The notes beneath the pieces are model-generated. The model was not told the origin of the DNA. It did not search any database and saw only the letters and a list, made by a program, of their open reading frames with translations. Positions 1-64,000 of a stretch of 64,000 nucleotides of DNA are shown here, in pieces (the first letter of the stretch is position 1; each line of letters begins with the position of its first letter). The stretch is from assembly GCA_903952205.1 (NCBI GenBank), contig CAJBEZ010000028.1, positions 1 through 64,000 of the forward strand. The letters are read 5' to 3'. Made by a program: the position numbers and the translations under genes. This DNA comes from an uncultured Desulfomonile sp. (GTDB lineage: Bacteria > Desulfobacterota > Desulfomonilia > Desulfomonilales > Desulfomonilaceae).

Positions 1-1
1 G

Positions 2-289
2 GTAATCACAGCTTCAAACGCTAAAGACGCTATAGAGCTTTATGGAAAACATCGGGACAAAATCCGACTTGTCCTCCTGGATATGATAATGCCGGAAATG
101 GGAGGGATACGGTGTCTTGAAGTTCTACGGACCATGGACCCCAATGTTAAAGTACTTATTATAACAGGATATACCGAGAGTGGGATGACTCAGGAATTGA
201 AAGACGCAGGAGCTGGAGATTTCATTCTGAAGCCGTTTGACACACCGCAACTCCTTGAGAAGATCCGAAAGATTATTGATGAAGAGTGA
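2..289 (+). CDS. Receiver domain, C-terminal end (5' end outside window)
   Basis: The reading frame is open from the first bases and ends at 289. It encodes the second half of a CheY-like receiver. The phospho-acceptor aspartate lies in LLDMIMPEMGG, the conserved Thr is in IITGYT, and the conserved Lys is in ILKPFD. The receiver ends the protein, as in the hybrid histidine kinases of this window (3290 and 59350), so this is probably the tail of a hybrid sensor kinase, but a stand-alone response regulator cannot be excluded. The next kinase gene starts 45 bases downstream on the same strand, so co-transcription is likely. Confidence 0.85.
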   Translation, partial: VITASNAKDAIELYGKHRDKIRLVLLDMIMPEMGGIRCLEVLRTMDPNVKVLIITGYTESGMTQELKDAGAGDFILKPFDTPQLLEKIRKIIDEE

Positions 290-333
290 CGGCAAGGTGA
301 ACGGCGTTTCGAGTTAAGAATAGGGAATAGTTA

Positions 334-3090
334 TTGGCTATCGTGACCAACAGTGATAATGCGCAGGTCTTTGCGGCCGGAGACGGCGTCTTCAGCGCAT
401 GGAGCGCCATTCTGGCGCTCGGTGTATTTGTCTGTCTTTATGTCAGCAGCCTCTACAGCTACCTACTATTCCACGGAATAGCCGAGATTTTCAGCATTTC
501 GGTTTGCGCCTGCATTTTTATAATAACATTGAATTCGCGTCACTTCATACAAAACGGTTATTTACTGTTCATTGGAGTGGCTTATTTTTTTGTGGCCGTT
601 ATAGATGGTGTCCACACACTGGCCTACAAGGGTATGGGTGTTTTTCCCGGATACGACGCTAATCTGCCCACGCAACTCTGGATAGCCGCCAGATATCTTC
701 AGAGCATATCATTACTGGTGGCCCCGGCCTTTTTCAGGAAGAAGCCCAACCTGACATTGTTGTTTGTGTTTTATACTGCTATCAGCGCAACACTGTTAAT
801 CGCCATCTTTTCAAGGGATCTATTTCCGGATTGTTTTATCGAGGGTGTCGGTCTTACATCGTTCAAAATCATCAGTGAATATATAATCAGTATTATTCTG
901 CTGGTTTCATTGCTGTTATTAGCTTTAGACAGGCGTCAATTTGAGTCTGGTGTTTTCAGACTTCTGGCCGCCTCTATTATTATTACAATACTTTCGGAAT
1001 TGGCGTTCACATCTTATGTCAGCGTTTACGGATTTTTCAACCTGCTCGGGCATTTTCTGAAAATACTGGCGTTCTTCCTTGTCTACAAGGCCATAATCGA
1101 GACCGGTTTCAGAAGACCGTATTCATTGATTTTCAGAGAGCTTCACGAAGAAAGACAGAATCTAAAGGCTGAGATTGAAACAAAGGAAAGCCTCCAGAAA
1201 GCGCTGAAACTTAGAGAGGAAAAATATCGGACTGTTGCGGATTTTGCCTATGACTGGGAATACTGGATCAATCCAGAGGGGCGCTTTGTTTATGTTTCTC
1301 CATCATGCGAGCGTGTGACCGGATACAAACCTACTGAGTTTGTCGCCAACCCTAATTTACTTCTGGATATAATTTTGGATGAGGACCGGCCAATATTTAA
1401 ACAACACGTTGAACGCCATCTTAGTAACGCCGATTCACATGGGGAACGGGCAATCGATTTTAGAATCTTACACAAGAATGGTGAAATCAGGTGGATTGGT
1501 CATGTCTCCCAGGCAGTTTACGATAACGAACAACAATTTCTCGGCACGAGGGCGTCAAACAGAGACATCACCGAACGAAAATATTTGGAGAGGGAAAGAG
1601 CCAAGGCGGAAGAAAAATCAACAACTATTCTCGAAAGCATTAGTGACGCCTTCTTTTCCATTGATGACAACATGGTTGTAACATATTTCAATCAGGCGGC
1701 GGCCATGGCATTGGGCCGACGGAGAGAAGAAGTTACCGGCCAGGCGCTCTTCGATGTTTTCCCTGAGGCGCGCGGGAGTATCTTTGAGCAAAACTATACA
1801 CGCTCATTGAAGGAAAAGATCCCATTGTCTTTTGAAACCTACTTTGGAACGCCGCCCTATGAAAACTGGTACGACGTGCGCACATACCCTGACCAGAATG
1901 GTATTTCCGTCTTTTTTCAAATCATCACTGATCGTAAACGGGTCGAGCGTGCGCTTCAGGAGAGTGAGGAAAAATTCGCGAAGGTCTTTCACCATGCCCC
2001 AGCGCTAATAACCCTTAGTAATGTGGATGATGGGACATACATTGACGTTAATGACAAGTTTTGCGAGATATCGGGTTTTTCCCGTGAGGAGACTATTGGA
2101 AAGACATCGATCGACTTGGGCTGGGTTTCACAAGAAGATCGAATACGGTTGATTGAAGAGCTGCAGGCCCAGGGGAGCGTCAGAGGTATGGACCTCAAGC
2201 TCCGCACCAAGGACAAAAGAACGATTCACTGCATTTATGACGGTGAATTTATACAAACCAGGAACGGCCGGATGCTTTTGTCTATTGCCCAAGACGTTAC
2301 GGAACGCAAGCGTTTGGAAGAAGAACGAATGGAGACGGAACGAAAGCTACTTCATGCCCAGAAACTCGAGAGTCTCGGCATTATGGCCGGCGGAATCGCC
2401 CATGATTTCAACAATCAATTAGCGGTAGTCCTGGGCAACCTGGAACTAGGGCTTATGGATCTCCCCCCGAACTCCGAGGCAAAAGCAAGTATAATGAACG
2501 CCATCGGGGCGGCCAAACGATCAGCGGAACTAGCCAGACAAATGCTGGTATACACTGGAAATACATTTTATCAGCCGTTAGAGTTGGATCTCGACGAGTT
2601 ACTGAACAAAATACGAGACCTTCTGAAATCGGGTGTTTCCAAACATGTTACTCTGAACTTGGAAAGCTACAGCGATCTACCACCTATCAAAGGAGATTCG
2701 GATCAAATACAGCGTTTAATCGTGAATCTGGTCTCCAACGCATCTGAAGCGGTAGGCGACAAATACGGCGATGTGACGATTAGAACCGGCGTCATAGAGT
2801 GCGATGAGGCTTATCTGAGACATAGCCGACTGCAAGAGAAGCCTGGGCCCGGCCGGTTTGTCTTTTTGGAGGTTTCGGACACGGGTAGTGGAATGGACTC
2901 GGAGACTCAGTATAAACTCTTTGATCCATTCTTCTCAACAAAGTTTTGGGGCCGAGGCCTTGGCATGCCCGAAGTGATGGGAATAGTTAAGGGTCATCGC
3001 GGCGCTATAATGGTTGATAGCGAGGTTGGGAAGGGAACCACCGTCAGGGTGTTGTTCCCTGCGGCGGGTACACCGAAGATGTTAAGGTGA
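334..3090 (+). CDS. Membrane PAS sensor histidine kinase (MASE3-like)
   Basis: A 918-residue sensor kinase. Residues about 20-260 form a multi-pass hydrophobic sensor resembling MASE3. Three PAS domains follow at about 295-415, 425-530 and 540-660, two of them ending in the usual DITERK/DVTERK linker. The HisKA phospho-acceptor is His690 in GGIAHDFNNQ. The HATPase domain has the N box (NLVSNASEA) and the G1 box (DTGSGM); the G2 box reads GRGLGM rather than the usual GxGLGL. There is no C-terminal receiver, unlike its paralogue at 3290, so phosphate must pass to another protein. The start is a TTG with a weak ribosome site; no better in-frame start is obvious. Ligand unknown. Confidence 0.9.
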   Translation: MAIVTNSDNAQVFAAGDGVFSAWSAILALGVFVCLYVSSLYSYLLFHGIAEIFSISVCACIFIITLNSRHFIQNGYLLFIGVAYFFVAVIDGVHTLAYKGMGVFPGYDANLPTQLWIAARYLQSISLLVAPAFFRKKPNLTLLFVFYTAISATLLIAIFSRDLFPDCFIEGVGLTSFKIISEYIISIILLVSLLLLALDRRQFESGVFRLLAASIIITILSELAFTSYVSVYGFFNLLGHFLKILAFFLVYKAIIETGFRRPYSLIFRELHEERQNLKAEIETKESLQKALKLREEKYRTVADFAYDWEYWINPEGRFVYVSPSCERVTGYKPTEFVANPNLLLDIILDEDRPIFKQHVERHLSNADSHGERAIDFRILHKNGEIRWIGHVSQAVYDNEQQFLGTRASNRDITERKYLERERAKAEEKSTTILESISDAFFSIDDNMVVTYFNQAAAMALGRRREEVTGQALFDVFPEARGSIFEQNYTRSLKEKIPLSFETYFGTPPYENWYDVRTYPDQNGISVFFQIITDRKRVERALQESEEKFAKVFHHAPALITLSNVDDGTYIDVNDKFCEISGFSREETIGKTSIDLGWVSQEDRIRLIEELQAQGSVRGMDLKLRTKDKRTIHCIYDGEFIQTRNGRMLLSIAQDVTERKRLEEERMETERKLLHAQKLESLGIMAGGIAHDFNNQLAVVLGNLELGLMDLPPNSEAKASIMNAIGAAKRSAELARQMLVYTGNTFYQPLELDLDELLNKIRDLLKSGVSKHVTLNLESYSDLPPIKGDSDQIQRLIVNLVSNASEAVGDKYGDVTIRTGVIECDEAYLRHSRLQEKPGPGRFVFLEVSDTGSGMDSETQYKLFDPFFSTKFWGRGLGMPEVMGIVKGHRGAIMVDSEVGKGTTVRVLFPAAGTPKMLR

Positions 3091-3293
3091 GCGAGAAACA
3101 ATATCCGAACATATTTGAAATCATGGGGAGTGGTATGGCGGTTTATCATCTGATGTATAACGGTCGGGACCTTTTATTCAAGGACTTCAAGAGATCAGAG
3201 GAGTGGCTCAGTTGTTTCCGCAAGGAGGAGTTCATCAGCCGGAGGCTTCTGGGAATTTTGTCTAATATCACGTATCTGGTTCAAGAATCATGA
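3087..3293 (+). CDS. 68-residue truncated PAS-like protein between two kinases
   Basis: This small ORF starts with a GTG overlapping the stop of the upstream kinase (GTGA) and ends in an ATGA overlapping the start of the downstream kinase, so translation of all three could be coupled. Residues about 8-40 (IFEIMGSGMAVYHLMYNG then DLLFKDFKRSEEW) resemble the first strands of a PAS domain found in many PAS kinases, where the sequence runs like GVAVYEAV..DG.DF.FKDFN. The remaining PAS core is missing and the C-terminal 25 residues match nothing I recognise. It is either a degenerate PAS remnant or a small accessory protein kept by its two overlaps. Confidence 0.5.
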   Translation: MSEKQYPNIFEIMGSGMAVYHLMYNGRDLLFKDFKRSEEWLSCFRKEEFISRRLLGILSNITYLVQES

Positions 3294-5833
3294 AACAGGC
3301 GCTTCTTAAAATTGGTATTATCCAGGCAAAAAGCAATCTTGTTTTTATTCTGACTGTTCTTTCATGGACAATAATAATCACCGTAGTGGTTAGCTTGCCA
3401 TCATATCTGGATGCTAGTTCAAAATCTTATTTGATGGCCTGCGGCGCTATCTGGTTTTTCGGTCTTCCGGCTATTTATTTCGGTCTCAGTAGAATTCATC
3501 GCAGACTCCTGCGCCTTGAGGAAGTTGAAAATGAACTCACTGCAAACAGATCTAGACACACCCGAGCAGAGCTTGTAGCGGGGTTTGGGAACTGGGAATT
3601 TCAGATGACTACCGGAGAAGTTAAAGCTTCTACCGGCGCACGAGCGATTTATGGATTAACTGAAGATGATATTACCATGGCGATGGCTCAATCAATTCCA
3701 TTGCCGGAATACAGATCCATGCTTGATCAGGCTTTAGAAGATCTGATCACCGGGAATCAAACTTATGACTTTGAATTCAAGATTCAAAGGCCAACTGACG
3801 GTTTAATTATTGATATCCATTCTGTTGCGACTTATGAACCAACAACAAACACAGTGTTAGGGGTTGTTCAGGATATTTCAGCAAGGAAGAAAGCTGAGGA
3901 ATCACTGCTTGAGAGCGAGCGCCTTTTCCGCAGTTATATCAAGTATGCGCCGGACGGAGTATTCGTGGCCGACGGTAAAGGGAAATATATCGATGTCAAT
4001 GATGCGGCCTCGGAGCTGACCGGATACGATAGAGATGAACTGCTGAGAACAAATTTTATTGATCTAATCGCATCAGAGGATGTAGAGGAAGCATTTATAC
4101 ACTTCAATAGAGCGGCTGAAGCCGGTTACTCTTCAGGCGACCTGCAGTACGTTACAAAGGCCGGTGAGAAGCGTTGGTGGAAAGTGAATGGGGTGAAGTT
4201 AGATGAAAATCGTTTTCTCGGTTTCGTTAGGGATATTACTGAGCGTAAAAAGAATGAGGAGGCTTTAAGGGAAAGTGAAGAAAAATACCGCCGGTTAGTC
4301 GAAACCATCTGCGACTGGGTATGGGCGTCAGACGCTGAAGGATGCCACACCTACAGCAACCCTGCCGTATATAAACTTTTGGGCTACCAGATAACTGAAG
4401 TTGTTGGCTCCAGTGCCTTTCAGTTCGTACACCCTGATGATGAACAACCAGTCAGAGAGATGGTGAAGAATTGCATTGAACAGGGCGTGGGATGGAATAA
4501 TGTAGCAATTGCCAGGCTGCATAAAGACGGTTCCGTTCGCTCATTTGAAAGTTCCGCCATACCAATTTTGGATACGGAAAATCACGTCACAGGATTTCGC
4601 GGGGTTGATCGTGACATTGACGAGCGGAAGCGGTTAGAGGCGGAGCGACTGGAGATAGAGCGTAAGCTTCTGCATGCGCAGAAGTTAGAGAGTCTTGCTG
4701 TAATGGCCGGAGGTATTGCCCATGATTTCAACAACCAGTTGGCGGTAGTGCTGGGCAACCTCAAGTTAGCCCTTACAAATCAAGATCTAGATTCTGCGAC
4801 CCAAAAAGTTATTAGGAGCGCCGTTGCGGCGGCAAAGCGATCAGCGGAACTTTCACGTCAGATGCAGATTTACACCGGTAATACACTTTATCACTCCGCA
4901 TTTTTGGATCTAAACGAATTGTTGGAGAAAAACTTCAGCTTACTGAAATTGGGGGGGTCTAATAACGTAAATCTCAACTTGGAAATCAACAGCACAATTC
5001 CACCCATTAAGGGAGATGCTGATCAAATACAAAGTTTGGTTATGAATATTCTGGTCAACTCATCAGAAGCGATTGGCGATCAGGACGGAGATGTGACGCT
5101 TAGGACCGGCGTCATGGATTGCGATGAGGCTTATCTGCGCCGCAGCCGACTGGAAGAGAAGCCTGAATCAGGTCGGTTTATCTTTCTGGAGGTTACAGAC
5201 ACTGGTTGTGGAATGGACGCTGATGCTCAACATAAGCTTTTTGATCCATTTTTTACCACGAAGTTCTGGGGACGTGGCCTTGGCATGCCCGAAGTGATGG
5301 GAATAGTAAAGGGTCATCGCGGCGCTATAATGGTGGATAGCGATGTTGGTAAAGGGTCCAGCGTCCGTGTTCTGTTTCCTGTGTCGAACAAATTTCGAAC
5401 TCCCGGTGTTCAGACCAGGGCTGCAGTTGTAACTAAAGCGCCGATGCCCGAGAGTGTTGCCAGGCGTAAAACTGTCCTTGTAATTGAGGATGAGGAACAG
5501 GTTCGTGAATTTTGCTGCGAGTGGCTGAATCTTCTTGGCTATGACACGATCGCCGCTGTTGACGGCGCCGAGGGGGTCCATGTTTTTTCCGAGCGCATGA
5601 ATGAAATAGATATTGTGCTTCTTGACTTTATAATGCCCAGAATGAATGGAATTGAGGCGTTCGAGGAACTCATACGGATCAAACCGGAAGTCAAAGTTAT
5701 CTTGTGCAGCGGGTACACTGAAGAGGAAATAGGACAGAGATTTCTTGGTCGGCAGCCTGCTTGTATTTTGCACAAGCCATACGAGATGGATACTCTCAAG
5801 GCCGAACTGGGACGATTGTTAGGGAGCGCTTGA
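3290..5833 (+). CDS. PAS hybrid histidine kinase with C-terminal receiver
   Basis: An 847-residue hybrid kinase. Two transmembrane segments (about residues 18-38 and 48-66) are followed by three PAS domains (about 90-205, 207-325, 330-450), HisKA with His478 in GGIAHDFNNQ, HATPase (DTGCGM; GRGLGM) and a receiver with Asp779 in LLDFIMPRMNG. The kinase core is a close paralogue of the gene at 334, and patches around the G2 box are nearly identical at DNA level. The start overlaps the small PAS ORF by four bases (ATGA). The stop codon lies immediately before the left copy of the 491-bp repeat, so the original downstream sequence may have been displaced. Confidence 0.92.
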   Translation: MKQALLKIGIIQAKSNLVFILTVLSWTIIITVVVSLPSYLDASSKSYLMACGAIWFFGLPAIYFGLSRIHRRLLRLEEVENELTANRSRHTRAELVAGFGNWEFQMTTGEVKASTGARAIYGLTEDDITMAMAQSIPLPEYRSMLDQALEDLITGNQTYDFEFKIQRPTDGLIIDIHSVATYEPTTNTVLGVVQDISARKKAEESLLESERLFRSYIKYAPDGVFVADGKGKYIDVNDAASELTGYDRDELLRTNFIDLIASEDVEEAFIHFNRAAEAGYSSGDLQYVTKAGEKRWWKVNGVKLDENRFLGFVRDITERKKNEEALRESEEKYRRLVETICDWVWASDAEGCHTYSNPAVYKLLGYQITEVVGSSAFQFVHPDDEQPVREMVKNCIEQGVGWNNVAIARLHKDGSVRSFESSAIPILDTENHVTGFRGVDRDIDERKRLEAERLEIERKLLHAQKLESLAVMAGGIAHDFNNQLAVVLGNLKLALTNQDLDSATQKVIRSAVAAAKRSAELSRQMQIYTGNTLYHSAFLDLNELLEKNFSLLKLGGSNNVNLNLEINSTIPPIKGDADQIQSLVMNILVNSSEAIGDQDGDVTLRTGVMDCDEAYLRRSRLEEKPESGRFIFLEVTDTGCGMDADAQHKLFDPFFTTKFWGRGLGMPEVMGIVKGHRGAIMVDSDVGKGSSVRVLFPVSNKFRTPGVQTRAAVVTKAPMPESVARRKTVLVIEDEEQVREFCCEWLNLLGYDTIAAVDGAEGVHVFSERMNEIDIVLLDFIMPRMNGIEAFEELIRIKPEVKVILCSGYTEEEIGQRFLGRQPACILHKPYEMDTLKAELGRLLGSA

Positions 5834-6324
5834 TGATACCGGCGGGAATAAGAAAAAAAGCCCTGGCGAAGAACGCCAAGGCTGATGCGAAAAATATCTT
5901 CCACGATAGAAAATTTACCACCTATGGCTTCACCCGCTTCCAGGTATGTAGAATATGGCCGGACCCCTCTTTGGTAGCAAATTCTTTTGGTGTTGTAACA
6001 CCGGCAGGGTCGAAGGCAAATTTGAACTGGTCATTACCGTCGAACTCGTAAATTGCCGTTATTGTTTTACCCGCACTTGGCCCGGTCTTGCGGATCAAGT
6101 TAAATTCTTTTGGGCTTTTCATGGGGTCTATTTTTATGATGTCAAAGACGATAGTTTCATTGCTCTGATGGGGAGATGTGAGCTGACCCTGGTTCCCCTG
6201 ATAGATTATTTTATTCTTACTCACATGTTCATCCGCAATCTTCTTTCCCTCCCTTTCTCCTGATACCAAAATCCAAGTTCCCTGAAATTTGTTGAGTTCC
6301 GCGTCGACATTCTCTGCAAAGACC
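5834..6324. repeat. Direct repeat, left copy (491 bp)
   Basis: This segment matches 10585-11075 over its full length in the same orientation without gaps, with about a dozen single-base differences by eye. It carries the 3' part and terminator of a TIGR03067-type gene but not the promoter or signal-peptide coding part. No terminal inverted repeats or target duplication are visible at its edges, so the duplication mechanism is unclear. The copies are 4.26 kb apart and could recombine to excise everything between them. Confidence 0.93.
5853..5881 (-). terminator. Rho-independent terminator of the truncated TIGR03067 copy
   Basis: Read on the minus strand, a GC-rich stem of about 8 bp (CCTTGGCG pairing with CGCCAGGG, one mismatch) closes a short loop and is followed by a run of seven T. 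An identical element ends the intact copy at 10604-10632. Confidence 0.8.
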
Positions 6325-6329
6325 CCCAA
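5922..6329 (-). pseudogene. 5'-truncated TIGR03067-domain gene copy
   Basis: This encodes the same mature domain as the intact gene at 10673-11149, with only two amino-acid differences (Ile for Thr in TWILV, Met for Thr in DPMKS). The homology stops at 6324, so the signal peptide, ribosome site and promoter are absent. The only in-frame start is a TTG at 6329 outside the repeat. I call it a truncated copy; if expressed it would be cytoplasmic. Most base differences between the copies are silent, which hints at gene conversion or continuing selection rather than free decay. Confidence 0.75.
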
Positions 6330-6597
6330 AGCCGGGTGCTCTCAACCTGGTTCTTTAGAGCTCACGCAGCCTGTTCTGAGTTACACTCGAAACTTTGTTT
6401 GTGGTTTCTTATTGTTGACAACCCATCAAACTATGCAAGGCCGAACAAATTAAAAAAGTAATGACAAACCCATAAGTTGTCGTTTACCATTGAATCAGCA
6501 GTTAAGAATGCGATGTTACGTCTCAGAGCAATATGCGGCCCATTCTCATGAAGGTTTCATTCGTTTTTGAACTCGGGTTTCAATAGGAGGCCTATGG

Positions 6598-7641
6598 ATG
6601 GAGACCCATCCATCAACTACAATAAACGTTGACTCTCAGTCTGTACTTGCCAGGGAACCGATAGGCGGGTCCGACTTCAGGGCCAATTTCCTCGTGATGC
6701 TGGTCACCTTCGCTGTCGGAATAGTCTTGATGGGACTCAAGTTCTTAGGCTACTGGGTTACCGGTTCGGCCGCAATTCTCTCTGATGCTCTGGAATCGAT
6801 AATAAACGTCGTTGCGAGCGGATTCGGACTAGGGAGCATCGTCTTTTCAGCCAAACCCGCCGATGAAGACCACCCCTATGGTCATGGAAAGATTGAATTC
6901 TTTTCCGCAGGATTTGAAGGGGCTCTCATAATCGGCGCTGCTGTAGGGATTTTCTTTTACGGTATGAAACAGGTTCTGTATCCGCAAGAATTGCCCAACC
7001 TTGAGAAAGGGCTTGTCTTTCTCGTCCTCGGTGGTCTTGGGAACCTCGTCCTTGGACTGGTTCTGCTTAAGGTCGGTAAGCGCACAAAGTCGATTGTTCT
7101 TCAGGCCGACGGAAAGCATCTCCTTACAGACGTTTTCACCTCCGGTGCGGTTCTCTTCGGTCTGGTACTAGTATATTTTACAGGATGGTTTCGATTCGAC
7201 GGTATTATTGCCTGTGTTGCCGGAGGGAATATCGTTTTCTGGGGCTTCAAGCTGGTGCGGCAGGCTTATGGTGGCTTGATGCACGCCTCAGACCCTGAAT
7301 TGTTGGATGAGATCTGCGATCTTTTGTTGCGCCAAAGAAAGGACGTGTGGGTCGATGTGCATCGTCTTAGGGCATGGAAATCAGGCAGTCGGGTACATGC
7401 GGATTTTCATTTGGTGCTTCAGCGAAAATTGCCGCTTGAAGCTGCCCACCGAGAGGTCAGGGAATTGGAAAAGGTCTTCTCGAACCACTTCGGTGGGTCG
7501 TCCGAAGTCTTGATTCATCTCGATCCATGTTCCGAGCCCGATTGTCCTGTCTGCAATTTTGACCCATGCAATCTTCGGCATGAAAGAGCAATCCTTAAAA
7601 GAACATGGAATCGTCAGGCGCTGACCGCTGGGGTAATTTAA
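6598..7641 (+). CDS. Cation diffusion facilitator (CDF) metal efflux transporter
   Basis: A 347-residue inner-membrane protein of the CDF family, which exports Zn2+, Fe2+ or related divalent metals in exchange for protons. Six hydrophobic segments lie between about residues 30 and 225. The TM2 signature SDALES, the HPYGHGKIE motif after TM3 and the TM5 motif ADGKHLLTD carry the metal-site Asp/His residues. The cytoplasmic domain ends in an unusual Cys cluster (CSEPDCPVC then DPC) that could be an extra metal sensor. A strong AGGAGG lies just before the ATG. The next gene encodes a small Cys-containing secreted protein, so a metal-response operon is plausible. Confidence 0.92.
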   Translation: METHPSTTINVDSQSVLAREPIGGSDFRANFLVMLVTFAVGIVLMGLKFLGYWVTGSAAILSDALESIINVVASGFGLGSIVFSAKPADEDHPYGHGKIEFFSAGFEGALIIGAAVGIFFYGMKQVLYPQELPNLEKGLVFLVLGGLGNLVLGLVLLKVGKRTKSIVLQADGKHLLTDVFTSGAVLFGLVLVYFTGWFRFDGIIACVAGGNIVFWGFKLVRQAYGGLMHASDPELLDEICDLLLRQRKDVWVDVHRLRAWKSGSRVHADFHLVLQRKLPLEAAHREVRELEKVFSNHFGGSSEVLIHLDPCSEPDCPVCNFDPCNLRHERAILKRTWNRQALTAGVI

Positions 7642-7717
7642 CCGGCAGAAAAAGATTTGTATATGGAACGATTTGAATCTCGAATTGTCGACAAAGTAGA
7701 AAGGCCGTGGAATCGTA

Positions 7718-8110
7718 TTGAATCAAATGAATAAGCGGAATTTTAGAATCTGGCTCGGTCTCCTGATAGCGCTTTTTCTAGGGTCTCTTGGACCGCTGGA
7801 CCAGCTGTGGTGTTTTGAGGGAACCGGATGCTGTGATACACAAAAAGAGGCTGGTGGTATCCCGCTTACTCCAGAATCATCGCATCAGTCTCCCGGCTGT
7901 TCAGACAATCCGGTGTTTGTGAGTGCATTTCGGTCAGGAAATTTCAGGCTTGCCGGCGCTGTTTGGGATAATTTTCAAGCTAGTCACGCCGATTCTTTTT
8001 TTGACGCCTTCTTGTGGACAGGCGCTCCGTCGGATGGTTTATTTTTCCGAGCGCCCATTTCTGTTTTCAAATCTATGGCTTTTCTTCGTACGATTGTCCT
8101 CATCATTTGA
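7718..8110 (+). CDS. Small secreted Cys-containing protein beside CDF exporter
   Basis: A 130-residue protein with an N-terminal hydrophobic segment (IWLGLLIALFLGSLG) suggesting export, then a CC pair, another Cys in a Ser/His-rich stretch, and a second hydrophobic end (FLRTIVLII) at the very C-terminus. The layout resembles the secreted protein at 44925, which lies before the RND metal pump and also has a CC pair and ends in VVLLI. I infer a metal-locus accessory or sensor protein, not a demonstrated function. The start is TTG 7718, or ATG 7727 nine bases later; neither has a strong ribosome site. Confidence 0.6.
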   Translation: MNQMNKRNFRIWLGLLIALFLGSLGPLDQLWCFEGTGCCDTQKEAGGIPLTPESSHQSPGCSDNPVFVSAFRSGNFRLAGAVWDNFQASHADSFFDAFLWTGAPSDGLFFRAPISVFKSMAFLRTIVLII

Positions 8111-8345
8111 CCCTCACCAATCCCTAATTCGTTAATTTAGTAGTCTTATATCAATCTCTCGGATGGACTCTGGCAACCAATTCCATGAAGAGCCGCTGAT
8201 TCCCGGGAAAACGTTTGCGGGGAATTCAGATTATTACATTTAACTACCGATCGGCTCGAAGCGTTCCGGCAAAGAAAATGTCCTTCTGAAGCGATTATCA
8301 AGATTCTGCTTGTTTGGCGCAGGTCATACTAGGAGGAGTCAATCG

Positions 8346-8651
8346 ATGAGTTTTGAGAAACAGTTCAACGGTATGATAGAAGCCGGGAGGAATGTCATTG
8401 ACACTGATTTTGATCCGGCTGCTTTTCAACATTGGCGAGCGCATGTCATCACATGCCTTAGCTCATTAATGGAGCCGGATTATGCGTACGCCAAATACTT
8501 CATAAAGCCTTTTCACATAGGGGTCCAATCAAGAACACCTAAATGCGGATGTGACAAAAGGGGGCCAATAGCGAGAGACAGTCGCCTTATCGTCCGACAA
8601 ATAAAGGAAGATCTTCGAGGGTCTGAGAACAAAAGGAGAAATAAGAAATGA
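8346..8651 (+). CDS. Small conserved-looking protein of unknown function
   Basis: A 101-residue soluble protein starting MSFEKQFNGMIEAG. The ATG at 8346 follows a strong AGGAGG (8331-8336), so I prefer it to an upstream in-frame start. The C-terminal third is basic and carries a CGC motif after a TPKC segment. Its stop overlaps the start of the Sel1-repeat gene (ATGA), so the two are translationally coupled. I do not recognise the family. The region 8111-8345 before it holds no gene, only a short inverted repeat (GATTCCC with GGGGAATTC) near 8200. Confidence 0.65.
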   Translation: MSFEKQFNGMIEAGRNVIDTDFDPAAFQHWRAHVITCLSSLMEPDYAYAKYFIKPFHIGVQSRTPKCGCDKRGPIARDSRLIVRQIKEDLRGSENKRRNKK

Positions 8652-9208
8652 CCGATTATATAGCTTTTACAAAGTTTATTAAGAACCCGGTCAACCCTTT
8701 GAATCAACCCTACAAAACCGGGCTTGTTAGTTCTTCCATCAACAGATTCCGGTCACTGAGCCCATGTGCGTTTTGGTCTGTTTTTGCAATGACCTTTGGA
8801 CTGTTGATTCAAACATCATCGGCAGCGGGCCAAAATGATCAACCTGTCGCCGTCTCCCTTGAACAGTGCCGAAAGCTTGCTGAAGAAGGAAACGTAGAAG
8901 CCCTGTATAAAATGGGCACAATGTATGAGACGAGATTGGGAGAGGCGCAGGACTTCAAAGAAGCTGCGAAATGGTATCTGAAAGCTGCTGAAAAGGGAAA
9001 CGCCAAGGCTCAATACAAACTTGGAACCATGTACACACTGGGAAAAGGAGTCCGCCAAGACCACATCGAGGCCGCTAGATGGTTCGGAAAAGCGGCTCAA
9101 CAAGGCTATGAACCGTTCAAACGGCAAATTCAAGAAAGGGGGGCCAAACTTAAGGACCAACTACTGAAAGATCCCTTGGGGATGTTCCAGCAAAAACCTG
9201 GAGGTTGA
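8648..9208 (+). CDS. Sel1-repeat protein, membrane-anchored or exported
   Basis: A 186-residue protein. A hydrophobic stretch near residues 40-60 (CAFWSVFAMTFGLLIQTSSA) looks like an internal signal or anchor preceded by an unusually long N-terminal tail. Two and a half Sel1/TPR-like repeats follow, with the typical A..WY.KAAEKG.A.AQY.LG.MY pattern (about residues 75-155). Such repeats are protein-interaction scaffolds. Translation is coupled to the upstream ORF by an ATGA overlap. A start nearer the hydrophobic segment is possible but I see no ribosome site favouring it. Confidence 0.75.
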   Translation: MTDYIAFTKFIKNPVNPLNQPYKTGLVSSSINRFRSLSPCAFWSVFAMTFGLLIQTSSAAGQNDQPVAVSLEQCRKLAEEGNVEALYKMGTMYETRLGEAQDFKEAAKWYLKAAEKGNAKAQYKLGTMYTLGKGVRQDHIEAARWFGKAAQQGYEPFKRQIQERGAKLKDQLLKDPLGMFQQKPGG

Positions 9209-9340
9209 CCGGCGACTGGGATTTCAACATTGGGAGGAGGTTTATTCGTCCCATTTCGTAGACTGACCTCGATAGCGGCCCATCGGCCCAATTAGAACGC
9301 TTGTTATCAACCTCAATAAACTTTCCAAAAGGAGTCACAA

Positions 9341-9595
9341 ATGATTTGTCCTATCTGTAACGTTGACTTGTTGATGACCGAGAGGCAGGGAATCGAGATC
9401 GATTACTGCCCCAAGTGCCGCGGGATATGGCTTGACAGGGGCGAGCTGGAAAAAATTATAGAGAGATCCGTCTCCGAAACCCCGTCTTTTCCCGATCGGG
9501 AGAATCGTAATCTGCGATCAGAACATGACCGCAAATCAGATAATCACCACGGCAAGCGGAAAGAGTCCTGGTTCGGTAAAGTTTTCGATTTTTAA
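9341..9595 (+). CDS. Zinc-ribbon protein (zf-TFIIB type)
   Basis: An 84-residue protein. Residues 3-37 form the zf-TFIIB zinc ribbon seen in many small bacterial proteins: CPIC, then YCPKCRGIWLDRGELEKII, with four Cys as zinc ligands and the diagnostic GIWLDRGEL. The C-terminal half is charged and His-rich, ending in WFGKVFDF. The ATG follows AAAAGGAG at good spacing. Function of the family is unknown. Its neighbours are a Sel1 protein and a diheme cytochrome c, all on the same strand. Confidence 0.85.
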   Translation: MICPICNVDLLMTERQGIEIDYCPKCRGIWLDRGELEKIIERSVSETPSFPDRENRNLRSEHDRKSDNHHGKRKESWFGKVFDF

Positions 9596-9675
9596 TTGAG
9601 TCCGGGCGGTCTGGTTCGTACAGGTTTAACCTGACAGCTAAGCCGCCCCTTTCAGGAAACAATGCGAGGCTAATT

Positions 9676-10257
9676 ATGGTAAATTGGGTCCGATACACTG
9701 TTCTCACCACGTTGCTATTGGCTACATTCTCTCTTTTCGCAGGTCTCTGTGCTGCTGATGACCAGCACGGTAAACCTCACAGGGACAGAGGCGAATCTCA
9801 TGAAGGTGTTGGAGGGAAACATGATCGTAACAGCGAGATCCATCTGAACCCGGTGACGAATCAGACCTACAAGGAAACATGCGGCGCGTGCCATCTCGCG
9901 TACCAACCCGGGCTCTTGCCATCCGGTTCATGGGCAATACTCCTCTCTAATCTAAGGAGTCATTTCGGGGAGACAGTTCACATTGACGCCTCATCAAAGG
10001 AAGCCATTGAAAAATACCTGACGGACAATTCAGCGGACCACTCTGAGGCGAAACGGTCTCGCAAAATCATGAGGAGTCTGAAGGGAGAAACGCCTTCCCG
10101 CATCACCGAGATTCAATATATTCGGCGTAAACATCGAGACATACCATCCGAAGTTTTCGGTAGAAAATCAATAGGTTCGTTCTCCAACTGTTTAGCCTGT
10201 CACAAGGGTGCGGATGAAGGTATCTATGATGACGATGATACGATAATTCCAAAATAA
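9676..10257 (+). CDS. Periplasmic diheme cytochrome c (DHC-type)
   Basis: A 193-residue exported protein. After a signal peptide (about residues 10-27, ending AGLCAAD) comes a His-rich linker and then two heme c motifs: CGACH at about residue 75 and CLACH at about 173. The sequence between them, including YQPGLLPSGSW and LSNLRSHFG, matches the dihaem cytochrome c (DHC) family, periplasmic electron carriers of uncertain partner. The acidic end (EGIYDDDDT) is typical of the family. No oxidoreductase gene lies beside it, so its partner is not in this window. Confidence 0.88.
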   Translation: MVNWVRYTVLTTLLLATFSLFAGLCAADDQHGKPHRDRGESHEGVGGKHDRNSEIHLNPVTNQTYKETCGACHLAYQPGLLPSGSWAILLSNLRSHFGETVHIDASSKEAIEKYLTDNSADHSEAKRSRKIMRSLKGETPSRITEIQYIRRKHRDIPSEVFGRKSIGSFSNCLACHKGADEGIYDDDDTIIPK

Positions 10258-10348
10258 TGGGAGGGACACTATTCTTACCTTTTGAGATCGGATTGCCTAT
10301 CATTGGAATCATGGAAAACCGCAGAAAAGGGCTAATTTAGGGAATTAT

Positions 10349-10636
10349 ATGATCTCATGGAGAGTTTATCTGCTCCGTTGCTCTGACGACAGTCTGGACT
10401 TTGGCGCAACAACGGACGTGGACCACCGGTTACAAGAGCATAACCAGGGAGCAGGCGCTCGCTATACGAGGTCCAGGCTGCCTGTGGCGCTGGTCTGGTC
10501 ATCCGGCGAATTGACCAAGTCAGACGCTTTCAAAGAAGAATACCGGATTAAGCTACTGAGCAAAGCAATGAAAGAGGGAATCATTGATACCGGCGGGAAT
10601 AAGAAAAAAAGCCCTGGCGAAGAACGCCAAGGCTGA
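10349..10636 (+). CDS. GIY-YIG-like (UPF0213-type) small protein, altered motif and tail
   Basis: A 95-residue protein similar to the short single-domain GIY-YIG family: VYLLRCSDDSLDFGATTDVDHRLQEHNQGAG would align with [23 protein letters not shown]. The first tyrosine motif is kept (VYLL), but the second (YTG or YIG) reads DFG, replacing the second conserved tyrosine. The last residues (DTGGNKKKSPGEERQG) are translated from the right copy of the 491-bp repeat, and the stop lies at the edge of the opposing terminator. The original C-terminus was probably replaced. Activity is doubtful. Confidence 0.72.
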   Translation: MISWRVYLLRCSDDSLDFGATTDVDHRLQEHNQGAGARYTRSRLPVALVWSSGELTKSDAFKEEYRIKLLSKAMKEGIIDTGGNKKKSPGEERQG

Positions 10637-11075
10637 TGCGAAAAATATCTTCCACGATAGAAAATTTACCACCTATGGCTTCACCCGTTTCCAGGTATGT
10701 AGAATATGGCCGGACCCCTCTTTGGTAGCAAACTCCTTGGGTGTTGTAACACCTGCAGGGTCGAAGGCAAATTTGAACTGGTCATTACCGTCGAACTCGT
10801 AAATTGCCGTTATTGTCTTACCCGCGCTTGGCCCGGTCTTGCGGATCAAGTTAAATTCTTTTGGGCTTTTCGTGGGGTCTATTTTTATGATGTCAAAGAC
10901 GATAGTTTCATTGCTCTGATGGGGAGACGTGAGCTGACCCTGGTTCCCCTGATAGATTATTTTATTCTTACTCACATGTTCATCCGCAATCTTCTTTCCC
11001 TCCCTTTCTCCTGATACCAAAGTCCAAGTTCCCTGAAATTTGTTGAGTTCCGCGTCGACATTCTCTGCAAAGACC
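10585..11075. repeat. Direct repeat, right copy (491 bp)
   Basis: Same-orientation match to 5834-6324 without gaps. This copy sits inside a complete gene with promoter and signal peptide continuing beyond the repeat end at 11075, so it is probably the donor and the left copy the duplicate. Confidence 0.93.
10604..10632 (-). terminator. Rho-independent terminator of the TIGR03067 gene
   Basis: On the minus strand, a GC-rich stem with a five-base loop is followed by seven T, 40 bases after the stop of the gene at 10673. It overlaps the 3' end of the convergent GIY-YIG-like gene. Confidence 0.82.
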
Positions 11076-11149
11076 GCAGAGACAAATGGTGACACAAAGG
11101 AGCAAAAAACCAAGAGTCCAACGGCAAGCAATTTAGTGTTCGTGCGCAT
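10673..11149 (-). CDS. Secreted TIGR03067-domain protein
   Basis: A 158-residue protein with a clear signal peptide (MRTNTKLLAVGLLVFCSF..., cleavage near SAVFA). The mature domain begins ELNKFQGTW and contains the pattern typical of TIGR03067: an FQGTW..VSGEREG start, a KNKIIYQG strand, a DPTKSPKEF segment and a late IYEFDGN strand. The domain is best known from Planctomycetes, where it is abundant and of unknown function, probably a lipocalin-like barrel. A good promoter, an AGGAG ribosome site and a terminator make it a single-gene unit. Confidence 0.85.
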   Translation of the reverse strand: MRTNTKLLAVGLLVFCSFVSPFVSAVFAENVDAELNKFQGTWTLVSGEREGKKIADEHVSKNKIIYQGNQGQLTSPHQSNETIVFDIIKIDPTKSPKEFNLIRKTGPSAGKTITAIYEFDGNDQFKFAFDPAGVTTPKEFATKEGSGHILHTWKRVKP

Positions 11150-11180
11150 TATTAATCTCCTCTCAAGAATTGATGTTTAA

Positions 11181-11208
11181 AACATATCAATCTTTAAGTA
11201 GAAGTCAA
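11181..11208 (-). promoter_or_regulatory. Sigma-70-type promoter of the TIGR03067 gene
   Basis: Minus-strand TTGACT at 11208-11203 and TATGTT at 11186-11181 are separated by 16 bases, about 30 bases before the ATG. The left repeat copy lacks it. Confidence 0.6.
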
Positions 11209-11313
11209 TTAGAGACAATAGAGGCATTTACTATGGCTGCACGCACTGCGAAGATGTGATATAATATTTACTCGTTTTTGTTATCCGCTAACTACCGTTT
11301 GGATGTCAGCGAC

Positions 11314-14300
11314 ATGAATGACCAGAGGAAAACAGGGGATCAGCTTATTCACGAATTGAGCGTATTGCGTAGCAGGGTGACTGAAATGGAGGCTACGCTC
11401 ACCCAGGCTAAATTAGTCGAGGGACGGCTCCATTTAGTGAATTCTTTGAAAGAGGATCTCCTTAAGTCCACCGGCCTGAATGAAAAGCTAAAGTTCATTA
11501 CCGATGGTGTGTTGAGAATCTTTGAGGCTGATTTCGCTCGCATCTGGATTATCAAACCCGGCGACAGGTGTGATTCAGGCTGCGTACATGCCAAAGTCAC
11601 TGATGGTCCACACGTGTGTCGTTATCGTGATCGTTGTCTCCATCTGTTGGCGAGTTCCGGACGGTATACCCACGTTGACGGCCGTATACATAGCCGTGTG
11701 CCATTTGACTGTTACAAGATTGGACGCATTGCGTCGGGCGCTGAATCCAGATTGGTGACCAACGATGTTGTGAATGACCATCGCGTTCACGATCGAACGT
11801 GGGCAAGAAAACTTGATCTGATCTCTTTTGCAGGTTATCGGATATTGGCAAAGGCCGGCTCTCCTATAGGCGTTCTCGCGCTATTCAGCAAACAACCTCT
11901 TTCGAGCCATGATGATTTCTTGCTGGAAGGTATTGCCAACACCACCGCTCACGTATTCCAATCGGCCATAATGGACGAGGCTCTGAACACAGAGAAGCAA
12001 AGGTTTCAGAGACTGGCCGAGAATTCACCCTTTGGAATGGTAATGATCGATCCTGACGGATCATTCTCTTATGCAAATCCCAAGTTCAAGGAAATGTTCG
12101 GGTACGACCTTAACGATGTCCCCAATGGTAGGGAGTGGTTAAGGAAAGCTTATCCTGACGCTGACTACAGACATGAGGTTATTTCAACCTGGATTGAGGA
12201 TTTCAAACGTAGCGAATCAGGCGAAACCAGGCCAAGAATTTTTTCAGTCATTTGTAAAGATGGCGGCAAAAAAATAGTCCATTTTCGACCCGTGAAACTG
12301 GATTCCGGCGAAGACCTGATGACGTGTGAAGACATCACCGACCGCAAACAGATCGAAGAGGGTCTCCGCAAGACCCGTCAGGACTGGGAGGATATCTTCC
12401 AGGCCATTGGCCACCCCACCATCATCATGGACGTACACAACGGCATTTTGGCCGCCAACAGGGCAACCATACAGGCCGTCGGCAAATCCCAGAGCGAATT
12501 ACTTAACGCCAAATGCTATGAGATCTTCCACAAGAACGGCGAACAGCCTCAGAACTGTCCAGCGCAAGCCCTTCTCAAATCAGGTCTGCAAGAGCCAGTG
12601 GAAGGGGAGACTGAGGCTTTGGGAGGCCACTTCCTTGTCTCCTGCACCCCCGTGCTCGACAAAAATGGAGCTATCGAAAAGATTATTCATATCGCCACTG
12701 ACATTACCGAGCGAAAAAGAGCTGAGGATGAGTTGCGCCGGAACGAAGCTCGTTTGCGAAAGATTGTTGACATCCTCCACTACAAAGCTGATTCAGTCCA
12801 GGACTTCATGGACCGCGCTCTTGGCGAGGCTTTAGAACTCACACAAAGCAAAATAGGCTACATTTTCCATTATCACCAAGACAGCGAAGAATTTGTACTA
12901 AATTCCTGGTCGAAAGGCGTGATGAAGGAATGTTCAATCTCTGAGCCACAAACGGTGTATCAGCTTCAGGAAACCGGGATATGGGGGGAGGCGGTTCGTC
13001 AGCGCCAATCGATTATGGTGAATGATTTCCAAGCTCCACATCCGCTGAAAAAGGGTTACCCGGAGGGGCACGCGTGCCTTCGCAGGTATCTGACGGTACC
13101 AGTTTTCATCGAGGATCAAATTGTGGCGGTGGTTGGTGTGGCGAACAAGGAATCCGACTACACTCAGTCTGACATATTGCAACTCACACTGATGATGGAT
13201 TCAGTCTGGAAGGCCGTGGACCGCCTGCAGGCGGAAGAGGCCCTGCGTGAGAGCGAAGAAAGATTTCACACCCTCTTCGAGACTGCCAATGACGCCATAT
13301 TGCTGATGGACAACGCCAATTTCATTGAATGCAATGCAAGGACCGTTCAAATATTCGGCTGCGAGGAGAAAAAAGATTTAGTTGGTCATACACCAATGGA
13401 ATTTTCGCCCGAACTGCAACCAGATGGTCTTGGCTCCTTGGAGAAGGCCCGCAAATACATTAACGCCGCTTTGAATTTCAAGCCGCAGACATATTATTGG
13501 AAACATTGCCGTAAGGACCGCTCGCCATTTGATGCGGAGGTATCTCTGAATTCCCTTATCCTTAATGGCAAGGTACAGATTCAGGCGATAGTGAGAGATG
13601 TCAGTGAACGCAAACGAGCTGAGAAAGACCTTAGAGAAGCGGAAGAACGGATGCGCCTTCTGATAGACTCAGCGCCCGTCGCGATCAGGATTGCAACAGA
13701 GGGCAGGTATTCCTATGTAAACCCTGCTTTTTTAAAATTGTTTGGTTATGAGTGTTCCGAAGAGATAGAGGGGCTTCCGGTAGAAGCCCTGTATGTTCAG
13801 AAGGACAAGTTTCTGATCGCCGAAAGGAACGCAAACAGAGCTATGGGGCTTGATGTGGACCCTCACTACCGAGTAACCGGCATCAGGCACGACGGCGCTC
13901 ATGTTGATTTGGAGGCTTGGGGAAGTGAGATTACGTATCAGGGGCAGCGTTCCACTCTTAGATTTTTCATAGACGTTACCGAGTCAAACTCTCTACGGGC
14001 TCAACTTCTCCAGGCGCAAAAGATGGAAGCGATTGGGACCTTGGCCGGCGGTATTGCCCACGATTTTAATAACCTGCTTCAGGCAGTGCTGGGATATTCC
14101 GATTTTATGCTTCAACGAAAAAAAGAAGGGGAACAGGACTACGCTGATCTACAGAAAATAACTAAGGCGGGAAAGCGAGGGGCAGATCTGGTCAAAAGCC
14201 TGTTGACCTTGAGTCGGAAAGTTGAAGCAAGATATATTCCTGTCAAGTTGAATCAAGAAATAACCCAGGTGAGCCAACTCCTCTCCCGCACCATCCCAAA

Positions 14301-15189
14301 GACCATAAAAATCGATCTACATCTCAGCGGGGACCTGGAATCAATCAATGCCGACCCATCCCAAATAGGCCAGGTCTTGATGAATATCGGAGTAAACGCG
14401 AGGGATGCTATGCCGGATGGTGGGACATTGACAATTGAGACATCAAACGTTCAATTGGACAGGGAATATTGCAGCGCGCATATTAACGCCATACCTGGAA
14501 GTTATGTCTTGTTGACCGTCTCGGATACCGGCCAAGGGATGGACAGGAAAACACTGGCTCACATATTTGAACCGTTTTTTAGCACCAAGGAAGTGGGAAA
14601 AGGCACCGGACTAGGGCTCGCGACCGTCTACGGCGTCATCAAACAGCATGACGGTCACATAATGTGTTATAGCGAACCTGGACATGGGACCACATTCAAG
14701 ATTTACCTACCTGCAATTCAGACAAAAATGGAATTGGAAACTCCAGCGCTTGACTTGGATATTCCGGGCGGAACAGAGACTGTTCTACTGGTGGATGATG
14801 ATGACGACATAAGCGACCTGGGAGCTACACTTCTTGATAATTTTGGTTATAAGGTCATCACGGCCGGTAACGGCGAAGAGGCCCTCGAGATATACCAAAG
14901 GGAGGGTAAGAGTATCTCGGTGATCATCTTGGACCTGATCATGCCGGTAATGGATGGCAGACGGTGTTTAGCCGAGATTCTCCGGCTCAACCCTACTGCA
15001 AAGGTTATTGTAGCGAGCGGTTACTCGGAAGGTGGCCCGGCTAATGGCGTCATGAAGGCCGGAGCAAAGGGATTCGTCCAAAAACCGTATAACATGAGGC
15101 AACTCTTGACTATGGTTCGTGAAGTCCTGGACGGCGATTCGTCTGGAGATGATATTAATGCTGGAGATGGAAGGGAAACGGTGTCTTGA
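11314..15189 (+). CDS. GAF/PAS hybrid histidine kinase with receiver
   Basis: A 1291-residue soluble hybrid kinase. Order: short coiled coil, a GAF domain (about 50-220) carrying an unusual Cys set (Cys86, 90, 102, 108 and 133), PAS (about 228-340), PAS (about 355-465), a second GAF (about 480-640), PAS (about 645-765), PAS (about 770-885), HisKA with His916 in GGIAHDFNNL, HATPase (DTGQGM; GKGTGLGL) and a receiver with Asp1207 in LDLIMPVMDG. I chose ATG 11314 over TTG 11278 because a TATAAT box at 11260-11265 would leave the TTG almost leaderless. The last dozen residues are out-of-frame translation of a decayed second receiver. Confidence 0.9.
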   Translation: MNDQRKTGDQLIHELSVLRSRVTEMEATLTQAKLVEGRLHLVNSLKEDLLKSTGLNEKLKFITDGVLRIFEADFARIWIIKPGDRCDSGCVHAKVTDGPHVCRYRDRCLHLLASSGRYTHVDGRIHSRVPFDCYKIGRIASGAESRLVTNDVVNDHRVHDRTWARKLDLISFAGYRILAKAGSPIGVLALFSKQPLSSHDDFLLEGIANTTAHVFQSAIMDEALNTEKQRFQRLAENSPFGMVMIDPDGSFSYANPKFKEMFGYDLNDVPNGREWLRKAYPDADYRHEVISTWIEDFKRSESGETRPRIFSVICKDGGKKIVHFRPVKLDSGEDLMTCEDITDRKQIEEGLRKTRQDWEDIFQAIGHPTIIMDVHNGILAANRATIQAVGKSQSELLNAKCYEIFHKNGEQPQNCPAQALLKSGLQEPVEGETEALGGHFLVSCTPVLDKNGAIEKIIHIATDITERKRAEDELRRNEARLRKIVDILHYKADSVQDFMDRALGEALELTQSKIGYIFHYHQDSEEFVLNSWSKGVMKECSISEPQTVYQLQETGIWGEAVRQRQSIMVNDFQAPHPLKKGYPEGHACLRRYLTVPVFIEDQIVAVVGVANKESDYTQSDILQLTLMMDSVWKAVDRLQAEEALRESEERFHTLFETANDAILLMDNANFIECNARTVQIFGCEEKKDLVGHTPMEFSPELQPDGLGSLEKARKYINAALNFKPQTYYWKHCRKDRSPFDAEVSLNSLILNGKVQIQAIVRDVSERKRAEKDLREAEERMRLLIDSAPVAIRIATEGRYSYVNPAFLKLFGYECSEEIEGLPVEALYVQKDKFLIAERNANRAMGLDVDPHYRVTGIRHDGAHVDLEAWGSEITYQGQRSTLRFFIDVTESNSLRAQLLQAQKMEAIGTLAGGIAHDFNNLLQAVLGYSDFMLQRKKEGEQDYADLQKITKAGKRGADLVKSLLTLSRKVEARYIPVKLNQEITQVSQLLSRTIPKTIKIDLHLSGDLESINADPSQIGQVLMNIGVNARDAMPDGGTLTIETSNVQLDREYCSAHINAIPGSYVLLTVSDTGQGMDRKTLAHIFEPFFSTKEVGKGTGLGLATVYGVIKQHDGHIMCYSEPGHGTTFKIYLPAIQTKMELETPALDLDIPGGTETVLLVDDDDDISDLGATLLDNFGYKVITAGNGEEALEIYQREGKSISVIILDLIMPVMDGRRCLAEILRLNPTAKVIVASGYSEGGPANGVMKAGAKGFVQKPYNMRQLLTMVREVLDGDSSGDDINAGDGRETVS

Positions 15190-15312
15190 ACCCTTTCAGG
15201 ACAAGCCTGACATTAGGGTCCTTATTGCTACCGAACATACCAGCGAGCAGGTCATGGCCGCAGATTTGAAGTAGGGGCGAAGGCGTCCGTCTTTTCAACA
15301 ATCATGAATCTA
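15149..15312 (+). pseudogene. Decayed receiver-domain remnant after the hybrid kinase
   Basis: In the frame one base off the kinase, 15152-15274 reads ILMLEMEGKRCLE, then PDIRVLIATEHTSEQVMAADLK and a stop. This aligns with the middle of a receiver (like LDLIMPEMDGRRCLEEIL then VLIASGYSE). After a further frame change, GAKASVF continues the expected AGAKGFV segment. So part of a second receiver was fused to or duplicated at the kinase 3' end and has since frameshifted; it now overlaps the kinase C-terminal codons. Confidence 0.7.
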
Positions 15313-15483
15313 ATTCCCTCTCCATGGAATCATCTCCATAGATTTCACTCCACATTTGGCCATCCGCTTCCATACATCCCAGCGCCGATTAGGCGCCAAA
15401 AGAGCCTGAAACAACGCCGGGCAAATCATTTAAGATCTCTCGTGACCTAGTTCCCCAATATAGCGCATGGACCGCGTTCATTA

Positions 15484-15499
15484 TGGCACGGATATGGCA
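15484..15499 (+). promoter_or_regulatory. Sigma-54 (-24/-12) promoter of gvpA
   Basis: TGGCACG, four bases, then TGGCA: the -24 half is a perfect match and the -12 half differs at one base from TTGCA, with the required ten bases between GG and GC. Predicted start near 15510, giving a 60-base leader before gvpA. No activator gene lies directly beside it, although several are in the window. The 380-base stretch 15190-15569 holds only the receiver remnant and this site. Confidence 0.75.
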
Positions 15500-15569
15500 T
15501 ATTAGACAGTCAGGCATGCCAAAGTTTTCAAAGCCGTTAAGGCAAAAATAAAAAAGATGGAGGAAGAAA

Positions 15570-15788
15570 ATGGCCAAGATAGCAAAATCGACTGATTCTT
15601 CCAGCCTCGCTGAGGTTGTTGACAGGATCCTGGACAAAGGTATTGTAATCGACGCGTGGGTAAAAGTCTCATTGGTTGGTATTGAGCTGCTTTCAGTAGA
15701 GGCTAGAGTAGTCATAGCCTCAGTCGAGACCTATCTGAAATACGCTGAAGCCATTGGCCTCACAGCCAGCGCGGCCGCTCCTGCGTGA
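15570..15788 (+). CDS. gvpA: Gas vesicle structural protein GvpA
   Basis: A 72-residue protein matching the highly conserved gas vesicle shell protein: [21 protein letters not shown], then [16 protein letters not shown] and [14 protein letters not shown]. GvpA monomers assemble into the ribs of the hollow, gas-permeable vesicle that gives cells buoyancy. Length is normal. The ATG follows GGAGGA at good spacing. It lies behind a sigma-54 promoter and ahead of a GvpC-like gene, with a large hairpin between. The other genes needed for vesicle assembly (gvpN, gvpF/L, gvpK and others) are not in this window, so they must be elsewhere if vesicles form. Confidence 0.96.
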
Positions 15789-15806
15789 GGCGTCTGCCTC
15801 TAGAAT

Positions 15807-15855
15807 CCCAAAGGCTATAGGGGGAGCTAAGCTAGCTGCCCCAATGGCTTTTGGG
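15807..15855 (+). terminator. Long hairpin between gvpA and gvpC (attenuator-like)
   Basis: Two 22-base arms (15807-15828 and 15834-15855) pair with about four mismatches around a five-base loop. No T run follows, so it is more likely a partial terminator or an mRNA-stabilising 3' structure than a full stop. It would favour gvpA over gvpC transcript, which fits the need for far more GvpA than GvpC in known vesicles. Confidence 0.6.
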
Positions 15856-15945
15856 TCTGCAAAACCCGACACTGACGAACAACCTAATCTCAACAGGGAT
15901 GAGGCTGGAAAGTTAGTTGCGGGTTAATTACATAGAGGAGGAGTA

Positions 15946-16824
15946 ATGGGCAACCTGACTGACGACATCTCCAGACTATGCGGAGAGATTGAAACCTTGC
16001 GGGACTCTCGTAAGGTTTTCGGGTCTCAACTCGATAAAGAAACCAGGGAAATGAAAACCGGGGTTTCTAAAATGAGAGCCGGGTTCCGGAAAGACCAAAA
16101 TAACATGGCGGTTCGGACCAAGGCTGATCGGGTAAAATTCGTGTCAAGTCTGGATGCGGAGGTTAGAGGTTTCCTGAATGCCTTTGACAAAACCCATGCG
16201 GAAATGGCCGCAAATACCAAAAGGGAAAACGTTCAGTTCGTTTCGGGCGTGGCCAATCATGTGGCCGGTCTCCTGACCGGTTACAAGAAGGACCGAAAGG
16301 CGATGGGCCAGGCCACGAAGCGAGAGAACACCGTTTTTGTCGCGGACATAACCAGGTTCGTCAACACCAAGAACAAAGAAACAAAAGTGCTGATGGACGG
16401 GTTCAAGGCTGATCATACAAAAATGGCCAAGGTTACGAGGGCGGACAGGAAAAAGTTCGTAAAAGGGTTGGACGACGATGTCAACGCTATGAGAAAAGGC
16501 AACATCGCCGAACACAAAAAAATGGCCAAGATGACTAAGGCGGACAGGGAAAAGTTTGTAAACAAGTTGGAAGACAGTGTCGGAGCAATGAGGAAAGATA
16601 ACGTCAATGATTTGGCGGGAGCCAGAGCTGCGTGGGCCGGCCTTTCTCCTCAAGGGCGTAAAGCCAGGTTGATGGCTGAACAACAAGCCAAGGCGGATCA
16701 GGAAAGAAAGGCTCGTGTGGAAGCCGAACAGAGAGCCAAGGCTTTGGAGGAGGCAAGAGCAAAAGCTCAGGCCGAGAAATCTAAAACTCAAGCGCAACCA
16801 TTGTCAGGCATGAAGAAAAAGTAG
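15946..16824 (+). CDS. GvpC-like gas vesicle outer protein with 33-residue repeats
   Basis: A 292-residue, highly charged helical protein. From residue 60 it has tandem units of 33 residues (60-92, 93-125, 166-198, plus a 40-residue unit at 126-165 and a partial unit from 199). Each unit starts near ADRxKFV or RENxxFV and ends near MAxxTK. Cyanobacterial GvpC, which wraps and stiffens the vesicle, is also built of 33-residue repeats, and gvpC follows gvpA there as here. The C-terminal 70 residues are Ala/Lys/Glu/Gln-rich coiled coil. A strong GAGGAGG precedes the ATG. Identification rests on repeat length and position, since GvpC sequences diverge widely. Confidence 0.78.
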   Translation: MGNLTDDISRLCGEIETLRDSRKVFGSQLDKETREMKTGVSKMRAGFRKDQNNMAVRTKADRVKFVSSLDAEVRGFLNAFDKTHAEMAANTKRENVQFVSGVANHVAGLLTGYKKDRKAMGQATKRENTVFVADITRFVNTKNKETKVLMDGFKADHTKMAKVTRADRKKFVKGLDDDVNAMRKGNIAEHKKMAKMTKADREKFVNKLEDSVGAMRKDNVNDLAGARAAWAGLSPQGRKARLMAEQQAKADQERKARVEAEQRAKALEEARAKAQAEKSKTQAQPLSGMKKK

Positions 16825-16917
16825 AAATAAAAACCATTGGTCAAGCCAAGGCCATCGGATTGTGACACTGATCAAAATCGATGGCCGACGCTAGGCCAAC
16901 TAAAGAAAAGCCTTGAG

Positions 16918-16962
16918 CGAAATAACCTGTTCATTCTGCAGAGGCTCAGGTGTTATTTTTCA
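16918..16962. terminator. Bidirectional terminator between gvpC and the LysR gene
   Basis: AAATAACCTG pairs with CAGGTGTTATTT across a loop that itself can pair; T-rich sequence follows on the plus strand and A/T-rich on the minus strand. It lies between two convergent genes. Confidence 0.45.
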
Positions 16963-16976
16963 CAATTGGGCGACGA

Positions 16977-17885
16977 CTAGTTTATGGCTTTGCGCAAACT
17001 GCTATCAACATGGTTTATGAATGCGGAACAAAGAGGTGAGGATTGCCGGTTTTTTCGTTGGATCAGATAAAGCGACCGTTCAAATTTTATGTTACGGATT
17101 TTTATTGCTACAAGCGTTCCCCTCAATAACTCGTCACTAACCGCTCGCGCTGATATTATGGATGCGCCTAACCCGTCCTTGACGCTCTGTTTTACAGACT
17201 CCGTGCTTCCCATTTCAGCGACCACGTTTAAATGGCCGATGTTTAATCCATGTTCTTCCATGACCTGTTTGGTGACCATCCGGGTCCCGGAGCCCGCCTC
17301 TCGAAGAACAAAAGGTTCCTGAGCCAGTTCATCGGGTTCTATAATATTATTCTCCACCGCCCACCGGTGCTCGGATGAAACCACCAGCATGAGTTCATCA
17401 GAAATAACTTCCTCGAAACTGAGTTTCGGATGGCGCCAACGTGCTCCCACAAGACCAGCGTCAACCCGTCCGTCGGCTACAGCTTCGGCGGTTCCGGAAG
17501 TATCTGAAATCTGAAGAGCGATCCGGCCTTCAGGATGAGCGATTTTGAATGACCCTATGATTCTTGGGAGAACATACGTCCCGGGGATTGAACTCGCGGC
17601 GAGATGCAATTGACCCGCAAGCTTGCTCCGAAACTGATCTACGGCCTGAAAAGCCTCATCCCTGGTTTGAACCATACTTTTGGCGTATTGATAGAATACT
17701 CGCCCGACCGGAGTGGGCAAGACTTCTCCCTTGAATCGATCCAGAAGTTTCTCACCGAGCATAGTTTCTAAGGCGCGGATATGTTCACTTACCGTCGGTT
17801 GAGCCAAAGACAGCGCTTCTCCCGCGCGGGTGAAGCTTTTCAGTTCAACTATCCTGCAAAAAACTTCCATTCGTTTCAGGTCCAT
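16977..17885 (-). CDS. LysR-family transcriptional regulator
   Basis: A 302-residue LysR regulator: N-terminal winged helix (MEVFCRIVELKSFTRAGEAL, then QPTVSEHIRALE) and a periplasmic-binding-protein-like effector domain (about 90-295) with GREAGSGTR-like sequence (REAGSGTR). The start ATG 17885 has GGAG at good spacing and is preferred to ATG 17900. The sequence resembles the LysR proteins linked to selenium metabolism in deltaproteobacteria, but no selenium gene is near, so the target is unknown. It is divergent from the sigma-54 response regulator gene. Confidence 0.88.
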   Translation of the reverse strand: MDLKRMEVFCRIVELKSFTRAGEALSLAQPTVSEHIRALETMLGEKLLDRFKGEVLPTPVGRVFYQYAKSMVQTRDEAFQAVDQFRSKLAGQLHLAASSIPGTYVLPRIIGSFKIAHPEGRIALQISDTSGTAEAVADGRVDAGLVGARWRHPKLSFEEVISDELMLVVSSEHRWAVENNIIEPDELAQEPFVLREAGSGTRMVTKQVMEEHGLNIGHLNVVAEMGSTESVKQSVKDGLGASIISARAVSDELLRGTLVAIKIRNIKFERSLYLIQRKNRQSSPLCSAFINHVDSSLRKAIN

Positions 17886-18191
17886 GGTTTCACGCTCCAT
17901 GAAAATACTTCTTAACTAGTAGTTGATAGGCGAGATCAAGTCAATCCGTAGACAACGACTTGTTGGCTATAAATAGCAATGTCCTATTTGTTGAACAATT
18001 AATACTGTTTTTCGTTTGAACAGGTAGCCCTCAAATAACCGATTGTAGGCTGTATTTAGCTGCGGATGACGCCAGGCGGTGAAATCTTCTTTCGGCGCAA
18101 CCGTCATTGCGCTATGCTCCTTTTTTCCGTGGGGAAAATAGTGTCGGTCCCGAGCAGTCGTATTTGATTTTTTTTGGAGGTTAAGCCGGAA
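17886..18191. promoter_or_regulatory. Divergent control region, LysR gene and response regulator
   Basis: No gene is present here. An inverted repeat GCTAT-AA-ATAGC at 17966-17977 is a candidate LysR site. A possible ribosome site GGAGG lies at 18176-18180 for the rightward gene. I see no sigma-54 promoter in this gap. Confidence 0.35.
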
Positions 18192-19532
18192 ATGGGCACA
18201 ACATTGAACATTCTAATAGTCGACGACGAGGCCAACATCCGGCGCACTCTCTCGCTTTGCCTGGAATCCGACGGGCATCGAACCACCGCTGTGAGCAATC
18301 CTAAAGACGCTTTGTCGGAGGCGTCGCAAAGGTCATTTGACGTGGCGTTTCTTGACTTGCGACTAGGATCGGATAATGGATTAGACTTGATTCAGCCTTT
18401 GCTCGCTTCCTCTCCATGGCTGAAAATCATTATCATCACGGCATATTCCTCTATCGAAACTGCAGTGGAGGCCACGCGCAGAGGAGCCTCGGATTACATT
18501 CCAAAGCCTTTTACGCCTGCGCAGGTCCGGCTTGCCGTTGAGAAAGTGGCTCGGGTCAGGACCCTGGAGCAAAGACTATCTTCATTACAGGAAGAACTGG
18601 GCAGGACCATTCCGGAGATAGACTTTTCGAGCGCCAACCCGACTATGCAGAGGGCAATAACTCTGGCCGGGAAAGTCGCTCCCACAGAAGCTTCGGTACT
18701 CATTCGAGGGGAGAGTGGAACAGGAAAGACTATGTTGGCCCGCCAGATTCACTATTGGAGTGACAGAGCGTCAAAACCTTTCGGCGTCATTTCATGTCCG
18801 ACCCTTTCCCCTGAACTTATGGAAAGTGAATTGTTCGGGCATGTAAAGGGGGCCTTTACTGGAGCTATTAGAGACAATCCAGGCCGAATAGCGTTTTGTG
18901 AAAACGGAACCCTTTTCCTGGATGAAATAAGCGAACTTCCTCTACCTGTTCAACCAAAACTCCTGCGGTTCCTGCAGGACAGAGAATACGAGCAAATGGG
19001 ATCGCACAAGACAAGAAAGTCAAACGTCAGAATAATATCAGCCACCAACATAGACTTGGAGCAAGCGGTAGAAACGGCAAGATTCAGGGAGGACCTGCTC
19101 TATCGTCTAAATGTGATTCAGGTAGAAATTCCGCCATTGAGAGACAGACCTCAAGACATTGTGGCTCTAGCCGAGAAGTTACTAACTTTTTTCAGCCATA
19201 AATACCATCGTCCCTTGAACGGATTTACCAACGAGGCATTGACCTCCCTTCAGGAATATTCATGGCCGGGCAACGTGAGGGAACTCAGAAATATTGTCGA
19301 GCGGGCTGCTATACTTTGCCCAAACGACTTGGTCGACTCAGAATATTTACCGAACAAGATGATTTCCTGTGACCCCGTCATGAGAATAGGGGACCCCGTA
19401 AGCTTGAGTAGAATTGAGGAAGAGCATATCCGAAGAGTGCTGGCTGGAAGCAAATCATTTCAGGAAGCCGCTGATACACTCGGTATAGATCAGGCGACGC
19501 TTTGGCGGCGTAGAAAGCAATATGGAATCTAG
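18192..19532 (+). CDS. NtrC-family sigma-54 response regulator
   Basis: A 446-residue activator: receiver (about 5-115) with Asp55 in FLDLRLG and a KPF motif; AAA+ domain with Walker A GESGTGKT, the intact sigma-54 contact loop GAFTGA and Walker B LFLDEISEL; and a Fis-type helix-turn-helix (FQEAADTLGIDQATLWRRR). The ATG at 18192 sits 11 bases after GGAGG; a TTG at 18174 is less likely. The layout, followed by a KinB-like kinase, resembles AlgB/KinB. The gap before the kinase gene has a -24/-12 promoter, so this regulator probably activates the kinase-kdp operon. Confidence 0.92.
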   Translation: MGTTLNILIVDDEANIRRTLSLCLESDGHRTTAVSNPKDALSEASQRSFDVAFLDLRLGSDNGLDLIQPLLASSPWLKIIIITAYSSIETAVEATRRGASDYIPKPFTPAQVRLAVEKVARVRTLEQRLSSLQEELGRTIPEIDFSSANPTMQRAITLAGKVAPTEASVLIRGESGTGKTMLARQIHYWSDRASKPFGVISCPTLSPELMESELFGHVKGAFTGAIRDNPGRIAFCENGTLFLDEISELPLPVQPKLLRFLQDREYEQMGSHKTRKSNVRIISATNIDLEQAVETARFREDLLYRLNVIQVEIPPLRDRPQDIVALAEKLLTFFSHKYHRPLNGFTNEALTSLQEYSWPGNVRELRNIVERAAILCPNDLVDSEYLPNKMISCDPVMRIGDPVSLSRIEEEHIRRVLAGSKSFQEAADTLGIDQATLWRRRKQYGI

Positions 19533-19684
19533 ATCAATAAGATCAGATTTCGGTTACGTTAATTGAGTCTCTCCATCTTGCGTAATGCAAGGTCCGTTTA
19601 GCCGACCCTGTGCAAATCTCAATCCAGCAGAATAAACTGACGCCTCAACATATTGTAATCACACCATAACTTCTATTAGAGCTT

Positions 19685-19700
19685 TGGCGCCATACTTGCC
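19685..19700 (+). promoter_or_regulatory. Candidate sigma-54 promoter of the kinase-kdp operon
   Basis: TGGCGCC, four bases, TTGCC: GG and GC are ten bases apart as required, with moderate matches elsewhere. The predicted start near 19711 would leave a very short leader, with AAGGAGG almost at its 5' end and the ATG at 19726. Confidence 0.5.
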
Positions 19701-19725
19701 TGTCATGATTCAAGGAGGAATCAGC

Positions 19726-21573
19726 ATGCTTGGAATTAGGCAGAAGCTGTCTCTTGGGTTCGGAGGATTGCTGGCCGTAATTGTGATGATCGGTCTGGAG
19801 AGTGTCTCGTTGCTCTCCGAACTCGGAGGCTCAATAGATGTGATCCTTAGGGAGAATTATCGCAGCGTGATCGCAAGTCAAGAAATGAAGGAGGCGCTGG
19901 AGCGAATGGACAGCGGAATGCTGTTCACTCTTCTGGGCTATCAGAGAGAAGGTCTCGATCTCATAACCGAAAACAAGACCGTTTTTTTGAAGGCTATGAA
20001 GTCCGAACTTGAAAATATTACTATTCCGGGGGAGCAAGAGAAGGCGATTCATATTCGAAGTCTTTTCAACCAATATGAAGAAACGATTGAATCGGTGACT
20101 CAGCCGGAGCTACCCCATAAGGTAAGAATGGAAGCGTACTTCCAAAAGATTTTACCTTTGTTCCAATCAATAAAAACAACCGCTGACGAAATACTGAACA
20201 TAAACCAACAAAACATGAGTGACGCCAACCAAGAGGCTCGGATAAAGTCTCAGGCCGCTCGGCAACGCATGATGATACTGCTCGTAGTGGGTGTTTTGTT
20301 TGCGGCGCTTTTTATGCTTCTTACCGAAAAGTGGATTCTTAAACCTTTAGCCGGTTTGACCTTGTCGGCCCAGGAAATTAAGTCCGGAAACCTCGATTTG
20401 TACATTCTTTCCCGCTCCAGAGATGAGATAGGAACTCTCGCCGAAGCTTTCAATGAAATGGCCGCAGGCCTTAGAGAGTCACGACGTGTTGATAGGGCAA
20501 ATTGGAGCCACATGAAACGATCCACTGAACTGGCCTTTAAGGTCTTGCCGGAAGCTGTGGCTATAGTGGATGCAGAGGGAGTCGTGCAAATTGTAAGCGA
20601 CACTGCAACAGAGGTGTTCGGTATGCTCCCCAAGGAAAATATCAACAATCCAAACTTCCACGAAATGGTTGAACTCTTCAACGAAGCGATTAGCACCGGA
20701 CTTCCCGCAGAAACCAATAAAGGGACGTATCTGATTCAGAGATTTGTTAACGGTAAAGAATTTTATTTTCGCCCCAAGGTGGTTCCTGTTTTAGACACTG
20801 ATCGGAATCCGACCGGCGTGATAATCTTGTTGACGGATGTCACGCTGGAAAGGGAACAAAACGAGATAAAAAGGGGGCTGGTTTCAACGGTATCTCACCA
20901 GCTCAAAACACCACTGACGTCGATTCGGATGTCGATTCATCTGTTACTCGAAGAAAAAATTGGGGCGCTAACGGAAAAACAGGCTGAACTCTTGGTTGCG
21001 GCTAGGGAGGAAAGCGATCGCCTGCACACAATCCTGGAGAGATTGCTCAGTATAAGCCGAATAGAATCCGGAAAAAACAACATGGAACTCAAGAGCGTTA
21101 GGCCTTACGAATTGGTTTTTGAATCAGTCGAACCCTTTCGTAGTTCGGCTGTGGACAGAGGACTCACACTGGAAATCCAATTGCCCAACGACCTGCCCGA
21201 GGTATCGGCAGACCCGGTGATGGTTTCACAGGTATTTGCCAATTTAGTTTCTAATGCATTGAAATATACTAGTCCCGGCGGTCTGATTCGTGTATTCGCC
21301 CAGACCGCCGATGATTTTGTGCAGTTTTCCGTCTCGGACACTGGAATGGGTATCCCTGCCCAATACCTCAAAAAGATACTGGAACATTTTTTCCGAGTCC
21401 CGGGGCAAACCATAGAATCAGGGTTAGGTTTAGGACTTTCAATTGTTCAGGAGATCGTGGAGGCTCATGGAGGAACGATCTCCGTTGAAAGTCTTGAGTC
21501 TGAAGGAAGCGTTTTTGCGTTTACTTTAAGACGCTATGATAGAACCTTTGAGGAGGAAGCAAAGTATGATTGA
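19726..21573 (+). CDS. KinB-like membrane sensor histidine kinase
   Basis: A 615-residue kinase. TM1 (about 8-28), a periplasmic four-helix region (about 30-180), TM2 (about 182-202), HAMP (about 205-255), PAS (about 265-385), HisKA with His391 in VSHQLKTPLTS, and HATPase (NLVSNALKY; DTGMGI; GLGLGLS). Start ATG 19726 has a strong AAGGAGG; upstream starts in frame lie inside the putative promoter. The gene overlaps the small ORF and kdpF region by eight bases, so the kinase is in the kdp operon. The architecture resembles KinB rather than KdpD. I infer it and the upstream regulator replace KdpD/KdpE. Confidence 0.9.
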   Translation: MLGIRQKLSLGFGGLLAVIVMIGLESVSLLSELGGSIDVILRENYRSVIASQEMKEALERMDSGMLFTLLGYQREGLDLITENKTVFLKAMKSELENITIPGEQEKAIHIRSLFNQYEETIESVTQPELPHKVRMEAYFQKILPLFQSIKTTADEILNINQQNMSDANQEARIKSQAARQRMMILLVVGVLFAALFMLLTEKWILKPLAGLTLSAQEIKSGNLDLYILSRSRDEIGTLAEAFNEMAAGLRESRRVDRANWSHMKRSTELAFKVLPEAVAIVDAEGVVQIVSDTATEVFGMLPKENINNPNFHEMVELFNEAISTGLPAETNKGTYLIQRFVNGKEFYFRPKVVPVLDTDRNPTGVIILLTDVTLEREQNEIKRGLVSTVSHQLKTPLTSIRMSIHLLLEEKIGALTEKQAELLVAAREESDRLHTILERLLSISRIESGKNNMELKSVRPYELVFESVEPFRSSAVDRGLTLEIQLPNDLPEVSADPVMVSQVFANLVSNALKYTSPGGLIRVFAQTADDFVQFSVSDTGMGIPAQYLKKILEHFFRVPGQTIESGLGLGLSIVQEIVEAHGGTISVESLESEGSVFAFTLRRYDRTFEEEAKYD

Positions 21574-21649
21574 TTTAATCTTCGTCGTCAGTCTCACAAT
21601 TTTTTTTGGGCTATGCGCTTTATATTGCCTCGCATGGGAAAGGATCTAA
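21566..21649 (+). CDS. 27-residue membrane peptide before kdpF
   Basis: ATG at 21566 overlaps the kinase 3' end and has AGGAGG nine bases before it. The peptide starts MIDLIFVVSLTIFFGLCALY and ends CLAWERI: one transmembrane helix with a short charged end. Similar tiny proteins preceding kdpF or kdpA occur in other bacteria; I infer a small Kdp-associated subunit. Confidence 0.7.
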   Translation: MIDLIFVVSLTIFFGLCALYCLAWERI

Positions 21650-21652
21650 ACC

Positions 21653-21736
21653 ATGTTCGATATAATTGTCGGCTTCATAGGCGTGATTCTCATCGTGTAC
21701 CTATTTGTAACGGTTCTAAGGCCTGAGAAGTTCTGA
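21653..21736 (+). CDS. kdpF: KdpF, small subunit of the K+ pump
   Basis: A 27-residue single-helix peptide (MFDIIVGFIGVILIVYLFV) ending LRPEKF, the hallmark of KdpF. KdpF stabilises the KdpABC complex in the inner membrane. It lies three bases after the preceding peptide and 14 before kdpA. Confidence 0.9.
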   Translation: MFDIIVGFIGVILIVYLFVTVLRPEKF

Positions 21737-21750
21737 AGAGGTAAAGCATC

Positions 21751-23529
21751 ATGGACCATTTCGGATGGATACAATTAACGCTGTTTGTTGGTATTTTGCT
21801 CGTTCTTACCAAGCCGATGGGGGTCTACTTGACCAAGGTCCTGGATGTTGAGGGTAAGACTTTTTTGGACCTTGCAATTGGACCTGTGGAGCGGTTTTTT
21901 TATTCTTTGCTGGGTATTGATCCTAAAAAGGAACAGGACTGGAAACAGTATTCGTTTTCCTTGATTTCTTTTAGCCTTGTAGGAACATTGTTTACCTATG
22001 CGATCCTTCGATTACAACATCTACTGCCATTGAATCCTCAAGGATTCGGCCCCGTTTCCGGTCAGCTTTCTTTCAATACGGCCATAAGTTTTGCCACGAA
22101 CACAAACTGGCAAAACTATGCCGGTGAATCAACCATGTCGTACCTATCACAAATGGTAGGGCTGACATTCCATAATTTTGCCTCCGCAGCCACAGGAATA
22201 GCTGTCGCCGCTGCACTCGCACGAGGCGTTGCAAGGAATTCCGCCAAGACCATCGGCAACTTTTGGACGGATGTGATTCGTACAATCCTCTATGTTCTTT
22301 TACCTATTTGTCTTGTATACGCCTTGCTTCTAGTGTCTCAAGGGATGATCCAAAACTTTAATCCATACGCAAAAGTTGAGGTAGTCGCCCCTTATGCCTC
22401 CCCTGTCCCAGGAAAAGACGCTGAAGGCCGACAGTCGCCGCCACAGAGAAAAGTCGAAACTCAGACCATCGTTCAAGGCCCTATGGCTTCTCAGGTGGCC
22501 ATAAAAATGTTGGGAACAAATGGTGGTGGTTTTACCAACGCCAATGCGGCTCACCCTTATGAGAACCCAACACCTCTTTCCAATTTTCTGCAAATGCTGT
22601 CTATTTTCTTAATACCCAGCGGATTGACGTACTATCTGGGACGGGTTGTCAAGGACCAGCGACACGGTTGGGCCGTATGGAGCGCTATGGCTGCAATCTT
22701 CCTGGTCGGATTCCTCATCTGTTGGTGGGCTGAAAGCACTGGTAATCCACACATGCACGCTCTAGGAATCGACGCTGCGTCTGGGAACATGGAGGGCAAA
22801 GAGACACGTTTCGGAATTTTTAATTCAGCTCTTTTCGCCACTGTAACTACCGACGCTTCGTGTGGGGCGGTTAACTCCATGCACGATTCCTTTACTCCCT
22901 TGGGCGGCCTGGTTCCTTTGCTCAATATACAGTTGGGAGAAGTAATCTTTGGCGGTGTTGGCGCAGGATTGTATGGCATGATCGTCTTTGTTGTGCTTGC
23001 TGTATTTCTTGCCGGTCTGATGATTGGAAAAACCCCGGAATACCTTGGCAAAAAGATAGAAGCCTACGACGTCAAAGCTAGCGTCATGTTTATCATGGTC
23101 CCTGTCTTGGGTATTCTTGGCTCAACCGCTTGGGCGGCTACAAGCGCCTGGGGCCTTGCTGGTTTAAACAACTCAGGGCCTCACGGCTTCAGCGAGATTC
23201 TGTATGCTTACTCATCCACTACAGGAAATAATGGCAGTGCTTTTGCGGGACTTAACGCCAATACCTGCTGGTATAACATTACCCTGGGAATAGCGATGCT
23301 TCTGGGAAGATTTTTCATGATTATTCCCATACTTGCTCTGGCTGGAAATCTTGCAGGAAAGAAATCTCGCCCTCTTGGTGAGGGTAGTTTCCCCGTGTCC
23401 GGACCGATGTTCACTGTACTTTTGACAGGCACAGTTTTGATAGTTGGCGCATTGACGTTCTTTCCAGCCCTGTCACTTGGACCGATTGTTGAACATTATC
23501 TAATGACTCATTCAAATATATTATTTTAA
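21751..23529 (+). CDS. kdpA: Potassium-transporting ATPase subunit A
   Basis: A 592-residue polytopic protein, the K+-selective channel-like subunit of the high-affinity Kdp pump. Pore-loop signatures include SFATNTNWQNY, GTNGGGFTNANAAHPYENPTP and TTGNNGSAFAGL. The length is slightly above the usual ~560. It sits in the normal order kdpF-A-B-C, with kdpB starting 14 bases later. The pump serves potassium scavenging at low external K+. Confidence 0.97.
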   Translation: MDHFGWIQLTLFVGILLVLTKPMGVYLTKVLDVEGKTFLDLAIGPVERFFYSLLGIDPKKEQDWKQYSFSLISFSLVGTLFTYAILRLQHLLPLNPQGFGPVSGQLSFNTAISFATNTNWQNYAGESTMSYLSQMVGLTFHNFASAATGIAVAAALARGVARNSAKTIGNFWTDVIRTILYVLLPICLVYALLLVSQGMIQNFNPYAKVEVVAPYASPVPGKDAEGRQSPPQRKVETQTIVQGPMASQVAIKMLGTNGGGFTNANAAHPYENPTPLSNFLQMLSIFLIPSGLTYYLGRVVKDQRHGWAVWSAMAAIFLVGFLICWWAESTGNPHMHALGIDAASGNMEGKETRFGIFNSALFATVTTDASCGAVNSMHDSFTPLGGLVPLLNIQLGEVIFGGVGAGLYGMIVFVVLAVFLAGLMIGKTPEYLGKKIEAYDVKASVMFIMVPVLGILGSTAWAATSAWGLAGLNNSGPHGFSEILYAYSSTTGNNGSAFAGLNANTCWYNITLGIAMLLGRFFMIIPILALAGNLAGKKSRPLGEGSFPVSGPMFTVLLTGTVLIVGALTFFPALSLGPIVEHYLMTHSNILF

Positions 23530-23543
23530 GAGGATAAACCAAG

Positions 23544-25568
23544 ATGACAGCGAAAGCGCTTTCAATCTTCGATCGTCAGATATTGAGTCAAGCGGTTGTT
23601 GAATCTTTCAAGAAACTCAACCCAATAACTATGTTGAAAAATCCTGTGATGTTTGTTACCGAAGTCGGGGCGACCATTACCACTGCAAGTATAATTTTCA
23701 AACCAGAGACTGAATCATTAATCTTTGGTTTTCAAATTGCGGCCTGGCTCTGGTTTACCGTGTTATTCGCCAATTTTGCCGAGGCCATGGCTGAAGGGCG
23801 AGGAAAAGCTCAGGCGGACGCTTTGCGCAAGACCCGCACACAGACCATAGCTCATCTCCTACTTAAGCACGGTTTGGCGCAGCAGGATGTCCCGGCGGAT
23901 AAGCTCAGGAAAGGGGATGAGGTGGTAGTTTCCGCCGGGGACATTATACCGGCTGACGGTGAAGTGATTCAAGGGGTCGCGTCTGTTGATGAATCAGCCA
24001 TCACAGGAGAATCTGCGCCGGTGATAAGAGAATCCGGCGGAGACAGGAATTCAGTGACAGGCGGCACGAGAGTTCTGTCGGATTTTCTCATAGTAAGGGT
24101 AACAGCCGACCCGGGGAACAGTTTCCTTGACCACATGATCAGTCTGGTTGAAGGCGCTCAAAGACAGAAGACTCCGAATGAGATAGCGCTCACAATTCTG
24201 CTGGCCGCCTTGACTATAATTTTTCTCGTCGTAATTCTTAGCCTGAAGTTTTTCGGCGCTTATTCCGGAGTCTTCTTTTCAATCACTGTTTTGACAGCTC
24301 TTTTGGTTTGTCTCATACCGACTACGATTGGTGGTCTTTTGAGCGCCGTCGGAATTGCCGGAATTGATCGTCTGGTTCAGACAAATGTGCTCGCGATGAG
24401 TGGACGGGCCGCTGAAGCCGCAGGTGATGTTGATGTGCTGCTATTGGACAAGACCGGAACCATTACCATGGGGAATCGTCAAGCTACCGAATTCATACCG
24501 GCTCATGGCGTCAAAATCGAAGACCTGGCCGACGCTTCTCAATTAGCGTCTCTATCCGACGAAACTCCAGAAGGCAGAAGTATCGTGATCCTGGCAAAAC
24601 AATACGGACTCAGAGCACGAACACTTTCTGAAATGCCGGCCGCCACATTCATCCCCTTCAAAGCGGAAACTCGAATGAGTGGTGTCGACATTGACGGTAA
24701 AAGGATCAGAAAAGGATCGTCCGACGCTGTAATGAAATTCGTGGTAGGGCGCCTGCCCCCTTCGGTCGAAGACGCTGTGGCAAGGGTTACCAGTTCTGGA
24801 GGAACTCCGCTGGTAGTTGCGGAAAACGAAAAAGCAATGGGGGTTATTCATCTCAAGGATGTTGTGAAAGGTGGACTAAAGGACAGATTTGAGCGTTTCC
24901 GCACAATGGGAATAAAAACAATAATGATTACGGGTGACAATCGATTGACTGCGGCCACCATCGCAAGGGAGGCTGGAGTAGACGACTTTCTTGCCGAGGC
25001 CCGACCTGAAGACAAACTGGCGTTGATTCGAAAGGAACAGGCCGCTGGGCATTTGGTGGCAATGACTGGTGACGGCACAAACGACGCCCCGGCGCTCGCT
25101 CAGGCTGACGTTGGGGTTGCCATGAATACTGGGACTCAGGCCGCAAAAGAGGCTGGAAACATGGTAGATCTTGATTCCAACCCTACCAAACTTATTGAGA
25201 TAGTGGAAATTGGCAAACAGATGCTTATGACACGAGGAGCGTTGACAACATTCAGTATCGCGAACGACGCGGCCAAATATTTCGCCATTATCCCTGCAAT
25301 GCTTGTCGCCACTTTCCCAGTAATAGGCCCTCTGAACATTATGCAGCTTCATTCGCCGCAGAGCGCCATCTTGAGCGCAGTCATATTTAATGCGCTCATC
25401 ATTGTCGCTCTTATACCACTTGCGTTACGAGGGGTTCGCTTTCGACCCTTGACCGCCGCAAGGCTATTGCGCCGTAATCTGCTTATTTATGGCCTTGGAG
25501 GACTTGTGGCTCCATTTGTAGGCATAAAACTGATTGATTTGTTTGTCTCGGCCCTGCAACTCGCCTGA
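23544..25568 (+). CDS. kdpB: Potassium-transporting ATPase subunit B (P-type ATPase)
   Basis: A 674-residue P-type ATPase that powers K+ uptake with KdpA. The phosphorylated Asp302 is in [10 protein letters not shown]; the actuator motif TGES is in [10 protein letters not shown], which also holds the regulatory serine of KdpB proteins; the hinge motif [16 protein letters not shown] is intact. Transmembrane helices flank the cytoplasmic domains. It is complete, with no obvious loss of key residues. Confidence 0.97.
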
Positions 25569-25584
25569 GATCGGAGAGCTTACA

Positions 25585-26166
25585 ATGAAGAATTTAATGT
25601 CCCAACTTCGAACTGCCCTGGTCGCAACTGTCCTTTTGGCTGTAATCTTATGTGGCGTCTATCCAGCGCTGGTATGGACCATAGCCCAGGCGCTTTTCCC
25701 CGAAAGAGCGAATGGCTCTTTAGTTGTTAAAAATGGCAAGATTGTCGGATCTGAACTTATTGGTCAAAATTTTGCCGGCGCAAAGTATTTTCATTCAAGG
25801 CCATCAATGGCCGGGGAAATGGGATACGACGCTACCAGTTCAGGGGGTAGCAACTTGGGGCCCACCTCTAAGAAATTGATTGATTCGGTGAGAGAGCGTG
25901 TTAAGGCATACAGAGCCGAGAACAACCTGCCGTTGAGCGTTAAGACGCCGGTGGACGCTGTTACCGCCTCAGCCAGCGGTCTTGACCCCCACATTAGTGT
26001 CAGAAACGCCTTATTACAGGCGCCCAGAGTCGCAAAAGATCGAGGCATGGAAGAAAAAGCTGTAGTCGAGAAAATTGAAGCCAACACTCAGGGTAGGGAT
26101 CTCTACATATTGGGGGAACCCAGAGTCAATGTGCTAAACGTTAATTTGTCACTTGACGCGAGGTGA
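25585..26166 (+). CDS. kdpC: Potassium-transporting ATPase subunit C
   Basis: A 193-residue inner-membrane protein with one N-terminal helix (VATVLLAVILCGVYPALVW) and a periplasmic domain with the KdpC signatures FHSRPS, SGGSNLGPTS, PVDAVTASASGLDPHIS and VNVLNVNLSL. I chose ATG 25585 (with CGGAGAG upstream) rather than an in-frame start inside kdpB. Its stop overlaps the GTG start of the next gene. Confidence 0.95.
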   Translation: MKNLMSQLRTALVATVLLAVILCGVYPALVWTIAQALFPERANGSLVVKNGKIVGSELIGQNFAGAKYFHSRPSMAGEMGYDATSSGGSNLGPTSKKLIDSVRERVKAYRAENNLPLSVKTPVDAVTASASGLDPHISVRNALLQAPRVAKDRGMEEKAVVEKIEANTQGRDLYILGEPRVNVLNVNLSLDAR

Positions 26167-27839
26167 ATTTGAACGCTGTAGTTGAAGACAAAGCCAGCAG
26201 TTTTTTACGAATGATCCGTCGGGTCAGGCGAGGCCGGTTCAAGATTTATCTGGGCTATGGCGCCGGGGTAGGAAAAACTTATCAGATGCTTATCGAGGGC
26301 CATCGACTGAAAGCTGATGGTATCGATGTCGCTATCGGATTGGTGGAGACGCACGGCCGGTCAGAGACAGAAAACCTGATAGAAGGCCTGGAACTAATTC
26401 CGAGACGCAAAGAGGATTACCGTGGAATCACACTCGAAGAGATGGACATTAAAGCTATCCTTGGCCGAAAACCCCAGGTAGCGTTAATCGATGAACTGGC
26501 CCACACCAATATGCCGGGTAGCAAAAACCAGAAAAGATACCAGGATGTTCAGGAAATACTGGCGGCAGGGATACATGTAATAACGACATTAAACGTTCAG
26601 CACCTGGAGAGCCTTTACGACACAGTTGAAAAAACCGTTCACGTTAAAGTTAGGGAGCGTATACCGGACTGGATATTGGGGGAAGCCGACGAAATCGTTA
26701 ATGTTGATCTATCGCCCGAAGACCTCCAAAATCGTCTCCAGGAAGGTAAAATATATCCAGCGGAACGAATTCAGGCGGCCCTTTCCAATTTCTTCACAAG
26801 CGACAACCTTGAAACTTTGAGGGAACTAACTCTTCGGGAACTTGTTTCTCAGATCGATCTGAAAAGACGGGAACACCTTGAAGATGAAATCCAGGTAGCC
26901 CCGGATCAAGTCATGGTCTGCCTTAGCTCTAGAGGGCCAAACAGCGCAAAACTGCTCCGTTACGCCTCTCGTTTGGCAGGAAGATTGAACCGAAACTGGT
27001 ACGCTCTGTATGTGCAAACTCCCTCAGAGGCTCCTACAGTGATAGATCCTAGAACACAAACTATCCTATCAGAGACATTGACTCTAGCCAAACAGTTGGG
27101 GGCTATTGTTTTCACGTACAACGGAGAGGATGTCCCAAAGACGATACTGCAATTTGTAAAAGAATACAGGGTCGGACATGTCGTTATTGGCAGCCCTGCG
27201 CCGATGCCCTTCTGGAAGAGGCTGTTAGGAAAAAAGAGCCTCGTAGAGCATTTGATTTTCCGCAGTCGAGGGATCACCATAGTCGTTCTCGATACCCGTC
27301 AGGCTTCATTATTTGAGTTTGCCGAAGAGAAGTCAGCCTCAGATCTCTTGGAAAAAGCGCTCGATCACCCAGTCACAGGTCAGACCTTGCGCCTTAGTTC
27401 GCTTCTCTCCCCTGACAAAATTGTGAGATGGGAGAATCCGACAACCAAAATAAAAGTTCTGCAGGAACTTACCAATAGATTGGCCAGTACGACCGATGCT
27501 GCGCCTGGGATAATACTGAGCGAACTATTGAGGCGCGAGACCGAGTCGTCAACCTTTTTCAATGATGGCGTAGCTTTCCCCCATATTCGTATCGATGGTT
27601 TGAAGCATCCTTTAGTTTCCTTGGGCATTACCCCTTATGGGATCGAGGATGTTCCTTTTGAAAATCCCGTGAAGCTTGTTTTTCTGATACTCTCACCTAA
27701 AGAAGATCCTAACTTGCAACTCAGAATCCTCGGCATGGTAAGCAGATTGGCGCGAAATGAGAATTTTGTGGAACAGATGATCCAGTGCCATAGTGGTGAG
27801 TCCGCATGGAAGGCCATTCTCGACATGGAAAGAGGGTAG
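26163..27839 (+). CDS. KdpD sensor domain plus USP, fused to PTS EIIA domain; no kinase
   Basis: A 558-residue protein. Residues about 22-230 are the KdpD N-terminal domain with Walker A GYGAGVGKT and DELAHTNMPGSKN. Residues about 250-380 are a universal-stress-type domain. Residues about 400-555 are a fructose/nitrogen-type EIIA domain with the phospho-acceptor-like His474 in VAFPHIR. The membrane helices and histidine kinase of classical KdpD are missing. It starts with a GTG overlapping the kdpC stop, so it is in the operon. I infer it conveys K+ or c-di-AMP/nucleotide signals and PTS phosphorylation state to the Kdp pump or the operon kinase. Confidence 0.9.
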   Translation: MNLNAVVEDKASSFLRMIRRVRRGRFKIYLGYGAGVGKTYQMLIEGHRLKADGIDVAIGLVETHGRSETENLIEGLELIPRRKEDYRGITLEEMDIKAILGRKPQVALIDELAHTNMPGSKNQKRYQDVQEILAAGIHVITTLNVQHLESLYDTVEKTVHVKVRERIPDWILGEADEIVNVDLSPEDLQNRLQEGKIYPAERIQAALSNFFTSDNLETLRELTLRELVSQIDLKRREHLEDEIQVAPDQVMVCLSSRGPNSAKLLRYASRLAGRLNRNWYALYVQTPSEAPTVIDPRTQTILSETLTLAKQLGAIVFTYNGEDVPKTILQFVKEYRVGHVVIGSPAPMPFWKRLLGKKSLVEHLIFRSRGITIVVLDTRQASLFEFAEEKSASDLLEKALDHPVTGQTLRLSSLLSPDKIVRWENPTTKIKVLQELTNRLASTTDAAPGIILSELLRRETESSTFFNDGVAFPHIRIDGLKHPLVSLGITPYGIEDVPFENPVKLVFLILSPKEDPNLQLRILGMVSRLARNENFVEQMIQCHSGESAWKAILDMERG

Positions 27840-27895
27840 TTCTGACAAATAGACCATTTACCTAATGTTTACCTCAATGTATTTCAGGAGACTAC

Positions 27896-29548
27896 ATGCT
27901 AAAGCTTGCGAAGACTTATGATGAAGTTCGTAATTCCTTCGAATGGGAGATCCCCAAGTTTTATAACATCGGAATAGATATATGTGACAAATGGGCAGGT
28001 GACCCTGTCCGGTTGGCTCTGATTCATGAAACTTCGTCTGGAGAAACCAGGAATTGGACATTCCGGGAACTGAGAGACCTTTCAAACCGTTTGGCAAACG
28101 GTCTTCGAAGTCATGGAATCATGAGAGGCGAACGGATTGGAATACTCTTGGGGCAAGGTCCGGAAACCGCTATAACGCACATTGCGGCATACAAACTTGG
28201 GGCAGTGGCAATCCCTCTATTTAATTTGTTCGGGGTTGACGCTTTGGAATATCGACTTTCCAATAGTGGGGCGTCCGCTGTTGTGACCGATGACGCCAAT
28301 GTTCACAAGATCTTGGAAATATGGGATAATCTTCCTAATTTGCGATGGCTTCTGGTAACTGAAACACACGGAGGAGATCGAACTCTCAATTTCTGGAACC
28401 TGATCGAGAAGGGGTCCACCAACTTCGAACCCGTAAAAACACGCTCCGACGAACCTGCCTTGATCATCTATACCTCCGGCACTACCGGTCCTCCAAAAGG
28501 AGCGTTGCATGCGCATCGGGTATTGCTCGGGCATCTTCCCGGGGTTGAGTTTCCTCACAATTTCTTTCCGCAAAAAGACGATTTATTCTGGACACCTGCG
28601 GATTGGGCTTGGATTGGCGGGTTAATTGACGTCCTTTTTCCGAGTTGGAGTCATGGCATACCTGTGGTGGCTTATCGAGCTAGGAAATTCGATCCTGAGG
28701 AAGCGTTTCATCTGATTGCAAAGCACCGGATACGCAACGCATTCATGCCGCCTACCGCCCTCAAACTCATGCGCCAGGTCCCAGATCCGAAAAGCCGATA
28801 CAGTTTCAAGATGAGATCAATCGGTTCTGGAGGTGAGACACTGGGAACCGAGCTGTTGGAATGGGCCAAGGATGCATTGGGTGTAACCATCAACGAATTT
28901 TACGGCCAAACCGAAGCTAATCTTGTTGTAGGCAATTGCTCCGAAATAATGGACATACGTCCGGGGTCAATGGGAAAACCAATCCCTGGGCACACCGTTG
29001 AAATCCTGGATGAGTCAGGCATTCCTGTGTCCCTGGGAACGGTAGGTGAGATCGCTATCAAGAGGCCGGATCCTGTGATGTTTCTGGGATATTGGAATAA
29101 CACCCAGGCAACCCAGGACAAATTTGTCGGTGATTGGCTGTTAACTGGAGATTTGGCTCGAATGGACCAAGACGGCTATCTTTGGTTCGTTGGAAGAAAA
29201 GATGACGTCATTACTAGCGCCGGCTACAGGATCGGACCAGCCGAGATCGAAGACTGCATCCTCAAGCACCCGTCTGTCGCAATGGTCGCTGTAGTTGGAA
29301 GCCCGGACCCTGTCCGAACCGAAATCGTCAAGGCCTTCATTGTGCTAAAACCAGGATTGAGTCCCGACATTGCGCTGGAAGATGAGATCAAACAGTTCGT
29401 AAAGGTGAGATTGGCCGCTCATGAATTTCCCCGCGAGATTGAGTTCATAGACGATCTCCCGAAAACAGCCACGGGCAAAATTATTCGTAAGGATTTGAGA
29501 AGATTGGAGACAGAACGGGCTCAAGCAAGGAATCATACAGCAAGGTAA
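27896..29548 (+). CDS. Acyl-CoA synthetase (AMP-forming)
   Basis: A 550-residue member of the ANL adenylating family. The P-loop YTSGTTGPPKGALHAH, the motif YGQTEANLVVGN, the hinge TGDLARMDQDGYLWFVGRKDD and the late catalytic lysine in PKTATGKIIRKDL are present. It activates a carboxylic acid as acyl-AMP and then acyl-CoA. Length and sequence resemble the medium-chain group, but the substrate is unknown. It ends 16 bases inside the convergent livF gene. Its genomic pairing with a Liv-type importer suggests import and activation of an organic acid. Confidence 0.9.
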   Translation: MLKLAKTYDEVRNSFEWEIPKFYNIGIDICDKWAGDPVRLALIHETSSGETRNWTFRELRDLSNRLANGLRSHGIMRGERIGILLGQGPETAITHIAAYKLGAVAIPLFNLFGVDALEYRLSNSGASAVVTDDANVHKILEIWDNLPNLRWLLVTETHGGDRTLNFWNLIEKGSTNFEPVKTRSDEPALIIYTSGTTGPPKGALHAHRVLLGHLPGVEFPHNFFPQKDDLFWTPADWAWIGGLIDVLFPSWSHGIPVVAYRARKFDPEEAFHLIAKHRIRNAFMPPTALKLMRQVPDPKSRYSFKMRSIGSGGETLGTELLEWAKDALGVTINEFYGQTEANLVVGNCSEIMDIRPGSMGKPIPGHTVEILDESGIPVSLGTVGEIAIKRPDPVMFLGYWNNTQATQDKFVGDWLLTGDLARMDQDGYLWFVGRKDDVITSAGYRIGPAEIEDCILKHPSVAMVAVVGSPDPVRTEIVKAFIVLKPGLSPDIALEDEIKQFVKVRLAAHEFPREIEFIDDLPKTATGKIIRKDLRRLETERAQARNHTAR

Positions 29549-30234
29549 CGCTTCTTGACATCTTCGTCCTTTTCAAGCTCCTCAATGGTTCCTTGATACT
29601 TGATGTGGCCATTATCAACAATATAAGCCCGATCTGAGTGTTTAAGCGAGAATTTTACATTTTGTTCAGACAGAAGAACCGTAGTTCCTTCCCGTTTCAG
29701 AAGATCTATGAACTCTCCGAGGGCTTTCACTATTATAGGGGCTAGCCCCTCTGACGGTTCATCGAGTAGGATCAAGTCCGGACTACCCATCAATGTCCTG
29801 GCGATGGTCAGCATCTGCTGTTCTCCACCACTGAGATTGCCTCCACGGCGATTTGCCAGTTCTTTTAACCGAGGAAAAAGTTGATAGATCCGATCAATCG
29901 TCCAACTCGTCTTCCCCTTGGTCTTTCTCAACCCTACATCCAGATTAGCCCTAACGGTGAGGTCCGGGAAAATTCTCCTATCTTCAGGAACAAAACCTAT
30001 CCCGATCCGCGCCACTTTATAAGGCGCCACACCTGTTACATCCTTGCCATCAAATATGACTTTCCCTGTCTTGGGTGGAGTCAAACCCATGATGCTCCGC
30101 ATAGTGGTGGTCTTCCCCGCCCCGTTCCTACCAAGCAACACAACCACTTCTCCTCTATCAACCTGAATCGATACATCGAAGAGGATGTGACTCAAACCGT
30201 AGTAAGTATTTATACCCTGAACCTCCAGGAGCAT
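29533..30234 (-). CDS. livF: Branched-chain-type ABC transporter ATPase LivF
   Basis: A 233-residue ABC ATPase: Walker A GRNGAGKTT, signature LSGGEQQML, Walker B LILLDEPSEGLAP. One of two ATPases of a LivKHMGF-type importer, last gene of the operon, three bases after livG. Its 3' end overlaps the convergent acyl-CoA synthetase. Such importers carry amino acids or small acids, amides and aromatics. Confidence 0.93.
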   Translation of the reverse strand: MLLEVQGINTYYGLSHILFDVSIQVDRGEVVVLLGRNGAGKTTTMRSIMGLTPPKTGKVIFDGKDVTGVAPYKVARIGIGFVPEDRRIFPDLTVRANLDVGLRKTKGKTSWTIDRIYQLFPRLKELANRRGGNLSGGEQQMLTIARTLMGSPDLILLDEPSEGLAPIIVKALGEFIDLLKREGTTVLLSEQNVKFSLKHSDRAYIVDNGHIKYQGTIEELEKDEDVKKRYLAV

Positions 30235-30236
30235 GG

Positions 30237-31010
30237 CTACACCTCTTCTCCCAGATACGCTTCTATTACTTGCTGGTTGGCTGAAATCTCATGTGGGGGC
30301 CCTTCGGCCAATAACGTCTTGTAGCATAAGACTCTAACTTTCTGAGAAATTCCGAAAACTATATCCATATCGTGCTCAATATAAACCATGGTTATCTTCA
30401 TCCTGTTCCACAACTCCTTGACCAGTTCCACAGTCTCCCATCTTTCTTCAGGGCTCATTCCCGCCACCGGCTCATCAAGAAGCAGCAATTTGGGTTCCAG
30501 AGCCAGGGCCACCCCAATATCCAGGCGTTTCTGATTGCCATGAGCAAGAGTCCCGCTTTGATGAGAAGCTTTATCAGCCAATCCAACGCTTTCCAGGATT
30601 TCAAAGGCTTTCTTTCTAATCCGGTCCGAACTATTCCAATGTTTGACAAAACCCAGATTTCCTTTGAGTCTGGTGATTATTGTAATCACAATATTTTCCA
30701 ACACCGTCATCCTTGGGAAGATGTTGGTCCTCTGGAAGGCTCGCGCCATCCCCAGTCTCACGATGTCGAATGGTTCCATCCCGACGATATTTCGGCCTTC
30801 GAAGATGATCTTTCCTTCATCCGGAACAAGTGCGCCGGTGATCAAATTGAAAAGGGTCGTCTTACCTGCGCCGTTAGGCCCAATAATTGCGCTCAGCTCT
30901 CCCGGCTCGACCAAAAAACTTATATTGTTGAAGACCTGATTCCCTTCAAATGACTTGGAAAGGTTTTCAATACTCAGAATGGCTTCAGACATCGGGGATT
31001 CACACTCCAT
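30237..31010 (-). CDS. livG: Branched-chain-type ABC transporter ATPase LivG
   Basis: A 257-residue ABC ATPase: Walker A GPNGAGKTT, a weakened signature (GTLAHGNQKRLDIGVAL in place of LSGGQ) typical of LivG, Walker B LLLLDEPVAGMSPEE, and an extended C-terminus ending IEAYLGEEV that is characteristic of LivG. The start may be ATG 31010 or ATG 30992, which has GGAG 12 bases upstream. Confidence 0.93.
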   Translation of the reverse strand: MECESPMSEAILSIENLSKSFEGNQVFNNISFLVEPGELSAIIGPNGAGKTTLFNLITGALVPDEGKIIFEGRNIVGMEPFDIVRLGMARAFQRTNIFPRMTVLENIVITIITRLKGNLGFVKHWNSSDRIRKKAFEILESVGLADKASHQSGTLAHGNQKRLDIGVALALEPKLLLLDEPVAGMSPEERWETVELVKELWNRMKITMVYIEHDMDIVFGISQKVRVLCYKTLLAEGPPHEISANQQVIEAYLGEEV

Positions 31011-31022
31011 TCCCAGGACATT

Positions 31023-31991
31023 TCATGACTGGGATTTCTTAAAAATATTCTGATAAAGCCCAACCAGCCCTTGGGGAGCGAAAAGAACAACAACTAAAAG
31101 CAGGACTCCCAGAACAATTGCCCAGACCTCGACCATACTCCTGTGGACCTGCTGCAGAAAAATCTTGAGGAAGATTAAAACAGAGGACCCTATGGCCGGG
31201 CCAGCCAGGGAGTACATGCCTCCAACCAGGCTAGCCAGTATCGGTTCGGCTGATTTACTCCAATGAAGAAACTCCGTCTGCGCAAATCTGTTGAGTTCGC
31301 ATAGCATTCCACCGGCCAAGCCTGCAAAAGCCCCTGCGATTATAAAATTTAGCAACTGGTATCGTCTGACGTTGATCCCTATGAACTTGGCTCGTTCCAT
31401 ATTTTCTCGTATAGTTTTGATACTGAGCCCAAAAGACGAATTGACTATCATCCTGATAATCAAAAAGCAGATTACGAAGAGTATCAGGCAAAGCCAATAA
31501 TAGTTTACCGGCCCCAAGATTTCGGGCCTCGGGACACCATGAAGACCGTCATCTCCACCAGTGAAGGTGTACCATTGAAAAACTATCATGTACAGGAGTT
31601 GACCGAAGGCAAGCGTGAGAATGGAAAAATACAATCCAAGTAAACGCACACAAAACCATCCCACAATTGCGGCGGCGATCGCAGCGACTAGAGGCGCTGC
31701 GGCAAGAGCCAGATACAATGGAAAATCGGCCTTTTTCATGAGGAGCGCCACGGTATAAGCCCCAACGCCGAAAAAAGCCGCATGGCCGAAACTAACCATG
31801 CCTCCGAACCCGAGGATGAGGTTCAGACTCATGGCAAACAGCGCCATAATGATCATTTCGGTGCATACCCAGATCCAGTATTCACCCGTCTTACCAAGCT
31901 GACCCAAGAAGATCGGAAGAATGAAAAGAACGACGGTTACTGTAATTCCGGTAATCCATCCGGCACGAGATGAGGACGTCATATCATCCAT
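31023..31991 (-). CDS. livM: Branched-chain-type ABC permease LivM
   Basis: A 322-residue membrane permease with eight to ten hydrophobic segments and the LivM-type motifs SLNLILGFGGMVSFGHAAFFGVGAY and GLAGGMLCELNRF (shown here in parts). It pairs with LivH to form the channel. It lies between livH and livG on the minus strand with gaps of about 25 and 12 bases. Confidence 0.93.
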   Translation of the reverse strand: MDDMTSSSRAGWITGITVTVVLFILPIFLGQLGKTGEYWIWVCTEMIIMALFAMSLNLILGFGGMVSFGHAAFFGVGAYTVALLMKKADFPLYLALAAAPLVAAIAAAIVGWFCVRLLGLYFSILTLAFGQLLYMIVFQWYTFTGGDDGLHGVPRPEILGPVNYYWLCLILFVICFLIIRMIVNSSFGLSIKTIRENMERAKFIGINVRRYQLLNFIIAGAFAGLAGGMLCELNRFAQTEFLHWSKSAEPILASLVGGMYSLAGPAIGSSVLIFLKIFLQQVHRSMVEVWAIVLGVLLLVVVLFAPQGLVGLYQNIFKKSQS

Positions 31992-32015
31992 TGTGTAATT
32001 CAGCCTTTTCCTGAT

Positions 32016-32900
32016 TTATCGTTCAGGTTTTCCAAAAAAGCCCCATGGTCTGACAACTAGAACCAGCGCCATCAAAGCGTAAGGGAAAACTAGGGCCCAC
32101 CGCCCGAAAGGCAATTGGAAAAAGGTAAGACCGGTTCCTATTATCAAAGATCCTAAAAGGGCCCCGCCCACACTGCCTAGTCCGCCGATGACGACTACTG
32201 CAAAACACTCAATGATCGTCTGCATCCCCATGCCAAGATCGATATTCGAAAGACCGGCAGTCAGAACACCACCAAAACCAGCGAGCCAACATCCCAACAT
32301 AAAGGTGGAAGTCATCACCCATGACACATTCACACCGAGAGCGCCCAGTGTATCAGGATATGATACGGCGGCCCTGATGATGTTGCCCGTCCGAGTCCTA
32401 TACAACAGGAACCAGAGGCCAAAAGCGATCAACGGGCCGACTATTAGAATAAAGACATTATACGAGGGTAAAGCCATACCAAAAATGTTCACCGAACCCG
32501 CTAGTAGGTCGGGTCGAGTTACACTTCTAGGCTCACCTCCCCAGATTACCCTGACAAGGTCGTCCAAAATAAGGACAAGCGCATAGGTGAGAAGCAATTG
32601 CAGAAGATGCTCCTGACGATAAACCCGACGGAAAAGGGATACTTCGAGGACGAATCCAATGATCGCGATTGCCGGAGGCACGATCATTAGGAGAATCAGG
32701 AATCCCATGAGAGACTCGCCTGCCAGAATGGTGGACAGAGAGTACGCCAAAAAAGCCCCTATCATATAGAGTGAACCGTGAGCGAAGTTGATTACTCTAA
32801 GGACACCAAACACAAGTGATAATCCTGAAGCGATTATAAACAGGAGCATCCCCTGGCAGAGTCCGTTGATCAACATAAAAACAAATAGTTGCCACGTCAT
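32016..32900 (-). CDS. livH: Branched-chain-type ABC permease LivH
   Basis: A 294-residue permease with motifs GLSLVFGVLRVINFAHGSLY and VVVIGGLGSVGGALLG. Seven to eight membrane helices. First permease gene of the operon; about 100 bases separate it from livK. Confidence 0.93.
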   Translation of the reverse strand: MTWQLFVFMLINGLCQGMLLFIIASGLSLVFGVLRVINFAHGSLYMIGAFLAYSLSTILAGESLMGFLILLMIVPPAIAIIGFVLEVSLFRRVYRQEHLLQLLLTYALVLILDDLVRVIWGGEPRSVTRPDLLAGSVNIFGMALPSYNVFILIVGPLIAFGLWFLLYRTRTGNIIRAAVSYPDTLGALGVNVSWVMTSTFMLGCWLAGFGGVLTAGLSNIDLGMGMQTIIECFAVVVIGGLGSVGGALLGSLIIGTGLTFFQLPFGRWALVFPYALMALVLVVRPWGFFGKPER

Positions 32901-33006
32901 GGTTTATGTCCACGCCACGAAATAGTATCAATACATAGTTGGGTGGAGGTGGCCCCAAGATTGGGTCGAACAGACCTGACCGAAGAGCCACTTCCCGTAA
33001 TCAAAC

Positions 33007-34236
33007 CTATTTTTGTTCAGATTGACGTTTCTGGACTTCCTCCACGGATAGCCAGACTTCTTCAGCAGGTACTGCCTGAACATCTTTCATGATCAGAAAT
33101 TCCTTATAATCTGGCGACTTAGTGGTAACACCAGAGTATATACCGACGTTGGCCATGTGATCTTCCGCTCTGATGTATCGCTCGCCTCGCAGTGAGTTGA
33201 ATTTGAGTCCACCAAGGACATCGACTACCTTCTCCGATTCCGTGCTGTCAGCTTTTTTCATTGCCTCAGTCAACGCTATCATGCCGTCATACGCCATTAT
33301 TGCCCAGTCAGCAGGCCATTCTTTGTTCTTGTCATAGTATTTCTTGACGAACTCCTTCATTTGAGGCGTGTCGATCGCGTAGAAAGGCGCGCGAGCATAT
33401 CCTGTAAGGCCTTCCGGCATATCAGAGCCAGTGGATCGAAGCATATCAAGGTCGAAAAGAGAACTTACCGGCGCATCTTTAAAGACCCCGTATGGTTTCG
33501 CCTGCTTGATAAAGGCGCTCAACTGTGATCCCCAGAAGGCGGCGTCGATTGCCTCCGGTTTCTTGGCCATGAGAGTTGGTATAAAGGTTGAAAAGTTGGA
33601 CTCTCCTAATTTTACCCAAACCGTGTCAAGGATCTCAACGTCCGGGCGGCGCTTCGCCATTTCGGACTTAAAACTATTCAGTTGATCATGCCCGTACGCA
33701 TAATCCGGCCCAATAAGACTGTATTTCTTGAAAGGTTTCTTGGACAGCACGACAGCCATACCGCGACCCTCGATTCCAGTATTAGGAACGACCTGGAACA
33801 TGTAAGGCTGGAACGCTGTTGTGGTAAGAGCTTCCGCATTAGATGTGTGAAAAAAGATGATCTTCTTGAACTCCTTGGCCACTTTGGTAGCCGCTAAAGC
33901 TACAGCGCTACTGGTCGGACCAATAAGGAATTCACATTTCTCGCTGAGAATAAGCTCCCTGGCCTGGTTAGCTCCTATGTCGGGCTTGAGTTGTGAATCA
34001 CGAACTACAAGTTCCAGTTTCTTCCCTTTTATTCCGCCGGCAGCATTGATCTCTTCAATAAACATGTCGAGACCAGCCTTCTGGGACTTATAAAAAGGGG
34101 CCCCAATTCCCGAAACATCCGCTATAAAACCAAGCTTTATAACATCGGCGGCTGATGCGTTGGAACTAACAACCAGTGTCGCTGAAAACACAATCAATAC
34201 CAACGCTAATAAAACCCTGAATTTACCTTGTTCCAT
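33007..34236 (-). CDS. livK: Periplasmic substrate-binding protein LivK-type
   Basis: A 409-residue exported binding protein. A signal peptide (about residues 8-30, ending SSNASAA) precedes a Peripla_BP_6 domain beginning IKLGFIADVSG. I chose ATG 34236 because it has GGAGGGG before it; the longer upstream start reads into the leader. The ligand is not predictable from sequence. It is the first gene of livKHMGF and lies 214 bases after the SDR gene, so the two may share the SDR sigma-54 promoter. Confidence 0.9.
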   Translation of the reverse strand: MEQGKFRVLLALVLIVFSATLVVSSNASAADVIKLGFIADVSGIGAPFYKSQKAGLDMFIEEINAAGGIKGKKLELVVRDSQLKPDIGANQARELILSEKCEFLIGPTSSAVALAATKVAKEFKKIIFFHTSNAEALTTTAFQPYMFQVVPNTGIEGRGMAVVLSKKPFKKYSLIGPDYAYGHDQLNSFKSEMAKRRPDVEILDTVWVKLGESNFSTFIPTLMAKKPEAIDAAFWGSQLSAFIKQAKPYGVFKDAPVSSLFDLDMLRSTGSDMPEGLTGYARAPFYAIDTPQMKEFVKKYYDKNKEWPADWAIMAYDGMIALTEAMKKADSTESEKVVDVLGGLKFNSLRGERYIRAEDHMANVGIYSGVTTKSPDYKEFLIMKDVQAVPAEEVWLSVEEVQKRQSEQK

Positions 34237-34450
34237 GTAATCCCCTCCAAGCTTGAAAGATTTTTGGGTCTTGGCCCGTTTGTGAGGTTTTATAAAATGT
34301 CGATCTCCCCTTTTAAGGGAGAAGTCCACATGGTTGACACGCCCCTGTTGTCCAAGTTGTCAGGGGCCCTATATTTTGAAGCGTCTTCCGTGAATCTAAT
34401 GGAGAACGCTTTTTACTAACCGCCGGGTAATCTGTTCAAGATGCTCCATG
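34237..34450 (-). other. Leader between SDR gene and livK with two hairpins
   Basis: Two inverted repeats lie here: TCTCCC..GGGAGA (about 34304-34323) and GCCCCTG..CAGGGGC (about 34342-34368). Neither is followed by a T run on the minus strand. They may stabilise or partially terminate the SDR-liv transcript. No gene is seen. Confidence 0.4.
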
Positions 34451-35290
34451 TTAGTATGTCAACACCATGCCTCCATCGAACAGAAGATCTCCACCTACCA
34501 GGTATTTTGCAAATCTGGAAAACCCGAAAAGAAAAAGATTTCCAACCTCTATGGGCGACATCATCTCTTTGACACGGGACTTTCCCATCATGACATCCCG
34601 AACAACTTCTTCAGTCGTAATTCCTCGTTGTTCCGCCTGGGCTGGTATCTGCTTGAGGGCCAGACCGGTTTTCACAAACCCTGTGCTGACGGTGAAGGAC
34701 CTAATCCTGCCCTCTCCTTCAGCGGAAATAGACTGAGATAAGGCCCTTAGGCCAAATTTTGTTATGTTGTACACCGGCTTGTTCATAGTGCACAAATGAC
34801 CATGAACGGATGACATGTTGCCTATTGCGCCGCATCCTGTATCGCTTTTTCTCATGTGTGGAATGGTAAGTTGTGAAAGATAAAAAGGCGCTCTCAGCAT
34901 GATATTGCTCATCAGATCATATTTTGCCATTGGGAACTTGTCCACAGGGTCGATGTGCTGGATTCCCGCTATATTCGCCAGATATTTAATTTGCCCCAGT
35001 TTTGCCGATTCTATGACGGCAGACTCAATATCCGAGTCACGAGTTAGGTCAGTGCGTATAAATACCATTTGCCCGCCCATATCACGGGCCATCTGTTCCG
35101 TCTTCTTTCCTTCTTTCTCATCAATGTCCAGGCCGACTGTCATCAGATTGTTTGCGGCTGCGGCCACCGCAGTCGCTCGACCGATTCCTGCGGCAGCCCC
35201 TGTGACTATACAAACACTTCCAGGATTGAAGTCTCCATCTACCATGACCAAGACTTCTTCCCTTAGAATCTTTGGTTCGTTAATGTCCAT
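34451..35290 (-). CDS. Short-chain dehydrogenase (SDR), 3-hydroxybutyrate dehydrogenase-like
   Basis: A 279-residue classical SDR. The cofactor motif TGAAAGIGRA is at about 30-39, the segment NIAG at about 107, the Ser in NMSSVHG, and the catalytic YNITK (Tyr-x-x-x-Lys). The end GGDLLFDGGMVLTY is a typical SDR C-terminus. Overall it most resembles 3-hydroxybutyrate or similar hydroxyacid dehydrogenases; substrate unproven. GGAGG precedes the ATG, and a sigma-54 promoter lies 37 bases before it. It is probably controlled by the divergent activator at 35535. Confidence 0.85.
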   Translation of the reverse strand: MDINEPKILREEVLVMVDGDFNPGSVCIVTGAAAGIGRATAVAAAANNLMTVGLDIDEKEGKKTEQMARDMGGQMVFIRTDLTRDSDIESAVIESAKLGQIKYLANIAGIQHIDPVDKFPMAKYDLMSNIMLRAPFYLSQLTIPHMRKSDTGCGAIGNMSSVHGHLCTMNKPVYNITKFGLRALSQSISAEGEGRIRSFTVSTGFVKTGLALKQIPAQAEQRGITTEEVVRDVMMGKSRVKEMMSPIEVGNLFLFGFSRFAKYLVGGDLLFDGGMVLTY

Positions 35291-35337
35291 CGTTGTCTAG
35301 GAACCTCCGTCTTTTATGGGCTGTAACGCTCAAAAGA

Positions 35338-35353
35338 TGCAAATCCCAAGCCA
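35338..35353 (-). promoter_or_regulatory. Sigma-54 promoter of the SDR (and probably liv) genes
   Basis: Minus strand TGGCTTG, four bases, TTGCA: the -12 half is perfect and the GG/GC spacing is exact. Predicted start near 35327, 37 bases before the SDR ATG. Confidence 0.7.
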
Positions 35354-35375
35354 GTATTCAATTCACATCAATTTA

Positions 35376-35397
35376 TTTGACAATGATAAGTGTCCAA
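35376..35397. promoter_or_regulatory. Candidate activator (enhancer) site
   Basis: TTTGACA, eight bases, TGTCCAA: a near-palindrome (one mismatch in the arms) lying between two divergent sigma-54 promoters, where a Fis-type activator would bind. Single copy only, so weakly supported. Confidence 0.35.
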
Positions 35398-35464
35398 CCA
35401 TTGCAGGACTCCAAATCCATGATTCTCCATCGAACTCGTCTTGACGAAATTAGGCTTATTAAAC

Positions 35465-35480
35465 TGGCAAAACTGTTGCG
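35465..35480 (+). promoter_or_regulatory. Sigma-54 promoter of the activator gene
   Basis: TGGCAAA, four bases, TTGCG: exact GG-N10-GC spacing. Predicted start near 35491, 44 bases before the ATG at 35535. This would make the activator autoregulated. Confidence 0.65.
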
Positions 35481-35534
35481 CATTATGTATCATAAAGCCT
35501 ACATGTTGTTTTGTTGATACACAAGGGGGTTGAC

Positions 35535-36995
35535 ATGTCTGACAAACTACAAGATTGTCCGGCAATACGGATTGAAAACGGTGATATTTCCTCGCTGAGG
35601 GAAAAAACAGAGATGCTCGAGTTGATTCTGGACAATATTTACAACGGAGTCATGGTCACAGATCCTGAAGGCTATGTAAAGTTTTTCAACGCACCATACG
35701 GGCAGTATCTTGGGGTTGATCCGAAACAACAGATCGGAAAGCATTGCACTCAAGTCATAGAGAATACGAGAATGCATATAGTGGCCAAAACAGGGAAGGC
35801 CGAGATCAACCAAAGCCATTCCATAAAGGGACAAAACATGGTGGTGCAGCGAATCCCAATCAAAAAAGATGGGAAAGTCTTAGCGGTTTTTGGCCAGGTT
35901 ATGTTCAAAGATGTTAGGGACGTGGGTAAACTCGCAAGGAAGTTGTCAATGCTGGAATCCAAGGTCGAATTATACGAGCGTGAGCTGATTTCTCTTCGAT
36001 CCACGCGATACACGATGGACAGCATAGCGGGAACAAGCGAGACGATAGGTTCCCTAAAAAAAGAAGCTCTTAAGGCTGCGGCAACGAATTTACCGGTTTT
36101 AATAACCGGGGAGTCCGGCACAGGCAAGGAACTGTTCGCGCAGGCTATTCATAATGCGAGTCCAAGGAGGCTCAATCCATTCGTCAGGATCAACTGCGCC
36201 GCTATTCCACGTGAATTAATGGAATCAGAACTATTCGGCTATGATCGAGGCGCTTTTACGGGCGCTACCTATAAAGGCAAGCCAGGCAAATTCGAACTCG
36301 CCAACAGAGGGACCCTTTTCCTTGACGAAATTGGAGACCTTCCGCTGGAAATGCAGCCAAAGCTGTTGCGTGTGCTGGAAGAAAAAGAAGTGGAAAGAGT
36401 TGGAGGAACATCGTTGATACGAGTTGATTTTCGGGTCATTGCGGCCAGTAATCAGAACCTCGAAACGATGATGATTGATGGACGATTTAGAAAGGACCTA
36501 TTCTACCGACTCAATGTAATATTTCTTAACATTAAACCCCTTAGAGAACGTCCTGAAGACATCATGCCTCTCAGCCTACATATACTGGATCAACTGGCCA
36601 GAGATTATTCCATACCGTCGATTCGGATTAACTCGAAAACTGAGGCGATTCTGTCATCATACCTTTGGCCGGGAAACTGCCGAGAACTATATAATGTCCT
36701 GGAAAGGACCGTTTCGTCTCTCGAAGGTAAGGTCATTCGTCCTGAAGACTTGCCTATCCAGATTTACTCCACTCAGAAGAAGTGCGGTTTATCAAGCCGT
36801 ATGACTCTGAAAGATGTTCAGGGAATGGCTGAAAAGGAAGCCATTCTCTCTGTTCTGGCCACCACCAAAAATAACAAGGCCGCTGCTGCGCGTTTACTTG
36901 GAATTCATCGCACATTGCTATATAAGAAACTTAATAAACATGGCATCGATTCAGAATCTACGCAACAGGAAAGTAGCCGATTTGATACACTTTAA
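35535..36995 (+). CDS. PAS-containing sigma-54-dependent activator
   Basis: A 486-residue enhancer-binding protein. An N-terminal PAS domain (about 20-130) and coiled linker precede an AAA+ domain (Walker A GESGTGKE, GAFTGA loop, Walker B LFLDEIGDL, and FRKDLFYRLNV) and a Fis-type helix-turn-helix (NNKAAAARLLGIHRTLLYKK). There is no receiver, so it senses a small molecule directly, like PrpR- or AtoC-type catabolic activators. The ATG at 35535 has AAGGGGG; a TTG at 35511 is less likely. It probably activates both divergent sigma-54 promoters in the gap upstream. Confidence 0.92.
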   Translation: MSDKLQDCPAIRIENGDISSLREKTEMLELILDNIYNGVMVTDPEGYVKFFNAPYGQYLGVDPKQQIGKHCTQVIENTRMHIVAKTGKAEINQSHSIKGQNMVVQRIPIKKDGKVLAVFGQVMFKDVRDVGKLARKLSMLESKVELYERELISLRSTRYTMDSIAGTSETIGSLKKEALKAAATNLPVLITGESGTGKELFAQAIHNASPRRLNPFVRINCAAIPRELMESELFGYDRGAFTGATYKGKPGKFELANRGTLFLDEIGDLPLEMQPKLLRVLEEKEVERVGGTSLIRVDFRVIAASNQNLETMMIDGRFRKDLFYRLNVIFLNIKPLRERPEDIMPLSLHILDQLARDYSIPSIRINSKTEAILSSYLWPGNCRELYNVLERTVSSLEGKVIRPEDLPIQIYSTQKKCGLSSRMTLKDVQGMAEKEAILSVLATTKNNKAAAARLLGIHRTLLYKKLNKHGIDSESTQQESSRFDTL

Positions 36996-37030
36996 CTTGA
37001 CCGTGACTTTCGCCCACAACGGGGTGGTTC

Positions 37031-38527
37031 ATGCAGCCCATTGAACTAGACAAGCGCCCTGAGTCTTGTTTGATATATGGGATTGCCAATCCATGCTCAA
37101 TCGTGGTTTTTGGAGCCACTGGAGATTTGACCACTCGCAAACTCGCTCCCGCCCTTTATAATCTCTACCTTCAAGGCGTTTTGCCTGAGTCTTCCATCAT
37201 AGTCGGAGTCGCCCGTTCAGAAATGAGCGACGACCAATTTAGAATGAGAATAAAAGAAGCTGTTGCGGGAAAAGATATGTCAATGTGGGAAAAGTTCGCA
37301 GCAGCCCTCTATTATCATTCCACACAATTTGATCATTCTTATTCCCTCTCACAACTATCTGAAAGGCTTAAAAATCTTGAGAAGGAACGTAATCTCGGTG
37401 GAGACAGGGTCTTCTATCTAGCGATTCCTCCTTCATTGTACAATGTTACCGTGGAAATGATTGGGAGATCCGGACTTTCCCGTGAGAATTTTGATGGTAA
37501 CGGTTGGGCTAGAATAGTTATTGAGAAACCTTTTGGCCGTGATTTTAAGACAGCTGTAGAGCTTAATAAAACTCTACAGAAACATTTTGACGAAAGCCGC
37601 ATTTTTAGGATTGACCATTACCTTGCAAAGGAAACGGTCCAGAATGTTCTCATGCTGAGATTCGCCAATACTATTTTCGAGCCATTGTGGAATAGAATGT
37701 TCATTGATCATGTCCAGATTACCGCAGCGGAGTCGATTGGAATTGAGAGTCGGGCTGAGTATTATGAAGATTCGGGTATATTGCGAGACATGTTTCAGAA
37801 TCATATGATGCAACTCCTTGCATTGACGGCGATGGAGCCTCCATCCGAGTTGCAGGCTGATTATGTCAGGGACGAAAGATGCAAGATATTCAGGTCATTG
37901 AGACCGTTTTCGGCTGAAGACGACTTCAGGAACATAATTCTGGGTCAGTACGGGCCAGGAACCATTGATGGTGTAGGTGTAAGGGGCTACCGCGAAGAAC
38001 CTGGCGTTTCAGCGGCGTCCATGACTCCAACTTTTGCCACAATGAAGGTTTTTGTAGAAAATTGGAGATGGAATGGTGTCCCGTTTTATCTGACTTCAGG
38101 AAAACGGCTGGGGGAAAAACTCACGGAAATTGTCATCCATTTCCGTACAGTGCCTCATTCTATGTTCCGAAACGCACTGCAAGAGTCTGTCACACCTAAC
38201 ATCCTTACTCTGGGAATTTATCCCGACGAAACTGTCAATCTTACCTTCCAGATCAACAGTCCAGGCTCCAAGATTTGCCTAAGGTCGGTAGCCATGGACT
38301 TTAACTATAATGAAGTTTACAGCTTATCCAACTTGGACGCTTATGAGCGGTTACTACTGGATTGCATTCAGGGCGATCAAATGCTTTTCTGGCGGCAGGA
38401 CGCTGTTGAACTTTGCTGGTCTTTTCTAGAACCTGTCCTGTATCATTGCGAGAGTTGCTTGGATATGGATAAACGGCTTTTGACCTATGATGCGGGAACA
38501 TGGGGCCCCGAAATTAATCAATTGTAA
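37031..38527 (+). CDS. zwf: Glucose-6-phosphate 1-dehydrogenase
   Basis: A 498-residue enzyme that oxidises glucose-6-phosphate to 6-phosphogluconolactone with NAD(P)+, the entry to the oxidative pentose phosphate pathway. The nucleotide motif GATGDLTTRKL, EKPFGRD, the active-site signature RIDHYLAKETVQN and the late VENWRWNGVPFYL are intact. It lies 35 bases after the activator gene on the same strand; functional connection is not evident. No pgl or gnd gene is adjacent. Confidence 0.96.
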   Translation: MQPIELDKRPESCLIYGIANPCSIVVFGATGDLTTRKLAPALYNLYLQGVLPESSIIVGVARSEMSDDQFRMRIKEAVAGKDMSMWEKFAAALYYHSTQFDHSYSLSQLSERLKNLEKERNLGGDRVFYLAIPPSLYNVTVEMIGRSGLSRENFDGNGWARIVIEKPFGRDFKTAVELNKTLQKHFDESRIFRIDHYLAKETVQNVLMLRFANTIFEPLWNRMFIDHVQITAAESIGIESRAEYYEDSGILRDMFQNHMMQLLALTAMEPPSELQADYVRDERCKIFRSLRPFSAEDDFRNIILGQYGPGTIDGVGVRGYREEPGVSAASMTPTFATMKVFVENWRWNGVPFYLTSGKRLGEKLTEIVIHFRTVPHSMFRNALQESVTPNILTLGIYPDETVNLTFQINSPGSKICLRSVAMDFNYNEVYSLSNLDAYERLLLDCIQGDQMLFWRQDAVELCWSFLEPVLYHCESCLDMDKRLLTYDAGTWGPEINQL

Positions 38528-38621
38528 GCTGAGGCCATATAGTGCCATGAGAATTTAAAAAGTGCGCAGTTTCAGCATTTTTTGTTAAGACTTTATTATA
38601 GTGGACGAGGAGGTGTCGCCA

Positions 38622-38981
38622 ATGAAATGCGACAAATGCGGGCAGGATGTCCCTGAAGGAGAAGAGCACGACTATCACGATCAGGCAATTTGTGATGACT
38701 GCTACATGGATGCGCTCTCCCCCACACGAACGTGCGATCCATGGGCGGTTTATACGGCAAAATCGATATCAGACAAGGCTAGTGGCACACTTCAACTAAA
38801 CGATATCCAGACGAAAATTTTAAAGATCCTGGAGGAAACCGGGGGCGTTGAATTTTCGGTTCTGGTAGATCGGATTGGCGAGGACCACAGGGTTGTGGAA
38901 CGAGAGTTTGCAGCGCTTCGTCACATTGAAAAAGTCAGAGCCGAAATGAGGGAAGATAAGAAGGTCTTGAGACTTTGGTAA
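38622..38981 (+). CDS. Zinc-ribbon / winged-helix small protein
   Basis: A 119-residue protein. Residues 3-30 have paired CxxC motifs (CDKCGQDV and CDDCYMD) forming a zinc ribbon; residues about 60-119 form a helix-turn-helix (QTKILKILEETGGVEFSVLVDRIG). The ATG 38622 has GAGGAGG; the upstream GTG 38601 lacks one. It may be a small DNA-binding regulator, but no target is visible. Family seen by me only as a general type, so function stays open. Confidence 0.75.
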   Translation: MKCDKCGQDVPEGEEHDYHDQAICDDCYMDALSPTRTCDPWAVYTAKSISDKASGTLQLNDIQTKILKILEETGGVEFSVLVDRIGEDHRVVEREFAALRHIEKVRAEMREDKKVLRLW

Positions 38982-39050
38982 CATGATGAAAGGTTTATAT
39001 CTTGCCGGTTAACAATGTTGTTGGTCCATATATAAAAAGGAGACAGTTTC

Positions 39051-39635
39051 ATGGTTAAAAGAATTATCGCTCTTGTTCTAGTCTCAACACTGGCGCTAGT
39101 CTGGATTGTATCAGCCTGCGCTCAAACCACTCCACCAACTGATCCCAAAAAACATATCCCTCAAGGCAAATATCTAAACGCCAAACAAGCCTACGAAAAG
39201 TGGCTATCTAACCCTCAGGGGGTTACGATTATTGATGTAAGGACTCCCGAAGAATATGTCTATTTAGGTCACGCTCCTATGGCCATCAACTTGCCGATTG
39301 AAACATGGACCGGAAAATTTGATCCTGAAAAGAAAGACGTTGTATTGGCCCAGAATCCTGAGTTCGTAGCGAAGCTTAAGGAACTTGTAAAACCGACTAA
39401 TCCTTTGTTGATAATGTGCCGGTCGGGGCACCGGTCGGCAGCCGCAGCCAAGTTGCTTGAAAAGGAGGGTTTTACCGAGGTTTATAATGTTGTAGACGGC
39501 TTTGAAGGTGATAAGGTTTCTGACCCAGAAAGCTACTTTGATGGAAAGAGGTATAAGAATGGCTGGAAGAATTCCGGCGTTCCATGGACCTACTCACTCG
39601 ACTCAAAGTTGCTTCCATTAATGCCTCTCAAATAA
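39051..39635 (+). CDS. Rhodanese-domain lipoprotein
   Basis: A 194-residue exported protein with a lipobox-like signal (VSAC, Cys at about 23), so likely membrane-anchored outside the cytoplasm. The rhodanese domain has VTIIDVRTPEEY and the active loop CRSGHRS with catalytic Cys at about 124. Rhodaneses handle sulfane sulfur; a single-domain periplasmic form often serves sulfide or sulfur metabolism or repair. It has AAGGAG before the ATG. Confidence 0.88.
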   Translation: MVKRIIALVLVSTLALVWIVSACAQTTPPTDPKKHIPQGKYLNAKQAYEKWLSNPQGVTIIDVRTPEEYVYLGHAPMAINLPIETWTGKFDPEKKDVVLAQNPEFVAKLKELVKPTNPLLIMCRSGHRSAAAAKLLEKEGFTEVYNVVDGFEGDKVSDPESYFDGKRYKNGWKNSGVPWTYSLDSKLLPLMPLK

Positions 39636-39675
39636 GAGAGCTTTATTCGTCAATAACACAAACCGGCGCGCGGGC

Positions 39676-39951
39676 TTAAGGCTTGGACTTGCCGGGCTTA
39701 GAAAGCCCGCGCATGCCGGATCCCGACCCTGAAGACTCCAAACCGGTTTTATTCTTACTATTGGTTTTTTTGATTCCTGTCGAAGAACCACCCGGCGAAA
39801 CTTTCGGCGATGAACTCTTGTTGGTAGATCCAACAAGGGATTTGGTCTTACCCGTAGTACTTTTAGACAAGATATCCTTGCCTTTGGCATGGACAAGAGA
39901 AACACACAGGAACAAAAAACATACAAGAAATACTAACGTTCTTGTTTTCAC
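39676..39951 (-). CDS. Small secreted Ser/Lys/Gly-rich protein
   Basis: A 91-residue protein on the minus strand with a clean signal peptide (LVFLVCFLFLCVSLVHA, cleavage near residue 22) and a low-complexity, strongly basic mature part ending GLSKPGKSKP. GTG start at 39951 with GGGAG before it. Convergent with the rhodanese gene. Unknown function; composition suggests a cell-surface or nucleic-acid-binding peptide, which is only a guess. Confidence 0.6.
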   Translation of the reverse strand: MKTRTLVFLVCFLFLCVSLVHAKGKDILSKSTTGKTKSLVGSTNKSSSPKVSPGGSSTGIKKTNSKNKTGLESSGSGSGMRGLSKPGKSKP

Positions 39952-40477
39952 GCTGATTTCTCCCTTGACATTTTTATCCTCAAAGGAAATGTCACTTTTT
40001 ATTTACCGTTCTAATCCTAACAGTACCAGACAGCTATTTTCAACTAGATTGACAGCTTCCTCATGTAAAACTTCCTTTAGGTCTCCAATCACTTTTACGA
40101 AATGGTTTGTAGCGCTAAGGCCATTTTGAACCAGGGTTCGACTCGACTGTTTTTCAAGAGACTTCGGCGTGCGTTTTAGCACGCAACTGCTTGACTCATG
40201 GGTGCGATTCCGCACATAGTATAACGCCTGTTAAATCAGGCTATTACGTCAACTATTTTTACCAACGTGCGATTTAGCTCATCGTAACGATCATTGTCGC
40301 TCATGCCATTTGAAAAAATCAGGGCACTGGAGCGGTAACCCGCCAATTTTACCATGATTTATTTTATTTAAATTTAAAAAGAAAATGGCGCCATTTATGC
40401 TAAAAGTAAGTCACGCAACGAATGGATGTCTTTGTCCCTAAAATCGAGATTTTCAAGTTTTCGAGCCGGAGGAACTG
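39952..40477. other. Gene-poor region with small hairpins
   Basis: No convincing gene. Short perfect stems occur at about 40162-40181 (GCGTGC..GCACGC) and near 40202-40215 (GTGCG-ATTC-CGCAC). A 70-residue minus-strand ORF (40003-40215) exists but has no ribosome site I trust. AT-rich DNA near 40360-40400 could supply a promoter for the small ORFs that follow. Confidence 0.4.
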
Positions 40478-40651
40478 TTGATAAATTCCGAAACCAATTC
40501 TAATCGTCTGTGCGAAGAATCTCCCGAGGCGAAGGTTTCTTTGGGCTCGAGGGGGGGGGATCCCCTACCTGATCTACCTGTTTCAGAATTTTCTCCGATT
40601 GAGGACGGTTTTGTTATTCCCAGTGTTGAACTGGTTTCTAATAATTGTTGA
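40478..40651 (+). CDS. Possible 57-residue peptide with poly-G tract
   Basis: A TTG-started frame with GGAGG five bases before it runs 57 codons and ends TGA at 40651. It contains a nine-G tract (40551-40559) read in frame as RGGD; a one-base slip there would shift the frame. The second half (FSPIEDGFVIPSVELVSNN) has ordinary protein composition. No homologue recognised. Confidence 0.3.
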   Translation: MINSETNSNRLCEESPEAKVSLGSRGGDPLPDLPVSEFSPIEDGFVIPSVELVSNNC

Positions 40652-40662
40652 AAAGGGGCGCT

Positions 40663-40791
40663 ATGTCAGGACTCTCGGAATTGTCTACGTCGCAAAGAGT
40701 TTATAGAAGTCGTATGTTATTTCGATCCTTTTTTGTTAACCATAATTCCAGTTTCAGTCTGATCATTTTTTGTATTGCGCCCCCGTCATAA
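40663..40791 (+). CDS. Possible 42-residue peptide
   Basis: ATG 40663 follows AAAAGGGG and lies 11 bases after the previous ORF. The frame ends at 40791, 29 bases before a good terminator. The C-terminal half is hydrophobic (SSFSLIIFCIAPPS). Evidence is context only. Confidence 0.28.
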   Translation: MSGLSELSTSQRVYRSRMLFRSFFVNHNSSFSLIIFCIAPPS

Positions 40792-40819
40792 TAATCATAC
40801 CCTCTTTTATACTATAGTC

Positions 40820-40850
40820 TGGACAGTCCATAATGACTGTCCATTTTTTT
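40820..40850 (+). terminator. Rho-independent terminator without an established gene
   Basis: TGGACAGTC pairs perfectly with GACTGTCCA across a six-base loop, followed by seven T. There is no recognised gene on this strand within 1.1 kb upstream, so it implies an unrecognised transcript (small RNA or the two tiny ORFs). Confidence 0.75.
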
Positions 40851-41062
40851 GGATTCACAATTTTGAAATAGGCGCCTCATTAACGGTGAAGACAATATCC
40901 ACAAAATTCTAGAGAGGGTTTGGCTTGCCTGTGCCTTGATCATTTTCATGCATATACTCAGACCGCTTTTGAGGGTTTTTGCAGCGCTCTGTTGTGACTG
41001 ATAAAATCGGAATACTCCGCAACCGCACCACAGTTGATGCGTTTCGCAAAGGGGGATTATTG

Positions 41063-42832
41063 ATGGTCCAGCGCAAACATATTCTGATAGTCGATGACGA
41101 ACCTAAGAACCAAAGGCTGATTAAGGACTTTCTGGAAGTCCTCGGCCACTCGTCGGAACCTGCAAATGACGGACTTGAAGCGCTGGAGAAGCTAAAATCC
41201 GGATTCGACCTTGTGCTGCTGGATATCATGATGCCGGGCATAGATGGGTTCGAGGTAGTCCGATATATCCGTGAGAACCCTCAATTTGCTGACATTCCTG
41301 TCATCATGGTCACAGTTCTTGATGACAAAGAAACGCGCCTTCGGGCTGTAGAGGCGGGCGCAAATGATTTTATCAACAAGCCTATCGACCGACTTGAATT
41401 CAATGTCAGAATAGAATCTCTACTTAAAATGAAGGATGCCCAAGACGCAATCAAGAAACACCAAGCTGAATTGGAGGAGACTGTAGAGCGGCGGACATCA
41501 GAGCTTCTGGAGAGTGAAAGACGTTTCAGGACCCTTTTTGAGTCTGCGCAAGACTGCATATTTATCAAAGACAGAGAACATAGATATATCGATGTCAACG
41601 CTGCGACCGTGGATCTCTTACAGATGGCCAGGTACGAGATCATTGGAAAAACCGACATCGATTTTTTTGGCGAAGCGTATGCCGCTGAGTCCAAGAATGT
41701 CGAGTCCAGAGTTCTAAAAGGACAAACCATCGAGACCCAGCAGAATCTGGAGTGGAAATCACAGTCACTCTCTCTAGACTTTGTCAGATTTCCTCTTCTG
41801 GATTCATCCGGCGAAATAACAGGAATCTGCGGCATTGCACGGGAATTGGTCAAACCCTTCTCTACTACCTTTTGCGAATCTCCCCCAATCATCGAATATC
41901 AGTCTGACGCTATGCGATCGACTCTCGCAAAGGCAAACCTCGCTGCGGAAACAAATAGCGTAATACTCCTGACCGGCGAGACGGGTAGTGGCAAGGACCA
42001 CCTTGCACGCTACATACATGATCGGTCTTCCCGTTCTAGTGGCCCTTTCTATTCTATCAATTGCGCGGCTATCCCTTCAGAACTAGCGGAGTCGGAACTT
42101 TTCGGACATGAGGCCGGCGCATACACCGGAGCCCTTCGGAAGAAACGAGGAATTCTGGAACTGGCCGAGGGGGGAACACTCCTGTTGAATGAAATCGGAG
42201 AATTGGCGCCTCTGACACAAGCTAAATTACTGACTTTTTTGGACACTTTCTCTTTCACCCGAGTCGGAGGCGAAAAAAGTGTCACCGTAAACATTAAACT
42301 AATAGCGGCCACCAATAAAGATCTTTGGGAAGAAGTCTCTGATGGTCGTTTCAGAAAAGATCTCTTCTATCGTCTGAACGTGTTTGGTATAAATGTTCCG
42401 CCACTTCGAGAACGGGTCGAAGATATCACAATAATCATGAATTTAATTCTTACACGCCTCTGCAAAGAGATACAGCTTTCATGTGTTCCGAAAATAAATT
42501 TGGAAGCTATAAACACTCTGCGGTCCTACACTTGGCCCGGAAATGTGAGGGAACTGAGAAACGTTTTGGAACGAGCGCTTATCACGTCTCGGGGAGACAC
42601 TATTCGTAACGGTCACCTGGGCCTGGGGCAAACGGAAGGGGTTGGGTCTTTGAGGAAACCGAGTGTTCCTTCAGGACGTTCTCTGTATGATGTTATTGGA
42701 GAAACAGAGCGGCTCCTGATTGAGGATGCCCTTGGCCGTTCCGGTCGGAAGAAACAGGAAGCCGCAAGTCTACTTGGCATTTCCAGGTTTGCCCTGGTCC
42801 GCCATATGACCAAACTGGGAATATGCGGTTGA
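41063..42832 (+). CDS. Receiver-PAS-sigma54 activator
   Basis: A 589-residue regulator: receiver (about 5-120) with Asp54 in LLDIMMPGIDG, PAS (about 150-275), AAA+ domain and Fis-type helix-turn-helix (KKQEAASLLGISRFALVRH). Walker A is GETGSGKD; the sigma-54 loop reads GAYTGA; Walker B reads LLLNEIGEL, with Asn replacing the usual Asp. ATG 41063 follows GGGGGA; the upstream TTG is less likely. It overlaps the kinase gene by ten bases, so the two are a two-component unit, probably governing the downstream metal-efflux locus, although I found no good -24/-12 site there. Confidence 0.88.
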   Translation: MVQRKHILIVDDEPKNQRLIKDFLEVLGHSSEPANDGLEALEKLKSGFDLVLLDIMMPGIDGFEVVRYIRENPQFADIPVIMVTVLDDKETRLRAVEAGANDFINKPIDRLEFNVRIESLLKMKDAQDAIKKHQAELEETVERRTSELLESERRFRTLFESAQDCIFIKDREHRYIDVNAATVDLLQMARYEIIGKTDIDFFGEAYAAESKNVESRVLKGQTIETQQNLEWKSQSLSLDFVRFPLLDSSGEITGICGIARELVKPFSTTFCESPPIIEYQSDAMRSTLAKANLAAETNSVILLTGETGSGKDHLARYIHDRSSRSSGPFYSINCAAIPSELAESELFGHEAGAYTGALRKKRGILELAEGGTLLLNEIGELAPLTQAKLLTFLDTFSFTRVGGEKSVTVNIKLIAATNKDLWEEVSDGRFRKDLFYRLNVFGINVPPLRERVEDITIIMNLILTRLCKEIQLSCVPKINLEAINTLRSYTWPGNVRELRNVLERALITSRGDTIRNGHLGLGQTEGVGSLRKPSVPSGRSLYDVIGETERLLIEDALGRSGRKKQEAASLLGISRFALVRHMTKLGICG

Positions 42833-44706
42833 CAATACTCATTACAAGTGACTTGGTTGCAAAAACGGACCGCCTCCGTAGCGGACAGATAAGACAGGTA
42901 TATTCTCATTCAGTGCAAGGAGGTTTAGCTGCGCTTCTGGGAGCTATAGTCTTGGCCGGGGCTCTTTGGGGCACAATTTCACACGCTAGATTGATAGCAT
43001 GGGTTTCATGTTATCTGGCCATATTTGTCGTTCGACTATTCCTCATTTTGGCATTCCAAAAAGCGGCTCCCACAGGAAAAGATTTATTTACCTGGGGGAC
43101 GACCCATACGTTTATTACTAGCCTGAGCGGGCTGGTATGGACAGCCGCCGCAGTGTTTATTTTCCCTGCAGACGTCGAGTACCTTCAGATTTTTATGATT
43201 GTTTTTGTTGGAGGAATAGTCGCCGGAGCGGTGGTAGTCTACTCCCCAACCAATGAATACTTGATTAACATTCTCCTGGTCCTTGTTCCGCTTGCTGCAC
43301 GATTTATATATCAGGGCACAGATCACGATCTTAACATCGGGGTCATCCTGCTCATGTTTGGTGTTTTTATGGCTCTGTTGGGCCATAATATTCACAAGTT
43401 GTACTCGGAACTCCTAACTCTGAGATTTGAAAAAGACGATCTCATTGAAGGTCTTAAAGCTGACATCTCATCGCGGAAACTCGCAGCGGCCCTCACAACT
43501 GAGCTTCGAGCTCAAGCCGAGGCTGCCGGCGCAGCTAAGAGTGAATTCCTTATGAACATGAGTCATGAACTCCGAACACCTTTGACCGCCATCATCGGTT
43601 TCGCTGATTTGTTGTCTGAACAATTCTTCGGTAAGCTCAATGAAAAGCAATTGGGGTATGTAAGTGAGATTTCTGAAGCAGGCCACCTTCTGAGTCAACT
43701 GATTAACGACATACTTGACTTGTCTAAAGTCGATTCAGGAAAGATGGAATTGAGCGTGTCCAGTGTCAGATTGGGTCATTTATTGGAAAATAGTCTGAAC
43801 ATGGTCAGGCAAAAAGTCGGGAAACGAGGTTTGGAAATAAATCTGTCAATTCAAGAAGGTCTCAAGGGAATAGAGATTGTCGCCGATGAGATTAAACTTA
43901 AACAGATTCTGTTCAATCTGCTGACCAACGCTACCAAGTTTACCCCATCCGGTGGTCACATCCGATTGGGAGTTGAGCGCACAAACGCTGACCTCATTAT
44001 AAGCGTTTCCGACACAGGCATCGGCTTAAAGCCGGAAGATCAACACCGGATATTTGAACCGTTCGAGAGATTGGATTCTTCTCTTTCCAACCCTGAAGCG
44101 GGTACCGGTTTGGGACTTGCTTTGGTTGCGAGACTCGTTGGGCTTCACGGGGGTCGCGTCTGGGCAATTAGTGACGGTGAAGGTAAGGGCAGCACGTTCA
44201 GTTTTACCATCCCATTCGTGCAAACATCCAAAGAGATAAAAGACCCCGAGGAACAGTTTACTGTGGCAACGACTACGGTCCGGAGGTTGACCCCCAATTT
44301 TCCGGTGGATGCCAAAAAGCGACCAAAAGTCCTAGTTGTGGAGGACAACAAGACCAACATGAAGTTAGTCGTGAATTTGCTGGAAGCCGGAGGGTATAAC
44401 CCACTCCAGGCATTTTCGGCTGTAGATGGAATAAGAAGCTCGGAAATTTGTAAACCCGCTCTGATTGTAATAGACACCTCTCTTCCAGATATGGATGGAT
44501 TGGCTGCCACCAGGGTTATAAAAAGTAATCCGCTTACCAGCCATATTCCCATTATCGCTCTTACCGCCGGCACGATGAAGATTGACGAACAAACCTCTAA
44601 AGAAGCAGGTTGTGCAGCATATTTTGTCAAACCCTTTGATATCTGGATCTTCTACCGAACCCTCGATGGGCTAATTAAAACAGTGGACGAGGGTCAGGTC
44701 GAATAA
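42823..44706 (+). CDS. Membrane hybrid histidine kinase with receiver
   Basis: A 627-residue kinase. Six or seven membrane segments between residues about 30 and 195 form the sensor. HisKA has His248 in MSHELRTPL; HATPase has NLLTNATKF, DTGIGL and GTGLGLAL; the receiver has Asp551 in VIDTSLPDMDG and KPF. The ATG overlaps the end of the regulator gene. Probably the cognate sensor of the activator at 41063 through a phosphorelay that needs an Hpt protein not visible here, or direct transfer. Confidence 0.9.
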   Translation: MRLTILITSDLVAKTDRLRSGQIRQVYSHSVQGGLAALLGAIVLAGALWGTISHARLIAWVSCYLAIFVVRLFLILAFQKAAPTGKDLFTWGTTHTFITSLSGLVWTAAAVFIFPADVEYLQIFMIVFVGGIVAGAVVVYSPTNEYLINILLVLVPLAARFIYQGTDHDLNIGVILLMFGVFMALLGHNIHKLYSELLTLRFEKDDLIEGLKADISSRKLAAALTTELRAQAEAAGAAKSEFLMNMSHELRTPLTAIIGFADLLSEQFFGKLNEKQLGYVSEISEAGHLLSQLINDILDLSKVDSGKMELSVSSVRLGHLLENSLNMVRQKVGKRGLEINLSIQEGLKGIEIVADEIKLKQILFNLLTNATKFTPSGGHIRLGVERTNADLIISVSDTGIGLKPEDQHRIFEPFERLDSSLSNPEAGTGLGLALVARLVGLHGGRVWAISDGEGKGSTFSFTIPFVQTSKEIKDPEEQFTVATTTVRRLTPNFPVDAKKRPKVLVVEDNKTNMKLVVNLLEAGGYNPLQAFSAVDGIRSSEICKPALIVIDTSLPDMDGLAATRVIKSNPLTSHIPIIALTAGTMKIDEQTSKEAGCAAYFVKPFDIWIFYRTLDGLIKTVDEGQVE

Positions 44707-44829
44707 TTCACCAGGTGTTAAAAAGGCCAACTAATGGACCGAAATGGACATGTTCTAAGTTGATGGTCAGCCCCTTCCTTTTGGATCAACAATTTTAACA
44801 CATCTCCCTAAGCGAGATCACAGAAAATG

Positions 44830-44858
44830 TTGACAAAACTTATGGGACATTTTAGTTT
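44830..44858 (+). promoter_or_regulatory. Candidate sigma-70 promoter of the metal locus
   Basis: TTGACA at 44830-44835 and TAGTTT at 44853-44858, 17 bases apart, about 70 bases before the first small secreted ORF. The -10 match is partial. Confidence 0.35.
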
Positions 44859-44924
44859 GCCTTTGCCCTTATGATGATTAATTTATAGAGGCTATAGGGC
44901 GTATTGCATTAATAAAGGCCGCTT

Positions 44925-45365
44925 GTGAACAAAACTTTCATAATATGGCTGGTAATTGTGATTCACCAGATATCGGCTTGTGTAGGTGTGTCGTTCGCTT
45001 TGTGCTGTTCACACGAACCCTGCAATTTGACCGATTCCGCTTCTGATCACGTACACAGTCATCCAAGAATCCACTTCGCAACCCACCTTTTGTCGCATCT
45101 GGCAGAACCTGACGAATACAGTTCATCAGGAATGAAAAGATGTGCTTGCGATTCACCTATCCCGGATTCTGCCAATCACACTTCATGCTTGTTGGATTCA
45201 CAATCATTTTATTCAAAGCTGACGACCAGGAATCAATCCGACTGCATATTGATTCTGATGGACCAGAGAATTCATTCACTCCATTTATGTTTCGTATCAT
45301 CCAATATCAGATACAACGCCTATGCTTCCAGAGACTTAGCTTTTTCAGTCGTTCTCCTAATTTGA
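44925..45365 (+). CDS. Small secreted Cys/His-containing protein before RND pump
   Basis: A 146-residue protein with an N-terminal signal-like helix (FIIWLVIVIHQISACVGVSFA), then CCSHEPC, an HVHSHPRIHF His cluster, CACDSP and further Cys, and a hydrophobic C-terminal SVVLLI. The Cys/His pattern suggests metal binding in the periplasm, and position ahead of CusB/CusA supports that. It resembles the protein at 7718 beside the CDF exporter in layout. GTG start with AAAGG before it. Function inferred only. Confidence 0.6.
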   Translation: MNKTFIIWLVIVIHQISACVGVSFALCCSHEPCNLTDSASDHVHSHPRIHFATHLLSHLAEPDEYSSSGMKRCACDSPIPDSANHTSCLLDSQSFYSKLTTRNQSDCILILMDQRIHSLHLCFVSSNIRYNAYASRDLAFSVVLLI

Positions 45366-45417
45366 GAGTTCCCTCAACAACTCAACAAAAATCTTTATAA
45401 GGGGAGTTTGACACGAG

Positions 45418-45684
45418 ATGAAGTCTCTATTTGTACTTTTGACCGCAATGTGCTTTTTGAATTCAGCCAATCTAACGGCAGCTCAAAGCGCTGCTGTCCG
45501 CAACACGATAAACCAGAAATGGAATCAAGTTCATAGATGGCAAAATAAACAGGACGCTCGTTTCGATTCAATAGAGCGTGAAGCCAAAAGCCTGCTTAGT
45601 AAGCAGCGTTCGTCGTCTTCTCCGTGCCCTCAAGTCAATGAAAAAAAGAAGAAGGATACTATCACTTCACACAATATCAATTAA
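45418..45684 (+). CDS. Small secreted protein in metal locus
   Basis: An 88-residue protein with a signal peptide (SLFVLLTAMCFLNSANLTAA) and a Gln/Lys/Ser-rich helical mature part with a single Cys in SSPCPQ. ATG follows AAGGGGAG. It lies between the Cys/His-rich protein and cusB on the same strand. Not recognised. Confidence 0.6.
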   Translation: MKSLFVLLTAMCFLNSANLTAAQSAAVRNTINQKWNQVHRWQNKQDARFDSIEREAKSLLSKQRSSSSPCPQVNEKKKKDTITSHNIN

Positions 45685-45695
45685 ACATTCAACCT

Positions 45696-45765
45696 TCAGC
45701 CTGGCGGCAATTCGATGAAAGACCCAACGGTCAAACCGTCAGGCTGATGTCTGGTGGCACACCAG
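45696..45765 (+). promoter_or_regulatory. Structured intergenic leader before cusB
   Basis: A nested inverted repeat (TCAGCCTG 45696-45703 with CAGGCTGA 45740-45747, enclosing ACGGT-CAA-ACCGT) is followed at once by CTGGTG-GCA-CACCAG (45751-45765). No T run follows. It could be an operator or an RNA control element for the pump genes. Confidence 0.4.
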
Positions 45766-45829
45766 CATAACCTATCGAAATAGTGGCTAAATTGTATTAG
45801 TCATGGCCGGGTTTTAGAAAGAATAAAAC

Positions 45830-47341
45830 ATGACGACAAAAGAGATTGTAGTTATCTGCGGCGTAATACTGGCAGGACTAGTCTTGTCCACCGGCATATT
45901 ACTTTCGGATAAAAAGGCGTCCAGTTTCATAGACTCTCATGGCCACGGAAGTGAAGATGGTCATAAACACGACGCCGACAAGGGCAAGCACGGGGGAAAA
46001 ATACTTACGGAAGGTTCGTTCCAACTTGAGATTGTAATCTACGAAAAAGGCATGCAACCACATTTTAGAATCTATCCATACAAAGATCACAAGCCATTAG
46101 ACCCAGCAGAAGTGAAGGTTTCGGTTGAGTTGGAGCGACTCGGCGACAAAATGACGACTCTTGGCTTCAAGCCCGAACAAGATTATCTCGTTTCTGATCA
46201 GGAGATCGAAGAACCTCATTCTTTCTTCGTTAAGGTTCTGGCGGAATGGAACGGCCGTAAATTTGATTGGGAATATTCACAGTATGAAGGTCGGTTCACA
46301 TTGGCGCCTGAACTAACTAAAAAAATGGGTATCGAATCTACCATGGCCAACCCCGAAACCATAAGATCCATTCTGGCTCTGCCGGGGGAAATTGCGATCA
46401 ATACTGACATGGTATCACGGGTAGTCCCCAGGGTTTCGGGGTTAATACTCCAATCGTTGAAGAATCTTGGAGACATGGTCACGAAAGATGAATTAATAGC
46501 TGTTATCGATAGTCGGGAATTGGGTGAGGCAAAAAGTCAGTATCTCTTGGCGCTTGAGAGAGAAAAGCTGGCCCGGTATAACTTCGATCGATCCCAACAA
46601 CTTTGGGAAAAGCAAACAGTTCCTGAAAAAGAATTCCTTACGGCAAAGAAAGCGTTTCTCGAGGAAAAAATCGGACTCACCTCCGCAACCCGTAAGCTTG
46701 TGGCCATGGGGTTAAAGGAGCAGGAAATCGTAAAACTTGAGGAGGGTTCCCTGAGTGATCTTACTAACTACCCTATTCGAGCCGCATTCGAGGGCATAGT
46801 TGTCAAGAAACGCCTATCTACCGGCGAATGGCTGAAAGATGACGCTGAAATATATGTCATAGCGGACCTTTCTACGGTTTGGGTTGAAATTACCGTGTAT
46901 CCCAAGGATCTGGAATCGGTTCATATTGGACAAAAAGCGGTCGTCAAGTCCGCAAGTTCCACCTTAGAGGCTGAAGGAGAAGTTTCGTACGTAGGACTGG
47001 TGGTTGGGGAGGACAGTCGGACCGCCAAAGCCCGAGTGGTGATTCCCAATAATGACGGGAGATGGCGTCCCGGTCTTTTTGTGAAGGTTGAATTGGTCCG
47101 AGATGAGACTTCCGTTCCAGTGGCTGTACAGTCCGACGCCATTCAGACCTACCAGAATAAGCCCATGGTTTTTATCCATTACGATGACCAATTTGAGGCC
47201 CGTCCCATTCAACTGGGGCGCAGCGACGGACAATTTACCGAGGTTCTTAAAGGGCTTTCAAAAGGTGAAAACTATGTTGTGAAGAATAGTTTTATCCTGA
47301 AGTCGGAAATGGGAAAAGCCGGAATGTCACATCAACATTAG
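45830..47341 (+). CDS. CusB/CzcB-type periplasmic adaptor (membrane fusion protein)
   Basis: A 503-residue adaptor of a heavy-metal RND pump. One N-terminal membrane helix (IVVICGVILAGLVLSTGILL), then a His/Asp cluster (HGHGSEDGHKHDADKGKHGG) likely to bind metal, an N-terminal domain as in CzcB/CusB proteins, barrel-sandwich and coiled-coil segments (about 200-300) and a membrane-proximal end ending GMSHQH. It lies nine bases before cusA. No outer-membrane factor (CzcC/CusC) is adjacent, so that component must be encoded elsewhere. Confidence 0.92.
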   Translation: MTTKEIVVICGVILAGLVLSTGILLSDKKASSFIDSHGHGSEDGHKHDADKGKHGGKILTEGSFQLEIVIYEKGMQPHFRIYPYKDHKPLDPAEVKVSVELERLGDKMTTLGFKPEQDYLVSDQEIEEPHSFFVKVLAEWNGRKFDWEYSQYEGRFTLAPELTKKMGIESTMANPETIRSILALPGEIAINTDMVSRVVPRVSGLILQSLKNLGDMVTKDELIAVIDSRELGEAKSQYLLALEREKLARYNFDRSQQLWEKQTVPEKEFLTAKKAFLEEKIGLTSATRKLVAMGLKEQEIVKLEEGSLSDLTNYPIRAAFEGIVVKKRLSTGEWLKDDAEIYVIADLSTVWVEITVYPKDLESVHIGQKAVVKSASSTLEAEGEVSYVGLVVGEDSRTAKARVVIPNNDGRWRPGLFVKVELVRDETSVPVAVQSDAIQTYQNKPMVFIHYDDQFEARPIQLGRSDGQFTEVLKGLSKGENYVVKNSFILKSEMGKAGMSHQH

Positions 47342-47349
47342 GAAAACTT

Positions 47350-50300
47350 ATGATCGCGGAAATTCTAAAATTCTCAATCAAACATAGATGGGCAATGCTC
47401 GCTCTCACACTGGCAATGGCGGGGGTCGGATTATACAGCCTAGGCCGCCTCAACATAGACGCAGTTCCCGATATAACAAATATTCAGGTCCAAATTACAG
47501 CTCAGGCAAAAGGTTTGTCAGCTCTGGAAATTGAGCAAAGAATAACCTTCCCAATTGAAACCGGCATGGCCGGATTGCCCGGTCTGGTTAAAACCAGATC
47601 TCTTTCTCAGTACGGCATCGCTTTGGTGACTGTAATCTTTGAAGACGGAACTGATATTTACTTTGCCAGGCGTCTGGTCAGTGAAAGAATTCAGGAAATC
47701 CAGGGAAAGCTCCCACCAGGGATAGAACCACTGATGGGTCCTATTTCCACGGGCCTTGGGGAGGTTTTTATGTGGACGGTAGAGGCCGCGGAGGGCGCTA
47801 AGAAGCCCGACGGCAGCCCTTACACTCTCACAGATCTCCGAACCATTCAAGAATGGATCATTCGTCCTCAACTCAGAAATACGCCGGGTGTGACAGAAAT
47901 TAACACCATAGGAGGGTACGAAAAGCAATTTCATGTAACGCCGGACCCTTATAAGCTGATTTCAAACGGGCTCACATTTACTGACGTGACCAAAGCCCTC
48001 AATTCCAATAACGCCAACGTGGGGGCGGGATATATCGAAACGAGCGCAGGTCAATTCATTGTCAGGGCGCCGGGACAGGTGGCGAATCTTGAGGACATCG
48101 GCAATATAGTTGTGAAAAGCGTCCGAGGGGCGCCTGTCTTTATCAAGGATATCGGAGAGGTTCATTTCGGCAAAGAACTTAGGACCGGGGCAGCGACTAA
48201 AGATGGCCATGAAACAGTTTTGGGAACCGTTTTTATGCTTATGGGGGAAAACAGTCGAATTGTGGCTCAACGAGCGGAAAGAAAACTTGAGGAGATTAAC
48301 AGGACCCTACCGGAAGGAGTCTCGGCAAGAGCTGTATATAACAGAACTACCCTCGTAGATAAAACCATAAACACCGTCAGGATCAGCCTTACCGAAGGAG
48401 CGATTCTCGTCATTGTTATTCTGTTTATTTTTCTCGGGAATATCCGCGCTGCTTTGATCACGGCGTCGGTGATACCATTGTCAATGTTATTTACCGCTAC
48501 AGGCATGGTAGCCAACAAAATTACCGCCAATTTGATGAGTCTAGGGGCGATAGACTTCGGCATAATTGTGGACGGCGCGGTAGTAATCGTAGAAAATTGC
48601 GCCCGTAAACTTACCGAAGCTCAAAGTCTCCAAACGAATCCATTGACCCGAAAGGAGCGAATCCATCTTATTTGGGAGGCGTCTCAAGAAGTCAGAAAGC
48701 CAATGCTCTTTGGTGAGCTTATCATAATAATTGTTTACCTTCCGATCCTGACATTGACAGGGGTGGAAGGGAAGATGTTCACACCGATGGCGTTCACGGT
48801 TCTCCTTGCATTGACCGGAGCGCTAATACTTTCTTTCACTTTTGTGCCCGCTGCGGTAACTGTATTTCTATCAGGCAAACAGTCACGCAAGGAGAATTTA
48901 CTTAGCCGTGGAGCAAAATCGATCTACCTGCCGATAATCACGTTTGCGATTAGGCGCCGCATTCTGGTGGTCACAACAGCAATTGTCCTAGTCGTGGTAA
49001 GCGCGATTGCGGCTACAAGAATGGGACGTGAATTCGTACCTAGTCTTGACGAAGGCGACATAGCGATACACACGCTGAGGATCCCTGAAACGAGTTTGTC
49101 CCAGGCAATTGAGCTTCAATCAATCGTTTCAAAAACCATCCTTGAAAACTTTCCTCAAGTGGAAACCATAACCGGCAGAATTGGAACATCTGAGATCGCT
49201 ACAGAACCCCACCCTCCAAGTATAGGGGACAAGACAATAATCCTTAAACCTCGTTCTATGTGGCCGGACCCTAACCTCCCAAAAGTTGAACTTGTTGAGC
49301 AAATTGAGAAAGCGGTGAACAAGTTACCTGGAAGCAATTTTGAATTCAGCCAGCCGATCCGAATGCGGTTCAACCACTTGCTTGCAGGAGTGTTGAGCGA
49401 TGTGGCGGTAAAAGTCTTCGGGGATGATATGTCCGTAATGCTTAACAAAGCAGAGGAGATTTCCGAGGCGCTCAAGCAGATTCCGGGAGCGGCTCATGTT
49501 CGAGTGGAGCCAGTGACGGGATTGCCTATGCTAAACGTCAGTATGAAGAGAGAAGAGATGGCTCGTTATGGGCTGAACGTTTCAGATGTGCAGGAGATCG
49601 TTGAGATAGCGGTTGGAGGGAAAACAGCGGGCCTGGTTTTCGAAGGTGATCGCCGTTTCTCCATAATTGTGCGATTGCCTGAGAGTTTACGAACAAATAT
49701 CGAAGAACTCAAACGTCTTCCTATTCCTCTTCCTCGTGGAGACATTAACGACAGTTCTTTATTTGTATCTACGTCAATTCCTGAAGAAAAAAAACAACGC
49801 CACTTTGTTGCATTGGGCTCAATTGCTGAACCGGTTATAACCATGGGACCGAATCAGATCAGCAGAGAAGATGGCAAACGACGTGTGGTGGTGACGACCA
49901 ACGTCAGGGACCGGGACCTGGGTTCATTCGTTCAAGAATCACAAAAGGCAATCCTCGAAAAAATAAATTTGCCCGCTGGATACTGGATCACTTGGGGTGG
50001 AGAATTTGAGCAACTCATATCAGCCGTAAATCGCCTGCAAATAGTAATTCCTGTAACGTTATTTCTTATTTTCGCGCTGCTTTTCGCTGCGTTCGGCTCC
50101 ATCAAATATGCGCTCCTCGTTTTTACCGGCGTACCCTTGGCGTTGACCGGAGGAATAGCGGCCCTTTGGATGAGAGACATCCCTATTTCGATTTCAGCCG
50201 CCGTCGGGTTCATCGCTCTATCCGGCGTTGCTGTATTAAATGGATTGGTAATGGTCACCTTTATAAACAAACTAAGAGAAGAAAGTAGATCAGTTGAAGA

Positions 50301-50547
50301 ATCAATAATCGAGGGCGCAGTCACTCGGTTGAGACCGGTTCTTATGACTGCCCTGGTAGCGTCGCTTGGGTTCTTGCCGATGGCTTTGGCTACGGGGACC
50401 GGAGCTGAGGTCCAGAAACCCCTGGCGACAGTCGTGATAGGTGGTCTTCTTTCCAGCACGATCCTAACGTTGGTTGTTTTGCCGGCGTTATACAGGCTCG
50501 TTGAAACCAGGGAATTTCTTGACGAGCCGGAACAGGAGATTGGGTGA
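47350..50547 (+). CDS. Heavy-metal RND efflux pump (CusA/CzcA type)
   Basis: A 1065-residue HME-RND transporter exporting metal ions using proton flux. The N-terminal FSIKHRWAMLALTLAMAG helix, the IDAVPDITNIQVQ motif, and the TM4 signature DFGIIVDGAVVIVEN that defines metal-type RND pumps are intact. Two large periplasmic loops lie between TM1-2 and TM7-8. The ion (Cu/Ag versus Zn/Co/Cd) cannot be told from what I see. It is in an operon with the adaptor and is followed by a small Cys-rich protein. Confidence 0.95.
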   Translation: MIAEILKFSIKHRWAMLALTLAMAGVGLYSLGRLNIDAVPDITNIQVQITAQAKGLSALEIEQRITFPIETGMAGLPGLVKTRSLSQYGIALVTVIFEDGTDIYFARRLVSERIQEIQGKLPPGIEPLMGPISTGLGEVFMWTVEAAEGAKKPDGSPYTLTDLRTIQEWIIRPQLRNTPGVTEINTIGGYEKQFHVTPDPYKLISNGLTFTDVTKALNSNNANVGAGYIETSAGQFIVRAPGQVANLEDIGNIVVKSVRGAPVFIKDIGEVHFGKELRTGAATKDGHETVLGTVFMLMGENSRIVAQRAERKLEEINRTLPEGVSARAVYNRTTLVDKTINTVRISLTEGAILVIVILFIFLGNIRAALITASVIPLSMLFTATGMVANKITANLMSLGAIDFGIIVDGAVVIVENCARKLTEAQSLQTNPLTRKERIHLIWEASQEVRKPMLFGELIIIIVYLPILTLTGVEGKMFTPMAFTVLLALTGALILSFTFVPAAVTVFLSGKQSRKENLLSRGAKSIYLPIITFAIRRRILVVTTAIVLVVVSAIAATRMGREFVPSLDEGDIAIHTLRIPETSLSQAIELQSIVSKTILENFPQVETITGRIGTSEIATEPHPPSIGDKTIILKPRSMWPDPNLPKVELVEQIEKAVNKLPGSNFEFSQPIRMRFNHLLAGVLSDVAVKVFGDDMSVMLNKAEEISEALKQIPGAAHVRVEPVTGLPMLNVSMKREEMARYGLNVSDVQEIVEIAVGGKTAGLVFEGDRRFSIIVRLPESLRTNIEELKRLPIPLPRGDINDSSLFVSTSIPEEKKQRHFVALGSIAEPVITMGPNQISREDGKRRVVVTTNVRDRDLGSFVQESQKAILEKINLPAGYWITWGGEFEQLISAVNRLQIVIPVTLFLIFALLFAAFGSIKYALLVFTGVPLALTGGIAALWMRDIPISISAAVGFIALSGVAVLNGLVMVTFINKLREESRSVEESIIEGAVTRLRPVLMTALVASLGFLPMALATGTGAEVQKPLATVVIGGLLSSTILTLVVLPALYRLVETREFLDEPEQEIG

Positions 50548-50623
50548 TGTGTTTTCCGAAGTAGTTTTCCCATGTATGCCTTTTAAACGGACATCAAAAC
50601 AATTTTCTAAAAGGGAGAATCTC

Positions 50624-50821
50624 ATGAAAAAAGTGACATTGTTGTTGTTAGTTATGGTTTTTCTGGCTACAGTTTCGATAAATGCTCAGGAACAGACTAC
50701 TGGTGGAGACTCCAGGGTTTACTGCTGCCACGAAAAGGGTAAATGCGACAAGCTCCATACCAAGGCAGAATGCGAGAAAGAAGGCGGTAAAGTTGTAAAC
50801 AACTGCAAGGAGTGCAAGTAG
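50624..50821 (+). CDS. Small secreted Cys-rich protein after RND pump
   Basis: A 65-residue protein with a signal peptide (KKVTLLLLVMVFLATVSINA) and a compact mature part with seven Lys-spaced Cys: YCCHEKGKC, KAECEKEGG, NNCKECK. AAGGGAG before the ATG. Cys spacing suggests a metal-binding or disulfide-rich periplasmic peptide linked to the pump. Family not recognised by name. Confidence 0.7.
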   Translation: MKKVTLLLLVMVFLATVSINAQEQTTGGDSRVYCCHEKGKCDKLHTKAECEKEGGKVVNNCKECK

Positions 50822-50869
50822 GATGCCCGTTTCTTCTTTTACCCGAAGAAGGGCTGACTTTTCAAAAGG

Positions 50870-51511
50870 ATGGGACTCAAGTTGAAAAAAACGGAAATTA
50901 CAGCTCTTGTCCTAGCCGCAGGACACTCGTCGCGTATGGGGGATTTAAAACCGCTTCTGAAGATAGGCGCCAAAACCGTTTTGGAAGGGGTTATTTCCAT
51001 TTTCCCGGAGGCCGGAATTACGGACGTCAGAGTCATTGTAGGTTACCGTCACAGGGAACTGCTTCCCCAGATCGAAGAATGTGGCGCTAGGTGGATAAAG
51101 AATGACCAGTGGGAGCTAGGTATGTTTTCTTCTGTGAAGGCTGGCGTGGCCACAATTGAGGATTCCATAAAAGGTTTTCTCGTAATGCCTGTGGACATTG
51201 CCATGGTCAAGCCCGCAACCATTGGTAGACTAGTGGATGTTTTTGATCGGTCACGGAAGCTTGTGTGCTATCCCACCTTTAGGGGAAAACGTGGACACCC
51301 GCCGGTGATCTCAGCTCAATATCGTAACGAAATCCTCCAATGGGGAAATCCAGGAGGCTTGGGCGGTTTCCTGAGACAAAAACAGGCTGACTCAATTGAT
51401 GTGGATGTTGAAGATGAGGGAATTCTTTTGGACATTGATACACCGGAAGATTATCGAAATCTGTTTGAAAGGCTAGGGTTAAAAAAGGGTATTGAAACAT
51501 CTGGGAACTAG
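50870..51511 (+). CDS. MocA/MobA-like nucleotidyltransferase
   Basis: A 213-residue NTP transferase with LAAGHSSRMGDLKPLL (the LAAGxSxRMG..K signature), VMPVDIAMV (metal-binding Asp) and GKRGHPPVI, as in molybdenum cofactor cytidylyltransferase (MocA), which attaches CMP to molybdopterin. The family also includes related sugar and cofactor transferases, so the exact substrate is open. Its stop overlaps the convergent etfA by four bases. Confidence 0.8.
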   Translation: MGLKLKKTEITALVLAAGHSSRMGDLKPLLKIGAKTVLEGVISIFPEAGITDVRVIVGYRHRELLPQIEECGARWIKNDQWELGMFSSVKAGVATIEDSIKGFLVMPVDIAMVKPATIGRLVDVFDRSRKLVCYPTFRGKRGHPPVISAQYRNEILQWGNPGGLGGFLRQKQADSIDVDVEDEGILLDIDTPEDYRNLFERLGLKKGIETSGN

Positions 51512-52506
51512 ATTAGGGGGTTCTTTCGGTATTTGGCTATAGCTTTAATCAACTCCCGAGCAAATTCATCAACATCCGCGACGACGCATACATCCGAGTG
51601 ATTAAATATCGGCGCCTTGGAATCCGTGTTTATCCCCACAACAAAACCTGACGCCTGCATTCCCACGATATGTTGTTGAGCGCCTGAGATTCCACACGCG
51701 ATATAAAGGTCCGGACTCACAATGGCGCCGCTAAGTCCTACCTGGCGCCGACTACTGAGTTGGCCTGAGTCACTCAAAGGCCTTGTGCAACCTACAGCGG
51801 ATCGTGAAAACATTCCGGCGAGCTCGAAAAGGGTGTCCAAGTTCTCCTTTTGCCGGACACCTCTACCCGCGGATATAATGACCTTGGCTTCTGACAGGAG
51901 ACTATCACATCCCGGTCCAGGTCTTACCTCGATATTTTTCATTCTATTCGAGCTATATTCCACATGGATAAACTTGACATCTCCGGAGTATGCGCAAACA
52001 TCGGCTCTTTCGAAACATCCAGGCTGAATAGTAACAACCGTGACATCCGTCATGGAAGTAAAAACAGCTTGTGCTTTACCTCCTAAAACAGATCGAAGAA
52101 ATTTTACTCGACCAGACTCGATCCTAACTTCTTCCACTGAAGTTATACAGGCCGCGCCTAGCCCAACCGACAGAGAAGGAGCCAGGTCGGAACCATTTGA
52201 GGTATGTATTGCGCAAACATGGCTGGGTTTCAACTCCTCAAGAACTGCCAAAAGAACAGCCTTGTATGTTTCCGAATTGTAAAAAGCGAGTCCAGGGATT
52301 GCAACCGCCACCACATCGCAGCCTGTGGAACGACTCGCCTGATTCGCCGCTTCGGCTATTTCCTCCCCCAACATCAGAATGATTGGTCTGGGCTGAGAGG
52401 CGTCCTTCAATTTATTGGCGAAGGTCATGAGTTCGAAGAAAGTCGGACTAAGGGACCCCGCGTAATGTTCAGCTATCAGGGCTATTAATTGTTTCATCAG
52501 CTCCAC
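51508..52506 (-). CDS. etfA: Electron transfer flavoprotein alpha subunit
   Basis: A 332-residue EtfA, which holds FAD and passes electrons from acyl-CoA dehydrogenases toward the quinone pool. C-terminal FAD-binding signatures: ISAGRGVRQKENLD, VGLSGAIVSPDLYIACGISG, QQHIVGM and GINTDSKAPIFNHSDV. The usual VGQTGK segment reads RQVGLSGAIV, a mild variant. The start is GTG 52506 or ATG 52497, which sits better after AGGTG. It follows etfB without a gap in a fatty-acyl oxidation operon. Confidence 0.93.
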   Translation of the reverse strand: MELMKQLIALIAEHYAGSLSPTFFELMTFANKLKDASQPRPIILMLGEEIAEAANQASRSTGCDVVAVAIPGLAFYNSETYKAVLLAVLEELKPSHVCAIHTSNGSDLAPSLSVGLGAACITSVEEVRIESGRVKFLRSVLGGKAQAVFTSMTDVTVVTIQPGCFERADVCAYSGDVKFIHVEYSSNRMKNIEVRPGPGCDSLLSEAKVIISAGRGVRQKENLDTLFELAGMFSRSAVGCTRPLSDSGQLSSRRQVGLSGAIVSPDLYIACGISGAQQHIVGMQASGFVVGINTDSKAPIFNHSDVCVVADVDEFARELIKAIAKYRKNPLI

Positions 52507-53286
52507 TCACCTAATGAGTGACTTCTTGTCGAGAATTCCTGCCAGTTCCGCCGCTTTCTCAGAAAGCGTCCCATCCAGGATCAAACCCTGTCTGGATTTT
52601 GATGGATATTGAACTAAATCCAGTTCCTCCCTTGATTCAACAGCTAAAAGCGACTCTGAACAGATAATGGGAATTTCGAACTTTTTAGCGCGCAGCATCT
52701 TTGACAGAGAGGGATATCGCGGCTTGTTGATTCCAGATTGAATCGTCAGCAGGGCTGGTAATTTAATCTCCATACAATGTCTTGATCCACTCTCGATTTC
52801 TCGTTCGACATAGATTCGGTCTTCTTCGCATGAAATACGTTCAAATATAACCGATGTGGCGCATGGAATGGATAGCAGTTCGGCGATTATCGGTCCGGTC
52901 TGTCCCTGCATATTGTCTTCGGATATAACCCCGGTGAGAATAAGATCATAATCTTTATCCAATGCGTATTTGGCTATCCAGGACCCAGTAATGAAAGGGC
53001 TCAGGTATCCCGAGCGCTCCGACAGAATGTGAGTTACATTGTCGACTCCCATGCCCAAAGCACGCCGGAGAATTTTGTCCGCCCGTTTTGGTCCAACTGT
53101 TAGAGCGTCCAGAATTGTATTTGGAATTTCTTCTTTTATCAGAACAGCTTCTTCAACCGCATACTCGTCGAAACGATTCATTCTGAAGCAATGCAAATTG
53201 TTTTCACTTATCCACCGAGTCTTATGATCAAGAATGATGGGTGCGTCGGTCTCAGGGACCTCTTTTATACACAGTAGAATTCTCAA
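52507..53286 (-). CDS. etfB: Electron transfer flavoprotein beta subunit
   Basis: A 259-residue EtfB, partner of EtfA binding AMP and completing the FAD site. It starts MRILLCIKEVPETD and carries MNRFDEYAVEEAV, LTVGPKRADKILRRAL, LILTGVISEDNMQGQTGP and LPALLTIQSGINKPRYPSL, which is the EtfB family signature region. It lies in the same operon as the acyl-CoA dehydrogenase, TetR and APH genes. Confidence 0.94.
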   Translation of the reverse strand: MRILLCIKEVPETDAPIILDHKTRWISENNLHCFRMNRFDEYAVEEAVLIKEEIPNTILDALTVGPKRADKILRRALGMGVDNVTHILSERSGYLSPFITGSWIAKYALDKDYDLILTGVISEDNMQGQTGPIIAELLSIPCATSVIFERISCEEDRIYVEREIESGSRHCMEIKLPALLTIQSGINKPRYPSLSKMLRAKKFEIPIICSESLLAVESREELDLVQYPSKSRQGLILDGTLSEKAAELAGILDKKSLIR

Positions 53287-53365
53287 TGCCGTGTTTTACT
53301 CCGTTTAGATAGCGCTATGGCGCCATATCCCACCAGAAAGTCAATATGATCAAACCCGATGGATA

Positions 53366-54433
53366 TTACTGCTCGGACTGTCTGATAACTTTACGCGCCG
53401 CTTTCTCGAGCGCACGCACTGCGTGAATCAGCATGCCAAATCGCACATCCTTTGTCTGACCATTAAAGAATCGATAATAAATCTGTTGCGCTATAACAGC
53501 TAGACGGAATAGTCCGAAGCAATAGTAAAAACTTGCGTTTCCAAACTCACGGCCCGATTTAACAGCATAACGCTCAATAAGCTCAGAGCGTGAGTACATT
53601 CCTTCGAGATGGGTGGGCATGAGTCGTAAAAGCTCCATTTCAGGCGGATCGTCCGGCTGGATCCAGTACGCCAGAGAATTACCGACGTCCATCAAGGGAT
53701 CACCAACAGTAGCCATTTCCCAATCGAGCACGCCAATTATCCTAGTCGGGAATTTCTCGTCGAGCACAACGTTGTCAAACTTGAAGTCGTTGTGAACAAT
53801 AGTCGGCCGTTCCGAATCCTCCGGGATTTTCTCGAGTAACCACTCCATCCCTTCCTCAAAATCCGGGGCATCTGGAGTTAGGGCGCCCCGGTAGCGCCTA
53901 GTCCACCCTTCGACTTGGCGTCTAGCGTATCCTTCTGGGATTCCGTAATCTCCAAGACCAATCTTGTTGTAATCGATCGAATGAAGTTTGATTTGCACAT
54001 CCAGCATAGCTTCGCAAAGGTCTCTTGCCTGTGACCGAGTCAAGGTCATCCCTGCTGGAAGATCCTTGCGCAGGATGATACCCTGGATGCGCTCCATGAT
54101 ATAAAAAGGACATCCTATGATCGATGTGTCCTCGGTATAAACCAATGGCCTGGGGCAATATGGAAAGACAGGCCTCAGCGCTTTAAGCATCCTGAATTCT
54201 CTGCCCATGTCATGAGCTGATTTGGCTTTTGTTCCAAAAGGAGGCCTGCGAAGAACAAATTCATTCTCTCCGATTTTCAACAGATACGTCAGATTTGAAT
54301 GACCGCTGGGGAATTGCTGAACAGTTAACTCGCCGGTAAGCCCTGAAAAGTGGTCTTTGAGAAAAGTTTCGATCTCGAAACTGTTCACTTCCTCTCCTTC
54401 CCTGATTTTCGCAGCCTTGTCCCTAGGATCCAC
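53366..54433 (-). CDS. APH-family kinase associated with acyl-CoA dehydrogenase
   Basis: A 355-residue phosphotransferase of the APH/ACAD10-11 type. Motifs: SGHSNLTYLL near the nucleotide loop, FVLRRPPFG with the Lys/Arg region, the catalytic IVHNDFKFDNVVLD and the metal-binding GVLDWEMATVGDPLMD. In ACAD10/11-type systems this domain phosphorylates 4-hydroxyacyl-CoAs so the dehydrogenase partner can convert them, a precedent fitting its place behind the dehydrogenase. I take that as inference. It follows the TetR gene by 14 bases. Confidence 0.88.
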   Translation of the reverse strand: MDPRDKAAKIREGEEVNSFEIETFLKDHFSGLTGELTVQQFPSGHSNLTYLLKIGENEFVLRRPPFGTKAKSAHDMGREFRMLKALRPVFPYCPRPLVYTEDTSIIGCPFYIMERIQGIILRKDLPAGMTLTRSQARDLCEAMLDVQIKLHSIDYNKIGLGDYGIPEGYARRQVEGWTRRYRGALTPDAPDFEEGMEWLLEKIPEDSERPTIVHNDFKFDNVVLDEKFPTRIIGVLDWEMATVGDPLMDVGNSLAYWIQPDDPPEMELLRLMPTHLEGMYSRSELIERYAVKSGREFGNASFYYCFGLFRLAVIAQQIYYRFFNGQTKDVRFGMLIHAVRALEKAARKVIRQSEQ

Positions 54434-54447
54434 TCTAAACCTCCTGT

Positions 54448-55173
54448 CTAATTTTTGAGACGTATTGTTTCAGTTCCATGAACATCAAGAAAGGCTTCTA
54501 CAAACTCAACGATGAAGTTGGCGTATTGGTCAACAGAGATATTTCTCCTGGAGAACTTCCAGCGTTTCAGATACCAATCCTGGAGAATTGCCTTGATTAT
54601 CGCCGCAGTCAATTGAGGATCCCTGGGTTCAAACAGACCGGCATCCTGCCCCTGACTGACAATGGCGGCAAATAGCTTTTCTGTGGTCAGTTCACTTTCA
54701 ATGGCATTGTGACGTTCAGGTTCCGAAAGATTCTTCGCTTCCATATAGGAGAAATAAAACCACGGCTGCATGAACTCGCTCAAATAAAGGTGGGTCTTTA
54801 AAGCTATTCTTAACTTTGACACATGGTCCGGGGCATCTTTGACCAGTTTAAAAAGAATCTCCTGGACCATCTTACGTCCATGCTTTTGGAGCATTGTCAG
54901 GAGATCCATCTTGCCGGGAAAGTATGCGTATAAGCCTCCACTGCTGAGTCCGGCCCCTTTAGCCAAATCACGCATGCTCATGGCCTGGAAGCCTTTTTCG
55001 TTGCTGATCTCAAGGGTAGCGTCAAAAATCTTTTCCAGGTTCTTTATAATTGTTTGCTCCTTGTTAACGTGGATGATGTTGCGATTTTCCTGAACGGTTT
55101 GGTGATAAATATCAGTCTTCAGCGTCAGAATCATTTTCGTGAAATCGGCGTAATTCATTTCTACAAGGTCCAT
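54448..55173 (-). CDS. TetR-family regulator of the acyl-CoA operon
   Basis: A 241-residue TetR regulator with an N-terminal helix-turn-helix (GFQAMSMRDLAKGAGLSSGG, then LYAYFPGKMDLL) and a large ligand domain. The N-terminal tail of about 45 residues before the helix-turn-helix is longer than usual, and a later start is possible. It is the second gene of the acyl-CoA dehydrogenase operon and probably binds the palindrome at 56507, making the operon autoregulated, likely by an acyl-CoA. Confidence 0.88.
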   Translation of the reverse strand: MDLVEMNYADFTKMILTLKTDIYHQTVQENRNIIHVNKEQTIIKNLEKIFDATLEISNEKGFQAMSMRDLAKGAGLSSGGLYAYFPGKMDLLTMLQKHGRKMVQEILFKLVKDAPDHVSKLRIALKTHLYLSEFMQPWFYFSYMEAKNLSEPERHNAIESELTTEKLFAAIVSQGQDAGLFEPRDPQLTAAIIKAILQDWYLKRWKFSRRNISVDQYANFIVEFVEAFLDVHGTETIRLKN

Positions 55174-55208
55174 TCGAAATCCAATCCGAGATTCTTCAAG
55201 CCTTAGCG

Positions 55209-56414
55209 TTATCGAACATTCCTCTTTTCAAATTCATTCAGAATGCGTTTTGCGACAGCAATTTTGTGAACTTCATCGACTCCGTCATATATTCTGGCAG
55301 CTCGTTCAAATCGGTAAAAAAAGGAAAGTATCGTGTCATCGCTCATGCCTAGCCCCCCATGAGTCTGGAGCGCCCTGTCAATTACCTTCTGCAACACATT
55401 AGCTACAAAAAATTTGATGAGCGATATTTCCGTGCGTGTGGCTTTTTGACCCAAATGGCTCATTTTCCAGGCCGCATGAAGGACCATCAGTCGGGCTGCT
55501 TGGATTTCCGCTGCGCTTTCAGCGATCCAGCCCTGAATTATCTGGCGGCTAGAGAGAAGCTGTCCCGGCGCAATGTACCTGTTGTTAGCCCGGGAGAGCA
55601 TAAGTTCAAAGGCCCTTTGGCAAATCCCTATCCATCTCATGCAGTGGTGTATTCGGCCAGGACCCAATCTGTCCTGGGCCAACACAAAACCTTCTCCCTC
55701 AGAACCCAGAAGATTGTCCTGCGAAACTCTGCAATTTTGATAAATTATCTCAGAGTGACTGTGCCATCCACTGCCTTCGTGTCCCATGATTGAGATGTTT
55801 CTGACATTGTTGAAGCCGGGTGTGTCACAAGGGACAATAATCATGCTCGCCTGCCGCAGTGGAGGAGCCTGAGGATCAGTCACAGCCATAACGATAGCAA
55901 ATTCAGCGCCGTCAGCCGCAGTAGTGTACCATTTTTGGCCATTTATCACGTAATCATTTCCATTTTTGACTGCTGTAGTTTCTAGCATCGTTGGATTCGA
56001 GCCGGGCATGTTGACTTCCGTCATTGAGAAACAGCTCCGTATCTCTCCTCCAATGAGCCGCTGCAGATACTTTCGTTTCTGAGCGTCCGTTCCATGGAGG
56101 TGTAGGATCTCAATGTTCCCGGCGTCAGGAGCTTGACATCCAAAAACATAATGTCCAAGTGGTGATCTTCCCAATGCCTCTGATACAAGCCCAAAATCCA
56201 TTAGATCAAGCCCCATTCCTCCATATTCCTCAGGATGAGGCGGCGCCCACAATTCCATTTTCTTAACCATTTCCCGTTTCTCGTTTAATACCGGGTAAAG
56301 GTCCGTAAAAGAATGATGAAAAAATTCCCGTTCAATTGGGATTACCTCTTTCTCCATAAACTCATTCATCATTTCGATTACGGTCTGCATTCTTTCAGAT
56401 ACATTGAAATCCAT
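55209..56414 (-). CDS. Acyl-CoA dehydrogenase
   Basis: A 401-residue flavoenzyme oxidising acyl-CoA to enoyl-CoA. Signatures: CFSMTEVNMPGSNP, WYTTAADGAEFAIVMAV, LQTHGGLGMSDDTIL and RIYDGVDEVHKIAVAKRIL. The usual catalytic Glu region is not certain by eye. Start ATG 56414 has GGAG at good spacing; the longer upstream frame crosses the promoter. Family resembles ACAD10/11-type dehydrogenases that work with the APH kinase. First gene of the operon ending in etfA. Confidence 0.93.
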   Translation of the reverse strand: MDFNVSERMQTVIEMMNEFMEKEVIPIEREFFHHSFTDLYPVLNEKREMVKKMELWAPPHPEEYGGMGLDLMDFGLVSEALGRSPLGHYVFGCQAPDAGNIEILHLHGTDAQKRKYLQRLIGGEIRSCFSMTEVNMPGSNPTMLETTAVKNGNDYVINGQKWYTTAADGAEFAIVMAVTDPQAPPLRQASMIIVPCDTPGFNNVRNISIMGHEGSGWHSHSEIIYQNCRVSQDNLLGSEGEGFVLAQDRLGPGRIHHCMRWIGICQRAFELMLSRANNRYIAPGQLLSSRQIIQGWIAESAAEIQAARLMVLHAAWKMSHLGQKATRTEISLIKFFVANVLQKVIDRALQTHGGLGMSDDTILSFFYRFERAARIYDGVDEVHKIAVAKRILNEFEKRNVR

Positions 56415-56470
56415 GAATCGCTCCTTTGGCGGCTTCGGCCTCGGCTCACTAAATTGAACCTGGTAATTAT

Positions 56471-56498
56471 TGATTACATAATGATGTCTGAGAGTCAA
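56471..56498 (-). promoter_or_regulatory. Candidate promoter of the acyl-CoA operon
   Basis: Minus-strand TTGACT (56498-56493), 16 bases, TAATCA (56476-56471). About 55 bases precede the ATG at 56414. Confidence 0.5.
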
Positions 56499-56506
56499 TT
56501 TTTTAC

Positions 56507-56522
56507 TAACGATCGTTCGTTA
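56507..56522. promoter_or_regulatory. TetR-type operator palindrome
   Basis: TAACGATCGTTCGTTA is a 16-bp palindrome with a single mismatched pair, of the AACG..CGTT class bound by many TetR acyl-CoA regulators. It sits directly upstream of the predicted -35 box. The remaining part of 56415-56812 up to the ankyrin gene holds no gene. Confidence 0.6.
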
Positions 56523-56812
56523 TATTGATTTGAGTTTTTTTGACTTTTCACCACGGAAAAATTAATGGGTTTACGCCTCCTTCATAATGCTGTTGGTAAC
56601 GTCTTACACTACAATGTATACTGGTTCGTAATTGGAATTAATCGGGAGGTTCGTCAGGGAAACGGATGGGAATAGACATTAGGAAGCAACATCCCCGTAT
56701 GCGATTGACCTGTTGATTGGATATGATATTTAGTCCTCCCTGCAAGAAAAGAATTGTCTGATGATCTCTCGATTCGATCCAGAAAAGACTACACAAGGAG
56801 GTTGATAGCTCT

Positions 56813-57388
56813 ATGGAAAATAAAGTGTTGGAAGCGGCAAAGGAAGGGAACCTGGGGGAACTCAGGGGGCTGTTGACTGTTGGAGCGGGATTAGAAAAAA
56901 GAGACGAGATGGGTTGGACGCCTCTTATGTGGGCGGCCGCTATGGGTTTTCCGGATATTGTCAAGATGTTGATCGATGGTGGGACTGATCCTAATCTTCG
57001 GGACCAGAACGGGGCTACAGCTCTTATGAAGGCTTGCAGGAGGGGATTTGCCGACATTGCCCAAGAGTTGATAGAGAACGGCTCAGATTTCAACGCAATT
57101 GATGATCATGGTGTGTCCAGCCTGATGCGCGCGGCTCGAGCCGGGCATTTGGATGTCGTAAAAATCCTCTTGGAAAACCCTGTGGAACTTGAAGTAATAG
57201 ATGAGTATGGTTCCACGGCATTAATTATAGCGGCCTATCGCGGTCACGTAGACATAGTGAAAGAGTTGCTGGACGCAGGAGCGGAAATTCACGCCCAGGA
57301 CAGGAACGGCTGGACAGCGATGGTCTGGGCGCTTTCTCGACGCCACAACGACGTTGTTAACCTGCTTAAACAATACAAGAAGAAGTAA
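56813..57388 (+). CDS. Ankyrin-repeat protein
   Basis: A 191-residue cytoplasmic protein made of about five ankyrin repeats from residue 10 to the end, each with the G-x-TPLM-A and VV..LL..GA pattern (for example GWTPLMWAAAMGFPDIVKML and GSTALIIAAYRGHVDIV). No other domain or signal peptide. A GGAGG lies 11 bases before the ATG. Likely a protein-interaction scaffold, target unknown. Confidence 0.88.
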   Translation: MENKVLEAAKEGNLGELRGLLTVGAGLEKRDEMGWTPLMWAAAMGFPDIVKMLIDGGTDPNLRDQNGATALMKACRRGFADIAQELIENGSDFNAIDDHGVSSLMRAARAGHLDVVKILLENPVELEVIDEYGSTALIIAAYRGHVDIVKELLDAGAEIHAQDRNGWTAMVWALSRRHNDVVNLLKQYKKK

Positions 57389-57427
57389 GGTCTCCTGCTT
57401 TTAGTGAGTGAAATTCAAATTAATGTT

Positions 57428-57456
57428 CTTAAGCCGCATACTTTTTGCGGCTTAAG
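57428..57456 (+). terminator. Perfect hairpin after ankyrin gene
   Basis: CTTAAGCCGCA pairs perfectly over 11 bp with TGCGGCTTAAG across a seven-base T-rich loop. The following T content is weak, so it may be a terminator or a 3' stabiliser. Confidence 0.5.
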
Positions 57457-57522
57457 CGCGTTGTAATTTAACTCATCAGGAGATTCATATTTCTTATCCT
57501 TTGCCGACATTTGAGGAATTAC

Positions 57523-58002
57523 ATGACAAACTCATCGTTCAGCGCCCCAATTGATGATCGTTATTTCGAAGATTATGTAGATGGAGCGGTTCATGATTTT
57601 GGGTCAATTGCAGTCAAGGAATCTGAGGTGGTTGATTTTGCTAAGCGTTTCGATCCTCAGACATTTCACATGAATCCTGAATTGGCCAAGCATTCGATAT
57701 ACGGTGGACTAATAGCGAGTGGATGGCATTCCGCTAGTTTGATGATGAGGCTATTTGTTGAGCATTATCTTTCTCACGTGGCAAGTCTGGGCTCGCCTGG
57801 TGTGGATGAACTGCGCTGGCTCAAGCCGGTTCGACCTGGAGATGTATTGTCTCTAAGGGTAACTGTCTCGGAAACCAGCCGTTCGCGGTCAAAACCGGAC
57901 CGGGGAATTGTTCACTCGTACGTGGAGACTCTTAATCAAAAAGGAGAGGTAGTCATGACAATGAAGGCCCTGAATTTTCTGCTTTGCCGTAAAACCCTTT
58001 GA
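57523..58002 (+). CDS. MaoC-like acyl dehydratase
   Basis: A 159-residue hotdog-fold protein of the MaoC family (enoyl-CoA hydratase or related). The N-terminal segment SEVVDFAKRFDPQTFHMNPELAKHS shows the FDP-x-x-x-H Asp/His active-site pattern; GLIASGWHSASLMMRL and LRWLKPVRPGDVL are family signatures. Start ATG 57523 has GAGG at good spacing; a TTG 57511 is less likely. Substrate unknown; fits the acyl-CoA theme of the nearby operon. Confidence 0.88.
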   Translation: MTNSSFSAPIDDRYFEDYVDGAVHDFGSIAVKESEVVDFAKRFDPQTFHMNPELAKHSIYGGLIASGWHSASLMMRLFVEHYLSHVASLGSPGVDELRWLKPVRPGDVLSLRVTVSETSRSRSKPDRGIVHSYVETLNQKGEVVMTMKALNFLLCRKTL

Positions 58003-58049
58003 GAGAGAACGGAGCTTTTTTCCAAGATGAGCCGATAAATTTCATAGAC

Positions 58050-59213
58050 TCAAACATCTCTTTTCTGAGTTTGTGTCAGAGCCATGCCCGCTTTCAGCAG
58101 ACGGGCCACACGATCAGCCGCCTGCTCAACCAGGATCTCTGCCGATTGCATACATTCGTTTAGTGCCATGGGTCTCGGAATAATACTTATCACAGCCTGT
58201 ATGCCATGGTTCAAAACTTCTTCAGCGCCGTTTCCTAGACTCCCGGAGATACAGATAGCCACCTTGCCAAAATGTCCGGCGAGATCTCCGACTCCCGCAG
58301 GCCCCTTCCCAAAAGGCGTCTGGAAGTCAGTCTTGCCTTCGCCCGTTATTACAATATCAGCCTTTTGAATCAGGGAAGCTAATCCCAAGAATTCAAATAC
58401 AATTTCTATCCCTGGGCGAAGAACAGCGGGAGTAAAAAACATCAGACCCGCTCCCATTCCTCCAGCCGCGCCAGCCCCTGGGAGTGCGGCAACATCCCTA
58501 CCTGTAGACATTGAAGCCTCTTTGGCAAAATTCTCAAGGGCAGCGTCAAGCTCCCTAATTACGTCCGCTGACGCCCCTTTCTGTGGCCCGTAGACTTCTG
58601 AGGCTCCTCTCGGTCCACACAGAGGATTGTCCACGTCACAGGCTACAACAATCTCTGTTTCTTCGATGCGAGAATCAATTCCGCTAAGATCTATCTCGGC
58701 CAGGTCAGACAATGCAGCCCCACCCTCGGGTAACTCCCAGCCTTGAGAATCCAGAAATTTTACCCCTAATGCCCTCGCCATACCGGCTCCACCATCGTTA
58801 GTAGCACTGCCTCCCATCCCAATGATGAGCTTTCTGAATCCTCTATCCATGGCTGATTTCATAAGCTGCCCGGTTCCCCGGGAAGAAGTTACCCTTGGGT
58901 TCCTTTCGGCTTCGGGTATGAGAGTTAATCCGGACGCCGCCGCCATCTCTATGACCGCTGCGCTGCTATCACCGAGGATGCCCCAAAAACTGTCAACAGG
59001 TTCGCCAAGAGGCCCACTTACAGTCTCCCTGATAATGGTCCCACCTGTGGCGGTCACTAAAGCATCGACCGTCCCTTCTCCGCCGTCGGCTATTGGAGCC
59101 AGGACTATTTCTGCTTCCGGGAAAACTTCCAACATCCCTTTTTGTATGGCCCGAGCGGCTTCAAGCGCTGAAAGGCTTCCTTTGTAGGAATCCGGGGCAA
59201 TTAATATTCGCAT
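58050..59213 (-). CDS. Glycerate kinase (GlxK/GarK type)
   Basis: A 387-residue kinase of the glycerate kinase type 1 family, phosphorylating D-glycerate to 2-phosphoglycerate with ATP. Starts MRILIAPDSYKGSLSALEAA, with PIADGGEGTVDALV, IGMGGSATNDGGAGMARALG, CDVDNPLCGPRGASEVYGPQ and VITGEGKTDFQTPFGKGP. All are family hallmarks. Single gene, convergent with the MaoC gene, no glyoxylate-pathway neighbours visible. Confidence 0.94.
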   Translation of the reverse strand: MRILIAPDSYKGSLSALEAARAIQKGMLEVFPEAEIVLAPIADGGEGTVDALVTATGGTIIRETVSGPLGEPVDSFWGILGDSSAAVIEMAAASGLTLIPEAERNPRVTSSRGTGQLMKSAMDRGFRKLIIGMGGSATNDGGAGMARALGVKFLDSQGWELPEGGAALSDLAEIDLSGIDSRIEETEIVVACDVDNPLCGPRGASEVYGPQKGASADVIRELDAALENFAKEASMSTGRDVAALPGAGAAGGMGAGLMFFTPAVLRPGIEIVFEFLGLASLIQKADIVITGEGKTDFQTPFGKGPAGVGDLAGHFGKVAICISGSLGNGAEEVLNHGIQAVISIIPRPMALNECMQSAEILVEQAADRVARLLKAGMALTQTQKRDV

Positions 59214-59349
59214 CTTCTCTCCCTTGTCTGGATAGCTAACAAGTTTTTTTCAACCATCCTGTAGATAAAAACCTATTACTTAAAATTGACAAATGGTACA
59301 TTTCTCACCAACATTCGCAATAGTCTTCAGAAAATTATAGGAATGGAGC

Positions 59350-62247
59350 ATGCCGACTCTCTCCGAAAAGATTCATGATTTACTCTCACTTAGGTTCGAG
59401 GACGAAGAATTTGAAAAAGCCTTTCGTGTTTACTCCTTTGAGGAATCCCTGGTCCGCGTAAGATTAAGTTTATTGCTGGCAATCTTGTTGTACGCCGCTT
59501 TTGGGATACTGGACGGACAAATGATCCCTGAGGTCAAACATGAAGCCTGGTTGATTCGTTATCTTGTGTTTTGTCCTTTGCTCTTGGCCGTAATTGTAAT
59601 TTCCTACTTCAAGATATTCCAACGGATTTTTTTGATTTGTTTGACCGCGCTCGGGTTTGTCGGCGGAGCTGGAATCCTTGTCATGATTGCCTTGAGTTCA
59701 CCTCCGGGGAGTGATTTTTATTATGCGGGGCTTTTATTAACATCGATGTTCTATTTTGTTTTTTTGAGACTCAACTTTTTTATCGCCACTGCTTTGGCTT
59801 GGATAATATTTTGTCTTTATGTGTTAACCGCCATTTTCATAAAGCAAGTTTCCACCCCTGTTCTGATCAACAATTCCTTTTTCTTCATTTCCTTCAACAT
59901 TACAGGGATGTGGGCATGTTATTCGATGGAAAGATATATGCGTCTGGATTTTGTCCAAAGACGCGAGATAACCGAACAGAAAGAAAAACTGGGGATGATT
60001 TTCGAAAACTCCCCGATAGGGATTCTTCATTTTGACCATCATGGAGTTATAACCGCATGTAATAAAAGCTTATCTGGAATCATAGGCGCCCCCAGAGAAA
60101 TGCTCGTAGGCTTGAACATGATTTCTGATCTGAAGAATAATCGTTTAATAGCAGCGGTAAGAGAGGCTCTCTCAGGAGGAGCGGGGAATTTCGAGGGGGA
60201 ATATGTGTCTGTCACTGCGGGAAAGACCGTGATGGCAAAGGCCAGTTTCCGTACTATTATCTCCGATCAGGGAAATGTTTTAGGTGGAGTCGGCATAATC
60301 GAGGACATTTCCCTAAGAAAAAAAACCGAGATAGCTCTGCAAGAAAGCGAGAACAGATTCAGGGCTGTGCTCGAATCATCCCCTGACCCTGTGGCCGTTT
60401 ACGACAAAGATGGGAACGTCACGTATTTGAACCCTGCATTTGAGAAAACTTTCGGTTGGTCACAAAACGAATTGCTTGGCAAGCGGATCGATTATGTTCC
60501 TGAGGATGAATTCGCAAGGTCAATGGAAACAATCAGGATGCTCTATGAAGGCGTGCCGGTATCCTCTTTTGAAACAAAGCGCCTGAAAAAAGATCGGACG
60601 CTTCTCGATATAAACATCAGCGCAGCGCTGGTAAGGGATAGAACTGGGAATCCAATTGGAAACATGATAACCCTTCGCGACATCACCCAGCAAAAACTTG
60701 TCGAAAAGGAACTCAAATCGTCGGAAGAGAGATACAGGCTGCTTATAGAATCTTCTCCAATTGGCATAGGTATTATTCAGAAGGGCAAATATGTTTATGC
60801 GAATTCGGCGCTCACTGAACTCTTGGGTTATGATGGATCAAACGAAATAGTCGGTCAGTCCCCTGCGGATTTCATGGCGCATGAAGGTCTGGACATGTCT
60901 TCCGAAAAGAACCTCAACAATTCTGAAACGTTAGAAGCTATTCAGAATTACGAAACATTATGGTTAAAAAAAGGCGGAGAGAAGTTCGACGCCGCAGTGT
61001 GGTCCAGCCACATAGATTTTCAGGGGATGCCGGCTATCCTTTCTTTTGTCGTTGATGTGACTCAGGAAAAGAGTCTCAGGGCGCAGCTTCTACAAGCTCA
61101 GAAGCTGGAAGCTATTGGGACCCTTGCAGGAGGGGTGGCGCACGATTTTAACAATCTTCTCCAGGTGGTGATCGGATATTCCGAGGTCATGCTGATTAGA
61201 AAGCAACAGTCGGAAAGGGACTACACTGACATTCAGAAAATATTTGAAGCGGGGAAACGTGGAGCGGAACTTGTCAAAAATCTGCTTACGTTCAGCCAGA
61301 AAATTGAGCCAAAGCATGTTCCTGTGGACCTTAATCACGAAATACTTCAGATTCGGGACCTGTTGACACATACCATTCCTAAAACGATCAGAATCGATCT
61401 TGATCTTTCCGATGATCTTAAAAACATCTACGCAGACCCAAGCCAAGTGGGACAGATCATCCTGAACCTCGCCGTAAATGCAAGAGACTCTATGCCGGAT
61501 GGAGGAACGCTAACTATCAGTACTACCAATTCCGTGATATCCACAGAACAAAGTGAATTCAGTCGAGGGCTCAAAAAGGGCGAATACGTCCTGCTAACTG
61601 TTTCAGATACAGGACATGGTATTGACGACGAACTGATACCGCACATCTTCGAGCCGTTCTTCACCACCAAGGCAGTGGGCAAAGGAACTGGCCTAGGGCT
61701 TGCCACGGTGTATGGCATCGTCAAACAGCATAATGGCCACATAACTTGTGATAGCAGAAGCGGGATCGGGACAACCTTCAATGTTTATGTTCCAGCTCTA
61801 ATCACTGAAATGGACAGGGAAAAATTAATCCTTCAAACACCACTCATTGGAGGAAATGAAACTCTCTTGCTGGTCGAAGATGAGGAGTTGGTTCGAGATT
61901 TGGGTAGCGAAATCCTTACCGGTTTTGGTTACGAAGTGATCATCGCTGAAAATGGGAAGTTGGCTTTGGATATATTTCAAGAACAAAAAAACAGGATTTC
62001 CCTGGTCATACTAGACCTTATCATGCCGGAAATGGATGGCAGACGGTGTCTTAAAGAAATACTTCAAATGGATCGTAACGCCCGTGTTCTTATTGCGAGC
62101 GGTTATTCCGAAGATATGAGTCTTGAAGACAGCATAATGGCTTCGGCCAAGGGCTTCATTCGAAAACCTTATGACATGCGAACGCTTCTCCAAACCGTAA
62201 GAAAGATATTGGACAAGGGGTCTTTCACTAATTTGAATTGGAAGTAG
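59350..62247 (+). CDS. Membrane PAS hybrid histidine kinase with receiver
   Basis: A 965-residue hybrid kinase. Six membrane helices (about 35-195) precede three PAS domains (about 210-325, 330-450, 455-570), HisKA with His598 in GGVAHDFNNL, HATPase (DTGHGI; GKGTGLGL) and receiver with Asp889 in LDLIMPEMDG and a KPYDM end. The catalytic half is a paralogue of the kinase at 11314, including the linker SLRAQLLQAQK before HisKA. AGGA about eight bases before the ATG. The next kinase starts five bases after its stop. Confidence 0.92.
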   Translation: MPTLSEKIHDLLSLRFEDEEFEKAFRVYSFEESLVRVRLSLLLAILLYAAFGILDGQMIPEVKHEAWLIRYLVFCPLLLAVIVISYFKIFQRIFLICLTALGFVGGAGILVMIALSSPPGSDFYYAGLLLTSMFYFVFLRLNFFIATALAWIIFCLYVLTAIFIKQVSTPVLINNSFFFISFNITGMWACYSMERYMRLDFVQRREITEQKEKLGMIFENSPIGILHFDHHGVITACNKSLSGIIGAPREMLVGLNMISDLKNNRLIAAVREALSGGAGNFEGEYVSVTAGKTVMAKASFRTIISDQGNVLGGVGIIEDISLRKKTEIALQESENRFRAVLESSPDPVAVYDKDGNVTYLNPAFEKTFGWSQNELLGKRIDYVPEDEFARSMETIRMLYEGVPVSSFETKRLKKDRTLLDINISAALVRDRTGNPIGNMITLRDITQQKLVEKELKSSEERYRLLIESSPIGIGIIQKGKYVYANSALTELLGYDGSNEIVGQSPADFMAHEGLDMSSEKNLNNSETLEAIQNYETLWLKKGGEKFDAAVWSSHIDFQGMPAILSFVVDVTQEKSLRAQLLQAQKLEAIGTLAGGVAHDFNNLLQVVIGYSEVMLIRKQQSERDYTDIQKIFEAGKRGAELVKNLLTFSQKIEPKHVPVDLNHEILQIRDLLTHTIPKTIRIDLDLSDDLKNIYADPSQVGQIILNLAVNARDSMPDGGTLTISTTNSVISTEQSEFSRGLKKGEYVLLTVSDTGHGIDDELIPHIFEPFFTTKAVGKGTGLGLATVYGIVKQHNGHITCDSRSGIGTTFNVYVPALITEMDREKLILQTPLIGGNETLLLVEDEELVRDLGSEILTGFGYEVIIAENGKLALDIFQEQKNRISLVILDLIMPEMDGRRCLKEILQMDRNARVLIASGYSEDMSLEDSIMASAKGFIRKPYDMRTLLQTVRKILDKGSFTNLNWK

Positions 62248-62252
62248 GGAAG

Positions 62253-64000
62253 ATGGACATCTCAAAGGACACAAAGCTGAATTTCGAATCGATTGTGCTG
62301 TCTGTAATTGACTCAATAGTAATTATCAATCAGGACAGTCGAATCGTCTTCTGGAACACTTCGGCCGAGAAAATGTTTGGATATACTCAGGTTGAGTCTA
62401 TTGGGATGGACCTGACCCGGTTGATGCCTGAAAGATACCGAAAGGCTCATCTTGAGGGACTAACAAGGTATCTGAAAACTCTTGAGCCAAGGGTTATAGG
62501 CACGGTAGCGGAGTTATGGGGCCTTCATAAAGATGGACACGAATTTCCCATTGAACTTTCCATCTCAACCTGGAAGGAGAATGGAAAAGTCTTTTTTGGC
62601 GGCATAATACGAGATAAATCCGAATGGCAAAAGATCCGAAGTGAACTTGAAGAGGCCAAGAAAGATCTGGAAACGAAAGTCTCAGAGAGGACTTCGGACC
62701 TGTTGCGGATCAACTCGGAACTGATCAGGCAGATAACTCACAGGGAGTTGGCCGAAAAAGCCCTTAAAGATAGCAACAGGCAATACAGACTTCTCGTAGA
62801 CCATCTCAAAGATGTCGTGTTCCAGACGGATGAAAACTCAGCCTGGCTTTTCCTCAATCCAGCCTGGGAAGAATTAACGGGCTTCACTGTTGAAGAAAGC
62901 CTCAGAAGAAATTCCCTCGACTTTGTGCACCCCGGTGACCTCCAACGCAATCTTGAATTGTTCGAACCGCTAATTGGCAGAAAAAAGGATTATTGCCGTT
63001 ATGAAATCCGGTACTTAAGAAAGGACGGCGGGTTCAGATGGGTCGAGGTGTTTGCCCGTTTGACCGTTGATGATGATGACAAAATTCTTGGAGCATCCGG
63101 CACTCTTAGAGATTTGACGGATAGAATTCACGCCGAAGATAGGCTTAGGAAACTCTCTTCGGCCATTGAACAAAGTCCGAATATGACAATGATTGCTGAC
63201 GCTGATTTACGAGTCGAATACGTAAATCAGAAGTTTACAAGCATTACCGGCTTTGAACCGTCTCAGATTGTTGGGAAGACATTTGACCAAATAGGAACAT
63301 CCTCTCATGAGGAAGTTTCTTTGATGACTGCATCAATCGCGTCAGGAGAGGAGGGAACTTTAGAACTTGCAAAAACAGGGTCTGAAGGGAGAATCTACTG
63401 GGAACTCTCTTCTTTTTCTCCCATTAGGGGGCCAAATGGCGACATCACGCACTGCGTTCAGATAACCCAGGACATAACTGATCGGAAGAGGGCTGAACTC
63501 GAATTGCTGAGAAGCAATAAACTCCTGACTGCCCTAACATTAGCTCAGAACAGGTATTTTTTTGACACGAATCCCCGCGAGCTTTTTGAAGATCTTCTGA
63601 ATCTGCTCCTGGAAATTACTGAAAGCGAATACGGCTTTATCGGTGAGGTGTTGTGGGATAAAGACGCTCAACCTTATCTGAGGACTTTCGCAATTACCAA
63701 CATAGCCTGGAACGAAACAACTAGAAATTTCTACGATACATATTCCCTGCAAGGCCTTGAGTTTCATAATCTGCAAACCCTTTTTGGGCATGTTTTGAGA
63801 ACAGGCAGACCAGTTATTTCCAACGATCCTGTCAACGATTCGCGGCGTGGCGGCCTTCCGAGTGGCCATCCACCTTTGAATGCCTTTCTTGGTTTGCCGT
63901 TCCATGCGGCTGACATATTTGTAGGAATGATAGGCATAGCGAACAGACCGAACGGATATGACCAGAGCGTGGTAGATTTTTTACAGCCATTTCTGGCAAC
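62253..64000 (+). CDS. PAS/GAF sensor kinase, N-terminal part (runs off window)
   Basis: An ORF from ATG 62253, just after the preceding gene (TAG, five bases, ATG), stays open to the end of the window (582 codons, no stop seen). It encodes PAS (about 12-130), coiled coil (about 130-175), PAS (about 178-300), PAS (about 305-425) and a GAF domain (about 440-580). The kinase core must lie beyond the window. It starts MDISKDTKLNFESIVLSV and has no membrane segment. The first PAS carries an HKDG pattern as in FixL-like proteins, but no heme-His assignment is safe. Confidence 0.88.
   Translation, partial: MDISKDTKLNFESIVLSVIDSIVIINQDSRIVFWNTSAEKMFGYTQVESIGMDLTRLMPERYRKAHLEGLTRYLKTLEPRVIGTVAELWGLHKDGHEFPIELSISTWKENGKVFFGGIIRDKSEWQKIRSELEEAKKDLETKVSERTSDLLRINSELIRQITHRELAEKALKDSNRQYRLLVDHLKDVVFQTDENSAWLFLNPAWEELTGFTVEESLRRNSLDFVHPGDLQRNLELFEPLIGRKKDYCRYEIRYLRKDGGFRWVEVFARLTVDDDDKILGASGTLRDLTDRIHAEDRLRKLSSAIEQSPNMTMIADADLRVEYVNQKFTSITGFEPSQIVGKTFDQIGTSSHEEVSLMTASIASGEEGTLELAKTGSEGRIYWELSSFSPIRGPNGDITHCVQITQDITDRKRAELELLRSNKLLTALTLAQNRYFFDTNPRELFEDLLNLLLEITESEYGFIGEVLWDKDAQPYLRTFAITNIAWNETTRNFYDTYSLQGLEFHNLQTLFGHVLRTGRPVISNDPVNDSRRGGLPSGHPPLNAFLGLPFHAADIFVGMIGIANRPNGYDQSVVDFLQPFLA

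Follow-up and report, generated by a model that had tools for sequence, protein, structure and literature searches.

The small open reading frame ORF2, overlapped at both ends by sensor-kinase genes, is best explained as a decayed gene remnant, the front half of the PAS sensor domain of a lost kinase; we put the probability of this reading at roughly 0.8. ORF2 is homologous to a family of PAS domains, is truncated at both ends, has lost residues conserved in that family and has changed more than its nearest relative at the first two codon positions. The original prediction had left the choice between a remnant kept for translational coupling and a real mini-partner. The truncation, a low profile score, broken conserved positions and the excess change support the remnant, as do, more weakly, AlphaFold models.

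The stretch of DNA that was analysed, called the window throughout, is the first 64 kb of the 94-kb contig C28, which belongs to a draft genome of 4.78 Mb in 120 contigs. As Table 1 shows, ORF2 lies between two long frames on the same strand, and the domain search bears out the claim that both of these are kinases. The Pfam domains of ORF1 are MASE3, PAS stretches, HisKA (under the curated cut-off) and HATPase_c, and no receiver is found within the 1150 bases read downstream of it. ORF3 has PAS stretches, HisKA (again under the cut-off), HATPase_c and a receiver, and its N-terminus is hydrophobic, with two membrane helices inferred by eye. The overlaps that were said to tie the three frames together are read directly in the sequence, as GTGA at 3087-3090 between ORF1 and ORF2 and ATGA at 3290-3293 between ORF2 and ORF3; at both, stop and start codons overlap as in a coupled chain. 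Contig C28 itself opens inside a receiver domain (window 1-289), and a kinase at the end of contig C101, L005, runs off that contig; the start of C28 and the end of C101 may or may not be neighbours.

Table 1. Features at the start of the window, with coordinates, strand and basis.
Feature	Coordinates	Strand	Basis
C-terminal part of a response-regulator receiver domain, truncated by the contig start	83..289	+	PF00072, 8.3e-20, frame 2-286
ORF1, MASE3-PAS-PAS-PAS-HisKA-HATPase kinase without receiver domain, 918 aa	334..3090	+	ORF list and domain search
5' junction; kinase-end similarity ends at 3081, PAS similarity starts at 3090	3082..3090	+	sequence and alignments
ORF2, 68 codons, GTG start, N-terminal half of a PAS domain	3087..3293	+	ORF list, alignment, profile
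3' junction; DNA similarity to the PAS domain of L005 (contig C101) stops at 3268	3269..3293	+	sequence and alignments
ORF3, PAS-rich kinase, 847 aa	3290..5833	+	ORF list and domain search

ORF2 has no match in Pfam (E up to 1) or NCBIfam (E up to 0.1). It does match a profile of 14 intact relatives, at i-E 1.6e-12 and over positions 1-61 of 115, and the PAS assignment is therefore right rather than a chance resemblance. The original prediction of a PAS fragment stands in this respect, but the peptide extends further than the first strands to which it had been limited. The PAS part takes up residues 2-61 (codons 3090-3269) and is followed by a tail of 7 residues. A whole PAS fold is a five-stranded sheet plus helices. 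In the model of an intact relative, the counterpart of ORF2 comprises an N-terminal helix, two strands and then short helices; ORF2 lacks the long helix and the final three strands. It is a member of the family by sequence homology but does not qualify as a folded, functional PAS domain. Complete copies of the domain, 115 residues long, are present in kinases encoded by this genome, by two genus relatives and by other bacteria. The best other match in the same genome is the first PAS domain of the L005 kinase, with 30 of 60 residues identical and no gaps, in an open frame of 1173 residues. In this kinase and in those of the genus relatives G005 and G002 the PAS is the first domain and begins 37-47 residues after the start of the open frame; ORF2, unlike all three, lacks the leader as well. 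A search for the second half of the domain in all six frames of 3001-3800 gave nothing above background (best E 0.9). Since the second half is missing from every frame nearby, ORF2 is a truncation and not a frameshift, and a frameshifted full PAS domain was rejected.

Neither junction leaves much slack. The receiver-less paralogue L034 (contig C85) can be followed alongside ORF1 by eye as far as the ATG at 3079-3081, and its own stop codon falls right after the matching point. On the other side, the frame of ORF3 is open from 3266, and its first ATG, GTG or TTG is at 3290, so that ORF3 can start no earlier than this. The fragment therefore fills the gap between ORF1 and ORF3 almost exactly. 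In a simulation with random junctions, a crude null model built after the case had been seen, overlaps arise by chance in 4.9% of trials at the 5' side, in 20.9% at the 3' side and in 1.0% at both. RNA folding is unremarkable at both junctions (z 0.13 and 0.55), and Rfam has no match in 2500-4000 at E up to 1; an RNA element or regulated leader was rejected on these grounds. The same interval holds 5 promoter-like consensus matches against 2.4 expected and 2 terminator-like matches against 1.1 expected, and a weak terminator-like site lies within ORF2 at 3239-3252.

Set against its family, ORF2 looks decayed. It scores 48.4 bits against the 14-member profile and 45.4-50.2 bits against the 13-member profiles, compared with 73.7-109.3 bits for intact members scored by leave-one-out. 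With a conserved position defined as one kept in at least 75% of the other sequences, 10 of 18 are broken in ORF2 and 0-6 of 18-21 in the 14 members. Eight of these members (L076-L083) were retrieved by conserved peptide patterns and so form a sample biased towards conservation; the other six (L005-L010), for which the fragment served as the query, score 88.6-104.4 bits and show the same gap to ORF2. The profile leaves out L074 and L075, which repeat L007 and L008, together with L084-L089, which are generic PAS or short matches, and L004 (E 0.586, one stop, a 48-codon frame) was excluded throughout as a chance match.

Relative to L005, ORF2 has accumulated 35 changes to 18 with L007 of G005 as the outgroup and 33 to 17 with L008 of G002 (relative-rate chi-square, worked out by hand, 5.4 and 5.1 with one degree of freedom). 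At codon positions 1 and 2 the counts are 20 to 8 and 23 to 6, respectively, while third-position changes are nearly equal, at 15 to 10 and 10 to 11. Unique changes at positions 1 and 2 number 17 of 82 in ORF2, 10 of 75 in L007, 11 of 76 in L008 and 4 of 69 in L005; the excess in ORF2 is thus strong against L005 only and modest against L007 and L008. Pairwise dN is 0.34-0.45 in comparisons with ORF2 and 0.22-0.29 among L005, L007 and L008. In every pair dN is below dS, the latter being near saturation at 1.0-1.7, and differences at third positions exceed those at either other position. Such a pattern is what a formerly constrained, later relaxed piece should show, and it would also fit partial constraint today. 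With one and the same alignment of 11 rows, AlphaFold reaches a mean pLDDT of 47.4 and a pTM of 0.22 for ORF2 and values of 83.7 and 0.77, respectively, for the complete domain of L074, although the low confidence for ORF2 may come from truncation alone.

The frame of ORF2 contains no stop and no frameshift in its 60 homologous codons. When neutral decay was simulated by random substitutions only, with no indels and starting from the C101 piece or a consensus, 15-30 substitutions left the frame open in 48-70% of runs, and 40-60 substitutions did so in 26-43%. Because simulated neutral decay so often leaves no stop, selection cannot be deduced from the open frame. Of the marks of a decayed remnant, ORF2 carries truncation and relaxed constraint and lacks an internal stop or frameshift, but these last are not required of a young remnant.

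The original prediction proposed a search of relatives for a conserved ORF of 60-70 residues, and none was found standing alone. Three of the 7 genus genomes, own included, have an ORF2 match at E 0.01, and the 6 non-self matches at E up to 0.01 all belong to longer open frames, of 254-1173 aa. When 84,980 species, each represented by one genome, were scanned with two patterns, 16 loci came back, all within frames of 254-1343 aa; two of these (L074 and L075) carry the same PAS sequences as G005 and G002. Neither scan pattern would match ORF2 itself, so this absence is one of relatives that keep the patterns, and diverged stand-alone relatives could be missed. In a DNA search of 2800-3700 against 60 genomes, 13 genomes were hit, for the most part in the kinase portion, and outside the own genome only G005 has a match inside the remnant (94 bases, 73%). 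Plasmid records gave no match.

Nor was the locus found in relatives. The first 103 residues of ORF3 have partial, weak matches only, found in 2 of 17 other genomes plus a single kinase of the same genome, and the MASE3 part of ORF1 is 44-57% identical to matches in 6 of the 17 and 31% identical to an own-genome paralogue. The cation-efflux gene downstream is kept at 63-66% in 5 of the 6 other genus members and has a second copy in the own genome. Around the efflux gene of the relatives, within flanks of up to 1.5 kb (for L091, 0.5 kb on the upstream side), there is no match to ORF1, ORF2 or ORF3 at E 1e-3. The arrangement of ORF1, ORF2 and ORF3, an intact predecessor included, was thus not found in any relative examined. 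Two further observations concern the neighbourhood. A TIGR03067 domain protein (window 5922-6329, minus strand) sits between the ORF3 kinase and the efflux gene, and has no copy in the stretches examined around the efflux gene of relatives. Further along, window 15946-16824 encodes a charged, repetitive protein of 292 residues with no Pfam match; its open frame is 265-267 residues long in five genus relatives and 298 in G002 and here, and copies in the own genome run from 139 to 286 residues, which suggests that repeats of about 25 residues are gained or lost in this family.

The genome is rich in similar kinases. The last 125 residues of ORF1 have 71 matches in it at E up to 1e-15, ORF1 and ORF3 included, of which 30 were examined as loci; three of these 30 (L042, L049 and L052) gave no motif match. 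Among close paralogues, L038 (contig C72) has its receiver in a different frame and L047 (contig C1) has it beyond an early stop; these two may be further decaying kinases or assembly errors. No receiver was found within the 1150 bases read downstream of L033, L034, L036 or L053. Kinase genes that are broken or shortened are thus no rarity in this genome, and a broken piece between two of its kinase genes is unsurprising.

These results suggest a rearrangement history whose order of events we infer as follows. A kinase gene with a PAS of this family as its first domain would formerly have stood between ORF1 and ORF3; alternatively, a copy of the 5' end of such a gene would have been inserted by recombination among the similar kinase genes of the genome. 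A rearrangement would have deleted the leader, the PAS domain's second half and the remaining gene, and the ~180 bp left over would have been fused tightly to ORF1 at its 3' end and to ORF3 at its start. ORF1 would then run out of frame into the fragment and terminate at the first stop, which would give the GTGA overlap. Afterwards the fragment would have drifted, with conserved PAS residues lost and no stop so far. We likewise infer translation and coupling: ribosomes completing ORF1 probably go on to translate ORF2 to some extent, and those completing ORF2 may reinitiate at ORF3. The peptide itself is probably without function.

A possible, still tentative refinement of the remnant explanation, and not one opposed to it, is that ORF2 serves as a bridge, a meaningless peptide whose synthesis would bring ribosomes across from the ORF1 stop to an ORF3 start that depends on them. 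At 4 bases, each overlap is of the kind through which termination-reinitiation couples neighbours, and reporter work shows that short overlaps can couple translation strictly (PMC6728339, PMC10666635). The ORF1 stop and the ORF3 start are 197 bases apart, and since gaps of ~20 nt nearly abolish coupling in the data cited from PMC10666635, ORF2 would be needed to span that distance. The absence of stops despite decay and the 1.0% figure for a double overlap in the crude model also favour a bridge. So does weak Shine-Dalgarno pairing at both starts, -3.9 kcal/mol with a spacing of 14 nt for ORF2 and -2.7 with 8 nt for ORF3, against a median of -4.5 and a best of -11.6 over 40 starts scored with a generic anti-Shine-Dalgarno sequence on mechanical first-start ORFs; neither start has a convincing site. 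However, 10 of the 39 other starts are weaker than that of ORF3, which makes its weak site nothing special, and frames often survive neutral decay, as the simulation showed. Reinitiation, too, is poor without such a site in most of the E. coli pairs described in PMC6728339, where removing it lowered reinitiation substantially in 4 of 5. A stricter form, in which the half domain is kept as a pure relay, its peptide drifting while its open length and both 4-base overlaps are under selection because ORF3 would have no ribosome-binding site of its own, appears unlikely.

The same intact frame and its overlaps with both kinases could instead point to a mini-protein with a function of its own, a half PAS docking on the PAS domains of ORF1 or ORF3, and overlapping genes are enriched for complex subunits (PMC10666635). 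This we consider scarcely credible. The residues conserved in the family are lost at 10 of 18 positions, most of the PAS sheet is missing, confidence in the AlphaFold model is low, and the 6 genus matches and 16 scan loci, the latter found with patterns that ORF2 would not fit, include no stand-alone relative; the idea of a real mini-partner is accordingly not supported. Misassembly is conceivable in a draft of 120 contigs with many similar kinase genes, and an assembly or sequencing error could then have broken a full PAS kinase. This is very improbable, as a base error does not explain a second half that is in no frame of 3001-3800, and a chimera of present-day paralogues predicts a near-identical piece, whereas the next match in the own genome is 50% identical.

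With the decayed remnant as the preferred reading, one small open frame is settled as a probable remnant, and with ORF2 one can ask, on a measurable example, if operons hold on to junk frames as ribosome bridges. A genome with 71 kinase C-terminal matches and several broken copies should also be useful for studying the birth and death of sensor kinases.

Finally, ORF2 can be set beside known systems. The first PAS domain of the L005 kinase, which has PAS_4 and PAS_8 matches, resembles it at 50% identity over 60 residues, but is complete and has 41 residues of open frame before it; after it come further PAS-like sequence and a kinase core truncated by the contig end. The termination-reinitiation gene pairs of PMC6728339 and PMC10666635 share with this locus stop/start overlaps of the GTGA and ATGA kind on one strand, whereas here the overlaps are known from sequence and are accompanied by no convincing Shine-Dalgarno site. 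Myxobacterial two-component genes show indels, domain gain or loss and pseudogenes (PMC4603909), and the present case is like them in showing such changes among many kinase genes. It differs in that the half domain stays an open frame, joined by 4-base overlaps to two kinases.
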